A DNA stretch of 64,000 bases from Glandiceps talaboti (Eukaryota > Hemichordata > Enteropneusta > Spengelidae), in the NCBI RefSeq assembly GCF_964340395.1, contig NC_135566.1, positions 396,001 to 460,000 on the forward strand, written 5' to 3'. Position 1 is the first letter of the stretch, and every line of letters begins with the position of its first letter. Below, piece after piece: positions 1 through 64,000 of the stretch. A model generated the notes under the pieces. It did not search any database. It saw nothing but the letters and a program-made list of their open reading frames with translations, and had not been told where the DNA came from. A program made the translations under genes and the position numbers.

Positions 1-893
1 AGCGTCTGCAAACACCTTAAAATGACCTTTTTTTCAGTCAGTTCCCTAAGGATTTACTTCGAGAGTTTTCGGGTCCCACTCCCACATCAGATTTTAATCA
101 GATTGTGTAAATATCATGCCATTACATGTACATTGTAGCCATGGTACATGTACTACAGAACAAATAACAGAGGTTGAATTTGTGCATTTTTAGACTTAAT
201 GAGAGGTGCCAACTGTTTTAATCACCTACATCAATCCATTCATTACTGAAAATAACAAGGACAGACATGTATAGAACTGATTAGATAGCACTTACATACA
301 TTGCACTGGTATGTACATTTTGAATCAGAACATTTCCTCACCAATGACACTTACAGTTTGGGTACCAATTCTATGTTTTCCAGTAAAAATACTGAATCAT
401 GCTCAAAAGATATTTGTGGGCAATATCTGGATATGACAATTGAACATTATGAACCAGACGACCAATCTGTATAGATGATGATGATACCTGGATATTGCAA
501 GTGATGGTAGAAACCTTACTTTATCACATCCTTCAGGCTTTTGAACGAACGTTCATAACAAATAACATGAAAATCTGATAAATTTGTTATCACAAAAGAA
601 TTTGTGGAAATATTTGTTCAGAATCACAGGGAACACAGATGTTATCATAATACATGTATACACTAGTCTACATGTATATTTACATGTAGGTAGTATACTA
701 TGTACATTCAAGTAGTCAGGAAGTTGTGTGTCTATTCCAAGAAACCATGACAGCATACAGTTCTACCAAGCAAAGCTTATTTTCCACTTCTTTTACAATA
801 TAATTGGAATAGAACAACCCATTACTAGAATGTAGGAATGGTCCAACTGTTCTAAATGTTTTAATTGTCTGAATTACCACAAGTGTACTTAAG

Positions 894-925
894 GGTTGGT
901 TGGTTGGTTGGTTGGTTGGTTGGTT
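894..925. repeat. (GGTT)n microsatellite
   Basis: About eight nearly perfect tetranucleotide copies are directly visible in non-coding DNA. Confidence 0.95.
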
Positions 926-1572
926 ATTTATACTACTATTTACTAGCTCAAGGTGTAGCTACTGGGCAGTTGAGTAGAATACTTTATAGTATCAACAAGA
1001 AACATGTCATGCATTCCATTTACAGGTAAATTAGCCATGCTATAAATAAAGATCATAAAAACCCATATGCTTCAGGGAAAATTCTGTCAAGTATAGCATT
1101 AGCTGAAAGGTTGCTATGATTTACATGTAAAAAAAGGCTAATAAAATAGAAAATAGTGTGTAGATTTGAATGATACATGCAGTAGTTGTACTTTGGATAG
1201 GAACCATACTGTTTGATTAATTTACATTTACTCTCAAAAAGGGGGAAACAGTGTACTGACTTACAATTTACATGACCAATTAGTACATGTACATATAGAC
1301 AAGATCACATACATGCATAAAGCCATATAACATTTATTTTAAGCATGTGGGTAGACATGTTTGTTTGTTTCTGTGTGCAATTTACATGATGTACATCTAT
1401 ATTTTGAAGATTACAAAACATTTACAAGGTCAGGCGAAATGTTATTCACAGGCATGTTTTGGTCATGCAACAAGAACCATTATAATACCATTTACAAGGT
1501 AATTTTATATTTACATGGAAAAATACAAACCCCAGCCATTGTGCTAGGACTAATAAGAGACCAGTTATTTAA

Positions 1573-1866
1573 CCACTCAGCAACTGACAACCCTCAATCC
1601 CTAATCGTTACCCAGCCAGTGACAACCCTCAACCCCTAATTGTTACTCTGCCACTGACAACCCTCAAGCCCAAATCGTTGCCCTGCCACTGACAACCCTC
1701 AACCCCTAATCGTTGCCCTGCCACTGACAACCCTCAACCCCTAATTGTTACCCTGCCACTGACAACCGTTACCCTCAAGCCTTAATTGTTACCCTGCCAC
1801 TGACAACCCTCAAGACCTAATCGTTGCCCTGCCACTGACAACCCTCAACCCCTAATCGTTGCCCTA
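1573..1866. repeat. 35-bp minisatellite, about 8 copies
   Basis: The unit contains CACTGACAACCCTCAA followed by CCCTAATCGTTGCCCTG, with small differences between copies. It lies in the presumed PPTC7 intron 1. An open frame crosses its start but only reflects the repeat. Confidence 0.9.
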
Positions 1867-1888
1867 TATGAGTATAAATGAATAGAAA

Positions 1889-2057
1889 GATTTTTTTCAA
1901 CAAGTTCCTTCCTCAGAAAGTAAATTACATGTATACTTTCATGAGTGTAAATTATACTGAATATATATTCTGTAGTGCTTGTGTGATCGATATTTTTTTC
2001 AAGAAAGTTCCTTCCTCAGAAAGTACTAGTATTTATGCTTTCATGAGTGTAAGTTCA
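1889..2057. repeat. Direct duplication of about 65 bp
   Basis: Two copies (about 1,889-1,957 and 1,993-2,057) share AGTTCCTTCCTCAGAAAGTA and TTTCATGAGTGTAA, separated by a short unrelated spacer. No function is evident. Confidence 0.75.
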
Positions 2058-2070
2058 GTGTTTTTGCTAA

Positions 2071-2172
2071 GGTTAGGGAACCCTGAAGGGTAAAATTGTC
2101 ATACATATAGTTTCCCATACAATCTACCATAATAGTGTTTGGAAACCCTGGTAAAATGACAGAGGAACCCCA
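2071..2172 (+). repeat. Dispersed repeat, copy A
   Basis: This segment resembles 55,219-55,332. Both copies have an early GGGAACCC-type block, then ACCATAAT, then AACCCTGGTAAAATGACAG, in the same order and spacing, so it is an interspersed family. No coding capacity or clear terminal inverted repeat was seen. Confidence 0.6.
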
Positions 2173-3183
2173 GTAGATTTTACCTACTTAACACCTTTAG
2201 CTTCACAAAAACACTGCAGTTGTATACATGTATGAAGTGTTAGTTGTTTGTAATTGGACATTGTAATAATTTACCAGTCTAATCATTGGTATACATAGAA
2301 TCTATACAATGTATATTTGTATGTACTTTTGTTAATCATTTATGTTAAAAAATTATTTAATGTGATACATTTAGGAAATTTTATTTTATTATTGATGGAA
2401 TGAAATAGAATATATGTGTACATTTGATACATGATATTTCAATGATCATTTCTGTGTACATGATATTCTGTTCGGTGGCATATCTAGTGATAACAGCCGA
2501 CATCGTGGTTGTCATAGCAACTTAGCTAACACAGAGCAATGTCAATGCATCAATGTATATTTAGTGTGATTAAAATAGTTAGACATATGTACAAATGTAC
2601 ATGTATGTCAAACTAGGGTTATGCCCATACTTTTCTCTGATTAATGCTACATTCATTGCTAGTATTATAACTATGTTAGATCATTGTATCTAGTCAGTAC
2701 ACGAACATTATAGGTCACTAGTGGAATAGATAACCTCAAATGGTACATGTACTGTGAACTAAGTAAAGTGCATGTTTTATGGTAGAAAAAATAACTTTGG
2801 TTTTACCATAGAGGTATATCCCCTTATACCGCCATGGTTTTACAGATATAATGTGGTTAATTCCATTGAATTTTGATAAATGGTATTTGTTTTATTGTCC
2901 TGTCCACTGTTTCTTTATCTATATTGTAAAGTAGATGTCAACCTCTGTTCACCCCAGTGTATTCACTGATAGAAATCTCACCAGCTCATTTGTTACAATT
3001 ATCTATCTCATGAATAAAACATCTTATTGAGAGCAGTTGAACAATGGCTTAGGCTTCACACCTCCCCAAAACACTGGATCTGTGTTCTGATTCTAGTGGT
3101 CTGAGGTTCTGAGTAACAATTTTTACACTGTCAATAACCAAACCAAGCCAATGGCAGACTTCTTACAATCTTAGTCGGTTAGC

Positions 3184-3298
3184 GTTTAAAAGAGAGATCT
3201 TCATAGAAACACTTTAGCTCTGCTTGCTTCACCCAAACCATAGAAGTATACTGTACTTCCATGCCCAAACTTATCCATGAAGATCTCTCATTTCAAAC
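3184..3298. mobile_element. MITE-like element with about 21-bp inverted ends
   Basis: The left end GTTTAAAAGAGAGATCTTCA is matched by the inverse of the right end (ATGAAGATCTCTCATTTCAAAC) with only a few mismatches. The total is about 115 bp without an open frame. The size and ends fit a non-autonomous DNA transposon or foldback remnant. The superfamily is unknown and no target-site duplication was established. Confidence 0.5.
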
Positions 3299-3701
3299 AC
3301 TGACCCGTACAAATTATTTTTTAGCCTGGGTGATTGTTCAACGCAACTGTATTTTTATAAATCTATAGGAATGTTTAAATCCCCTGTGCTAGCTTTAGCA
3401 CCAACTTATTATTGGACCCTTACAGAATTAGGGATGATTCGTTTGTTCTAGACCAAGTTTTTTTTGCCAGAGACATGTTTTCCTCCATCTGACATTGAAC
3501 TTTATTATATTATGTGTGTACAAATGTATAAAAATTCACATGACACTATAATAAAACAAAAAGTGTGTGTAATATATCACACAGTTACATTTCCAAGCAG
3601 ACCATTGATTGGTCTAGACTAAGTCACATGGAGTAGATTAGATTACCATATTTTTGTGTGTAATATGAATCTGAATTCCACTTAACTTGAATTATTGATA
3701 G

Positions 3702-6700
3702 GTGTTGCTGATGGTGTCGGAGGATGGCGAAAGTATGATGTTGACCCATCTCTGTTTTCAAGTACTTTAATGAAAACATGTGAAAGAATTGTCAAGCAAG
3801 GAAAATTTAGTATTACATCTCCTGTAGGAATTTTATCTGAAAGTTACAAGGAATTATTAGAAAATAAAGCACCAGTCATAGGTAAGTACAAATCACAAAT
3901 ATGATCACAATTTATCATAAATCTTCATCCTTGTGGTGGTAATAAAAAAGACTGTTCAAGCTCTTTATATTTTGTGGTGATAATAAAGAAATATGCTGTG
4001 CCCACCCTGATTGTCTCTAGTGGTTGGAGTAAATCTACATGTATATACACTGAGTAAAGCTACAAAGGAGGTGGGGGGGGGGGTGTAAAATATGCAGCAA
4101 AAATTATGCCCCAAAACATGTAAACTCAGCTTTGCAAATTTAAGTAAGTTGAAATATTTATTTTTAGGAATATGGTAATCAAAAGATTCACTTAGACGAG
4201 AATTTTTACAAAGAGCTTGGAAATTCACAACCCCTCTCATTTTTACACCTCTTTTTATTTTGTGTGATCCCTCTCTCCATTGTCTTTCAGAGCTTCAGTA
4301 CTTATAATTACTCTATTTCTTTTTTATATGACCTCTGTTGTTGTTTTTGGTATGACCTCTGTCTTTCTGTTTGGTCTTTCCAGGTAGCAGTACAGCGTGC
4401 ATACTAATATTTGACCATGAGAACCACATTGCATACACAGCCAATCTAGGTGATTCAGGGTTTCTTATTGTCAGAGGAAATAAAGTTATACACAGATCAG
4501 AAGAGCAGCAACATATTTTTAATATGCCTTTTCAGTTATCAATATCACCACCGGGTTTAGAAGGAGTTACAAGTGACAGGTGAGTAGAAGGAGAATCACT
4601 GTTTGGTCAGTGTTTCCTCTTGAGTCTATTTAGAAATGAGATGTACTAAAAGTCTTTCAGTTTTCCCTCTAGAAAATGATTTGGGTTATTGGAAATTTAA
4701 ATATCTTAAAAAAGTATTGTTCAGTTAAATCATATTATGGAACTCATTACATTATGAAGATGTAGGGTAACCCTGTCTTCAAGTAAGATGTGGGGTAACC
4801 CTGTCTTCAAGTAAGATGTGGAGTAACCCTGTCTTCAGGTAAGATGTGGAGTAACCCTGTCTTCAAGTAAGATGTGGGGTAACCCTGTCTTCAAGTAAGA
4901 TGTGGGGTAACCCTGTCTTCAAGTAAGATGTGGGGTAACAATGTCTTCAAGTAAGATGAGGGGTAGCCCTGTCTTCAAGTAAGATGTGGGGTAACCCTGT
5001 CTTCAAGTAAGATGTGGAGTAATCCTATCTTCAAGTAAGATGTGGGGTAACCCTGTCTTCAAGTAAGATGTGGGGTAACCCTGTCTTCAAGTAAGATGTG
5101 GGTAACCCTGTCTTCAAGTAAGATGTGGGGTAACCCTGTCTTCAAGTAAGATGTGGAGTAACCCTGTCTTCAAGTAAGATGGGGGGTAACCCTGTCTTCA
5201 AGTAAGATGTGGGGTAACCCTGTCTTCCAGTAAGATGTGGAGTAATCCTGTCTTCAAGTAAGATGTGGAGTAACCCTGTCTTCAAGTCAGATGTGGGGTA
5301 ACCCTGTCTTCAAGTAAGATGTGGGGTAACCCTGTCTTCAAGTAAGATGGGGGGTTACCCTGTCTTCAAGTAAGATGTGGAGTAACCCTGTCTTCAAGTT
5401 AGATGGGGGTAACCCTGTCTTCAAGTAAGATGTGGGGGGGGGGGGGGGTAACACTGTCTTCAAGTAAGATGTGAGGTAACCCTGTCTTCAAGTAAGATGT
5501 GGGGTAACCCTGTCTTTCAGTAAGATGTGGGGTAACCCTGTCTTCAAGTAAGATGTGGGGTAACCCTGTCTTCAAGTAAGATGTCTTCGATTGTCTCATC
5601 TATGTCATTTAGGTCTATTAAATTGTTGGTGGTATGCTCGTGTGTTTGAACTGCCGCTGGTTCTAAATTAAATAATTTATTTTCATTTTTCCATTTTAAA
5701 ATGAAGTCTTTGTTATTATGACGTCCGGATAAATTCAGTGTGGAAACATCTTTAAGATCAGAAAGTGCATATCCTTGTGGTGTCATACCTAGTCCAAAAT
5801 TTGATGGCATAATTTATTTTAGTTTAATTTTAGTCATTTTTAAACATTTGAAAACTGAGCAAAATGCCAACTGTAATAGTTTCATATGTCTAGACTTTTG
5901 TAATACCTTTGTTCTCTCAGCAAGGGTCATGTCAAGTTATGGTATCCTGAAGCCAACAGTATAATTTGTCACTTCCTCACCTTAATGTTGTCATTGTATC
6001 TTTTATAGACCAGAGTCAGCAGCAAGTTCATCAGTTGGTTTAAAAGAAAGTGATCTGATATTAATGGCAACGGATGGTTTATTTGACAATATGCCAGACA
6101 CTCTTATTCTACAAGAACTTGCTACATTGAAGGTGAGATATATGAGTCTTCATACCATGTTGCCCCTGACAACTACATCTGGGTTTGAATGCAAGTGTAC
6201 ACGTGAAAGAGATGGGGACGTAGTGGTATAGAGAAAATCATCAATTCATCACAAAGGATGGCATAATGTAGTATTAGTAGGAAATACAACTTGACCTACG
6301 TGCCACTTTACCAATACACCACTGTCAGCAACTTACCAATAGTTTCAGAATGTGTGTATCTTAGTTTGCCTAAAGCTTGATTTCTGAAGTAGTAGTAATT
6401 AATCTTTATTTCAGAGACATCTAGGTAAAAATAATATAGACAGGAATCGACTGTGTGTTAGAGCCTACCGCAACTCTATGGCACCAAATTCGGTAATTCG
6501 GTAATTAAATAGGGGCCATCCCAATGTCTGGACGTCAATTTCTTAGACTTTCCTCTCTTAAACGCTTCTACTCTTAACCACACAAACTGTCCGGGTTTAA
6601 GTTCACTGCCATGTACTCCCATATCGAAGTAATGTTTCTGTCTAGCTGCGCTCAGCTGGAGTTTCTCTCTAGTCCATTCATGAGTGTAGCGTAATCTCAG

Positions 6701-9700
6701 ATGGACCCTTCCAGCCTCCTCTGCTTCGTCGTTTCGTTTCAGGCCAATGCTGATTGGCGATGGGGTTGTTGCTTGATCGGCGGGTGGTCTCCGGTATTAA
6801 TACTATGTCGTGCCACGTTCGTGTATCCTACATCGTACTTATCGCTGGAGAAAATGTCTTGCCAAGTATGTAGAAAGTTTGTTTTTATCGGTCGATTTTC
6901 TTCGCCTACTACGGTAACGCTTTCGTCGTAGGGGTTGTAAATGCGAAGGTATGGTAGTCATTGTTTCATTAATTGTCATGTGATTTACTGTATTTGTCGC
7001 CGGTACGTATTCGGGTAGTTCTTCAGCTGCAACAGCACAACAGAATAGCGTAAAGAAGTTATGATTGACAGGTAAAGTCTACTCAGTACATTCACTAGTA
7101 TTTTATCCGACGAGCTACACCTGGAACAGACTGGCAAAATCTGTTCGTCGAGGCTCTGAAGTTTACCACTTATATAGGAAACTGCTAATTTACATATGAA
7201 TGGCCTTTAATAGACTAAAAATAACTCTCTAACTACTGAAATTGGCGACATTTCACTCCGCGGTTCGAATTTGTGGTCAAAATGACCGGTCAATCATAAC
7301 TAAAGTTCGTCTGACCTGTAAATTATCATGTACGCCGGGCCTGACTTGGATGCTGGCCAAGTTCAAGGATCGTTAGCCAATCACATTACGTAAAATTTAC
7401 AGACATGCCTTAGGGGTCAAGAAACTTTACTAGTCTTGCCTTAGGGGTCAAGAAACTTTACTACTCTTAGGAACTCGAATAGGAAAAAAAAAATAGGAAA
7501 TTGCTATACTAATACATAGGTACGTGAATGGGGCTAATAAAAGGATCAAATCGAACTAGAGAAACCGTGTCTGCTTGTTCCTCCGCGCTATACTCCAATA
7601 AGCTAACTATGTCTAGACTATTCAATAACAATAAACATGGCGTGCTATATGAAACCGCATTCCAACAGTAATACAAACAATCTAAATTTGTAGTAGACAC
7701 AGTGTGTTTTGTCACACAAATTTAAGCAAGGAATACGTTTGAGCTCGAGCACGCCAAGCAGCGGCGTGCGTCAGCCATGTCTATCTGTATACTTTCTTTT
7801 TTCTTTATTCTTTTTTGGAGTCTTCCATAGTTATATAAACTTTTTTTTCTGTGAACAGAAAGTGTACAAGTACATACATATAATATTTTTAATCATTCCA
7901 TTTCTGGCCTTATACCCAAAATAACAAATATGTGTAGATGTGTATAATGAGTATATTAAAATATACTATAAATAAAGAAGTAAGCATGTAAATGTGACTC
8001 ATAGCTAACTTGGGCCTTTATTACCTGTATGACATCATTATCATTTTCGAGTTTCACCAAAATTGTTGCCTTATGCCCCTGGCTGGACTAAGTATGAAAC
8101 CATCTGTGTTATGGTCTTGTTATAATTTGTAGATATGTCATTTGTAAATTGTTTTAATATATTTCACCATTTATGGTGGTACATGACTAGTCAGACATTT
8201 CTTGTTTTAATATGTCACCATTTATGGTGGTACATGACTAGTCAGATATGTCTTGTTTTAATATGTCACCATTTATGGTGGTACATGACTGTAGTTAGAC
8301 ATTTCTTGTTTTAATATTTCACCATTTATGGTGGTACTTGACTAGTCAGATATGTCTTGTTTTAATATGTCACCATTTATGGTGGTACATGACTGTAGTT
8401 AGACATTTCTTGTTTTAATATTTCACCATTTATGGTGGTACTTGACTAGTCAGATATGTCTTGTTTTAATATGTCACCATTTATGGTGGTACATGACTGT
8501 AGTCAGACGTTGGTGGAATTTTTAATTAAATCTCATGCTCATAACCTGAAATGAATTAACATTACAGGACCGTACAGTTGAAAGCATTCAAAGCAAGGTA
8601 AATACAATAGCTGAGCATGCCAGACAACTAGCATATGACTCTACCTATATGTCACCATTTGCAGAACATGCAAGAGAGAATGGATTGGACTTTACAGGTA
8701 AGGCTCACATCTCAAGTGAATTGTTGTGAAAATTATTTCTAGTCTAGCGGTCTTAGAGTGAAGTGAAACCATTGGAGACACTTAGAGTTTAGATTAGAAT
8801 GTTTCGTTATATCTGTATGTAAACTGTCAATAAATGTCCCAGAATAGCTAAATCTACTGTGATATGAATTGTAACCATTCCATACAGAATCATGGCAATT
8901 CTGTGGTTACCTGGCAACAAATCGTTACAACTCACTGTTGATGGTATCTAGCTATGTGCAATGATAGCTTCCACCACTTCAGCTATGTTTGTACATAATT
9001 AGCATAATCATGATAGTCAAATAGTTAGCGTGACTGGTATATATTATCTCAGTCTACATGTACCATATGGTGGTCTGAGATAATATGTAGGTTACCTGGT
9101 TAGCCATTGCCACTTGTATTTATTTATAAATAACTAGACATTGGGCAAGATTACAATCACCACTGTGCTTTAGTCAACCCAGCTGTACAAGTGGGAACCT
9201 GGTAGGACAGAGGACAGCTTTAATCCTATTTACCTCACACACTCATGAATAATCACATGCCAATGTTTTGTATGACAATAAAGTATGTGAATCTCAATGC
9301 TGCAGACATTGTATACCTCCTAGGGAATTTAGGTTTAGAAGCTATCCATGCCAGTAACTCAAAGCCATGGATAGCCTATAGACTATAGGGAGTTGAGAAA
9401 GTATAAAGTTCTGTTGTGCTGTTATAGCTCTATGCAATGAGTACTAATAATTGTACAGTGCTTTGCCTTGCAGAGATTAGCAGTATGGAAATACCTTATG
9501 TTTAAAACTCTAGTCAGAGCTTTGCCTTGTAGAGATAAGTTGTATTGAAATATCCTTTATTTTTTAAACTCTAGTCAGAGTTTTGCCTTGTAGAGATAAG
9601 TTGTATTGAAATATCCTTTATTTTTTAAACTCTAACAAATTGTCTTTCTTGTTTATTTTTACAGGTGGTAAGCCAGACGATATATCAGTATTATTGTCCA

Positions 9701-9723
9701 CAGTTGAATGTCATGACGAGTGA
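3702..9723 (+). CDS. PPTC7: Protein phosphatase PTC7 homolog, partial (exons 2-6)
   Basis: PP2C-type, metal-dependent Ser/Thr phosphatase. The family acts in mitochondria and dephosphorylates proteins of coenzyme Q synthesis and import. Five exons are seen: 3702-3881, 4384-4579, 6009-6132, 8568-8697 and 9665-9723, all with AG/GT borders and consistent phase. The product aligns along its length with vertebrate PPTC7. Visible motifs are GVADGVGGW (metal-binding Asp), [33 protein letters not shown] (catalytic Asp) and [10 protein letters not shown] near the C-terminus. About 230 residues are present. The N-terminal exon, with the targeting region and first metal site, lies left of the window because exon 2 opens within a Gly codon. 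Introns carry a 28-bp minisatellite, a retroelement fossil and a 52-bp repeat. RAD9 is convergent about 1.9 kb downstream of the stop codon. Confidence 0.95.
4757..5584 (+). repeat. 28-bp minisatellite, about 29 copies, PPTC7 intron
   Basis: The unit is about AAGATGTGGGGTAACCCTG followed by TCTTCAAGT. Sequence varies slightly between copies, and a poly-G expansion sits near 5,433. It starts about 180 bp after the exon 4384-4579. Each copy carries GTAAGAT on the PPTC7 sense strand, which resembles a weak 5' splice site. Confidence 0.95.
5585..5810 (-). other. Unidentified open frame of about 75 codons in a PPTC7 intron
   Basis: Read on the minus strand, a frame starting [19 protein letters not shown] runs about 75 residues of normal, non-repetitive composition (ending near [13 protein letters not shown]) before it enters the 28-bp minisatellite. 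I do not recognise it. It lies on the same strand as, and about 0.7 kb from, the Ty3/gypsy fossil and could be another retroelement remnant. It is unlikely to be a host exon of PPTC7, which is on the other strand. Confidence 0.3.
6450..6990 (-). mobile_element. Ty3/gypsy-type retrotransposon pol fossil (fragment)
   Basis: Minus-strand translation shows two short stretches typical of Ty3/gypsy Pol: an entry to the reverse transcriptase domain resembling the usual GDHPPIKQ-type motif, and an integrase C-terminal region resembling the family's HYFD ... KPGQFVWLR ... WDGPYLI pattern. The element is a short, internally incomplete and clearly broken copy inside a PPTC7 intron. CpG-bearing sequence continues to about 7,780 and may include more of it, but I found no matching pair of LTRs. 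Age cannot be estimated without another copy. Confidence 0.7.
8145..8512. repeat. Tandem repeat of about 52 bp, 7 copies, with internal palindrome
   Basis: Seven copies carry CACCATTTATGGTGG followed by TACATGACTAGTCAGA and TGTTTTAATAT. Each unit contains inverted arms CACCAT/ATGGTG. The array ends about 55 bp before the PPTC7 exon at 8,568. Confidence 0.9.
9041..9086. repeat. Short hairpin (12-bp perfect arms)
   Basis: ATATTATCTCAG and CTGAGATAATAT are exact inverse copies separated by 22 bases in the last PPTC7 intron. It may be a small foldback remnant. Confidence 0.6.
9459..9637 (+). repeat. Tandem repeat, about 3 copies of 62 bp, before the last PPTC7 exon
   Basis: Copies share GCCTTGTAGAGATAAGTTGT and TTTAAACTCTAGTCAGAG. 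The array ends about 25 bp before the final exon and so reaches the polypyrimidine/branch region of that acceptor. Confidence 0.8.
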
Positions 9724-9842
9724 AGTTTAAAGTGAAGAAGGCAAATGTTGCTGCTGTTCATATTTCGAGCATTAAATCATATGCTAGAGCTTTACTAACC
9801 ATTTCACCACTGGTATATCAATATTTTACCATGGCTTCTATC

Positions 9843-9985
9843 AACACTTATTCAATCAAAATGACACATTGGAATGAATGAATACTGATAGAGTCAACAC
9901 TTACTCAATCAAAATGACACATTGGAATGAATGAATACTGATAGAGTCAACATTTACTCAATCAAAATGACACCTTGGAAATAAA
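9843..9985 (+). repeat. Direct repeat, about 3 copies, in the PPTC7 3' UTR
   Basis: The words ACTCAATCAAAATGACACA and TGGAATGAATGAATACTGAT recur in tandem within the presumed 3' UTR. Confidence 0.8.
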
Positions 9986-10484
9986 TACCTTAGTTAATAG
10001 ATGTTAGACTGTAGGGCTACTATGGCACACTGACTTCCAAAGTCATTCCTCACTGCTCAACCTTAAAGGTACTGTTGTCTTTCGGTTCAGTAATCTTTAG
10101 AAACAGTCCAAGGTCTATACAAGACTAACACATTTTGTACCAATACATCTATCTGGTTATAGCTTGGGACCATAGGGGAACCATTTCAAGACATAATATT
10201 TCTTTCCATGCAGGATAGAACTTTCCAGTTTGTTGTATTTCCTAGTATTAACAATTGTTGTCATTTCAGTGTAAAAGTTGGTCATTTTGTCAATGCAGGA
10301 AATTGTGTATCCTCAGTTGTGTATATTGCAGCCCCTACAGTGTATATCCACATACCATTGAAGGCATTTCCAAAATGGGAAGTTTATCTGCTCATTGTAT
10401 ACCATATGTTGTATTATTTATAGTGTTCAATTTATGAGTGATATACCACAGTAAACATGAACTAATTGTACTCACCACTATAGC

Positions 10485-10547
10485 AATAAATTCTGAAACT
10501 TTGTCTTTTTTTTCTATTGCTTAACTGCCTGACATTCCCTAAATAAA
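10485..10547 (+). terminator. Candidate PPTC7 polyadenylation signals
   Basis: AATAAA occurs at 10,485-10,490 and again at 10,542-10,547, about 0.8 kb after the PPTC7 stop. Which is used cannot be decided from sequence. Confidence 0.5.
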
Positions 10548-10693
10548 AATATAAAGTATATAAAAATGTTTGTGTTACATGTTTGGTTTTTGTAATCTAA
10601 TGAACTGAGTCTGAATATACCACATCAATGGACATAGTGAAGTCAACAGAATGCAGTGGGTATAGAAAGGTATTGTCTTTTAGTGCACTGTGT

Positions 10694-10796
10694 TAGTCTG
10701 TAAGGTACACCATGATGGGTGCCCTCACACATCAGTCAACTCCTCTCATAGAGCTGGCTGGTGAGGGCAGTGGGACACAACATATCTTACAGTCTA
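10694..10796. mobile_element. 104-bp MITE family, copy A
   Basis: The ends TAGTCTGTAAGGTA and TATCTTACAGTCTA are near-inverse, with further internal inverted words (GCCCTCAC / GTGAGGGC). Its inverse complement matches 30,467-30,570 over its length and is within about one base of the same size. Two such copies with inverted ends define a small non-autonomous DNA transposon family. It lies in the PPTC7/RAD9 convergent gap. Confidence 0.7.
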
Positions 10797-11104
10797 CATC
10801 TGTCAGTGATCAGACTATAGCTTCTACTTAGCAAATTTATGGAGAGAGATTAAATGGAAGACGGTATATATCCCATGGTTAATATTAGACGATACAAAAT
10901 TAATAGAATTTAAGATATTTCTGAAGAGTTGCTAGAAAACTTGCAACTAATATCAGTGTTACAATACTACCTACTGAAAAGTGAACACAGCTGAGTTCTT
11001 TAAAACATTTGAAGAATACAATATTTTAAAAAAATCTCCCCAGGGACTGGTGCCAGTCTACTCCAAAGGATAAAGAGACTCATAGACTTCAGTAAATGTC
11101 ATAA

Positions 11105-11115
11105 AATGTAATTTA
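11105..11115 (-). terminator. Candidate RAD9 polyadenylation signal
   Basis: The plus strand reads ATTTATTC, so the minus strand carries AATAAA about 550 bp beyond the RAD9 stop. It is the first such hexamer I noted downstream. Confidence 0.35.
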
Positions 11116-11660
11116 TTCAGAAAGTTCATCCAGTTGCATAGTGGTAGAATTACAAGACATCTGTTGCAGCAAAGGCACACCATGCTACCCAAACAAAGAG
11201 TCCAAATAATTTTAACTCTGGCCTGGGAGAATGTCCTTACTTGTGCACACAGTTCTCTTTGAACTCTAGAGGGCACCATTCAATGAAATGTCCTCTAGCT
11301 GATCAAGCTTCCAGAACAGTGCACAGCCTGTGTTCACTTTATATTTGCAGTATACAATACTTGTATCTCTTAAGATATTCCGAATTCTTGATGCTAATGA
11401 GTGATATAATTACATAAAGTAAGCACTCTTCATGTGGGCTGATCACACCTCAAGTTTGATACAAATATACAAATTGAAAACATGCAGAATGTTGACAGTG
11501 ACACTTTAAATCTGACTATACTTAAGCAAATGCTCTTTGTTTGGCCAATCACATCTCAAAATTGATTAAAATAAGCCTATCAAATCCTCACTAGCTTTTC
11601 AACCAGCCAATCACACTTTAGGATACAAATCCAACTGGTTAGAGTGTTTAGTTCACCACT

Positions 11661-14600
11661 TCAATCTGATTCTTCATCTGTATCCTCTGCTAGTACAACA
11701 GCTGGTTTGATATTTACTTGCTGTGATGTATTCTGGGATTGAGATGATCCAAAGAAGATAGACTTGAACTAGAAAAGAAGATTGTCTACTGTCAGTATAC
11801 ATTAAGACTACCTGAATATTGACACTATTAATATTATACTGGGTAGATATCAAGATTGTCTAATGTCAGTATACAGTAAGATTACCTGAATATTGACACT
11901 ATTAATATTATACTGGGTAGATATCATAGCAATTTCAACAAACAGTATTACTGGTATACATTTGAGAATGTAAGAACAATTTTTCAAAAAAGTTTTGACA
12001 GTAGATATTTTCATTACATTTTGTAAGTAGTATACATACTAGAAATATGTTTTTAGTAAAATCTAATAATTACATTGGTCAAAAACCCCCAAATGAAGTG
12101 TTATCATTTCTAAGGAGAAATCAAACACAGCCATAAATATGGATAAAATGTGACATTACCAAGTACATATACTAGGGTACAAGTATATCCATTTCATAAC
12201 TCATTTCTTACAAGTTTTCACAAATTATATGTCACATCCAAACAAACCTGCTGTTTCAAAAACTACTTCATGAATAAAACTGAAATGATATGTCAGTTAT
12301 TCCACTCACCAGTCATCAATAAATATTTAAATCTACATATTAAGAACAGATTTTCACTTTGAATATAATGTGTTTTTGTGACATTGTTAAGATGGAACCA
12401 TTGCACCCAATAGTCATGTAACCCTCTGTCTTTTGACACTACTAAAGAGTCAAATAATATGATTTGCTCACCTTTTTAGCTGGTGGTGTACTGGGTATAA
12501 ACTCAAACTCATTGTCATTATCATCATCACTTGGCATATCAACATCTGATGTTGTCTGGTCAAGATCACCCACAGTATCACTGGAAGGTTTGTCTTGTTT
12601 GTCTGTGGTTGTAGTACTCCTTACAGACTCCACTGTCTTGGTACCCCTATCCTGCTGCCTAACTGGTCCTACAATATAACAGAGTGTCTTGTCAGTGTTT
12701 TACTATGGTATGAGAACCCCAGTAGCAGAGAGAGAGAGGAAATCTGGTAAATATGACACAGATTGCAATACTTTGAATGCAGAACCTAGTAAAGCTCCTG
12801 GGGAACTTGGGTAACGTTTTTTTAACTACTTCCCACCCCATAACAAAAACAGTGGTGGTAGTATGCATACAAGAATAACAATGTTACATGTATGGTGACT
12901 TCATAAAATATCTGTTCTAACAAAAAATGGACACTCGATATGATGGTGCTATGCACGATTAAACTTCAAAATCAACCTCTTTAAGCATATTAAACAACTT
13001 GTTGATACAATGTATGGGTATGTGTGTATCAAAAACTTGAGGTTTCAATCTTAACTACACTGTAGGTAGAAAACCAAACACATCTTGATACTGTACGTAT
13101 TCTCTACAGATTGTTTATAATAAATCTATGTATAGGCTATCTTTACACAACGTTTTCAAATAAAAATGCAAATATCACTTTCATGTAATGCATTACATGA
13201 TGAAGTTACATGATAGGCCAACAAGCGTTTTTGACCACTGATACGGAAACACCAAAGACAGATTAAATTGAAAATGAGGTTGTTGCATACGTGCAAACAT
13301 TAGTACATCATAGGTGGGGGCCATTCCTAATGTCAAATATGGTTCGAATTGTTGTGTTTTTGGTCTTTTACATGACATAGTTATTCCACTTACACCTGTC
13401 TACATGGACTGCACTTTAGAATAGAAACAAATAATTTTCAAAATAATCCATTTTCAGCGGCATTTTCAAATCACTGCATTTTTATGTGTTTTTGTTGTCT
13501 CTGTGTAGACAATAGGTGGTACAAACACAACAAAAAACAATCATGAAGTTGGAGTTTCATTTGAAAGAAAATATATAGACAGGTTCCCTTTCTTGAGAGT
13601 GTCTTGGATGGCTCCCTACTGTGGCCATAGATCTAATAATTCATCAAAGGAAGAAACAAAAGAATGACAAGAGTTCAGGCTATTGCTTTAGAACCTTGGA
13701 TACAGAGAACATAGAAATCTTTGTAAAACTCACATACTTTCTGATATTTTGGTGGGAATCTATATAAAGCTCATGTGTACAAACCCATAACAAACTGCCA
13801 GTCATTACATTACATGTCATTAAAGTAATTAACAGAATCACCTTGGAATGTAAATGATTCACTTGAGGCATTACTGTTATCATCTCCCTCATCTACAACA
13901 TCTCTTGGTCTCCTAGCAACTACATCTTCCTTTCCACTATTCCACTTTGGTAGAAATCGGTTTGTTTCATCACTTTGCTTAGCATCTCCAGCCCCTTTCC
14001 TTGTATTACTTGTAGATGGTTTGGACAAATCAGTCGTCCTAAAACTAAAAATACACTCTCTCAAATACATCAAAGCAAATTATTTATATCCTATCTCATC
14101 CCTGTACTTAGAATTTTTCAGGAGTACAATCAAAATGAATTATCACTTTGCTAAATTTCTCATAAATTTTTCTGGAAAGTGGGTTTTATAGACCTCCATA
14201 GTATGGCTTATGGGTCCCTCCTAAAGTCAGCTCACTTTCACTGTACATCCTTGGTTTGCAAAAACCACATTCAGGTTGTAAAGATTAGTATTACAGCTGA
14301 TGTTAATCATTTGACTTTATTCATGTTGTAAAGTTTTTATTGCTGAAATTTTGAGAGTGGTACACATTTAATACTACCGGTAGTAGCTCAACAACACATT
14401 GACTTATGCAGAAAGAAAGGCATATTTTATCACACCAAAACAACATTCTAGTAGGATGTATTATTTACCTGTTTTGAAATGGTTTAGTCCCTCTATGAAT
14501 TTCTTTGATACTACTCTCACTCCTGTTGTCTGGTTTCTTGTTTTGCTGTCTTGCCTGTATTGGTGTTTCTTTAGTTCTGAAAACAATGCATGTACAAATC

Positions 14601-15233
14601 CTAAGTTTAGGACTTCATACAATTTTCAGGAATCTTCTACATTTCACTCAAACAAAGTTAATAATAGAAAGTACTAGTCAATATAATAAAAGCCATTCTT
14701 TTAATTAAACTGTACTTCTCACAAAACTGATAATAAACGAAAGGTAAAAGGTACAATTTAAGAACAGTGAACCAAGTAGTGTCTTCAGTTATCAAAATGG
14801 TTTCCTAAACACTAACTCAACCCTTACTACTAATTAGTAATTTTACTTAATCTTTCATTTTGCAGGTTTCCAATGCATAAAGACATTAGCATACAACAAC
14901 ATGGGTTAATGACGACATATTTAGTCTACAGATTTGGAGGCTTGCTGATAAAAAGACAACCAATTTTACCTGTGCCTCTGTACTGTTTTTTGTGTTGAAG
15001 TAGAAATAGAGGATTGTTGTTGTTGTTGTTGATGTTGTTGAGCAGAGTTCTGTGTTGATGATGGTTCTGCTAGTGTAGCAAGTACAAAACTAGCTTCAAA
15101 TACACCTTCTCCGTCTAAACAGAATACTATGGGTCTGAAAATAAAGTTATCAAATGTTACAAGATGTTATTCAATCCTATTTTTCCAAAATTGAAGATTT
15201 TTGTGTAACCCTCAGCCAGCCAGATGGACAGAC

Positions 15234-15266
<33 letters not shown>

Positions 15267-18200
15267 GTAAGTCAGCCAGTCAGCCAGTCAGTCAGTCAGT
15301 CAGTCAAACAGACAAATTCACTCTCTGCTGACAATTCATTTCTTTACTGAATTAGAATTTATCAAATATGAAATGCATTGTTCTTGTACACAGCACCTAA
15401 TATATGTTGTTCTATGTACAATAATCACTACATAAAAGTTGATACTTACTTTCCTAACATTTCAAATATAACTGATATTTGAAGACCACAAGAATCAGCA
15501 AATGATAATATTGCCTGCGATAAATTAAAAAGAAGAATATTAACAAAACCATGGATGAGGAGAATTAGATAAAACTCTGTAAGTTTATCCATAACCCTGC
15601 TGTATACTTTGCAATAATATACTAATTGTTCTCCAGTGCTCTACAAACTTAAATGAGGTGTCAAGGGACAGTGAGTCCGCTAGTAACTTCTTATACTGTA
15701 GTCTGGCTGTCTTTCATTTGATGCATGTAAAGTTAGTCATGCACAGTTACATCTTAGCAGTCATCAGAATCAATAAGTGTAATCTCTTTACCATAGGTAA
15801 TAGTCATTTTTGTCTCTATATCATGGCTAAACTCAGGAAACAATCCTTTCTTATCTTCAACCATTCACAAAGAAAGTTGTCATGGGTTTGTAAGCTCTCT
15901 CATTATAAAAATCCCAGAGAGTACACTGTACATCTAATTTGTATATTACAAACAACACATCAATATTGTGGTAGTCTACACTGGGTATTCACATTGACTT
16001 ACTGATCCATTTCTTTTTAGACCAAGTGTAACCTTTGTGTCAATACCCTTCAACCACCCTACCCCTGACCCCCACCCCAGAGATTTCATGCTGACATCCT
16101 CAATTCTTTTAGACAATGTAATCCGTGTAAATGTCCTTCAACCACCCCCACCCCGACCCCCCGCCACCACCCCAGAGATTTCATGTCAACTTACCCTCAA
16201 TTCCTTTAGACAGAATGTAACCTCTGTGTCTATACCTATTGTGTAATCTTCAAATTCTTCAGGTAGTAAACACATTTCTGTATGCATTACCCTTGTAGGA
16301 TCTGTGTAGGATGAACAATATAAATGAATCAACAATAGTTTGAACCATAGAGTCAGACAATTTTATATTTTCTAGCAGATAAAATAATAAAATACAGCAC
16401 AAGTTACGGTTACTGTGGTTTGAAATTGAGACACTGAATTTGAATATTTACATGTTTCAATTTTGATGATAATGGAAGAGGTGCAAACCCAGAGTAAGTC
16501 AATTTTATGATGTGTTCAAAGGTCAAGTTCAGATTAGGATCAAAATTGCATGATACTTACCAGGTTCATCATCTACATAGTTTTATTTGTATGATACTTA
16601 CCAGGTTCATCTACATAGTTTTATTTGTATGATACTTACCAGGTTCATCATCTACATAGTTTTATTTGCATGATACTTACCAGGTTCATCATCTACATAG
16701 TTTTATTTGCATGATACTTACCAGGTTCATCATCTACATAGTTTATTTGTATGATACTTACCAGGTTCATCTACATAGTTTTATTTGTATGATACTTACC
16801 AGGTTCATCATCTACATAGTTTTATTTGCATGATACTTACCAGGTTCATCATCTACATAGTTTTATTTGCATGATACTTACCAGGTTCATCATCTACATA
16901 GTTTCATTTGTATGATACTTACCAGGTTCATCATCTACATAATTTTATTTGCATGATACTTACCAGGTTCATCATCTACATAGTTTTATTTGCATGATAC
17001 TTACCAGGTTCATCATCTACAGTTTTATTTGTATGATACTTACCAGGTTCATCATCTACATAGTTGTATTTGTATGATACTTACCAGGTTCATCATCTAC
17101 ATAATTTTATTTGCATGATACTTACCAGGTTCATCATCTACATAGTTGTATTTGTATGATACTTACCAGGTTCATCATCTACATAATTTTATTTGCATGA
17201 TACTTACCAGGTTCATCATCTACATAATTGTATTTGTATGATACTTACCAGGTTCATCATCTACATAATTTTATTTGCATGATACTTACCAGGTTCATCA
17301 TCTACATAGTTTTTTAAACTAACTCTCTCAGGGGAAACAATGATACTTATTTCTTCCTGTGATGTTTGGAAATTACTAACTGCATCACATAACAACCTGT
17401 TAACAAATTGATCAATGATACATTAAATGGCAATACATAATGGATCTTAGTCTCATTGTGATAGATATGTCAGCCAGAAAATGGAAGCAACACATACAAT
17501 ACGGTGACATGCAGTATATATCATGTATATATAGTATATTGTTCCACAGTGCTAGAAACAGGTAGAGAAACTGACAGTCAAAGTTGTATCTCAAAAGAAA
17601 ATGGCAGGAACACATGTACATATGTCAGTACACATACAGTTTATTGCTATACAGAACTACAAACATGTTGAAACAAATCACTGATTCTGTCTACCAAATG
17701 AAGAAACTATCAAATTTGAAAAGCCTAAACAAATTCCTATAGGACATATTTTAGGAATACTTAAGAATTCCTATAGGATTCTTTTAGGAATACAAAAGGA
17801 TTCCTACAAGAGGTCTTTTAGGAATACTTGAAAATTCCTGTAGGATATCTTTTAAGTTTTAGGAATACTTTAGTATTCCTAAAAGACCTTCTATAGGAAT
17901 CCTTTAGTATTCCTAAAAGATTTCCTATAGGAATCCTTTAGTAATTTCCTAAGAGAATCCTATAGGAATCATTTTGTTTCCTAAAGGATTTGCATGGTGG
18001 AACATACCAATATATGAAATCATGACTGATCGTGTTAAAATGCAGAAAATTCAAAGTTCTGTTATTGTAATCTCCATAAAAAGTGACATAGAAGTGCTGA
18101 AGTTTGGTCTACCTGAAGATTTTTTTTAAATGACAGAAAACGATTTTAACACATCTTTAGGACTTCAGGGAATATGTCCTTTAGGAATCCTATAGGACTC

Positions 18201-18997
18201 CTATAAAAATCCTTTGGGACACGATGGTCCTGATTCCTATAGGACATTTCCGTAAGGGTTCAGCTGGCCATCACAAGAACAGTAAGCCTTCAGCTCAGTA
18301 GTGATCACATAGAGGCAAGACTAAGTATTTACCTTGATTGTGCTACTAATTTATTTGGACAGAGATCTTTGGAGAAGACAGCTTGCAGTGATTCAGTTTC
18401 TTGATAGGTTAGGTTGTATGTCTTTGTTATACCTGTTAAATAAAACATAAATATTTATCAACATTATAGATATCCAGGCATCATTATGACTTTTTCATAA
18501 TTCCCTCAGTTCTAAGACATGGACATTTATAGATTTTAAGTGGTCTTTGTTACATATATCAAGACTGCATGGATTCAATTGACTTTAGCCAAATGTACAT
18601 AAAGTGTACCACAAAATCATGAGAACAGAATTATGAAAAATACACAGTTAACAGCTTTTGGAGTCTTTAATACGACTACTACTTACCATGTTTACACATA
18701 TAAGGTAAATGTAAGTCTACTTACCATGTTTACAATATAAGGTAAATGTAAGTCTACTTACCATGTTTACAATATAAGGTAAATGTAAGTCTACTTACCA
18801 TGTTTACAATATAATGTAAATGTAAGTCTGGAATCACTGTTGTTTAATTTTATCTTGCATTTCTCAACCGTCTTCTCTATTGTTGATAGTGACTTAAACA
18901 CTGACAAACAAGACTAAAATAAAGAAAATTACTTTTTGATAACAAATACCAATAAATTATTTTCAGTTGTCATTATCATGTCATTGTTGTATCATAT

Positions 18998-19039
<42 letters not shown>

Positions 19040-20442
19040 CGATGACGATGATAATGACGATGACGATGACGATGACGATGGCGATGATGACAGTTTGTTG
19101 AGCTGTCTTCACGAATATAAATGTGACATAATTTTGGAGTATCAATAATATCAAACACCAATATCCATGGTCTAAAACTTAGTGTCCATGCTCCATGCAT
19201 ATTTAACAATCTCTACTAAAATGTACTGACTTAGATTAGTTTGCTTAAGTTTACAGTACATTGTCACTTCAGTCAAACACATTGTTTAGTTACAGACAGT
19301 GACTGTACCACCTTCAAACCTGAATAACCATGTTACTGTATAATCTTTCACAGTGGTGCATTTCAGATATATAAGTTTCCTCAGAGTGTCTTTATCAATG
19401 TATTCTTTCCTGTGGCTTTGTGTACCGTTACTTGTTTTGGCAGAGGAGTGATTGAATATACAATGTAAATGACCTACCTTCATGGTAATTTTACATTTGA
19501 AAGCACTGTCTTCATCCTGTATTTGTTGAGATGAATTGAGTACTCTACCATCATCATAAATGTAGAAAAATGTTGGTGCGAAGGTAAAACAGGCATAAGC
19601 TGACCTCGAGGAGTTCACAGTTCTCAAAGCAAGCTGGTAAGGTAAAGAAGATTTTGTTTTGTTTGTTTGTTTGTTTGTTTGTTTGTTTGTTTTGCAAATT
19701 AAAGATGATATTTGATTTCATTAAACTGTCCAAATTCTGTGGATGGCCAAAATAATACTGACCACTACTAGTAGTAATATTTAGATTCATCTCAAAACAT
19801 TTACATACTATACTGATGAGTAGTGAAACATTATTCTTAAAATGCACATTTGTTAATTATCATTATATTCGTAAATCATTAAAATTCTTAAATTATGAAT
19901 TCTAGTTTAATTAGGAAATGTTGCAAATGTTGGTACTGTATATGTATCTTACGCAATTAGCTATACACCAAAGCTCCAAGTGTAATTTGACAACCTGATC
20001 TTTACTCACCCCATGATCAAGTGGCTCAATGTACAGATCTTCACCAATTTTTGATAGGCAATGGATTGTACGTCCAAACACTGTAATGAAAACGATAGTT
20101 GATACAAAATTTAAAAGTACAAGTATTAGACATTAATTCACTATAATTGAATAGAACTTTATATAATTAAACCCAGCTGGATGTGTTGATCATTTATTAC
20201 TCACACGTTATTCGTTAATCATATCTATTTGTCTATTTATTTATTTATTTATTAACTTTAATGTATTCATTTTGTAAAGCCTTGTGAAACGTAACTTACC
20301 TAGTCTACATCAATTCGGCACATGGTGAATTTTTAATAAAATTAAAAACAATAATATTATTATTGGGTTACCACATTACAAAAAAAAACACCCACAAACA
20401 AACAAACAAACAAACAAACAAACAAACAAACAAACAAAACAA

Positions 20443-20478
<36 letters not shown>

Positions 20479-20682
20479 GCTTTTTTGTGAATTTTCAATA
20501 TCATAGGGAGGTGACATTTTTTGCGGGAAAATAGCATGTCATTCGTGCAACAACAAACACGACTCGACTGCATATTTGACAGGCATTCTTGTCTTGTGCA
20601 ATATTATGTAAAACAAGATTATAAAACTTATCAAGGATTCTCCTTAACCTTTGACATTGTTTCCTGGAATAATACACTTCAT
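11661..20682 (-). CDS. RAD9: Cell cycle checkpoint protein RAD9 (9-1-1 clamp subunit), 13 exons, 509 aa
   Basis: RAD9 is the PCNA-like subunit of the RAD9-HUS1-RAD1 clamp, loaded at damaged DNA to activate ATR. Exons in transcript order: 20649-20682, 20010-20080, 19478-19633, 18799-18913, 18333-18432, 17290-17396, 16195-16301, 15450-15514, 14970-15134, 14469-14576, 13842-14038, 12472-12668, 11661-11768. Every junction is AG/GT and in frame. The start [15 protein letters not shown] matches the RAD9 N-terminus, as do [45 protein letters not shown] and FVLATLAEP. The PCNA-like domains fill about residues 1-280. The tail is long, polar and contains a Gln run. The end carries [15 protein letters not shown] and [13 protein letters not shown], matching the vertebrate nuclear-localisation and acidic phospho-tail that binds TopBP1. 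At 509 aa it is longer than human RAD9A/B (about 390-430). Synteny points to the pre-duplication RAD9 at the RAD9B locus. Confidence 0.97.
11774..11930 (-). repeat. Tandem duplication of about 75 bp beside the last RAD9 exon
   Basis: Two copies share AGATTGTCTA, GTCAGTATACA and ATATTATACTGGGTAGATAT. The first copy begins about six bases outside the final RAD9 exon, within its acceptor tract. Confidence 0.85.
15199..15306. repeat. (CAGA)n and (CAGT)n microsatellite, RAD9 intron
   Basis: Runs of GACAGACAGACA and CAGTCAGTCAGT alternate with interrupted copies. Confidence 0.9.
15990..16240 (-). repeat. Three degenerate copies of the RAD9 exon 7 / intron 7 boundary
   Basis: The exon 7 end and its donor (plus strand about 16,180-16,240, CTTACCCTCAATTCCTTTAG) recur about 97 bp and 190 bp downstream in the transcript. 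The middle copy has CATCCTCAATTCTTTTAGAC and has lost the donor. The far copy near 16,000 keeps GACTTACTGATCC, which is GTAAGTC on the transcript. C-rich spacers AACCACCC/CACCCC join the copies. Confidence 0.75.
16549..17310 (-). repeat. 42-bp array copying the RAD9 exon 6 end and its splice donor, 19 donors
   Basis: On the transcribed strand each unit reads GTAGATGATGAACCTG (the last exon 6 codons) followed by GTAAGTAT and then about 20 intronic bases. I count 19 intact copies of the donor: the exonic one at 17,290/17,289 plus 18 in intron 6. Two unit subtypes (GCATGATACTTAC and TATGATACTTAC on the plus strand) roughly alternate. Read-through past the first donor meets an in-frame TAG within about ten codons, so only the exon-proximal donor gives the full protein. 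Confidence 0.95.
17727..18262. repeat. Foldback block of TCCTATAGGA-type palindromes, RAD9 intron 5
   Basis: The left part repeats ATTCCTATAGGA ... TTTTAGGAATAC. The right part repeats the inverse, GTATTCCTAAAAGA ... TATAGGAATCC. They meet at the perfect palindrome TAGGAATACTTTAGTATTCC near 17,865. A further TCCTATAGGA block lies at 18,165-18,262 after about 170 bp of unrelated sequence. This looks like a foldback element or a palindromic satellite, with no open frame. Confidence 0.75.
18683..18832 (-). repeat. 37-bp array copying the RAD9 exon 4 end and its splice donor, 4 donors
   Basis: On the transcribed strand each copy reads TTGTAAACATG followed by GTAAGTAG, then ACTTACATTTACCTTATA, which itself mimics the exon sequence CTTACATTTACATTATA. 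The exonic donor is at 18,799/18,798 and three more lie downstream in intron 4. Using a distal donor would add an immediate in-frame TAG. Confidence 0.9.
18996..19091. repeat. (GAT)n/(GATGAC)n microsatellite, RAD9 intron 3
   Basis: A pure GAT run passes into GACGAT hexamers. It gives spurious poly-Asp and poly-His frames. Confidence 0.95.
19661..19692. repeat. (TTTG)n microsatellite, RAD9 intron 2
   Basis: About eight TTTG copies lie near the exon 3 acceptor. Confidence 0.9.
20387..20477. repeat. (AAAC)n then (CA)n microsatellite, RAD9 intron 1
   Basis: Consecutive CAAA and CA runs are directly visible. Confidence 0.95.
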
Positions 20683-20923
20683 CTTGCATCAGATAGTGCG
20701 CTTTTCGGGAAAAACTACAAATCGAACAAACTACTGTTGACGAACTTTCAACAGGGCCGCCATTTTTCTAATTGACCAACTCTCTCCCGAAGATAATATG
20801 TGATCTTATTTTTGATTGGTCATACTGACGCATATGGTAACTCTAAGCCAACCCAACTCCTTCTCTTATACAATACTAGGTGACGCCATCAACATGCGCC
20901 AGTAGTTCTGCGCATCAGTCAAA
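20683..20923. promoter_or_regulatory. Bidirectional RAD9/VPS29 promoter
   Basis: The two start codons point away from each other across 241 bp, so both promoters must lie here. Visible elements are an inverted CCAAT box (ATTGGT at 20,815-20,820), ATGCGCC and TGCGCAT half-sites resembling NRF-1 motifs near 20,894 and 20,908, and GCCGCCAT near 20,757. CpG is more frequent than in the flanks. Head-to-head arrangement of these genes is also known in human, from memory. No TATA box is evident. Confidence 0.75.
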
Positions 20924-22962
20924 ATGGTGGGTGTCTCTCTTTCTCGTTCATTTTATGCTTATTTTCTTCGGTTTAGCCGAATTTAATGTTATTTTAAAAC
21001 AAGGATGCGATTGAATATATATTTAAGGTAATTGTGATGTAACTAACTTAGGAATAACGACTCATCTCTTTGAGATACTAGCTGGTCAAAATATCATGTT
21101 AGTCATGTGACCCCGGAAGTGGTCGATCATAAAATGTTGGCACACAGATTTTAGTCGTCATGTGATGTTGTATATTAAGTGAGATTATGATAATTTGAGA
21201 ATGTGAACTGTAAATGATTGTTAAATTACTGAGAAAGTCAATTTTACTATTTATTTGTTACTTCATTGCCTAATAAAGGAATCGAGCAAGCTGTACATGC
21301 ATGGATCATTGAGGTTATCCTAGTCCTCATACATTATACCTCCATGGTAAGATATTGGCAGTGCGTTTCATTACATGTAATAGTCTTCAAGGTTAATTTT
21401 TGAATTCATGGAAGGGTTATGTATTGTCATGCAATGATGTGTATAAAGTATAAGAATACAAACACAAAGATAAATGTAGATATATGTGAAATTTAGAAAG
21501 TGTTTTATTCTTACTTACTGTCTCTATGTACTTGCATGGTGTATTTATTAATTTATAGTGCAAGTACAGTAATCATTATCAGATGAAGTCCTTATTCATT
21601 AAATTTTGAAACATTTTACCATTTGAAGCTCAGACGTAAAGGAAATATACTTCTTTTTCTCCCCAGTTGGTTCTTGTACTTGGAGATCTTCACATACCAT
21701 ACAGGTGTAACAGTTTACCTGCTAAATTTAAAAAGCTGTTAGTTCCAGGAAAGATCCAACATATTTTATGTACAGGTAATCTGTGTACCAAGGAGTCTGT
21801 TGATTACCTCAAAACATTAGCAAGTGATGTCCATGTTGTCAGGGGAGACTTTGAGGAGGTAGGTGTCAATGATTATTGATAGTGTTCAATTATCAAAGTT
21901 AAATATGCCAGTTTCAGCTCTTGAATAGTTAATGCAATTCTTTAAATTTATGTCATTTTCTATTTTTCTGTGATCCCAAATTTTCATCTCTAAGAATGGT
22001 GGGCTGGGTGTCATTCCAAAATCTTTTAATTCTTTTTTCTCTGCTTTTTGAGAAAAATGAAAATTAATATTATTTTGCCTTTTTTTCTTGTCAGAATTTG
22101 AATTACCCAGAACAGAAGGTGGTAACAGTTGGACAGTTTCGTATTGGCTTATGTCACGGACATCAAGTGGTTCCGTGGGGTGATATTGAAAGCTTAGCAT
22201 TGGTAGCAAGGCAGCTAGATGTTGATATTCTCATTTCTGGACAAACACATAAATTTGAAGCATTTGAACATGAAAATAAATTCTTCATAAATCCAGGGTC
22301 AGCTACAGGAGCTTACAGTCCTCTTGATACGTAAGTATTCTTTCTGTCTGTGTCTGTATATAATATACACCGGAAGATCCTGTCTCAGTGTCTGTAAGTA
22401 TTGTACACTGAAAGATCTTTTCTCAGTGTCTGTATATATTATACACTGGAATATGAAGGATTGTGTATTTGTAAATATATCATTGGAATATTTTGAACAT
22501 CAAGCTCATACAGCTGCATGCAGAGTATCAATAGTATGTGCAAATCATTACTAACATGAAATCCACCATCTCCATGTTGGAATTTCCAATGATGCAAAAA
22601 TACAGGCAAATATTCTTATATGTAGCCACTCTGTGCACTCTATAGGGAATTCTTGGTTTTCCTTGAACTATGGTTTCAGTTGGGAAGGGAGAGGGGGAGA
22701 TTTTAGAGAGGTGATGGCATTTTTTGCCAGTTTGTATGGACCAAATTGCATTCATGGAAACTCACATTTTCAGCTTTGGCTTGACAAAAAAGACAATATT
22801 AAGATGCAGTTGTTGACTGATATATTTTTCCTTTGTCTTTTCTTCAGGAATGTGTCACCATCATTTGTTCTTATGGATATCCAGGCATCAACAGTAGTAA
22901 CATATGTTTACCAGTTACTAGGTGAAGAGGTCAAAGTTGAAAGAATAGAATACAAAAAGTAA
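20924..22962 (+). CDS. VPS29: Vacuolar protein sorting 29, retromer subunit, 181 aa
   Basis: VPS29 is the metallophosphoesterase-fold subunit of the retromer (VPS26-VPS29-VPS35) and retriever complexes, which return cargo from endosomes. Four exons: 20924-20926, 21667-21858, 22095-22330, 22848-22962. The first coding exon is just the ATG followed by GTGGGT. It joins TTGGTTCTTGTA to give [12 protein letters not shown], the expected N-terminus. Very highly conserved blocks follow: [85 protein letters not shown] and [20 protein letters not shown], ending [10 protein letters not shown]. The length is within one residue of human (182). It shares a promoter with RAD9 and converges on the FAM216 gene. 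Candidate AATAAA signals lie near 23,344 and 23,726. Confidence 0.98.
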
Positions 22963-23779
22963 TCACAAAGTTTTACAAGTTTTATTACGAGACTATATAT
23001 ATTAACCTAGTTCTTTGTTTAATGGACTTTGCCAATCAAGATTATGGAAAGCACAGAGGTCACTGACATTGGCATTGACAAAGAATGTGAAAAGTGAAGC
23101 TATGGTATTCAAATTTGTCACAATGGTGACCCTTAAACAAGTGAACAGTCAGACACTTGAGGGCACTGTTCAACAGAAATAATACCCCTCGTGAACTTTT
23201 CTTCATGAGGAAACAAATAGGAGGCCAACCTATAATAATCATTTCAAAGTGCTGCAGAAAACTGCCAGCACTGCAAATACCCCAGAGCAACCACACTGGA
23301 AATCACGTGGCATGGAGTTCTGTTATTATTACATGTGTTTATCAATAAAAATCATACAGCGTGATCACACCCGTGTAGTGAGCGATTGTGTCCTCATTTG
23401 CATGCAGGTATGCAATAATATTTTCAGTATTGCACTGCAGTGAGAATACCATTAGTATGTGCACGCACCAAGTAATCTCTTGTACATAAGTAATAATACA
23501 CATTATACATTGTGTTGTAAAAATTCCAAGTATCTATTGTATACACTGGTGACATTGTTTAGACACTTGGTCAAAATCATGGTTGAATTGTTTGAGCCAT
23601 GTCCAAAGGTTCCTAAACACACTGTAATTCAGTCAGTGTCAAAGTTATATTATTTCACAATCTAATAGAGAAATGTAAGCTTGGCAAATCATTCCCATTT
23701 GTACAGTAGCTATAGCGTCATTAGAAAATAAAGCAGATATACATATGAAAACTGATGTGTGTATTTTATTGAGTGCATG

Positions 23780-24095
23780 TCTAGCTGTTTGTGTGTAACT
23801 CTTGTCCTCCCACTTTACCTACCATGTGCTCCCTTATCCTCTTCCTTCAACATGCTTGTTTAGTTTTAATCACCAGGCTTGTTCAAACCTGAGTCTGTGT
23901 ATATCTTTTAAATGCAGAGAATGTAAGAAGTAAATGAAGTGTGGGTCTGTTTTTATGTAGTCTTTTACTCAGATTTCAACGTCTTCATACTTCTATTGTT
24001 CTTGGTATTTTAATGTGTAAGGTTATATGTATGTTTTTTTCTGTGTTGTTGCAAGACAAATTTCCCCGTGAAGGATAATAAAGTAATAATAGTAA
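23780..24095 (+). mobile_element. 3' end of an L2/CR1-type LINE (or a derived SINE)
   Basis: The segment ends GCAAGACAAATTTCCCCGTG, then AAGGATAATAAAGT and an imperfect TAA/TAG tail, very like the conserved 3' tails of L2/CR1 elements (AATTTCCC...GGAnAATAAAGT). The left limit is uncertain and no reverse transcriptase sequence remains. It sits downstream of VPS29. Confidence 0.6.
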
Positions 24096-24189
24096 TCCAT
24101 TTGTAATCATTTTCTACTTTAGTTTTGTTGTGTTGTGTGACAAAAACTATCCTATGTTGTAAGTATTCTGATTCATGTTATCATTCCTA

Positions 24190-24500
24190 CATGGGCACTG
24201 TCAGTGTCTTGAGGTGGAATGTGTCCAGTCTGTGCATATCTGTACAACCCATGGTCACTGTCACTGTCATGAGGTAGCAATAGGAATGTGTATAGTCTGT
24301 GCATACAGGTATCTGTACAACCCATTGGCATTGTCAGTGTCTTGAGGTGGAATGTGTCCAGTCTGTGCATATCTGTACAACCCATTGGCACTGTCAGTGT
24401 CTTGAGGTGGAATGTGTCCAGTCTGTGCATATCTGTACAACCCACTGGCACTGTCAGTGTCTTGAGGTAGTAATAGGAATGTGCCTAGTCTGTATCTGAA
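24190..24500. repeat. 60-bp minisatellite, about 5 copies
   Basis: Units share CATATCTGTACAACCCA, CACTGTCAGTGTCTTGAGGT and GGAATGTGTCCAGTCTGTG. Two copies carry a GTAATAGG-type insertion. Several overlapping false frames arise here. Confidence 0.95.
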
Positions 24501-27500
24501 CAACCCAATACTGTGCCACCTTGCATCATTGTAAATCACTGCCCTCTAAAAGACAATACTATCTGTGCCATCTTGCTCTGTCATAAACCAAAGTCCTCTT
24601 TACCACAATCCTACCTTGCATAATTATGCTCAATCAAGAGTAGCATGTCATATTGCAGCAACAAAAAATATTCTGGCTTGTGAGTATATCATCTCGGGAC
24701 TTATCTAATTCCTACAATTACATACATTCCCCAAGTCTTAGACAGTTTACAGCTATGCAGTACTTTGATATATAGATTGCAAGAGAAATACAGATGGTAA
24801 AATTACGCTGGTCCTTATTGTGCAACTAACCAGAAAATAAAAAACATTTGTTAGATAGACCATGATCAGCCATTCACATATTACACAAAACAATACACCA
24901 TGATTTGCAATTTTTACATATTTAATACAAATTACAAATAAGAGTACTAAACATTTGTTTTGAGTATTGATGGTATCTACAAGTGTATACTGTGCACTTC
25001 AGTTAAAAGCTTAAAATGTATTTACCAGTATGATTAGATCATCTACCGATTGCTTTAAAACTCGTAAATATCAGTTTCTAGACCACTATAATTTGTGTAG
25101 GAATTCATTGACAGAAAATGGTTCATGCAGACTCATTACTTAGAAAGTTCTAAAAAAATGTCTCTTTCTAAATTTACACAATCATTCCTTGTCCATGTGT
25201 TATTATTTTAGTTTATTGATATGCAATGAAGTGTATGATGTAAAACTGAAAATATATCAAATGTAGTTGTACAGTTGCTTCGATAAAAAGTTGTTTTTAT
25301 AGCAATTGAAGCAATACTTTATGCACACGTATATCTATGGCCAAATGTCCTTCGATCTATGAGGAGAACAGATCTACAAACCCTTCAAATCCAAGAACAT
25401 AATTAAAAGTGACCCTTCCTTTGATCAAATATACAGTGTCTCTCTAATGTATGGTTTATTTCACTCACACTTCCTTCCCTAATAAAAATACTGTGCTATC
25501 AATACTGGGGGTGACTGTATCTGATGGGTTGGTGTATAGCTATATATAGTAACAGCCTAACTACATACAAGTCACTATAGACTCAAAAAATAAATCTTGA
25601 CCAAATAATGTCAAATTCCTAGATTTATGTGCCTTTCTTTGTAAATAAATGCTGGGTAGTCATCTATACAGGGGCATATTCGATTTGCACAATCATAATC
25701 ATGATTTATCAATCATATTCATGATTTCGCATTTGATAAGTACCAATCACAGTCATGATTGGTAATCACAGTATCATGCCCCAAAATATTATTGTAGTGA
25801 TTACAAGATGGCAGACAATGTAATATCATGAGGGGATTGTGAGCGTGTGGCTGACGGCAAGTTCAAAATGACGGAAAACATTATGTAAATAAATTGTGTT
25901 CGGTGAGATAGGTAATTTGTTATCATTGTAATCATTTAGACAAAGTAAAATAATTTAATTTTTACACGTCAGTAATCATGATCATTTTGTTTACAAACTC
26001 ATTTCAGATAAATCACTATCATGATTGGGCAATTCAAATGCGCCCCAGGCCTTTCATAAACTGTAGGGGGCGCTGTTGATGGATAAGAGCAGTAAAACTA
26101 ACTTATTTGAAAGTAAATTTATACCATGGAAACACATCTTGGAATAGTGGGATGCGAGAAACAAAGCATGTGAAAGAATACATACTTTTGTTATTCTCTA
26201 GAAAAACAAAATATAAATGAGATGATCTTAATTCATTATTCTGAGCTGCTATTCTCATTGTATTACCTTCGCTGAGGTTCTAGGAAGATACAAATAAGCC
26301 CTATTTTGTCTTTACATGATAGATGTCTTTGGGAAGTAAAATCTGAAAAATGGGACAGCTTATCATTGAATTGTATTGTACATAACACAGATGCTATGAT
26401 CAAACCAACAATATACAATGTACAAAAAAAAAATTCAAAGTGAATTCTAACATTTATTATACCACAATGGTTATTTTGAACCAGTAGTTACAATAATAGC
26501 CAAATGATATTTGCAAGATAAATTACAAAAGCGATTATCAACATCAAAGTAAATGTATAAAACATTTATTTCCAAAATGCAGAAAGTTTTTTACAAAATA
26601 TAATATTCCTATTGTTTAAGACTTTGAAGATATGTATTCATTTGCATAGGTTATATAATATCACATGACAAAGTCACATGATTCAATACAGAAAACACAT
26701 GACCTCATGAATCACTGCTAAGAAAAATGATCAAGTCACATGATTCAACACACAGAAAACATGAAAATCTCACATGAATCAATGCTTCGGAAAATGACCA
26801 AGTCACAAGAACAATGCTGTCATGTGACCATGTCACATGATTCAGCACTTTAATCACATGTCAGCTGCATGTAGCAGACGACAGATACTATCATACACAC
26901 AATAAGGTACAAGAGTAATTTAGAGCAATCTTCATTTCTCACTTCATTCTTTGTAGTCTGAAATAAGTTTGTCTATAATATACAAAAAGTTAAAATACAA
27001 AATCATCAATCTGGCACTGACAGTGATTGCCTATTAAAATACATACAAGATCAGAAAGATTTTGACAAAATATTTACACTAGCAAACTCAAGTTTTATTT
27101 TTTCTATGAAAAATTCTCTACTAAAATTTTTAGCTTCACATTTACAGCAAATTTCACGATGACTTTGTGAATACAGATTTCAACATACTATCAAATCACT
27201 AACATCCATAGACCTTTTTAAATCTGAATGAGTATTTCAATAAGTCTTCTTATCTGTGGTCTTGCTGCACCCATTGACTGACAAACTGAAGGCTAAATAC
27301 AAGAATTCACTAAAAAGTACCCTCACAGACAAGATTTTCTTTGCTGTTTCAGTTTCATACATAGTAGAATGAAGACCTCTTTGAAAAGAAAAAATGCGGT
27401 TGTCAAGTACACATTATTTTTACACCTCGGTGGCTTTTTTTTCTGGAAAATAAGTTTATTGAGTCAGTCTGAACTAAACAAAAGTCAAACTTTTACTTGT

Positions 27501-27997
27501 TTTTTTAAATTTTGATGTTCAAACAAAGCAATACCCTGCAATGGTATAATAAGTAACTAATTTTCATATTTTAAAAGTCTTACAAAAAACATAATACTAC
27601 TTACAGGAACATAATAATACAATATATACATTGTACTGACTTCTACAGGGGGAAGTTTTCCCATGTACATGTGTAAGCAAAATTTTAACAGTTAAGTTAT
27701 GTTTTACTTGAATTAAATCTATTCATTCTTTTTGCACTATTATTATTTCCATATTTTCTTATTCCACCTACCTTCATAAATGCCATTGAAAATTTTAGAA
27801 TAAGTGAGACCATTTTGAAATAGATTTCTATATTTTGAATAATCACTTATAGGTGGTAATATAATGTATAATTAACAAATTAACAAATACCTGTATATAG
27901 TATACTTACTAGTTATAAACTTTCATATCTAACTTTTCTTGCTATTTCATTGACACATTGATCATCAATTCTTTGGTATATCATACAATTTACATTA
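24501..27997. other. Non-coding gap or long FAM216 3' UTR
   Basis: No exon was recognised. It lies beyond both VPS29 and the convergent FAM216 stop, so part is probably FAM216 3' UTR; minus-strand AATAAA candidates lie near 26,569 and 27,105. Apart from the 376-bp inverted-repeat element, there is a cluster of CACATGA words (26,660-26,870) that repeats loosely. Confidence 0.55.
25671..26046. mobile_element. 376-bp MITE with 40-bp terminal inverted repeats
   Basis: The left end GGGGCATATTCGATTTGCAC, continuing to ATGATTTATC, matches the inverse of the right end (GGGGCGCATTTGAATTGCCC, continuing to TGATTTATC) at roughly three quarters of 40 positions. The interior is AT-rich with several ATCATGAT palindromes and no open frame. 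It is a non-autonomous DNA transposon by structure. The superfamily was not determined. Confidence 0.7.
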
Positions 27998-30900
27998 TCA
28001 TTTTGCAAGTGTACTCCAAGGAGTACCTGTAGCCTTTTCATCACCTTGATCCTGGGATGCTGTCTCTGTTCCTTTATTTTGAGAGGCTGATGTTTCCTGT
28101 TCAGTGTGGTCATCACTTTCTGTGTACGTGTCATCATTCTGTGTTTCTTCTTGATTGGTTTGGTCATCAGTTTCTGTTGTTTGGTCTCCACTCTCTGTGG
28201 TGGTGGCAAGTACAGTCCAGCCAGTTTGACCAGCTCCACTGTCACCTCTTGGTGTAGTACTTCTACTGCTACTTTCACCACCACTACTACTGCTACTTTT
28301 CTCATTCTTGTTTTTATCTTCACTTTCTGTTTGACTCTCACTGCTCTTTGTATTATCAACAAGCGTTGTCCAGTCTTTCTTGGTGTCTTCTCTTGGTGTA
28401 GTACTTCGGCTACTACTTGCACTACTGTCACTGCTGCTACTAGCACTGCTACTACTGTCACTGCTGCTGCTGCTGCTGCTGCTACTACTGGTAGATTGCC
28501 GTCTCTGTGGTGTTGGGCTGTCAGACTCACCTGGCCTCTGTCTAGTCCGCCCCTTTGAAGACTTTGGTCTACTACTCATACGTGATGGAGGTCTAGGGGA
28601 AGGCTCTGCTGATTTACTTTGGGCTCTGCAAATACAACAATGATGTACATTCACTATCTACAATTCTAATCGGCACAAAAACAAGACATGTAGAGGGCAG
28701 TGTGAGATGCAACACTTTAGTCAAAATAGGTTATATCCAAAACACCATCACTTACAGAGATACCACTTTGAGACGGCCATTGCAATAAATTGATATGAGT
28801 CAACCATAAATTCAGAAACACACAATAAAAGTTATATATAGAATTCAAATAAATAATAAATTCTGAAACCAGACATGTAGCCCTGTGTATGAAAGTACTA
28901 TAGTACTTTTGTCATGGATGGTTGGATACATGTAAAACACCATACAAAGAATTACAAGCCAGAGATGGGTATTAAAATACAGGTTAACCATGTATTCAGA
29001 AACATTATATAAAAACAGAAATATTATAATAGACAGATAACAGGATGTCTTCTTCTGTTTTTGTGATTTCAACATCTCAAATATTTTGTATTTGTAATGT
29101 CAGAACTGATGATTGATTTCACTGGTGTACCAACCACACACCAAACAGAGATGAAGGGTGATACAAACTTCCAGGCATCTATGACCCCTTATTAAGCTCC
29201 ATAAGGTGACAATTGTGCTGAATTACAGTGGTGAATATTCTGTTAACAAAAACTGAAGTATGCTGTTGTAAATTTCAAGTAATGATTATCAAGTTTGTGT
29301 TTGAAACAAAAGATAAACATAAATGATTTTGATATGATAAAGTAGGAGAGAGATTACATGTAGTTCTGGTACTGAAGTTATCAATCTGTTTACTTTATTA
29401 CAACAACATGATATTTGACATGACAGTCCTATATATATTGATACCAAGCCTTAGACAGTAAAGTAAGGCTATTTCAACTCATTTAAAGACAAAATAAATT
29501 TTTTTTACATACCTTTTATTTTTAGGTTTGCCTCCACCACCATCTTCTTCCTCTTCTTCAAAATCATCATTATCATCATATTTACCATGGTCATCGTAAT
29601 AGAAAGACGCACTACTGAACGCTCGTCTGTAAATCATGTCTCTCTGTCGTAATCTGACCGGTGTCTTTGGTGGGTCTCGCCACACACTAGGATCAGTTTC
29701 AAACTGTTTCTTTCTAGCTCCGCCAAAATATTTCTGATACTTTTTATATAAACCTGGTTCATGCCAACCTAAAAAGTGACCACATAAATTAATATAAGTT
29801 AGTCAAAGAGAAACAAGGATTTACTGAATGTGCCTTACTTTTCAAGACTTCAAACTTAATTTCTTAATTAATGAATAGAAAGCTTATTTTGTGCAAAGGG
29901 CCAATGACACTTACAGATGAATGTGTTCTTTCATTTTTTTTTTAAATGTATACATCATATATATCATACCATATAATTTCTACTGGCCATTTTTCCCTAA
30001 TTTTCCTTAGATTAACAGGGTTAAGTTAATATTACTCTACCGGCACTGGGAAGACAATATCACAATAGACAGTACCCAACATTCATTTTTCAATTTTTAA
30101 GACCTAAAACACAAATGTGTAACTTACCTGATATATTGAGATATCTCGATTTTTAATTTGGGAATTGTTTGTTAAAATTTAAATAATTGGTATTTTGTAT
30201 TTTCTGAATCAGAATTAAGTTCTCATAATGCACCAAATATATACATCTATGTTAATGATGTCATGTTATTTCCCAAATCATTATGATCATTGCCAGGTCT
30301 GTTATCAATTAATAGAGTCAACAGGTCGACAATATGAATGAAAATTTGGCATTACAAAAAACATCAAAATTCATAACATTGAACATATCCATTTTTTTTA
30401 AATCACATTTATGACACTCTAATGGTCCAAATAAGTCTAGTTAACATTTCTACTTTTAGTCTTTACTAGTCTGCAAGATACGACATGTCATATGCCACAC
30501 TTATCACTCACTATAATGGAGTTGGTCGATGTGTGAGGATGCCCTAGATCACAGCAAACCTTACAGACTACTAAATCTTACCATAGACCCTCCACGAGGG
30601 TCTATGATCTTACCTAACTCCTTGTTGGTCGATGTGTGAGGGCACCATATCACAGCAAACCGTACAGAATAAATCTTACCAAACTCCTTGTTGGTTGATG
30701 TGTGCGGGTGCCCTATCACAGCAAATCTTGCAAACTAAATCTTACCTAATTCTTCTTGTCGTAGTAAAACTCTTTCATAATTCTTCTGTTGTAATTTCTT
30801 CATATTACTCATACTATAGATAGATGCAGTGTGCCATAGATATAGTTTCTGTCCATACTTGAGATCAGGGTGTTGAAGTTGATAGCTGTCACTAAATGAA

Positions 30901-33900
30901 TTAGGACAGTGATTGACTCGACGGAAAGGCTTCTTGTATGGAGTATACCACAAATAATATTTATAGTACTGTGGGTGGATGTAACTACTTCGTTCTGAGC
31001 CCTCGGACGGAGTCTCACTCTTGGAACCATCTGTGATGAAAACATTTTTGTTCTTATTACTTTTAGAAATCATTATTCAAACCTGACTGAATCTATCATG
31101 TTATTCATTAATGGATGGGTAAAGTGCATTTGGCTAAGACTGTTATACAGAGCTATACAGTAATGCCATTATACAATCAACTTCAATCCCTTTCCTAAAG
31201 TCTTAAAACAAATCTATAGGTCTGGAACTATACATGATAGGGCTATGTTGCACACTCGCTATTATGTCAGAATTCCATTTAGGTCTGGGACTATACATGA
31301 CAGGGCTATGTTGCACACTCACTATTACGTCATCATGAAATGGTCAAGGCTTTCCAAGTCAGTTCATAGTTATCCTAGTGTTACCCAGTCCAAGTAATGC
31401 ATATTTCTGTAGCACCTGTGTGGGCTGTGTGTGTATTGTCCCTAACTGTTTGGGTCATTACTTCAGGAGTTCCACCCATATTCACATTTGTCTTACGAGT
31501 GAGACACAGCTGTCGAGTGATACAGCCATCCCACCCATCAAATCTGTACAGCAGTCTCACCCTAGGTATGGGTCAGTCCCCTGTTTCTAGTGGGATTTAA
31601 ACCCATGACACCACCCCCCCCCCCCACCCCCACCCCACCCCCGACTGCAAGTCTGATCAAGCTTTAACCATTATACCATAGGGAGCCAAGAAATTCTTCA
31701 TATGAAACAAATAATGTAGAAAACATTTTGATCTGAATTTACTAAACTCACCTGGGAATTGCTTTTTCCTTCTGGGTGTTTGTGATGGAACTGAGTGTGG
31801 CCTTTGCTCTTTAGAACTCTTTATTTTGTTTGGCTGCAAAGATAAAATCAGAGAAGATATTATAGTTTTCTATGAAAATGTGTCAAAAAAGGAAACAAAT
31901 GTCATTATGTGATTCATAAAATCCAAAATAGCTATTGTCTCTTCATTGGAAATGATAGAAATTATGACTGAGTTACAACATTTTTGAACATTTATAGTCA
32001 TATTCCAAATAGTGCTTGACTCTCTCAAATGGAACTTTCAAGTTCAGAAAAACATTTATTTCCATGACAAGGAAATAAAGTTAAATTAATTGTATAGAAT
32101 TTTAGTGGACAAAACTTAGTATAAAAACCACACAGTGACTTTGGATTACTGCTTATTGTCACTCTAAAACCTATTTTCTTATAAGCCACAGCTTCTCTCT
32201 AGCATTTTTACAATATATCAAAATATATGTACTATAAAAATCCTAACAGAGGCCGGGGCTACTGCTTTAAGAAAACTGGTGTACATGTACATGCAAGCAT
32301 GAATGTATGCACGCACGCACGCACGCACACACACACCGTAGATGGATCAAGTAGGAATGAGAACACTGTGTACTTACTTCATTCTGTTTACGTTTTGAAA
32401 GTTTAGAATCGGTGGAAGATGTTGTGGTAGAAGTTCGAGATGACATCTCAGATCTACTAGTGTATTCACTATCAGATTCACTGTCTTTGCTGGCTGCAGG
32501 TACATGGATCTCTTTTTTCTTGGTGCTTCCTTTCTTTGTACTCTTTGTACTGGATTTACCCTGTCTGTTATCAAAGACACAACATCATATAATATCAGTA
32601 ACAATTCACCATTTTAAAAACTTTATCCCAACCACACTAGCAATGTGCCTTTTGCTGTATACTGTACTTTGATAATTTGGTTCTGTAGGACACAGCTCAT
32701 TATATCACTTGCAAACCAGCTATATCTGTTAAAACAGAAAATATGGAATTTATACCCTAGTCATTCTATGTTATGACAAGCACATCCACATCATTGGTTT
32801 TGCATGACTCCAAATAATATGATTCATAACTTTTAGAATGATCAGTTTTCCTCCTTTTCCTAAAGACTAAGCCTGCAGAAGTATGATTATATAATTTTCT
32901 AATATTTTTCTTTATTTCTTTGTCCAGATAAATGTTTTATTGTCCAGTGAGTGGTGACACTTTGTCAGGTCATAAGAAACAAAGAAATATATCAGTATGG
33001 CTGCCTTTAATAAAATGTTTTATTATCCAGTGAGTGGTGACACTTTGTCAGGTCATGAGAAACAAAGAAATATATCAGTATGGCTGCCTTTAATACAACA
33101 ATGTTTTATTATCCAGTGAGTGGTGACACTTTGTCAGGTCATGAGAAACAAAGAAATATATCAGTATGGCTGCCTTTAATACAATGTTTTATTATCACTT
33201 TGTCAGGTCATAAGATCATTAAGAAACAAAGAAATATATAAGTACATGTATGGCTGCCATTGATACAATGTTTTATTATCCAGTGAGTGGTGACACTTTG
33301 ACTTGCTGAGTCAAAACACTAATAATTTAGATGACCTAAGATTAATCCTTGACTAAATACATGTTACTTGATATATTACTGAAAGATAAAGTTAAAGTAC
33401 ATGTAATAATGGTCAAAAGGGTGGGTGGAAACAAATCAGTGACATTTCATTCTCCCCTGTCATTTAAATCCAATCTGACAAGTCTTTACATGTTACCATG
33501 ACAACACCCAGTGTACATGAAAGCAAAACATATAAGAATAGAGCACATTTATGAAATCTATCTCTTTCACGAGACTGTGTGAAGAGATTTCATAATGTAC
33601 ACTATTGTATTAGGAGCAATTGCTTATTTCCGACAGTTGGATTTTAAAGTCACTTAATGCATAAGCTTCCTAACTTTCTACTTGCCGAACGGAAACTAAC
33701 CATACAGCATTGTTGAATTGCTAACACTGAGTGGCAGCTTAAACCAAGTACATTGAGTTCTTTTCATTATACTGTATGACATGCTTCAGTAACTATGTAT
33801 TGTACACAAACCTACACATTACAACATATACATTCATTGACTTGTAAAGTGGATATTTATTTCATCACATTTAGTCCTACATATTATTACTTTCTGGGTT

Positions 33901-36900
33901 TTTTTTATGTATGTACACTAAAGTGTTTTGATATCCAGATAAATACTAATGTTATATGTCATGATTAGAGTCAATGTAAACAAATGTTATATCCACAGGG
34001 TTTGTCTTGCATTACTAATACTATTTATCTTGTTACATATTCTAATTAGTTAAAGACCACAGTTGGATAGCCACAGTCCCTCTATCACCTCTATCTATGA
34101 TAGAGCATAGACCCTCCACCCAATATGGATAGAGGGACTGTGGATTAGTCTATCTGAGGCTACAGGATTAACATTTGGGTGAAAATAACAGCTGTGAAAC
34201 AGACGTACAGAAAAAAAAATTGATCCGATCCAGAACAAAACAATAATCCTTATCTCATTCTTATCAAGTTATTGCTCTACTGATATCGTATGATTTTACT
34301 GATGACAGAACCTGACATTGAAGTATGAGCCTTCACATCCAGTCCACTACATCCAGCTGATCTAGAAACTTTGAAAGACAAATCATGCAAAATATAAGGC
34401 AAGACTATCAATAAACCACAGGGAGATGTCAGGAACCATGGGATAAAGAGTATTAGATAGAGATTATATGGGATTATTATTCTACTATGTTTTAGCATGT
34501 TACTAGAATAACTCTACTGGTCTACATCTCAAAAAATCCTGCACGTACGACACAAACAAATGAATACATGTATCAAAACTTATTGTATTATTAGAGTCAA
34601 CATTATGTACAAAGACTGACACAGCACATTTTACTCTAATTACAATGTATGCAGTGACGGTGAAAATGTGATTCAGTGTAAATTAATTCTATACTGTTTA
34701 TGATACAATGTAATGTTGTACCTGAGTTTATGATAACTTAATGTTGTATCTGAGTTTATGATAACTTAAATGTTGTACCTGAGTTTATGATAACTTAATG
34801 TTGTACCTGAGTTTATGATAATTTAATGTTGTACCTGAGTTTATAACTTAATGTTGTACCTGAGTTTATGATAACTTAAATGTTGTACCTGAGTTTATGA
34901 TAACTTAAATGTTGTACCTGAGTTTATGATAACTTAAATGTTGTACCTGAGTTTATGATAACTTAATGTTGTACCTGAGTTTATGATAATTTAATGTGTT
35001 GTACCTGAGTTTATAACTTAATGTTGTACCTGAATTTATGATAATTTAATGTTGTACCAGAGTTTCTGTCAATATGTGTTAGAAATAAAGCCCAGCATAT
35101 ATCAGTGATTTGATTAAGTCATACACACCACAACGTTCCTGCTGGTCAATTAATAAGGGCTTGTTGTTCTCAACAACATTTAACAACAAGATGTATGGTG
35201 GCCGTGCCTTTTCAAACTGTGCTCCAAAACTTTGGAATGCCTTACCACAAGAAATTCATCAGTCATCAAACATTTTTAGATCAAAGGAACAATAGGCCAT
35301 GAGATTATCTACAAAATGTGACTGACATAATGTCTCCTTACTGTACTAGTAACACAACAATTCATAATGTGTTGATAGCAATGTTACCACACATCACATT
35401 ATATTATAGTACACCATACAGCTCAGTACTCTCCTAGCAGTGGTTTCTGAGGTAAACTCAAATTTGAAAGTACAATGTATAACAGAGCTAAGTGATTGCT
35501 TACATATTTGCATATGAATAACCAATCAAAGAAATAGTATGGGTGCAGACAGGAAGCTAAGGTGTCAAACTTTAAAAGTCTACAGCACAACAGACCAGGT
35601 CAAAGGTCAAACTAATTATACTTGTCTTTATCTACAAAATACAAGGCCAAAGTTTGATCTACTGTTGCCATGGAAATAACCAGGTGATAACAAGTTTGGT
35701 TTACATGGTGACATCAAACATTCTTATCATGATCACTGTGTAAAAGTATGCCAGAAGTAATGTACCAAGAGTACCATAATATATTGTTTTCATTGTGTAG
35801 AAGTGCATAATAACTATTGTTTTCACTGTGTAAAAGTATGCCAGAAGTAATGTACCAAGAGTATCATAATAACTATTGCTAGGTGTACACAAACATTGAA
35901 ACATTTAAAGTTTTAAATTTATTTATATCGACAATTAGTATCTAAACAGTTCACCTTGTTACAGAACTGTAGACCATTATGGCACTAGTACTTACAAGTT
36001 AAACTTACAGTATATACTATATATTCCATCTAATTTCTCATAGCGTAGCCTGTTTATGGTTAGCCTGGAATAGTGATTGGAAAGACGACTGTAAAAAATC
36101 CAATCTGCATGGATTCCAGGCTAGTTTATGGTATATTCTGTTCAATATCGTAGCCTGTTTCTGGGGCTTACGATATATTCCGTTCAATCTCTCGTAGTCT
36201 GTTTCTGGGGCTTACGATATATTCTGTTCAATCTCTCGTAGTCTGTTTTTGGTGCTTACAGTATATTCTATTCAATCTCTCATAGCCTGTTTATGGTATA
36301 TTTGGTTCAATCTCTTGTAGCCTGTTTATGATGCTTTATAGGGTACATTCTGTTCAATCTCTCATAGCCTGTTTATAGCACTTACACTGTATACTCTACT
36401 CATAACCACCATAAACTATAGACAGTCTATGCATAAACAGACCAAGTCAGTAGTCATGTCTCTGACACAGTATTCAAAAACACTATGCCTTTGTGATAAC
36501 AAACAAAACCTATTGTAATAACAACCTTCCACGGCTTAAACCAATAACAATTGGAGACAACACATATCCTTGAAGTTTCTTCATCCCATTACTTTGTATT
36601 GTAATGTCATTGTCCCTTATACTTTATATTTAAAACAATCTAAAACACGAGTCTGGTAGCTCTGTAGTTCAAAGTAAATGACATATTTCCCATGATGCAG
36701 TTAGGTTAATATATATATTAAACCACTGACATATTTCCCATACTATTACGGTATGCCAATACACATATTAACCACTCTGTCACCTAGGTAGCTATGTGTA
36801 TGTATACACAGTGTTGGAGTGTGATGCGTGTGTGAGAGCATTAATTGTGGTGGGACTGTTGGGACGTGTTGTAATTACTAATTCTAACTATTCCGTAGCT

Positions 36901-39900
36901 GACAGCATAAAGCCATTTCACAATAACAAGATTGTTCATTGTATTTAAACACAATACAAAAGATTGCAATCTACTTTATGGCAATACAAGAGACTTCAAT
37001 CTACCTATGTTATCAAGCTAGCCTGACAAAAAATGCCACTAGAACTGGAAGAAGCTTTTGTTATTCAGTCTGATAGAATGTTGACTTAGTAAGAAGTAGA
37101 GTTTCTACAAATCCCTTAAAAGTCATCATCTACGACAGTGACATGCAACCCCAAGCAATGATCTGATCCTTTATCAAAAGAATGCCATACATATATACTC
37201 TATGATGTTGTCATTCTCTCTGTGGTTCCATACTATAGTTAAAATTTACTACAAAATAAATGACCTCCCCAAAACACACTGAAAATTAATGCCAGAAGTT
37301 ATACTATCGTTATATACATATATTGGTTTCAACAAATAATATGGTGAAATCAGGTCCCAATAATGATCTGAATAGACTTGAAATTATACACATGTGATTG
37401 AGTACATGTGACATCTATCTCATCTACTATTTACTCCACCTTGGTCCCCTCCCAACGACCATTGCCAACACCATACACAATAAATCAAAGCATACAAAAA
37501 ATACATACATGTACAAGTAACTGTGTTTCGAAGATTTTAAATTAATGTAATTTAATATCACCTTAATGAAAACCACGCCTACATCAAATTGAGTGGCAGG
37601 AGGCTCAGTGATATTGCAAACAACGATTGAGCAAATAAGCTATTGCCCAAATTACTATTTCCAATATGTTCATGCACATTTGTTCATAATTGGTAAGCAC
37701 CTTTTTGAGAGGTCACATAGTGAGGAATGGATGGCCACTAAATGAAGGGCTGAGAGGGTTTTCTTTTTTTCAAAAATTGAATAGCCACTTCACATCACTC
37801 ATTTTATGTTCTCATGCAATTCACTTTCTGATACTTTCCATGCATTTTGTTTAAAATCAGTGCATTGCTTATCTTTGTGTTTAAAGTGTCTAAAAAATTC
37901 ATAAAAAAGTTAATCCTTAGCAAGTAAAATATTCCTGTAGCATCATAACACTATTGTTCTCTCTATAATGATTTTAAGCTAGTAATAAATCAATATACAT
38001 AACAATGAAACCACCTTTAAATGTAACCCTGGTTAACTAGTTAATTATTAATCATTGTAGCAATCAATGGTAATTAATTATAAGATTGAAGCAAACACAT
38101 AACAATGGTGTATTGTCACAGCATATACACAATAGATCTTGTCTGGTACTTTGTGCTACATTGAAATGAGTGGCTCTTGACTGTCAAGAGCTTTGAGTAG
38201 GTTGGTGGAGATTGTTTTAAAAATGTAACTTAAAGTGTCACATAATATTTATGATTTTTATGTGGTTTTATGGCTAGCGGTGTTTTACGGCTAGTGGTGG
38301 ATTTACGGCTAGCAGTGATTTTACAGCTAGTGGTGGATTTACGGCTAGTGGTGGATTTACGGCTAGCGGTGGTTTACGGCTAGTGGTGGATTTACGGCTA
38401 GTTTTATAGAGTGTAAGTATTTTCATATAAGTGAAAAGTTTATAAACTCAGCTTGTGTCACTTAGAACTATAACTTTCATAATTATTTGTTTTCTTTATT
38501 CATCACAAACTAATTGACTCCTAAAAAGTGTTTGAGGTCATAGCTTATATATATTTGACATATGGTTCAAGGTGACCTGTTTGCAAGCAATAACCAAGGC
38601 CACACTACACGGGACACTACACGTCATGCATGTACAGGATGGTGTATATGGCACCATTTTTGCTGACTAGACAAAACAGTGGTGACAGTGAGTGTACATA
38701 CTATCTGAGGAATCTATACAAATATTTTCCAGATTTCTCCCCTTATGTTACCAAGGTTACCAACTGCCAGAAGAACTAACAGCAGTTTGACCATGTATTA
38801 GTAAGCAGTCAGTATCTCTAAGTATTTCCATAGCAACAGCATGGCATGAGTCATTCACCTCTCAGTCACTTCCATCATTCATAAATTCTTATTTTTCAAT
38901 TAGAATAATTGATATGACTTTGAAAAGCGTCATATTTTTATGAAGTCTATCAATTTAAAGTTTAAGAAATTATTAACTACAGGAAATTCACTACAATAAT
39001 AAATGTCTGAGTATACTCTCAATAATTAATTAACTGTAATAATCATTTCCTACTATGTCCACAATACATGCTCCAGGAAGCAATTCTTTGAATTTACTAA
39101 TTTCATAAACCAAATACATTGAACATGACAGCACTGAACCAGAACATGGTGTTTGTTACATTTTTTTCTTAAAATGTGACAAACATGTATTGTCCTATTT
39201 TCTGAATTTGTTTTCATTGTGAACAACCATAAAATATATCAGGCTAAAATACAACAGTATATAAATCGATATGTCATTTTCTACTGAAGTGGACATTTCT
39301 TCATAAATAAATATTTACAAATGATTCTCAAATAAATATGAATTAATTTACCTTTCTGAGGTAATTAGATACATGCATGTTTATCACTTTACCCACAGAC
39401 AAGGAAATATCTTTGTCTGTGTCTGTGCTTTACCTGAGATGCTAAAACTAAAGTATATTTTCATTCATCCATATAAAATTGAATTCCTTTCAATATGCCT
39501 TTTTAGTAATGAAATTTCTACTCACAGAGTTAAAAATAAATTCTTGGCAGCAAATCTCAAAGATGGATTCGCTTCCAAGAATGTTTTTGACTGTAAGTAG
39601 AAATTTCAAAACTAAGTACATGTATGAACCAAGAGTCCATGAACAATCATTCTCGCATGCAGTTTTTAGTTGCTGTAGGTATATAAGTGTCCCCAAAGTT
39701 GTAACAGATTTAGTTATGACCAATATCGACATCAAATAGATCAAATTGGAAATCTAATATTAGAATCTGATGATCTTTAATATTTTATTCAGAACAACTA
39801 ATTAAAAAATTACTTCAACATGTATTGAATTTTATGCCAAATACCTCAATAAATATGTAGTCATTTTTGACATCTTTTTTAAGTTTACTTCACTGGGACA

Positions 39901-40071
39901 TGGGGGAGGGGCGGGGTGGGGGACAGTAGTGCATCTAATATTAATAAAGTTACAACGTATGTACAATGCAGACAGCTGTACGTATATGTAAACTAGTAAT
40001 ACTTACTGTAGTTTAGTCCAGTCCTGAGTCCTGCCAGAACTGCGAGCGCCTGACTTCGTTGCTGTCGGCAT
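27998..40071 (-). CDS. FAM216A: FAM216-family protein, 6 exons, 500 aa
   Basis: Exons in transcript order: 40007-40071, 32378-32564, 31752-31833, 30746-31030, 29513-29768, 27998-28625, all AG/GT and in frame from MPTATKSGARSSGRTQDWTKL to GTPWSTLAK. Residues about 165-200 (QHPDLKYGQKLYLWHTASIY, then MKKLQQKNYERVLL) match the conserved core of vertebrate FAM216A/B. Position beside VPS29 supports FAM216A orthology. Function of the family is not known. The next exon adds a Trp/Tyr-rich basic stretch (GWHEPGLYKKYQKYFGG, WRDPPKTPVRLRQRDMIYRR) and an acidic Glu/Gly run. The last exon is Ser-rich and low in complexity, with two copies of an SRSTTPR module. A W-S/T-x-L motif occurs four times (W18, W377, W428, W495). 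It is nearly twice the length I recall for human FAM216A, mainly through the tails. Confidence 0.85.
30467..30570. mobile_element. 104-bp MITE family, copy B, FAM216 intron
   Basis: It begins TAGTCTGCAAGATA and ends ACCTTACAGACTA, and matches the inverse of 10,694-10,796 (shared GATGTGTGAGG, CTTACAGACTA, AGTCTG). Parts of this element (GTTGGTCGATGTGTGAGG, CACAGCAAACC) recur in the neighbouring tandem array. Confidence 0.7.
30571..30760 (-). repeat. 67-bp array abutting the FAM216 exon 4 donor
   Basis: On the transcribed strand exon 4 ends CAAGAAGAATTAG followed by GTAAGATTTAG. Downstream copies read CAACAAGGAGTTTG/GTAAGATTTA and CAACAAGGAGTTAG/GTAAGATCA, each followed by MITE-derived sequence. 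The match covers about 15 exon bases at roughly 75% identity plus the donor and intron. Confidence 0.7.
30575..30614. mobile_element. 24-bp palindromic insertion with 8-bp direct flanks
   Basis: ATAGACCCTC and GAGGGTCTAT form perfect arms around CACG. The insert is bounded on both sides by ATCTTACC, as a target-site duplication would be. That 8-mer is the inverse of a splice donor (GGTAAGAT) in the array above. The word ATAGACCCTCCAC recurs near 34,109. Confidence 0.5.
31215..31335. repeat. Tandem duplication of about 62 bp, FAM216 intron
   Basis: Two copies share TAGGTCTGG, ACTATACATGA and AGGGCTATGTTGCACACTC, with ACTATTACGTCA-like ends. Confidence 0.85.
32931..33301 (-). repeat. 85-bp tandem repeat, about 4.4 copies, FAM216 intron 1
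   Basis: Units share TGTTTTATTATCCAGTGAGT, GGTGACACTTTGTCAGGTCA and AAACAAAGAAATATATCAGT. The fourth unit has lost its CCAGTGAGTGGTGA part. Confidence 0.9.
34071..34143. repeat. Hairpin with 16-bp perfect arms, FAM216 intron 1
   Basis: CCACAGTCCCTCTATC and GATAGAGGGACTGTGG are exact inverse copies separated by 41 bases. The loop itself contains CTCTATCTATGATAGAG. Confidence 0.8.
34700..35066. repeat. 28-bp minisatellite, about 13 copies
   Basis: The unit is AATGTTGTACCTGAGTTTAT followed by GATAACTT, with a few short units lacking GATAA. It lies directly before a LINE fragment, in FAM216 intron 1. Confidence 0.95.
35105..35300 (+). mobile_element. CR1/L2-type LINE, 3' coding fragment
   Basis: The plus-strand frame reads YTPQRSCWSINKGLL, then GGRAFSNCAPKLWNALPQEI and SSNIFRSKE. 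This is the well-known pattern at the C-terminal end of CR1/L2-type reverse transcriptase proteins (RAFS..AP.LWN.LP..I......FK). About 60 residues remain in one open frame. It is a 5'-truncated LINE remnant. Confidence 0.75.
36040..36400. repeat. 45-bp tandem repeat, about 8 copies
   Basis: Units share CGTAGCCTGTTT, GGGGCTTACGATATATTC and GTTCAATCTCTC, and become more divergent toward both ends. Confidence 0.85.
38262..38401. repeat. 18-bp minisatellite, about 7 copies
   Basis: The unit is TTTACGGCTAGTGGTGGA with minor variants, in FAM216 intron 1. Confidence 0.95.
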
Positions 40072-41060
40072 GTTGGACAAGTCACCGTTATTACAAGTCA
40101 CGGATGGGTAAGATTGACAATCCCCTGGGGTTAGATTGCGACTTCAACAAAAGCCATCGATTACATGCAACTGCCTACAGTACACAAAGCGAAACACATT
40201 ATAATTTACGTAACGTTTTAAAGTATCAGTACTACTCGTGGAGCCATTTAGAATAAGAGATGTATTCAATCGCCTACTCAATGAAAATCACCACTGTGAT
40301 GGACTTTGAAAGATTTACTGTTTTAGTCACGAAGTCGAAGCTACGATAAACTATTATCTATTATCGGTCGACTGACCCTGGCCTAAAGCATGACACATGA
40401 AAAATGGCTGATCGTGTCTGGGGGGATTATCGCCTAAACTCCACAGTACTCCTTTGACTTTTGGTTTACCCGATGGACGTACCAACGCAAATATGTCATG
40501 CTATAATTCTTCAAACTGCCCAGGGTTTACATGTAGTACGACAATACGAGATTATAGTCAAACAAGCAAAAGAATATGGCGTTTTGCCGCCATTGCTGGC
40601 ATAGTGTGATCGACAATAGTACAGTGCACGACATAACTTCATAAGTTTCGGAGGGAATTCAGAAGCATTCACAAGTTCGTGCTTGCTGCCTAGCGACAGA
40701 TAGTGTTAACTGTTATGGCGAGGCAAATATATTTAGCACACTCAGATTTTGCTCGAAATATTTCAAATCAATCCGAATATAGCATTATATAACACTGCTT
40801 ACAACACTGACTGGACACGGTATAGTACCATGGATGTATACAATTGGTATAATTTGGTACATGTACATATTTTGCCAACTTCCCAAACTTACCTCAAAGT
40901 TCAATACTCATTTTAACGAAGCTTTGTTATCCGTCACCAAACTCCAATAAGTCTGCTGAAATTGCACTCGGTAGTGATCACGGAGTGTTTCTGTCGAAGT
41001 TTCAATAGAGGGGAACAGGCCAGGTGACGGAGTGTCGTCTGTTGTTATTAGTATAATTAT
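40072..41060 (-). promoter_or_regulatory. Probable FAM216 promoter region
   Basis: The sequence upstream of the FAM216 ATG has more CpG (for example GCGAGCGCC, TATCGGTCGACTG) than the neighbouring introns. No TATA box or precise start site was identified. No divergent gene was recognised on the plus strand. Confidence 0.35.
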
Positions 41061-41756
41061 AATTGATAGCCAATCATGCTAAAGGGATTTGTTTACACCT
41101 CTGTCGGCCGTGGATACCCGCGACCGTCGTGGTCGAAACCATTTAACACTTCGAGGGGAGTACGTTAAAAGAGGGATGTGGTATATACACAGAAGCAGAG
41201 CACAGAACCACAGATAAAGTAACTTATCTGTGGTTATACTTATCTGTGACAGAACGGAATAATGAACACACGGAAATTGCTTATTTATATATAAAAACAC
41301 CAAATCAAACAAGATACTCAGGAGCCTTGCTTGATATTTTGTTATTTATTATAATGAATTGAGTACTGTTTACTCCAGTATAGACATTTTACATGTGATT
41401 TTCCATATATATATAAACTTGTGTATTTTACTGTTTTACGAGGAAGAACATGCAAACAACTACAGGGGCATAGAGCTATGTTGACATCACATTGACATTA
41501 ATCAAGTTAGAAATGAGCACAATTTATGTGGAAGAGGAGGCTTTACAAGAAAATGGGAGGGGCACAAAAAAAATTGGGTGTAGGGGAACTTGAAAATTCT
41601 AATGGTCTGAAAGCGGGGACTATGATAAATTTTGCTCAAGATTTGAACCCTTGTACATTTTTTGTCTTGTAGCATATATTATAGCCTAGGGCTTTAAATG
41701 TATATTTCCTTATGAGGCAGGTGCCAACCATTGAGAATCAGCCCTATCCAAATGGT

Positions 41757-42030
41757 TAACTAGCTATTAAATTAAAAAAGGTAAGTGTTCCATCCTCAAC
41801 CCTTCTCTTGGACCTATCCACAAACTGAAGTGGGTCGGCAACGGATTCTACTAAATGATTACAAATTATACATTCAAAGGACTTTCGATTTATTGGAGTC
41901 AGTGCGACGGGGTTATTCATTGCTTTCGCTCCAATCTTTTTCTGAACAGGGATAATCAGGATAATGGTAGGTTTCCATAAACAAGGCATACTGTGTAAAT
42001 TTAGTAAGAGCTGGACTTTCAGTACCCTTC
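41757..42030 (-). mobile_element. CR1-type LINE reverse transcriptase fragment
   Basis: The minus-strand frame reads MPCLWKPTIILIIPVQKK, then NNPVALTPINRKSFECIICN and ADPLQFVDRSKRRVEDGTLT. It matches the early RT motifs of CR1/Rex1-like LINEs (P..WK...I.PVPKK...N.YRPVALT....K..E, then DPLQFAYR..R.V.DA.L). Residues before the RT are stop-ridden, and the catalytic YADD box is absent, so this is a decayed fragment. Confidence 0.8.
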
Positions 42031-42405
42031 CTCATCGAGTCTATCCGCTTTAAGTGGATTTATACAGAGAAGGCATTTGATCGTGATGGCTGAGGTCATC
42101 AATGATCGGAACAAATACCTTACTATTAATACCCCTCACTCAGTTTTCCTTTTGTCTCCTCCTTAATTGTTGTCGTGAATTTGTTCGTTTTTTTGTCATT
42201 ATGCAAGTGATATCATCTCTTTGGTTAACTGCATCTTTCTGTCATGCTACTGTTTTAAACATTTTGTCAAAAAAATACAAGTTGTTAAATATTGAGCACA
42301 TCAGTATAAACTAGTCCACTTGTTGGGCTTTAGCTTCAGCAAGTAAAGACATTGTATATGTATATCGATTCAAATTTTTATATCTGATAAATTGCAATTT
42401 GGTTA

Positions 42406-42446
42406 AACACACACACAAACACACACATACAGCCAGCCAGCCAGAC

Positions 42447-42479
<33 letters not shown>

Positions 42480-42512
42480 GACAGATGGACGGACGGACAG
42501 ACAGACAGACAT
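42406..42512. repeat. (CA)n then (CAGA)n microsatellite
   Basis: CACACACA passes into CAGACAGACAGACAGA with GGAC interruptions. Confidence 0.95.
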
Positions 42513-43141
42513 ATAGACAGATTCTAAAATGTCAACCCATTTATCATAAAATAAAAATTATTAAGTTATGTTGGTGTTTAATTAACTAACAAGAAGTTAA
42601 GATTTTCCAAATAAAGACAACAGCAAAGCTGGCAAAATGTTAATTTATTACTTTGCAATCAATCAATTTATACATACTGTTTTGTTTACAATATGCACAT
42701 CAAATTAACTAGTAATGTATATATCTGAATTGTTTGTTTCGCGACATGAATTTCATCAACACCATACACAAAATTTAGATTGAAAACAATGAATACATAA
42801 AACTCCACAAATTACCTATAAAGTGAAAAAGTGGCATTTTAAAAGTAGTTTATTATATAGGTGTGTCAGCCTTTTAGTATTAATAGCACCACTACTAACA
42901 AATGTATTTTGAACTAGGAAATACACTTTTTTGTCTCTCTGTTGTACATTGTGTATATGGTAAATGCAGCCTCATACGTCAAGGCATAGATGATATATCT
43001 ATTTTCTATGGCTAAAGGTAGATTAGGATAGCAGATAAAACTGGAGGCCCAGTACAGTAACTTTCAATTAAACATTAACAAAGTAATCTAATCCTTTATG
43101 ACCAATTTCTTTTCTTCATGTGCACACATCTCTCCATTCCT

Positions 43142-43238
43142 GCAAACCAGAGTTATTATTTCTACCACTACGTTTCAAAATAATTTCCAATGGGAGGCTC
43201 GTTAAGAACGTTGCCGTAAAACAGGCCGTGGTTTGCGA
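43142..43238. repeat. Small inverted-repeat element, copy 1
   Basis: It starts GCAAACCAGAG and ends GGCCGTGGTTTGCGA, so its ends are inverse. It shares CAAAATAAT and TGCCGTAAAA.AGGCC with 44,277-44,374 in the same order. Confidence 0.55.
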
Positions 43239-43419
43239 CTATGACATCTCTCACTTCTGAAAGCGTAAGCAACATGCAAACAGAACACATTCTTAACACC
43301 ATTTGTAAAATTTGCACCCTCTGTGTCCAAAATTGGAAATAATCTATTCTTGTATAGGCCAGTATCAATTCTAAATGCAAATAACAGACCCAGATGTTTT
43401 TTTCATTTACATATCTCTA

Positions 43420-43477
43420 ACACTAGAGGGCGCACTACCAATGTTTTTTAAACCATATCGCTAACACTAGAGGGTGC
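43420..43477 (+). promoter_or_regulatory. Two CTCF-like motifs in tandem
   Basis: ACACTAGAGGGCGC (43,420-43,433) agrees with the CTCF core consensus CCASYAGRKGGCRS at 13 of 14 positions. ACACTAGAGGGTGC (43,464-43,477) agrees at 12. They lie in a 43-bp duplicated segment. Binding is inferred, and the word may instead belong to a repeat family. Confidence 0.4.
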
Positions 43478-44276
43478 ACTATCAAAATATCTATACATGG
43501 CAGATAATGATTCAGCATTTGCAAAGACAAACTTCTCCTATGAATTACACAAACCATTCATGAATATGGCTTATACATAAAAGAGATCAACAATACAGAA
43601 AAAAAAAATCTGCTTCATTATTAAAATGAAGTTTGGATATTTCTGTATCCTCTGATGTGGTATGAATCAATCAACCTAGTGTGGAAAAAATTAATTCTCT
43701 GAACACAATACATGTATAAGTCCAGGATATAGAAGATGAAATATTCATACCAACAACCATAAACAAATGTAAGAGTATATATGGTGTAACATCAGATCTA
43801 ACCAAGACAATTATGCTTTTCTGTATATATATTCTGCAATAAAACAAGTGCAAGATGTTTGTACTCTCAAAAATATAATATGGACACAACTTAAGATGAC
43901 CCAAATGTACTTTTTTACAATTAATGTACATCTTCATCATCTTCATTCTTACTTAACTCTACCCATTCAAGAAATGTAGAACTTCTATAATAGTAACTAC
44001 AGGTGCTATTGTGTGCTCTCACAATGTCAAATTTCCAGTAACTTGCATACTGTAAAGTTTGCAGCAAACCAATTACGATTATCCATTAAGATTCCTATAT
44101 GATGCAGACACTTGTGTATCTTTTGGTTGATATATTCACGTTTGAGCGCCCTCTAGAATTGTAACTAACTTTGCTGTTTTTTGAAGAAAGGGTGTTTTCT
44201 CTCCTTCCATTGCTTCTAAAGCATAGTACAATTTTGAAAAGCAAATATCAGTCTCTCACATCCCCTTATATGCATT

Positions 44277-44374
44277 CTCGCAAACCAGGGCTGTTATTTC
44301 TTCAGCCTTACTGCAAAATAATGAGCAATCGCACGTTTTAGGTGGTGCCGTAAAAGAGGCCATGGTTTTGCGAC
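44277..44374. repeat. Small inverted-repeat element, copy 2
   Basis: TCGCAAACCAGGGC at the left is the near inverse of GGCCATGGTTTTGCGA at the right. The interior matches copy 1 about 1.1 kb away. It is probably a MITE of about 97 bp. Confidence 0.55.
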
Positions 44375-45526
44375 AGTGCTTATATGGTAATGTGGAAAAT
44401 AGTCTGTGTTCCTCACTTGTCGAATGTTTACATGAACTTGGGGTACATTATTATGCAACTAATAATTGCAAAATGTTCTGATTGGTCACGATATGACCTC
44501 TGACATTATATATCAATATTCATGCCATGCCTTATTTGGCAACCTTGGAGATTGAAGGTTACAGCTCATAATTCATAATAACCGACATATTGCTGAGTTA
44601 ATGTCAGTTTAGTCAAGTTTGACAGGTAAAAGGACATTGCTCTACTTATTTATTGTTCTCTTTAATTGTAAGCATCAAATCTAAACATCAGAATACCACA
44701 TGGTCTATATAACAAACACAGAAAATCCCATTCAAGCAAAATTTCCTGTCAGTGATTTATATGGAGATGACTATTATGTTATGATTTACACCCGAATTCC
44801 CACATTTTAAATATTTTGTTTTTATGTGTTTTCATTTTCATTTTCCCCTAGTTTTGCAAAAAAATACAGATTTAAAAATTTACTTGGAGGATATTGCATT
44901 TGAATTTCCAAGTTTTCCAGTTTTATGTTTGTTTCAATTTCCACCGTTTTCTTCAAGTTTTTGTGAAAATAAAGATTTTATGATATAATTACCCTAGCAT
45001 TAAAACAATCCCTGTATCAACATTATATGTGCAGATTTCTTTGTTATATAGTGCATCTACTGGTGGTATATGTATTGAATGTTGTCCTTACTCACTGTAC
45101 TAACATCATTGTTGTAAAACCACTAGATTCTCAAAATGAGTGTACAACAGGCAGCCCTTGATTTTTCATTGTGCCACAGAAGAAAGTATGTTATGGTTTG
45201 TGATACTGACTACTATTTGTCTCACTATGTACAAAAGCAGAATAAATCCAACTCACAAGTAGCACAGTGTATGATTAGATACTATGTTTACATAGCAATG
45301 GCAAGTACCAGTTTTATAAAAACTATATCAAGGCTTTACTGAATCAGTAAGAATACACCTACAATAACAAGAACTGTCATTTTCACCTATTTACATACAC
45401 GTAAATTTCAAAATTTCTTTATCTTAAAGTACAATGAATGTATGTACTTTGTTTGTTTAGTTCAATGGGAGGATTCAATGGGAGGATTCAACAATCCAAT
45501 CACATGTTCTACACAGTATTTTTTGT

Positions 45527-48500
45527 TTATTCAACATAGATTTTAGTATGACTCCATGCATTTGCTAGGACACCACGGAAATTCCAGTGTCCATCATAAC
45601 TGTTTGGCTGAACATTGTATGCAGAATCAACGGCTTTACAGATGATTTCTAATTCCCCTTTGTGATTCTCTGGAAGTGGTACATCTAACTCCCAAAATGT
45701 CCATGCCCAATTACGTCCATATGACTGTGGCTCATGTTGGAGATCAGCTCTCTTCCATGTTTTGCCACCATCAAGGGACACATCCACACGAAGTATGCCC
45801 CTGCCACCACCACTCCATGCATATCCCTTCACTGTGACCTCTCCACTTTCTGCAGGAACTTTGGTACCATCAACTGGGATGCATACAGCTGACTGGACTG
45901 GATATTCTTGGATTGCTGTCTCTTTGGAATAATCTGCTGTTTCCATGGTGATAGATGGGGAGAAACCTTTGTAGTCATTCTGTTGCCAGTGACTCTGACT
46001 CTCTTCATCTGACGCGATAATCCTGGTCAACCATTTAACATTACGAGCACCTACATATCCAGGAACAATAACACGTATTGGATAACCATGGTCTCTAGCC
46101 AAGGGCTCACCATTCATTTCATATGCCAGAATGACATCGCCTTCAGGATCCATGGCCTTCTTCACAGGCACTGAAGCACCATACTGCTCTGATGTAAACG
46201 GGTCTGTATCCAGACCTTCAAATTGGATGTGTTTGATGTCAGGGTCATGTTCTCGCACACCAGCCTGCAGTAAAACATCACGTAACTTTACACCACTCCA
46301 CTTAGCAGTACCAATAGCAGACTGCTTCCAATTCAGGCCTTTAACTTCCCTGTACCTGGCCATATCACTTCTTCTGTTGCCAGCACACTGTAGAGTAGCA
46401 GTGATGGTGTGTTTCTCATATTTTTTCAATTCATCTAGAGACAATTCAATGGTTTTTCGGCCATCATCTGTTTCAATGACCAGACTGTATTCTACTGGGT
46501 CAACTTCTGGCACAGGCAGATGGTTACGTACATAGAAGAACTGTTCTGGAGTGATGTATTTTGCAATAAGAATATCTGATGGTGGTTCTCCATTGAATGG
46601 TTTCTTTGAGCTTGGGATAATAGCTGGGTGCCTAGGAGGGTCATTCCAAAAAGGATCATTTCGGTCAGTTTCATGCTTGGTGCGACCTTCTTTGGAGAGA
46701 TTGCCAATACGGTATTCTTCCAGTAGACTAAAGACATGTGCTTTCTTGTGGATTTCAAACACTTCCCAGAAAGGATCCAATGATCCGCCAGCAGCCATCA
46801 TAACACGGTCTCCTCCAGGATGTTGATCCACAAACTCAGTAATATCATAAACAGCATCTTTATAAGTGCACCAGATCCCTTTCACTTTGTCATCATGTGG
46901 AATTACTTCACTCTCTGTGTATACTGGTAACCCTGGAATAGCAACTCCGCATTTACCCTCTGGAGATTCTGTTTTTACCGGTATATCTTCTAGCATGTCA
47001 GGCTTTGCTTCCATCATTGACATACTACTTTCAACTGCTCTTACAGTTTGTTCTTCAGCCAGAGTGGTCTTTTGCTTCATGAACAACATGAAACCAAGAC
47101 CTCCTGTTGTTGCCACAACAGCACTTATCAACAATCCACCGAGCTTTGACCTCTGTGAAGCACTTGTTGCAAATCTACGTCGTCCTGCATTTTGCCAGTG
47201 TTGGTAACTGCTGGATTGTGTTCTTTGTATTACATAATTCTGTTGAGGGTAGTAGCTCAAGTCTTTAACAGACAGTGCTGACATGTACCTGTACAAAGAA
47301 GGGAGGGAATGAAAATCATTATTTTGATAGAATGGAAGAGAATGATGCTAAAAGGTTGTCATATTTCAGAAGACCTGCTAGATAGTAGCCTTTTTATGGC
47401 ATTTGTGATACTCTGTTTATCTCTCACTTGTGTTGAAGTTGTGAACGTGGCATTATTCAAATGAAGTCATTATGTAAATGTACACGCACAGTGTTTGATA
47501 ACAACCTTTTGGAATGTGGTTTACAGAATCAGTTTTTAACAGTCTGAACACAAGAGTGGTATGAGAGATAAATTCAGATATCTGAGTAAAATGCTGATAG
47601 AAACAGTAAAACAATTGCAAATCAGCCAATGTATGGCTAAAAACAAGTTTTAAAAATTTGTAACTACTTGCAAGTGTTCATTTATGAATACAAATTGCAT
47701 TCAAAAATAATCACTGTTTACATTAATTCTGTACCTACAAAGATTCTCTTAGAAAAAGGTTTTAAGTGTTAACATAATAACTTCACACGAAGGGATGAGG
47801 AAAGGAACTGTTTTCTAAGTACACCATGCACAAGCCAAGTTTTTGTCTTTGAACAGAAAGTATGGATTATATACTCAAATTGTTCTACATCATGACAACC
47901 TGTGTCTACATCACTTGTTCTGTGGTGTTCAAATTACAAGTCAAAACATTCCAAATCGCCATTGTTTTTCCTTATTTTCATAAACTATGCTTGAGGAGGT
48001 ATAACTATATTATTCCCAATATTTTTCTTCATTCTGTCAAAAAATAATCATAACCTAAGGGTTTGTTACTGCTCATCTAGTGACTAATAGTGACAAGGCA
48101 CCTTTTGTCTCTTGTATTTCACCACTCTTAACAAAAAACATTTTTGGAATCATACAGTATGTAACGGTTCATCAGTCACATGGAAAAGACATTGATTGAG
48201 AAAGCAATGGAAATCTCTACTTCAGTAAACCTTCTACGCTGTTTAATCCTTACCTATAAACAGGTACTGATGTAAATGGTGATGAATGGTATCTGATACA
48301 TGGATTCCTACAAGAAATAAAGTTAACATTTGTGTTAATGAAGCAAACATTATAATTTCCAGGAACCCTAACAGATAGAAAATTACCATATTTCAGACTA
48401 CAATTCCTTTAAAGTAGTGAGATGGCAGTTTTTAATCTTTTCAGGAAGGGCAATAATTGTAGAATAGAGAAAATGATAAAAGGTATGACAGAATGAAATG

Positions 48501-49244
48501 ATCTCATCTGTGAATACTGATAAAAAAGATGACTATCTTTCTAATCCTGCTGATACTTCAAAACATACCAAGGCCAATAAGTTCTATTATTTAGTTACCC
48601 TCTGTTGACTGATAAGCAGTGTGCCCTCACAGCCAATTTGATGTGCCACTGACGCACACAATTTCTAGTGACGCACCAAAATAATTTGGTGTTCCCCTAT
48701 CTCTTACTATGTGATGACCAGTGTGCCCCCTAAGCCAATTTGATGTGCCACTGACACACACAATTTCTAGTGATACACCAAAATTTGGTGTTCCCCTATC
48801 TCTTACTATGTGATGACCAGTGTGCCCCCTAAGCCAATTTGATGTGCCACTGACACACACAATTTCTAGTGACGCACCAAAATTTGGTGTTCCCCTATCT
48901 CTCACTATGTGGTGACCAGTGTGTCCTCTAAGCCAATTTGACGTGCCACTGACACACACAATTTCTAGTGACGTATCAAAATTTGGTGTTCCCCTATCTC
49001 TCACTATGTGGTGACTCACAAGAGATCCCAGTTTTTCTCATTTTGACTCGCAACAACACAATTCGGCTATCAACAGAGGGCATACTGCCAATAAGTGAAC
49101 ATGTAGGTGAAATAAGGTGAAAATCTTCATCAGTGCATGTACCTACCAGATATGTGTTCTGCTTGTTAAAGCTCTAAAAGTTGAGACAGTTCCTGCTGTA
49201 CAGGAGAGAGACCTGGCTGGAAGTTTTGTAGTTAGAGATGCCAT
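45527..49244 (-). CDS. SUOX: Sulfite oxidase, mitochondrial, 3 coding exons, 637 aa
   Basis: SUOX oxidises sulfite to sulfate in the mitochondrial intermembrane space, the last step of sulfur amino acid breakdown, passing electrons to cytochrome c. Coding exons: 49147-49244, 48254-48307, 45527-47288, in frame (codon 33 TGG is split). The N-terminus (MASLTTKLPARSLSC..., rich in Ser, Thr and Arg) is a presequence. A hydrophobic segment at about 103-121 (LLISAVVATTGGLGFMLFM) follows. The cytochrome b5 domain shows heme ligands in DQHPGGD (His207) and KKAHVF (His235). The molybdopterin domain shows the Mo-binding Cys352 in TLQCAGNRR, plus GARNVKWL. A dimerisation domain runs to HTKIYVE. It is longer than the human enzyme (545 aa), mostly at the N-terminus. 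All catalytic features appear intact. Confidence 0.97.
48618..49016 (-). repeat. 98-bp tandem repeat, about 4 copies, SUOX intron 1
   Basis: Units share CAGTGTGCCCCCTAAGCCAA, TTTGATGTGCCACTGACACA and GGTGTTCCCCTATCTCT. One frame stays open across all copies for 130 codons, but only because the unit lacks stops in that frame. It ends about 130 bp from the exon 1 donor. Confidence 0.95.
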
Positions 49245-52200
49245 CTTATTACATTATTAACCTGTGCTACCAATCCACTTCAGAACTGCAAAATATAATA
49301 GTTATAAATAATAAATAATATATAAAAGCTCTCAGTATTAAATTCTTTTCTATTTCTGGTTGACTGAAATTGGTTATAACAATTTTTTAAAAAGCTGATA
49401 TATTTTGCAATGGAAATAGATATGCATGAATGACACAAAGAAAAGACAGTGATTGAGGATGATGACTAACTACTGTTTGGTAAACAAAGTAAGCAGATTC
49501 GACATTTACAATGTTATAATATTAAAAAAAGCATGTTTGATTCTAACATAATATCGTCTTTCTACTATTATTATGATGCAATTATTCCTAAATGTATTGG
49601 TTGCTGTACATGTATGTACATAAACTTTGTAAACAAAGTACAATACTTGTCTATCAATGGATTCTTTGACCCCATGTCCTTCACCTTACATACCGTAATG
49701 GTTCAAAGCTTAAGGCTACTGCTAAAATATGTAAACTGATGATAAGTTACATTCTAGTCAGTCTAAAATTTAAAAACTGTCTGTGATAGTATTATTATCT
49801 CAAGACTAGTAGCCCTGACATAAGTTATTTACACTGAGCTTTTTGTTTTGTTTGTGTTTTTGTTTTGTTTTTGTTTATATGTGATAAGAGTTGTTGATGA
49901 GACAGGCAAACCACAAAAACTTGACAGTTCAAAATTTCAAATTTGTGCTTTAGACTTCAAGATTTGTTGGTTACCATGGTTGAATTGTTGATGAGGTACA
50001 ATAAACAATATGATGTACATAGGATGGGCTAGGGCTAATACTGGTATATGAGAAGATACATAATTAACACAAAAGAAATGTGAAGCATATTAAATTCTAC
50101 TCTACATGAACACAATAACAAATCACACACAATACCTATAATGTAGCCAAAACGTTCTAATATTCATAACTAGTAACTACATCATTAGGTTTGTTTTGGA
50201 GTTATCTTTTGACCTTCAACACTACATCTATCCATCAGATTTCATGATAACATTTATAGATTTCTGGCCAGTGTGGCAAGTGAGATAGGCAAATCTCTTG
50301 GAGTAAATATGTGCACTGACATGATTTAAAAATCTATTATTCTGCAAAATTATTCTGCAGTGCTATCAGTGATTGAAGACAGTTTTTCTCTGCTTTTGAA
50401 ATTCAGGTATCCATTACTTAAAGAATATCTTACCAATACTATAATGTTAACATATGATGGCCATTAAATCTACCAAATTAATTCATCAACATAATTATAA
50501 ATATAACAAAGTAAATCAGGGTAGATCCAACTCAGCCTATCGCCATCCAGGGGCCCATTGCCAACTCAGCCCATCTGATTGTTAACTCAGCCTACCTGTG
50601 CTAACTCAGTGATACCAACTCAGCCCACCATGTAGTAGAGTTCGTTGGTGGGGGTACAGTTTCTACTTTGTCATCATATATCATGTATATGCCCACATAT
50701 TCTGAATTCATAAATACAGAAGACATGACAGACAACATATAGAGAATTATTCCACCATCATTAATGATAATGCCAGTGTCATTTACAGACGATACACCCC
50801 TATATAAAGCACATTGTTTAATCCATGCAAATGAGAAAATTCAAACTGCTGCCTGGGACATGGACTCTGAGCTCCCATTTTTTGTATGTTTTGCATAGAA
50901 TACGGAATCAACTGGTCTCAAGACTGATAGATTCTATACAAGAACATATTGCAACTGGGGAAAATGAAAATTATTTAGGTTGTGTTTTGGCAATGGGCCG
51001 AGTTGGCAGGGTGTGGGCCGAGTTGGCGATGGGCCGAGTCAGGTATTAACTGGTAAATCTTGATTGTCCTTCCTTCCAAACACTGTGTCAAACATCAGCT
51101 TCAACTTGACATCATCTTTTTTCCTGTTTTTTAAACACGTCGCATATATTTTGATACTCTTTACACTACACAAACAATGGTCTTGGTATTAACAATTTCC
51201 AGAAAACAAAACAAAAAGATAAAAAAGTCAAAGAACAGAGAGAAAGCAATCCTCTAATCTAACAGACTCCAAACAAAAAACAAGCAATACCGACAACAGC
51301 AAAAGCTATCAACAGATTTCTACTCTAGAGAATACCCATAGTTTTGAACCCTTCTCACTCTTTGACGCCAAGGATAGCCTCTAGACTACAAATTTCAGGC
51401 AGTGAGAAAATGTGGACATTATTTATATGGATTTTAAATTTAATTTTCACTGAAAAGACATTGTCTGTTTTGTGCTTGCATATACATGTATGGGCCTATT
51501 TTTTGCTGATAGGATGATACACATGGTAACTTTGAATGAGGTGTTTCTTAGTGGGACTGTATTTACAAAAAGCAATACGAAAAAAAATCCTCAAATACAA
51601 ATTTTAGAATTTCACAGAATTTTCAATAGATCATATCTTATATCACTTGTCTATGAGAGTATACAGTATCTAGTTGTCTCCCCCAAATAATATTTGAAAA
51701 CTGTACAATAACATGCACCAAAATTTGACAAAATGCCAAATCAACCATCTCACTCTGAAATATTATGATTATAACTACAATGTACTCATTAATTAATATA
51801 CATATATGCTACATGTTTAACATCAAAATGATTATGCTATTATTTTGATAAATACATTTTACTTGTACCATTTCAAGTTGTTTATCTGTTTGACTAACAA
51901 AAACAAATCAAGGATACACGTATACATCACCACTATCATCATTATATCCCTGAAATTTAGTACAGAATTTAATAGGAAGGAATACTGTAAATCTTCAAAA
52001 TAATTCTAAAATCAATATGCTAGCCCCTGCCTTGTGAATTCATGAATAGGCCTGCCAAAACAATGCTATAAAAGAATAAGTATTCAATGCCTTAGTATTA
52101 CATAAGAAGTGAAAATGATATAACCTCTACGACCCATTCTCTAATCTAACATACAGTGTATCATGATACAGGCTGTGAACCCCGTTTTAAAAGTACACTG

Positions 52201-52400
52201 TTTTTGTAAAAGGCAAATTTTTCTCTAAAATGTTGCATACCTGATGGTAACTTCTTTCTGAGTACTTGGTCAATATGGAATGGTTGAGAGAAATTCATGC
52301 ACAGAGAGGTCTTTTCACTGTAGTTGCTGTAATATCATCAAACCAGTTTTAACCAGAGATCTGGTTTTGACTAGTCACATGTGAATCGACGTAAACAACA
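49245..52400 (-). other. SUOX 5' UTR: exon part 49245-49285 and candidate upstream exon near 52241
   Basis: The exon carrying the SUOX ATG is preceded by an acceptor (TTTTGCAG, boundary at 49,285/49,286), so its 41-bp leader should be joined to an upstream non-coding exon. A candidate donor ATCAG/GTATGC lies at 52,241/52,240, with CpG-bearing sequence containing CACGTCATGA near 52,430 that could be the promoter. The upstream exon is inferred and its left end unknown. Confidence 0.4.
50527..51043. mobile_element. Foldback-like element of about 517 bp
   Basis: The left end has four copies of CCAACTCAGCCCA-like words (50,527-50,630). The right end has three copies of the inverse, GGGCCGAGTTGGC (50,988-51,043). 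GGCCCATTGCCAACTC at the left is closely matched by the inverse of GGCAATGGGCCGAGTTGGC at the right. The middle has no recognisable gene. Repeat-built inverted ends are characteristic of foldback elements. Confidence 0.6.
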
Positions 52401-53339
52401 TTCGCTTGAAAACAACCTGCTTTGACCCCACCACGTCATGAATATTAAATTAGTCATAATTTGCATATGACTGGGTTGTTATCAAATGCTTCCCTGTTTT
52501 GATATCACTATCTAAAACGAGGACATTGAACTATTTGTACTTTGACTGGGTGTATTTTTTTATAACCTCCCCTGGTTTCTATGGGCAACATGGCAGACAA
52601 TGTCATGATTTGGAGTATAGTACTAATTACATGTAACTGATAGGTTAGGAGCTATAGTGCAGTGATGGACCTGGTGAAACTGAGCTATTTTTACTTGCAG
52701 AAAGGTACATTGTTTTTGTAACCTGCTCAGAAACCTGGTACACTACAACATACTTTGAGTGTCCTTTTCCAAAGACATCAAATATCAACAAAAACACAGA
52801 CATAAGGGATAAGCATTGATCAAGATAAAATTGCGCCTCAATACCAAATTCCATAGTGTCTACAAGGTGAATTATACATTGTATGCAATGATAGATCTAA
52901 AACATTAAGTTGGCACAATTCATCAAGAAATGTTGGTACAAAACTTATCAATCAATCAATATTACATTTAGTGATTTTGTGAAGATCAGCATTGTTTCCA
53001 CCTCACATCATTTTAAAGGGTTGAACAACCTCAATTTATGGTACTGGTATTATTGGAAACTACTTGCATTGCCTAGCTATTCTAGAGTATTACTCTTTAT
53101 TATTGCCATCTTCAAATACAAGTGCATGTTGTGCATAGGATTGAAACTTGTAGCAGTACTATGGATTAAAGTCTTAGCGATAAAGGAGGTAATTTATATT
53201 ATTTTAGTGGTCATTTACGGTCGTTTTAATATTTGACATTTTTAAGGCTGTTATAACAAGTCACAGTCTATAATTTTAATGACCATTCACTATCCTTTTA
53301 ACATTTGACATTTTAAGGGTGTTAACGATATACTTGTCT

Positions 53340-53452
53340 TTGTAGCATTCACCTTATTTATGTTTTTGTATTTTATGTGCAGCGCTTTTGAATATTTTAA
53401 ATAGAAAAGGCGCTTTAGAAAATAAATAAACTTAATCTTAAACTTAAACTTA
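53340..53452 (+). mobile_element. LINE/SINE 3' tail
   Basis: GCAGCGCTTTTGAATATTTT, then AAAGGCGCTTTAGAAAATAA and an AAT/CTTAAA-rich end, form the stem AGCGCTTT/AAAGGCGCT. This resembles the GCGCT...ATAAATAAA ends of many invertebrate non-LTR elements. No coding part is visible. Confidence 0.45.
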
Positions 53453-55218
53453 TTACATTAAAAACCATTGGTGACGGTAACATTATATAAATCATGCACT
53501 CAATTTTGAAACTGTCCCAGTGTCACTTCTTGTAGGACAACCAGTCTGAATATACTGAACCTACTTCATGATGACTGGTTGAAATTGATTTATTGATATG
53601 TCAACTAAACTAAACGGTCAGCTGCCAGAACACTAACCTGTGTAACTAAAGTTCATACTGGTTAGTTTTATTTAATATGCAGTGTGACAGCTGACAACCT
53701 GTTGTCCTCATCCCAAAGAGATACTTTAGGGTTTGTTTGTGGAATGTCCACCACGATCGCTGGATCAATGTCTTGCGGGTGAAGCATTGGTGTCAGGCAT
53801 AACAATTAATATGTAACATGTATAAGTATCTATAATGCGTGGCACGAAAAATGAAATGATATTTACTGAAGAAGCACTTGTGCAATTGTGTGATATTTAT
53901 TTTGGAAAATGGCATGGGTGGGGGGGGGGGGGGATATAAGTATGGGAATCGGCCTAATACAGTACGTTCATATACCTGTACTACATTGTACAAGGCTGAG
54001 TTACAGGCATTTGTATCATTGATGATATGTGAGAAACTAAACAATTCATTAATTAATATGTTTCCATTTAGTGTTTTGAGGTAGACATCACAAGCTTACT
54101 GAAGGGGCTGTGTAATTTATTTGTGGAAAAATATCCAAAGAAGAGAAATATCACAGGTAGTGTCAATAGCCATTTGAGTGAGGAGTGGCTACATTGTATT
54201 GTCACTATGGACATTGGTGGTACTAGACATTTCGTTTATCAAACTATGTTGCATTTCTCTGGTAGCTCAATCTAATACATTTGTACTAGTATATAAATAA
54301 TGAAAAATACTCCTAGCGGTTGTACTCTTGACAACTGTATCTCTCTTGGTAAAAACAACAGTTTTAGCATTCTTGTTGAACAAATAGCCAGTTATACACT
54401 GTCAGTAATCATTCTTAGGTGTAGCTAATTAGGGCTGGGGGTTATCTAAGTTTTCCATATGTTGTACCTAGGTTTCCCATCCACATTATGGTGGATGACA
54501 TAGAAATCAGTGCAATTTTGAACTGATACTGCAACACCCATATGTTACAAGACTCCAAAGCCTTCACAAAAGAACTGTTCTCGACTATTATTGACATTTC
54601 CAAATCATAGGTTATAGGTTATCCTAGTAGGTTCATAGGAACATTGACATGTGTCAACCTATCATGGTAATGTTTGTATCTCTTTTGTGTAAAACACTTC
54701 AAAAATATTCTTATCACCTCTTTCTCTACAATAGTGATGACTTGTTGACATGTCTACCCTGTTAACATCGTGATGTGTGATTTTGCTTCACTATCTAATT
54801 GCTTGTAATGCTATCAACAGCAAATAATTAATGTGGTTTGAAAATTATACACTAAAATTGATTGGTTTGATTGGTCGCAATAGGGAGTGATAACATAAGT
54901 CAGCGACTATATTCAAATGAGGTAAATAAGTTACACACAGCAAATATTATGTAAATTATCTGCAAACAGGAACGATGATAAATGCCATTGGGGCATGGTT
55001 GCCGTTGATAGCGAGGCTATGTGGCAAAATCACAGATCACAATGCAAACAGGATATGCCCTTTCCTGGGAAACATTATTTTGTCACAAATGGTGAACTCA
55101 AATGCCATCTAGGACTGCAAGATAACATAACAACAAAATACCTATGATTTCTGTTTGTGAAGGTAAATGACAAGCAGGCATCACCACACTACTCTTATCA
55201 AAGTTTGGTTTTCCCAAG

Positions 55219-55332
55219 GTTGGGGAACCCACACAACAGAAAGGGGGAATATGGTAAAACTGCCATAGTTTCCAATACATTATACCATAATTTTGATGGG
55301 GAACCCTGGTAAAATGACAGGACTCACCAGGG
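55219..55332 (+). repeat. Dispersed repeat, copy B
   Basis: It matches 2,071-2,172 in order: AAGGTTGGGGAACCC, ATAGTTTCC, TATACCATAAT and GGAACCCTGGTAAAATGACA. Confidence 0.6.
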
Positions 55333-55629
55333 CCCACTTTTATTCAAATGCATCGTTCGCACATTTGAGACCACTTGGATCTCTGACTCAGTGAGAACAG
55401 AGTCATACCGACCACATATATCTGACTCCATACTCAAGTCAGAGACTACCTTGGACTCTCCCCCAAAGGCACTTGAATACTATTCAAGAAATATAAGCGA
55501 ACAGGGTCATTGAACAATATTGTGACATGATTCAAGTGGCTGTGGTTACGTAATCTCTAATTTCATCATATGTCATGTTGTCTGGCAGGTCACTCGTTAG
55601 TAAGGACTGCTAACAGACGGAGTAAGTTG

Positions 55630-55862
55630 GGACCCGTTTCTGACAATGTCCTTCTCTTTAGGGACATGCACAATGATGTACATATTAGTTGAAATATGGA
55701 ACAAATTGCCAGTCAATGTGGTATCATCATCAACTGTACGGATGTTTAAAAGTCGTCTAGATAAACTGGGGGAAAACCAATCCTTGTATTATGATTATAA
55801 GGAAAAAAGTAATCACACTTTACTATATAGAGACTGCAGTACACAGGAACCTCGTCACTAAG
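55630..55862 (+). mobile_element. LINE reverse transcriptase 3' coding fragment
   Basis: The frame reads VEIWNKLPVNVVSSSTVRMF followed by KSRLDKLGENQSLYYDY, matching the C-terminal WN.LP..VV....V..FK.RLD pattern of CR1/L2-type LINE proteins. Only this terminal piece remains. Confidence 0.65.
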
Positions 55863-56299
55863 TTGGCAGACAGCTGACAGTACGGGCCAGATAGGCCTAT
55901 TAATTAAAGTCAGAATGAATCTATGAATCTACTAAATTAGTAAATGATAATCTATGAAATTTTAAATGCACTGTCAGAATCGAGTCCCGTGTATTCCACG
56001 TCTATTGTTTGGCTGAAAGACTTCATGCAAAAATAATGTGGTAAAAGTAATGTTGAATAAAAATATTTGAAAATATTTGCAAACTGTCAAATTCAAAATT
56101 GATTTGGGAACTCTGCAGCTCTGTCTAGGTCATGACCTTTCCAGTTAGTTTGGGTAGTTGGTAATCGTCGTGAAACAGGAAAAACATCACACGTTAGACA
56201 GTCTGTATGATGTAAATTTTGCGTAGGTTTCGTCAGTATCTTTTTGCTTACCTCATTAATTCGTAATCTACACCCCAAGCGTTATCATTTCGACTAAAA

Positions 56300-56536
56300 T
56301 GTAACCATTGTGTGAAATATCAGTCCATTCCTACGTAGCCATATCACGTTGGTGGAAAAGGCCTTCACACTGTTTTGAACTAACGCTGGTGGCGCTATTC
56401 CCGACATGCGCATGGCCACACGGCCCCGCAAATGTGCTTTGTCGTCTACACAGATTGTACACAAATTTCAGATCCGGGGACTGGATGGTATCTACGTTTC
56501 CTTTGGTTTTGAGTGCTCCATCTACCATACCAGCAG
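56300..56536 (+). promoter_or_regulatory. Candidate promoter and 5' UTR exon of the kelch-like gene
   Basis: A CpG-rich stretch contains an NRF-1-like site (ACATGCGCATGG near 56,403) and ends with a good donor, CAGCAG/GTAAGA at 56,536/56,537. It would join the acceptor TTCATTAG at 57,745/57,746, placing 35 bases of leader before the ATG at 57,781. The promoter assignment is inference. Confidence 0.45.
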
Positions 56537-57220
56537 GTAAGACAGTTTTACCAATCTTACTACTCGTACAGTGTTTTATATTTACTATCAAATCAGTGTA
56601 CACGCAACTGGACTGACAAAATTAAACCCGGATACTATACATATACTCATAGCCATATAGAATTGTTTGGTTCCGATTACCCCACCTAGTTTTTCACGCC
56701 GACCCTAAACTTTTTTTACGTATTCGAGAAAAATAATAATAAAATCGTGAAGTCTCGATCGCAAGAAATAGTGGATGCGGAAACTGACATCATCATAAAA
56801 AAAACATATAAAACTATTCTTTCAATCTTATTATGGCTGTACAATCCGGGAAGAAATAAACAACACAGACCATTTGGAAAACAATGGAAAACCTGAACTA
56901 GACACACACATGATGAAAATAAATAAATAAATAAAAAATCTACCTACCCCACCTATTTTAAAAGTGAATGTAATCGGAACCACACAATTTTTTTACGCCT
57001 TACTAGTTTAAGTAGTTATTCCGGGAGGAGTGACAGACTTCCTGGATCCTATGTACAGAACAATACATGCTTTTATCCCGTATACCCGTACCCAGGCCGG
57101 TAAATGGTATCAACCACTCTTCCTATTTGCAAAAGAAACTGTGACGCGCATGATTTTAGATGGCGTGTGCGAGGACGAGAAAGAAAGATAACACTGTATT
57201 CAATTTCTTGAGCTTACAAA

Positions 57221-57223
57221 CAA

Positions 57224-57262
<39 letters not shown>

Positions 57263-57264
57263 AT
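57221..57264. repeat. (AAAT)n microsatellite
   Basis: About eleven tetranucleotide copies, directly visible. Confidence 0.95.
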
Positions 57265-57780
57265 ACAAGTACACCTGGCAACAAATATCACACACATAGC
57301 AACAGCCAAACATTATATATTACAATTAATGTAGCAACACTGATGGCCCAGACAGTTCAAAAATAGTAACAAATGTGCATAGCAACAATGGCCATATCCA
57401 TAGCAACAATCAACAATAATGTCTTATTACAAAATAAAATAATGATGGTTACTGATCAAGCCATCTTGGCTTAGTAATGTCCCATCTGTCACCTTTGACC
57501 TTTGCATAAAGTATGTAGTTGTGACTCAGCACTTTTGGCTCTATTTTTCAAATTTAGTTTGAAAATAAATAAATATAAATATTTTGTCACTACTCGCACT
57601 AATTGTCTTCTCATAGGGATAAAGCCTATTGTGTTATTCATATTTTCCTCTACTGAATGAAGAAAACAGATTGGGGAAAAGATACACAACAATTTAATTT
57701 TATTAATACAGATTCTACAATGTCTTCTTTTTCTTCTTTCATTAGATACTTGTTGATTCAGTTTCCAGTATAGGAGAGCT

Positions 57781-59607
57781 ATGGCTGAACTGACCAGTTA
57801 TCAAGAACCTTGTAATTTACCCTCACCAAGTGATATGAGTGATTTCACAGTAAAAATTAGTGGTATGAACTTTAAATTCAATAGAGAAGTTCTCAAACAA
57901 CAAAGCGAGTACTTCAAGGTATTGTTCGAGTCTGACTTTTTTGAAAAGCACAACACTGATATCGAGTTGAAAGAGGTTCCAACTGTCAATGCAATGAAAG
58001 TACTGACTGCATACATAAATAATGAGGGCCTCTCCGTAACTCCTTGTAATGTTAATGAAGTTATTGCTGGTGCAGACTTCCTTCAAGTCACTGAGGGTAT
58101 GTCAAAATTCATATCATTGATCTACAGTTCAATAGCAATCACAACATGGAAACAATACCTGGACACAGTGGTCACCGTTGATGAGAGATTTCAGGAACCA
58201 CTAAGACTGGTTATCTATGAATGGATGAGAGAACATTATGGTCAGATTTGGAATTCACCAGGTTTCAAGGAATTACCAAAAGACCTGCAAGATCAAATCC
58301 AATATGGGCCATACAAGGGTACAGAAACATTTACCCTTTGCTGTATGGAACATCAGAAGTATACAGTTAATACCAAATCTGTAGCAAAAAAATTATTTAC
58401 TTTATATCGTGGGCATAATGAGGAAAGTAAAGTTAAAACCAACATAACAGTAAATATGTGGCAACAAACATCATCTTCTTGGGAAACTTTAACTACTGTA
58501 CCTGCAGATATAATGGCAAAGCTCTGTACAATGCCAGCTGTGTTTTCTGTCAATGACTGTGTGTTCTTATTGAAAGCACATGCTGATCTTACCGGGCGGC
58601 GTAATGTTGATACTCATTATTACTACTCTTTAGAGGAATACTGGCGAAGACTGCACTTACTTAGGTATGGCCCCGGTTCTAAAGATGACATAGCAACAAT
58701 ATATTTAGATCACATATATTGCTACAATATCAGAAAGAAAGTTTGGGAAGTCTTACACCCAACAACCAAACAGAAATCAATACAATTTACACCATCTCTG
58801 CTGTATCCAGTACAAGTAGGTAATAAGCTACATCTTATTATACAGGGAAAAGCAAGCAAACCTGGTCAGCATTTATGCTTTGATCCCCAAAGAGGTGAAT
58901 GGTACACTTTGGAACCACCCCCTCTCCCATATACAGAACTCCAAAGGGATGCTGATAAATATTGCTTTGAAGGTTCAGCAGTAGTGGGTGCAGTAAGCAG
59001 TGCCACACATATTCTTGCTCTAGAGTTAAAGTGGTTTCCAGGGTGTGAAATGTTTGAAGTGGACCGGTGTGTCAGTTACACTTTGTTTGACGTGACCAAA
59101 GGAAAGTGGACAGATCCTAAGACTCTGGCTACCAATGATGACGGTTGTAACATGTTTTTTATGTCCTCTGAAGATAACCAAATGAAGATAGTGCATGCTC
59201 GTCGTAGAGCAATATTTGATGGGTTTGACTCTGTGATCATTGATCCTACAAAAGGCATTGTTACAGGGGTCAATTCATTCCCCCAATCAGAATCAGACAA
59301 TAGTTATAGTAGGGAGAAGGATGTGTTTTTTAATCAAGACACAACAGTTGCTATTGGTGGAAAAATATGGGGTTGTGCAATTGACCCAGACCTCTGCAGT
59401 GTATGGTACAGGGACTCTTGCAAAGATAGCAATCCAAAAGTGTATGACCCACTCACCAATACAACCTTGTCTATACGTAATCCTCCAGAAACCTCAATAT
59501 CAAGTTCAGATCAGTCTACAGCTGGTAAGGCAGTGCAACCTGACAGTAAAGAGAAAATGAAAAGGCATATACGAGTGGCTTTGAAACTTTTTTGTCCCCA
59601 AAATTAA
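57781..59607 (+). CDS. BTB/kelch-like (KLHL-type) protein, 608 aa, intronless CDS
   Basis: BTB-BACK-kelch proteins are usually substrate adaptors of CUL3 ubiquitin ligases. The BTB domain spans about residues 19-120 (DFTVKISGMNFKFNREVLKQ, SEYFKVLFES, then IELKEVPTVNAMKVLTAYIN), where family members bind CUL3. A BACK-like helical region follows (about 125-180, QYLDTVVTVDERFQEPLRLV). The rest holds divergent kelch-type blades (VNDCVFLLKA, IYCYNIRKKVWEVL, HLCFDPQRGEWYTL, YTLFDVTKGKWTD, GGKIWGCAIDP). Canonical double-Gly kelch motifs are weak, so blade number is unclear. The CDS is a single exon. A splice acceptor 35 bp before the ATG suggests a 5' UTR intron, arguing against a recent retrocopy. 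The polyadenylation signal AATAAA lies at 59,983. I do not assign an ortholog. Confidence 0.9.
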   Translation: MAELTSYQEPCNLPSPSDMSDFTVKISGMNFKFNREVLKQQSEYFKVLFESDFFEKHNTDIELKEVPTVNAMKVLTAYINNEGLSVTPCNVNEVIAGADFLQVTEGMSKFISLIYSSIAITTWKQYLDTVVTVDERFQEPLRLVIYEWMREHYGQIWNSPGFKELPKDLQDQIQYGPYKGTETFTLCCMEHQKYTVNTKSVAKKLFTLYRGHNEESKVKTNITVNMWQQTSSSWETLTTVPADIMAKLCTMPAVFSVNDCVFLLKAHADLTGRRNVDTHYYYSLEEYWRRLHLLRYGPGSKDDIATIYLDHIYCYNIRKKVWEVLHPTTKQKSIQFTPSLLYPVQVGNKLHLIIQGKASKPGQHLCFDPQRGEWYTLEPPPLPYTELQRDADKYCFEGSAVVGAVSSATHILALELKWFPGCEMFEVDRCVSYTLFDVTKGKWTDPKTLATNDDGCNMFFMSSEDNQMKIVHARRRAIFDGFDSVIIDPTKGIVTGVNSFPQSESDNSYSREKDVFFNQDTTVAIGGKIWGCAIDPDLCSVWYRDSCKDSNPKVYDPLTNTTLSIRNPPETSISSSDQSTAGKAVQPDSKEKMKRHIRVALKLFCPQN

Positions 59608-59624
59608 CTGCTCCTAGAGATCCT

Positions 59625-59735
59625 TTCAAGTCTCAGAGCCTATACAAACAGATGGGATAAAAACCACTGGGGTTCATATACTCATCTAGCATATACTAAC
59701 AGATGGGATAAAACCACTGGGGTTCATGTGTTGTA
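59625..59735 (+). repeat. Direct duplication in the kelch-like gene 3' UTR
   Basis: Two copies share ACAGATGGGATAAAA and CCACTGGGGTTCAT about 59 bp apart. Confidence 0.85.
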
Positions 59736-59982
59736 TATGTACTAGGTAAAGCCAATTTAGCAGACAACTGTTCAAGACAACCAGTCAAGCATGAAACCAA
59801 AAAAAGGACAGGAAAACTAGTCAATGGTCTAGTCCACTAAATTATGACACACCCAGTACAACACTTTGTATTAGCATTTATTGATGTGTTGTCATCAACT
59901 TTCGACAAGAAAAATTGTGAGCCAGACATGTAACTTGGTAGAGAGATTTACTTCTTAAATCTCCATATATGTAGTATAAAAA

Positions 59983-59988
59983 AATAAA
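59983..59988 (+). terminator. Polyadenylation signal of the kelch-like gene
   Basis: AATAAA lies 376 bp after the stop codon and is the first one noted downstream. Confidence 0.5.
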
Positions 59989-60319
59989 ACTATAAGTAAA
60001 AAGTAGTGTTGTAGTCCAACCCTTATCTCTCAGATAGAGACATATAACATATTTTTCTGAAATTACCTGATCAAAGAGAAACTTATTTTCCTACTATTCC
60101 AAGGAATAATTTTTTATAGTAACATAATCATAAGAACATTGATCAATATGATCACAGATTTCCCAACATTGAAAATTACCTTGAGAAAAATTGTAACATA
60201 TACCAATTAATAGCTACTGTCCTATGTAGTAATGGTGTAAGGTGGTCAGTTTCAACTGGCTGGTGGGAGTGGGTGTCAGTGTTTTGAATATACGCAGCTG
60301 ATAGTGTCTGGAAAATAGT

Positions 60320-60965
60320 AACCCATAGTAGTGGAACGTCAGTGTCATTTACCAACCCATAGTAGTGGAACGTCAGTGTCATTTACCAACCTATAGTAGT
60401 GGAACATCAGTGTCATTTACCAACCCATAGAAGTGGAACGTCAGTGTCATTTACCAACCCATAATAGTGGAACGTCAGTGTCATTTACCAACCCATAGTA
60501 GTGGAACGTCAGTGTCATTTACCAACCCATAGTAGTGAAATGTCAGTGTCATTTACCAACCCATAGTAGTGGAACGTCAGTGTCATTTACCAACCCATAA
60601 TAGTGGAACATCAGTGTCATTTACCAACCCATAATAGTGGAACGTCAGTGTCATTTACCAACCCATAGTAGTGGAATGTCAGTGTCATTTACCAACCCAT
60701 AGAAGTGGAACGTCAGTGTCATTTACCAACCCATAATAGTGGAACGTCAGTGTCATTTACCAACCCATAGTAGTGGAACGTCAGTGTCATTTACCAACCT
60801 ATAGTAGTGGAACGTCAGTGTCATTTACCAACCCATAATAGTGGAACATCAGTGTCATTTACCAACCTATAGTAGTGGAACATCAGTGTCATTTACCAAC
60901 CCATAGTAGTGGAACATCAGTGTCATTTACCAACCCATAGTAGTGGAATGTCAGTGTCATTTACC
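60320..60965. repeat. 34-bp minisatellite, about 19 copies
   Basis: The unit is ACCCATAGTAGTGGAACGTC followed by AGTGTCATTTACCA, and copies differ by one or two bases. Most copies carry ACGTCA, the half-site bound by CREB/ATF factors; whether this matters is unknown. Confidence 0.95.
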
Positions 60966-62643
60966 TTTAAATCTTTTTATTGGACTTTAATATGCACAAA
61001 TAAATAATAGCATACATTAATACAAGATCTTCCAAAGAGATATTTAGTTGTAATATTTATATAATGTGTACCACATCCAATTTAGTGTTAATTAATATGA
61101 GTAAAATCTGATATGATGAATACAGTTTGATTTCTATATTTATCTCTATTTTCTCTGTTTAATGTTATTTCTTTTCAAATTTGTTGCTCAGGGAATGAGT
61201 CAAGAAGAGATAAATAAAAGAAATTGAGCCATACTCGTACATCAAGTTATGGTGTATACAAGTACCTGAATTGTCCTTGGATGTAAAAGATTTTTATGTG
61301 TAATGATTGAATTCAGAACACAACCAATAAGTATATTGAAAACTGCCATGGTGATTGCCCATGCATGGTAAATTTATTAAAATATAAGATAAGATGGATA
61401 TATTTGTAATAGTATTTTATTTGCCACAAACTCAAAATCATATCAACATATAACAAGAGAGAAAGTAAAAACGACAGTGGAATAAATATTATACATAAAC
61501 TGATGGATGAATACAGAGAATATATATGTATACAATATACACAAACTCAGTTAGATAAAATTGGCATGTGTAGCTTAAGCAAATATGTTTTCCTCAAAAT
61601 ATTAGGTTCTGAAAATGCCATTCACAGCTTTCTTGTAATGGACATGGTTTGGAACTTGGGCAAATATTTTGTCATTTCTGTATGAAAACAAAATGTTACT
61701 TATGATTTACTACTTACTGAACCATACGTAAGCATTTGTAGTCAATGACAGAAATCTTATATGATTGGCTTCAATACTGCTGCATTTACATATGACATTT
61801 TCTCAAGCTTGACCCTCCAACTCAAATGGCACAAGGAACTGCATTAAGCTTCACATTGATATCACTTCTACTAATAAAACTCCAAGGTTTTCATTTCCTT
61901 TTTGTATTTAAATTTTACAAATCTAAGTATGGTAATTTTGTTGAAAAACATGGTGATTAATTTAGGTTTTGAAATCAAGCTGTTTTATATCATGGCGGAT
62001 TACTCGTTCAGTTCGAGGTCAACGCAAACTTTATTATTTGGAAATAACACCAGAAGATATTTTGATGCATTTCCTCAGTTAAAATTACTAGATTGACTAG
62101 ATTGTAGTATGTCTCTAACAATGCTGATGAGACATCAACTAAAATGTGGGATTCCCTTCCAAGAAATGTTTTTGACAGAAATTTTCATTACTACTTATTA
62201 GATTAGTTTGTATAAGTATTATTTAATGTACTTTCAATTATGGAAAACATGTTGAGTTCCAGACCATTCAGGGCCAAGACTGAACAGAATAATGGATAAA
62301 GAGAATAATGGATGTTATTAACCAAAGCCATACATCGGAGCATTCATTATTGATTTGCTGGTAAATCTTACGACTAACAAATCTAAATTTTGTACGTAAT
62401 GTAATGCTGGAATTTCAAACATTTGTTTCAATTTTCTATGTACGTGTAAGTGTGATAAAGTTAAAAATACAATGCATGTTATTATGGCCGTCACCCTTCT
62501 TCTGTGTATATATAAGAATTTCAGTATGCAAGTGAGTACTTTCATTTGATAGGTTTGTGTTTCACATATAAACTGTCCATCACATTCGAAAGCATCAATA
62601 ACCAAGTGACATCATACATAGTTATAAGACAACTTCACATAGC
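60966..62643. other. Gene-free stretch before the right-edge gene
   Basis: No exon was recognised. A segment at 62,144-62,186 resembles 39,562-39,607 and may be a very short LINE remnant. Otherwise AT-rich non-coding sequence. Confidence 0.5.
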
Positions 62644-63521
62644 TTATGAAATGACACAGCCCTTAAAACGTTTATGTGGATATTTGGGACTATACACATA
62701 TCTCTGTTGACCATAAACCCAGAACCTGCTTCCTTTGCTTTGCCATGTCCAGTGAACCTCTGACACAGGTACAGCTTTAATTTGGTGTCGCTAGGAAAAT
62801 ATAAAACATGCGAAATGAGAATATCAGTTTAGTATCAAACAATTAAGAGAAATGTACAAGAATAGCATCCATGAACAATAGTTATCTAAACTTTAATAAG
62901 ATCTGAGTAAATTAGTACTGTGAAAAAAAGTTATCAACAAATGTAGTTGTTTTCACAACATAATGACAGTCTGTCTGCTATTGTCTGATGTGAGTGTGCA
63001 TTTGTGTGTGTGTGTGCGTGCGTGTGTGTGTGTGTGTGTATTTGCATATTTATTTAGGTTGGTGTTAAATTTTGAGAGGAAGTTGTGTTATGTGCTATAA
63101 AAGTTGCAACTAACAAAGATTATTCTATTGAAGGGGTTAAGTATAATAAGTGAAACATTTTATTTTACCTGTTTAACAATTTTCCTCATGTTATCCTCAG
63201 CATTATTGGCATGTAAGCTAACAAGTCGCTTTGAGTTTTCCACCAACTCTTCATCAGGATATGTAACAATAGGCAGTACCTATAGATAAACGGATAAATA
63301 CATCCTGATACAATTTTTTTCAGTTTTAGGAAACCCCAAATCATTCTGCTGTATTCAACTTGCTATATAGCTATATAGCTTTAGACCCCACATCATCATG
63401 TGTGTGTGTGTGTGTGTTTGTATGTATGTATGTATGTATGTATGTATGTATGTATGTACATGTATGTATGTATGTATGTATGTGTGCGTGCATGTGTGCA
63501 TGTATGTATGCATGTATACAG

Positions 63522-63600
<79 letters not shown>

Positions 63601-63879
63601 TTGTATGTATGCATGTATGTATGTATGTATGTATGTATGTATGTATGTAGTCTAATGCAATCTAATGTGTGTGTAAGTAAGTATATGCATGCACACAGAA
63701 AGGCATACTCTCAATTTGACATTCTCATTAGTTTCAATTTGCCATTGTGTTGTCTTTTATCATATATTTTACTTACCATGTCCTTTGTCTCTTCAAAGAT
63801 AGTCATTCCTTCAATCCCTTGGATATATTCACTTGGAAAGTCAGAATGTTCAACAACACAGTTATTTTTGTGAACTTTA
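62644..63879 (-). CDS. Unrecognised gene, last three exons (119 aa visible)
   Basis: Exons in transcript order: 63777-63879, 63169-63279, 62644-62790 (stop TAA at 62,644-62,646). All have AG/GT borders and consistent phase. The first opens on the third base of a codon, so the gene continues to the right of the window. The product reads KVHKNNCVVEHSDFPSEYIQ, GIEGMTIFEETKDM, VLPIVTYPDEELVENSKRLV, then VHWTWQSKGSRFWVYGQQRY and ends HKRFKGCVIS. The composition is that of an ordinary conserved globular protein, with an aromatic and basic C-terminus. I do not recognise the family and assign no function. A TG/TA microsatellite lies in the intron between its first two visible exons. Confidence 0.75.
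63006..63042. repeat. (TG)n microsatellite
   Basis: An interrupted TG run in the last intron of the right-edge gene. Confidence 0.95.
63397..63650. repeat. Compound (TG)n/(TATG)n/(TA)n microsatellite
   Basis: Runs of GTGTGT, GTATGTAT and TATATATA follow one another over about 250 bp, producing long but meaningless open frames on both strands. Confidence 0.97.
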
Positions 63880-64000
63880 CTAAATGGGGCGAAAGAAGAT
63901 TGGTTTAGGTGTATCATCAGATTATACTTCCTTTTATACTTGTAAGAACTTGTAAGAAGACTTGTATTAATTACATTCAAGGTAGAGATATTTTGTATAT

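Follow-up and report, generated by a model that had tools for sequence, protein, structure and literature searches.

The donor array behind RAD9 exon 6

What does it mean for a gene that one of its exons is followed by copy after copy of its own complete 5' splice site, and which of these sites would the splicing machinery use? The question is raised by a window of 64,000 nucleotides from the genome of Glandiceps talaboti (contig C19, positions 396001-460000), in which positions are counted below unless another locus is named. On the minus strand of this window lies RAD9, the gene for a subunit of the checkpoint clamp. We placed nine exons by hand, from 20,682 to 14,970, as a partial model of a gene that extends further. 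The spliced reading of 306 amino acids matched human RAD9A in the PDB (7z6h) over query residues 1-294 with an E value of 3.2e-77, and the same model scored 288.5 bits against the Pfam family Rad9 (PF04139). Exon 6 (17290..17396, minus strand, 107 nt), defined by the gene model and the RAD9A match, ends in its true donor at 17,290, which reads CCTG/GTAAGTAT, the slash marking the exon edge. Its join to exon 7 (16195..16301, minus strand, from the gene model) at 17290/16301 is in frame and reads E-P-D-P-T-R. An Rfam search of the window gave no matches.

The exon 6 boundary is straddled by a tandem array of a 41-bp unit (16546..17313, minus strand), for which TRF reported a period of 41, 19.0 copies, 94% matches and a score of 1347. 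Each unit combines ~22 bases from the end of exon 6 with the donor and 19-20 bases of the intron. The initial annotation had described a 19-copy array of a complete 5' splice site behind this exon, with a donor core that hardly changes between copies. TRF and the homology-based gene model bear out the first statement, and the second is matched by 19 donors out of 19 that read GGTAAGTAT. In the whole window this motif is found 19 times on the minus strand, always within the array, and not once on the plus strand. The 19-fold donor array stands far above chance expectation. In plus coordinates, the last exon base of donors 1-10 would be 17290, 17249, 17208, 17167, 17126, 17085, 17044, 17005, 16964 and 16923, and that of donors 11-19 would be 16882, 16841, 16800, 16762, 16722, 16681, 16640, 16602 and 16561.

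The authentic boundary is located at the edge of the array. Copy 1 (17290) keeps the reading frame, and the other 18 copies lie inside intron 6 (16302..17289, minus strand, 988 nt by the gene model). The array accounts for about three quarters of this intron, whose 3' part, including the acceptor, is outside it. Splicing from a distal donor would add between 41 and 729 nt to exon 6, and all 18 distal donors run into the same in-frame stop after residue 203, as the initial annotation had anticipated in speaking of an early stop.

The differences between units are few and structured. Substitutions occur in just 4 of the 41 columns, three of them intron-derived, one (C/T) at the exon-derived edge; the donor itself has none. 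Small deletions make up the rest, one of 3 bases shared by two units, and others of 2 bases and of 1 base in one unit each. Counted by cell, substitutions were seen in 0 of 171 positions in the donor columns versus 18 of 597 elsewhere; with 4 of 41 columns variable, the chance that all nine donor columns escape variation is P = 0.355. The two unit subtypes said to alternate do so strictly in copies 1-6, and follow one another irregularly afterwards. Units 3-4 and units 5-6 are identical 82-bp blocks, and identity reaches 99.4% over ~160 bp between units 10-13 and 14-17, and also between 11-14 and 15-18. These two- and four-unit block duplications, read in one haplotype, point to growth in the manner of a minisatellite, with several units passed on per exchange.

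Arrays at other exons and in other genes

Exon 6 is one of three RAD9 exons with such an array. At the donor of exon 4 (18799..18913, minus strand, gene model), TRF found a 37-bp array of 4.1 copies with 98% matches (18679..18829, minus strand). It contains four intact ATG/GTAAGTAG donors, and each of the three distal ones would lead to a stop after residue 127. At the donor of exon 7, a decayed array of about three copies of ~95 bp (15970..16240, minus strand) reaches into intron 7. Its copies are 73-90% identical with gaps excluded, copy 2 is without a donor, and copy 3 has GTAAGT without the preceding G. Among the RAD9 boundaries tested, arrays in differing stages of decay were present at 3 of 8 donors and at 0 of 8 acceptors. 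Donor 1, with one weak match of 23 nt (E 0.011), is left out of the three.

We then considered a larger sample of the same contig, C19:346001-660000 (314 kb, of which 5 kb are N), which contains the window. Minisatellites are very dense in this region, where 116 tandem arrays with a period of at least 20 (mean 58.7 bp) cover 35.6 kb, or ~11%. A scan for donors returned 32 array-strand rows with at least two alike donor-like sites. We inspected the context of 17 of these rows and of one locus from an earlier list (L018), and judged the unsupported ones non-exonic by eye. Six donor arrays have homology support, namely those at RAD9 exons 4 and 6, at a FAM216-like exon, in two gamma-glutamyltransferase genes (GGT-A and GGT-B), and at a phospholipase-B-like exon.

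The two gamma-glutamyltransferase genes carry 107 (GGT-A) and 17 (GGT-B) donors at the same exon, reading GAG/GTGAGT or GGG/GTGAGT. The near-identical donors of GGT-A follow its penultimate exon in an array of 6.2 kb (L003:8875 to L004:5049 on contig C19, minus strand). When the first of them was joined to the last exon, the Pfam score rose from 32.8 to 58.2 bits and the alignment extended to the end of the profile. The array of GGT-B is located at L006:2388-3369, and its exon was identified by near-identity to that of GGT-A. Use of its second donor would add 19 residues to the protein, in frame and without a stop. The phospholipase-B-like exon (PF04916, E 1.4e-9) has three donors. The FAM216-like exon ends in a 66-bp array of 2.1 copies with GGTAAGA donors (30607..30746, minus strand); this array is weaker, and with 27.7 bits for PF15107 the exon passes a cut-off of 27.

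One array was found at an acceptor. Nine copies of a 50-bp unit with CATTGCAG (L017:8187-8644, plus strand) precede an exon of SMARCB1, identified by a PDB match with an E value of 1.7e-22. Stop-free reading is possible from the last of the nine acceptors only; two of the other eight regain the frame, but behind stops. The acceptor scan of the 314 kb gave 26 rows. The frames of all were inspected, one row was searched for homology and matched, and the rest were judged by eye. With its cut-off of 6, it would overlook three of the eight RAD9 acceptors, which score 4.8, 5.5 and 5.6, and it is the less sensitive of the two scans, so the ratio of six donor arrays to one acceptor array, both counted with homology support, is soft.

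Some further features of the region are recorded here in their own right. A 68-bp array of 37 copies (L021:5507-7969) shows GAGGTGAGA on the minus strand, and no upstream exon was recognised by eye. Behind a VPS29-like exon, 2.7 copies of a 38-bp unit occupy 22350-22451 of the window (plus strand); this array starts ~20 nt into the intron and does not include the donor. The RAD9, VPS29-like and FAM216-like genes are neighbours in the window (12400-31000), the name VPS29 coming from a reading of the peptide. RAD9B, VPS29 and FAM216A are neighbours on human chromosome 12 as well.

Counts over the whole genome suggest that such arrays are common in it. Triplets of GGTAAGT at 20-50 bp spacing numbered 9,161, and those of the reversed motif 4,306, figures that count triplets and in which long arrays weigh heavily. 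Single GGTAAGT motifs outside arrays showed no excess in the 314 kb (50 versus 59 for the reversed motif). In the first 5.05 Mb of another contig, C1, the matches listed comprised nine distinct GGTAAGT arrays, all of which we inspected. Judged by an open frame and an acceptor, four of these nine look exonic (L031, L032, L033 and L035), two are doubtful (L029 and L030), and three do not look exonic (L027, L028 and L034). The exon at L031 is LRRK2-like, with clear homology in the PDB (E 3.2e-8) and a score of 24.3 bits against Pfam ARM_LRRK2, under the cut-off of 26.2. Against Pfam, L032 gave a weak match far under the cut-off, and the exons at L033 and L035 gave none.

Across nine arrays (RAD9 exons 4 and 6, FAM216-like, GGT-A, GGT-B, phospholipase-B-like, LRRK2-like, L032 and L033, the last two counted within the retrieved sequence only), an in-frame stop comes before 171 of 172 distal donors, the exception being the second donor of GGT-B. 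Arrays of the exon 6 type occur elsewhere in RAD9, in further genes of contig C19 and on another contig, and the arrangement is therefore not special to RAD9 exon 6. The array is one of several found here, and the genome probably contains many more.

Growth, site choice and competing explanations

We consider it likely, with a probability of roughly 0.8, that the exon 6 array is a mirage minisatellite, that is, a duplication across the exon boundary that grew by unequal exchange and has no RAD9-specific function. A short tandem duplication would have straddled the boundary between exon 6 and intron 6, and the array would then have expanded by unequal exchange, by one or more units each time. 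If splice sites are paired so as to give the shortest exon, the exon-proximal donor would be chosen, and the distal donors would be silent or would yield rare transcripts that nonsense-mediated decay clears. With the exon-proximal site in use, the mRNA would be unchanged and growth of the array nearly neutral, drifting like any minisatellite, and its chief lasting effect would be a longer intron. Among the possibilities in the initial annotation was a minisatellite that arose at an exon boundary, and this is the one that the likeness to other RAD9 exons, other C19 genes and another contig, together with the duplication of multi-unit blocks, leads us to retain.

Exon definition is the pairing of splice sites across the exon. 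The copy that gives the usual protein is the exon-proximal one throughout, the first at donors and the last at the SMARCB1 acceptor. Exon definition fits both, whereas a rule by which the first transcribed site is used would fail at SMARCB1. The reading frames thus suggest that the exon-proximal site is chosen by exon definition, with the acceptor side represented by one array.

How often should minisatellites fall on splice sites by chance? Given 116 arrays in 314 kb and their mean period of 58.7 bp, the probability that a random array edge lies within one unit of a given donor, which we took as the model of a boundary-spanning array, is ~0.022 per donor. With an assumed 100-200 donors in the region, 2-4 donor cases and equally many acceptor cases are expected. 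We found six donor cases and one acceptor case; the six become five if the arrays of GGT-A and GGT-B have a common origin. Targeting of donors was rejected as a necessary cause, because with 100-200 donors the density of minisatellites suffices and explains most arrays. The excess of donors over acceptors is suggestive only, and a donor-linked cause is possible.

Poison exons, like some alternative 5' splice sites, work through nonsense-mediated decay, and the initial annotation had proposed that the array could act as such a switch, with conditional use of distal donors setting the level of RAD9. The resemblance lies in the premature stop that distal donor use would add. Every one of the distal donors at exon 6 (18, residue 203) and exon 4 (3, residue 127) leads to one, and none of the 19 copies at exon 6 has a damaged donor core. 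Any intron sequence, however, is expected to bring a stop shortly behind a donor, and stops stand ahead of the same 171 of 172 distal donors in the nine arrays. In the decayed array of exon 7 a decoy donor has been lost. The pattern also recurs, in contrast to poison exons, in unrelated genes: the same arrangement is seen at the GGT, phospholipase-B-like, FAM216-like and LRRK2-like donors and at the SMARCB1 acceptor, and is therefore not tied to RAD9. The stops that the proposal relied on are real, but a switch specific to RAD9 is unlikely. A second proposal, that the copies buffer the gene against loss of its true donor, could point to eighteen identical spares. Yet each of these adds the same stop and would not restore the protein, so none can replace the true donor, the buffer fails, and we give this reading next to no weight.

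Selection on the decoy donors for binding of U1 snRNP, for instance to guard against premature polyadenylation or to raise expression, would be expressed in the donor columns. In seven arrays, 1 of 63 donor columns was variable versus 31 of 232 other columns (one-sided p = 0.003). When three arrays that had been found by an exact donor pattern were removed, the counts in this less biased set were 1 of 36 versus 19 of 147 (p = 0.063). The seven-array count left out GGT-B, as the sister of GGT-A, and the FAM216-like, exon 7, L029, L030 and L035 arrays. Across ~108 copies in GGT-A, the six core columns of the donor are free of substitutions. The higher conservation of donor columns relative to the rest of the units is a weak sign against a neutral minisatellite. 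Against selection for U1 binding stands the small number of independent mutated columns: because copies homogenise each other, columns and not copies are the unit of evidence. One copy in GGT-A carries a deletion across the donor columns, the exon 7 array, outside the column count, has lost the donor of copy 2, and intron 6, at 988 nt, is short. We regard selection of this kind as about as improbable as the RAD9 switch. Marginally less so, and still doubtful, is a broader proposal in which splice-boundary minisatellites form a class spread over the whole genome, found by extrapolation at hundreds of exon ends or more. Selection for U1 snRNP binding would keep their decoy donors intact, and these would help or regulate the gene instead of riding along silently.

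The array might also be a false expansion of a short repeat in the assembly. Tandem arrays are hard to assemble, and the copy number given here is that of the assembly alone. The structured differences between copies, with two subtypes and deletions of 3, 2 and 1 bases, speak against an artefact, as do the independent arrays at several exons and an assembly of 47 contigs for 590 Mb, and we consider this explanation very improbable, though less so than the buffer.

Relation to known mirages and meaning

The closest parallel comes from amphioxus, where, in the available excerpts of the reports, tandem copies of exon-intron boundaries in the Adh3 and globin genes were named 'mirages' and include both boundary types (PMC3087553), and PGBD5 and troponin C were added as further cases (PMC3902484). 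The units measure 10-72 bp in Adh3, 60 and 108 bp in PGBD5, and 150-160 bp in the globins BflGb6 and BflGb9 (PMC3087553, PMC3902484). In the same excerpts, mirages are reported without disturbance of splicing (PMC3087553, PMC3902484), and the Adh3 data together with RT-PCR of the globins were taken to suggest normal splicing despite them (PMC3087553). As excerpted, these cases share with the RAD9 array the boundary-spanning copies, many with a splice signal, and the turnover of a minisatellite (PMC3087553, PMC3902484). They differ in copy number, with 3-6 copies in the globin mirages versus 19 in RAD9 and 107 in GGT-A (PMC3087553, PMC3902484), and, as far as the excerpts extend, in that RAD9 has several arrays in one gene and abundance throughout the genome is indicated. 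The link to amphioxus is one of likeness, the splicing of the RAD9 array being predicted here from sequence. All cases called mirages in these excerpts are from cephalochordates; a search of the present genome for the GFP family gave 0 matches, an outcome without weight since the control genomes gave none either.

Two further systems were compared, again from excerpts of the papers. In human segmentally duplicated genes, minisatellites with a mean unit of ~30 bp alter gene structure at exon-intron boundaries and can alter splicing (PMC2812944). Those repeats are often exonic or create new introns and alternative transcripts, whereas the RAD9 copies sit in an existing intron (PMC2812944). In the Rogers model, as cited in the available part of PMC3087553, introns are gained by tandem duplication of a segment with AG/GT. 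A tandem duplication with splice signals is common to that model and the RAD9 array, but here, as far as the cited model goes, the copies lengthened intron 6 and did not create it. A new intron gained by AG/GT duplication would be bounded by two copies of the duplicated segment, and intron 6 does not fit this, its acceptor at 16302 lying outside the array, which ends at 16546. Among the papers and excerpts that our literature search covered, none described arrays in RAD9 and none surveyed mirages across a genome.

The arrays amount to a natural experiment on splice-site choice, in which a single site has to be selected from among 3 to 107 near-identical donors, or from nine near-identical acceptors. 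The reading frame is kept open only by the exon-proximal site, except at the second donor of GGT-B with its 19-residue insert. A rule based on exon length predicts the outcome at donors and at the acceptor, and a first-come rule predicts that at donors only, the acceptor side being a single array. The arrays also illustrate a simple route by which introns may grow.
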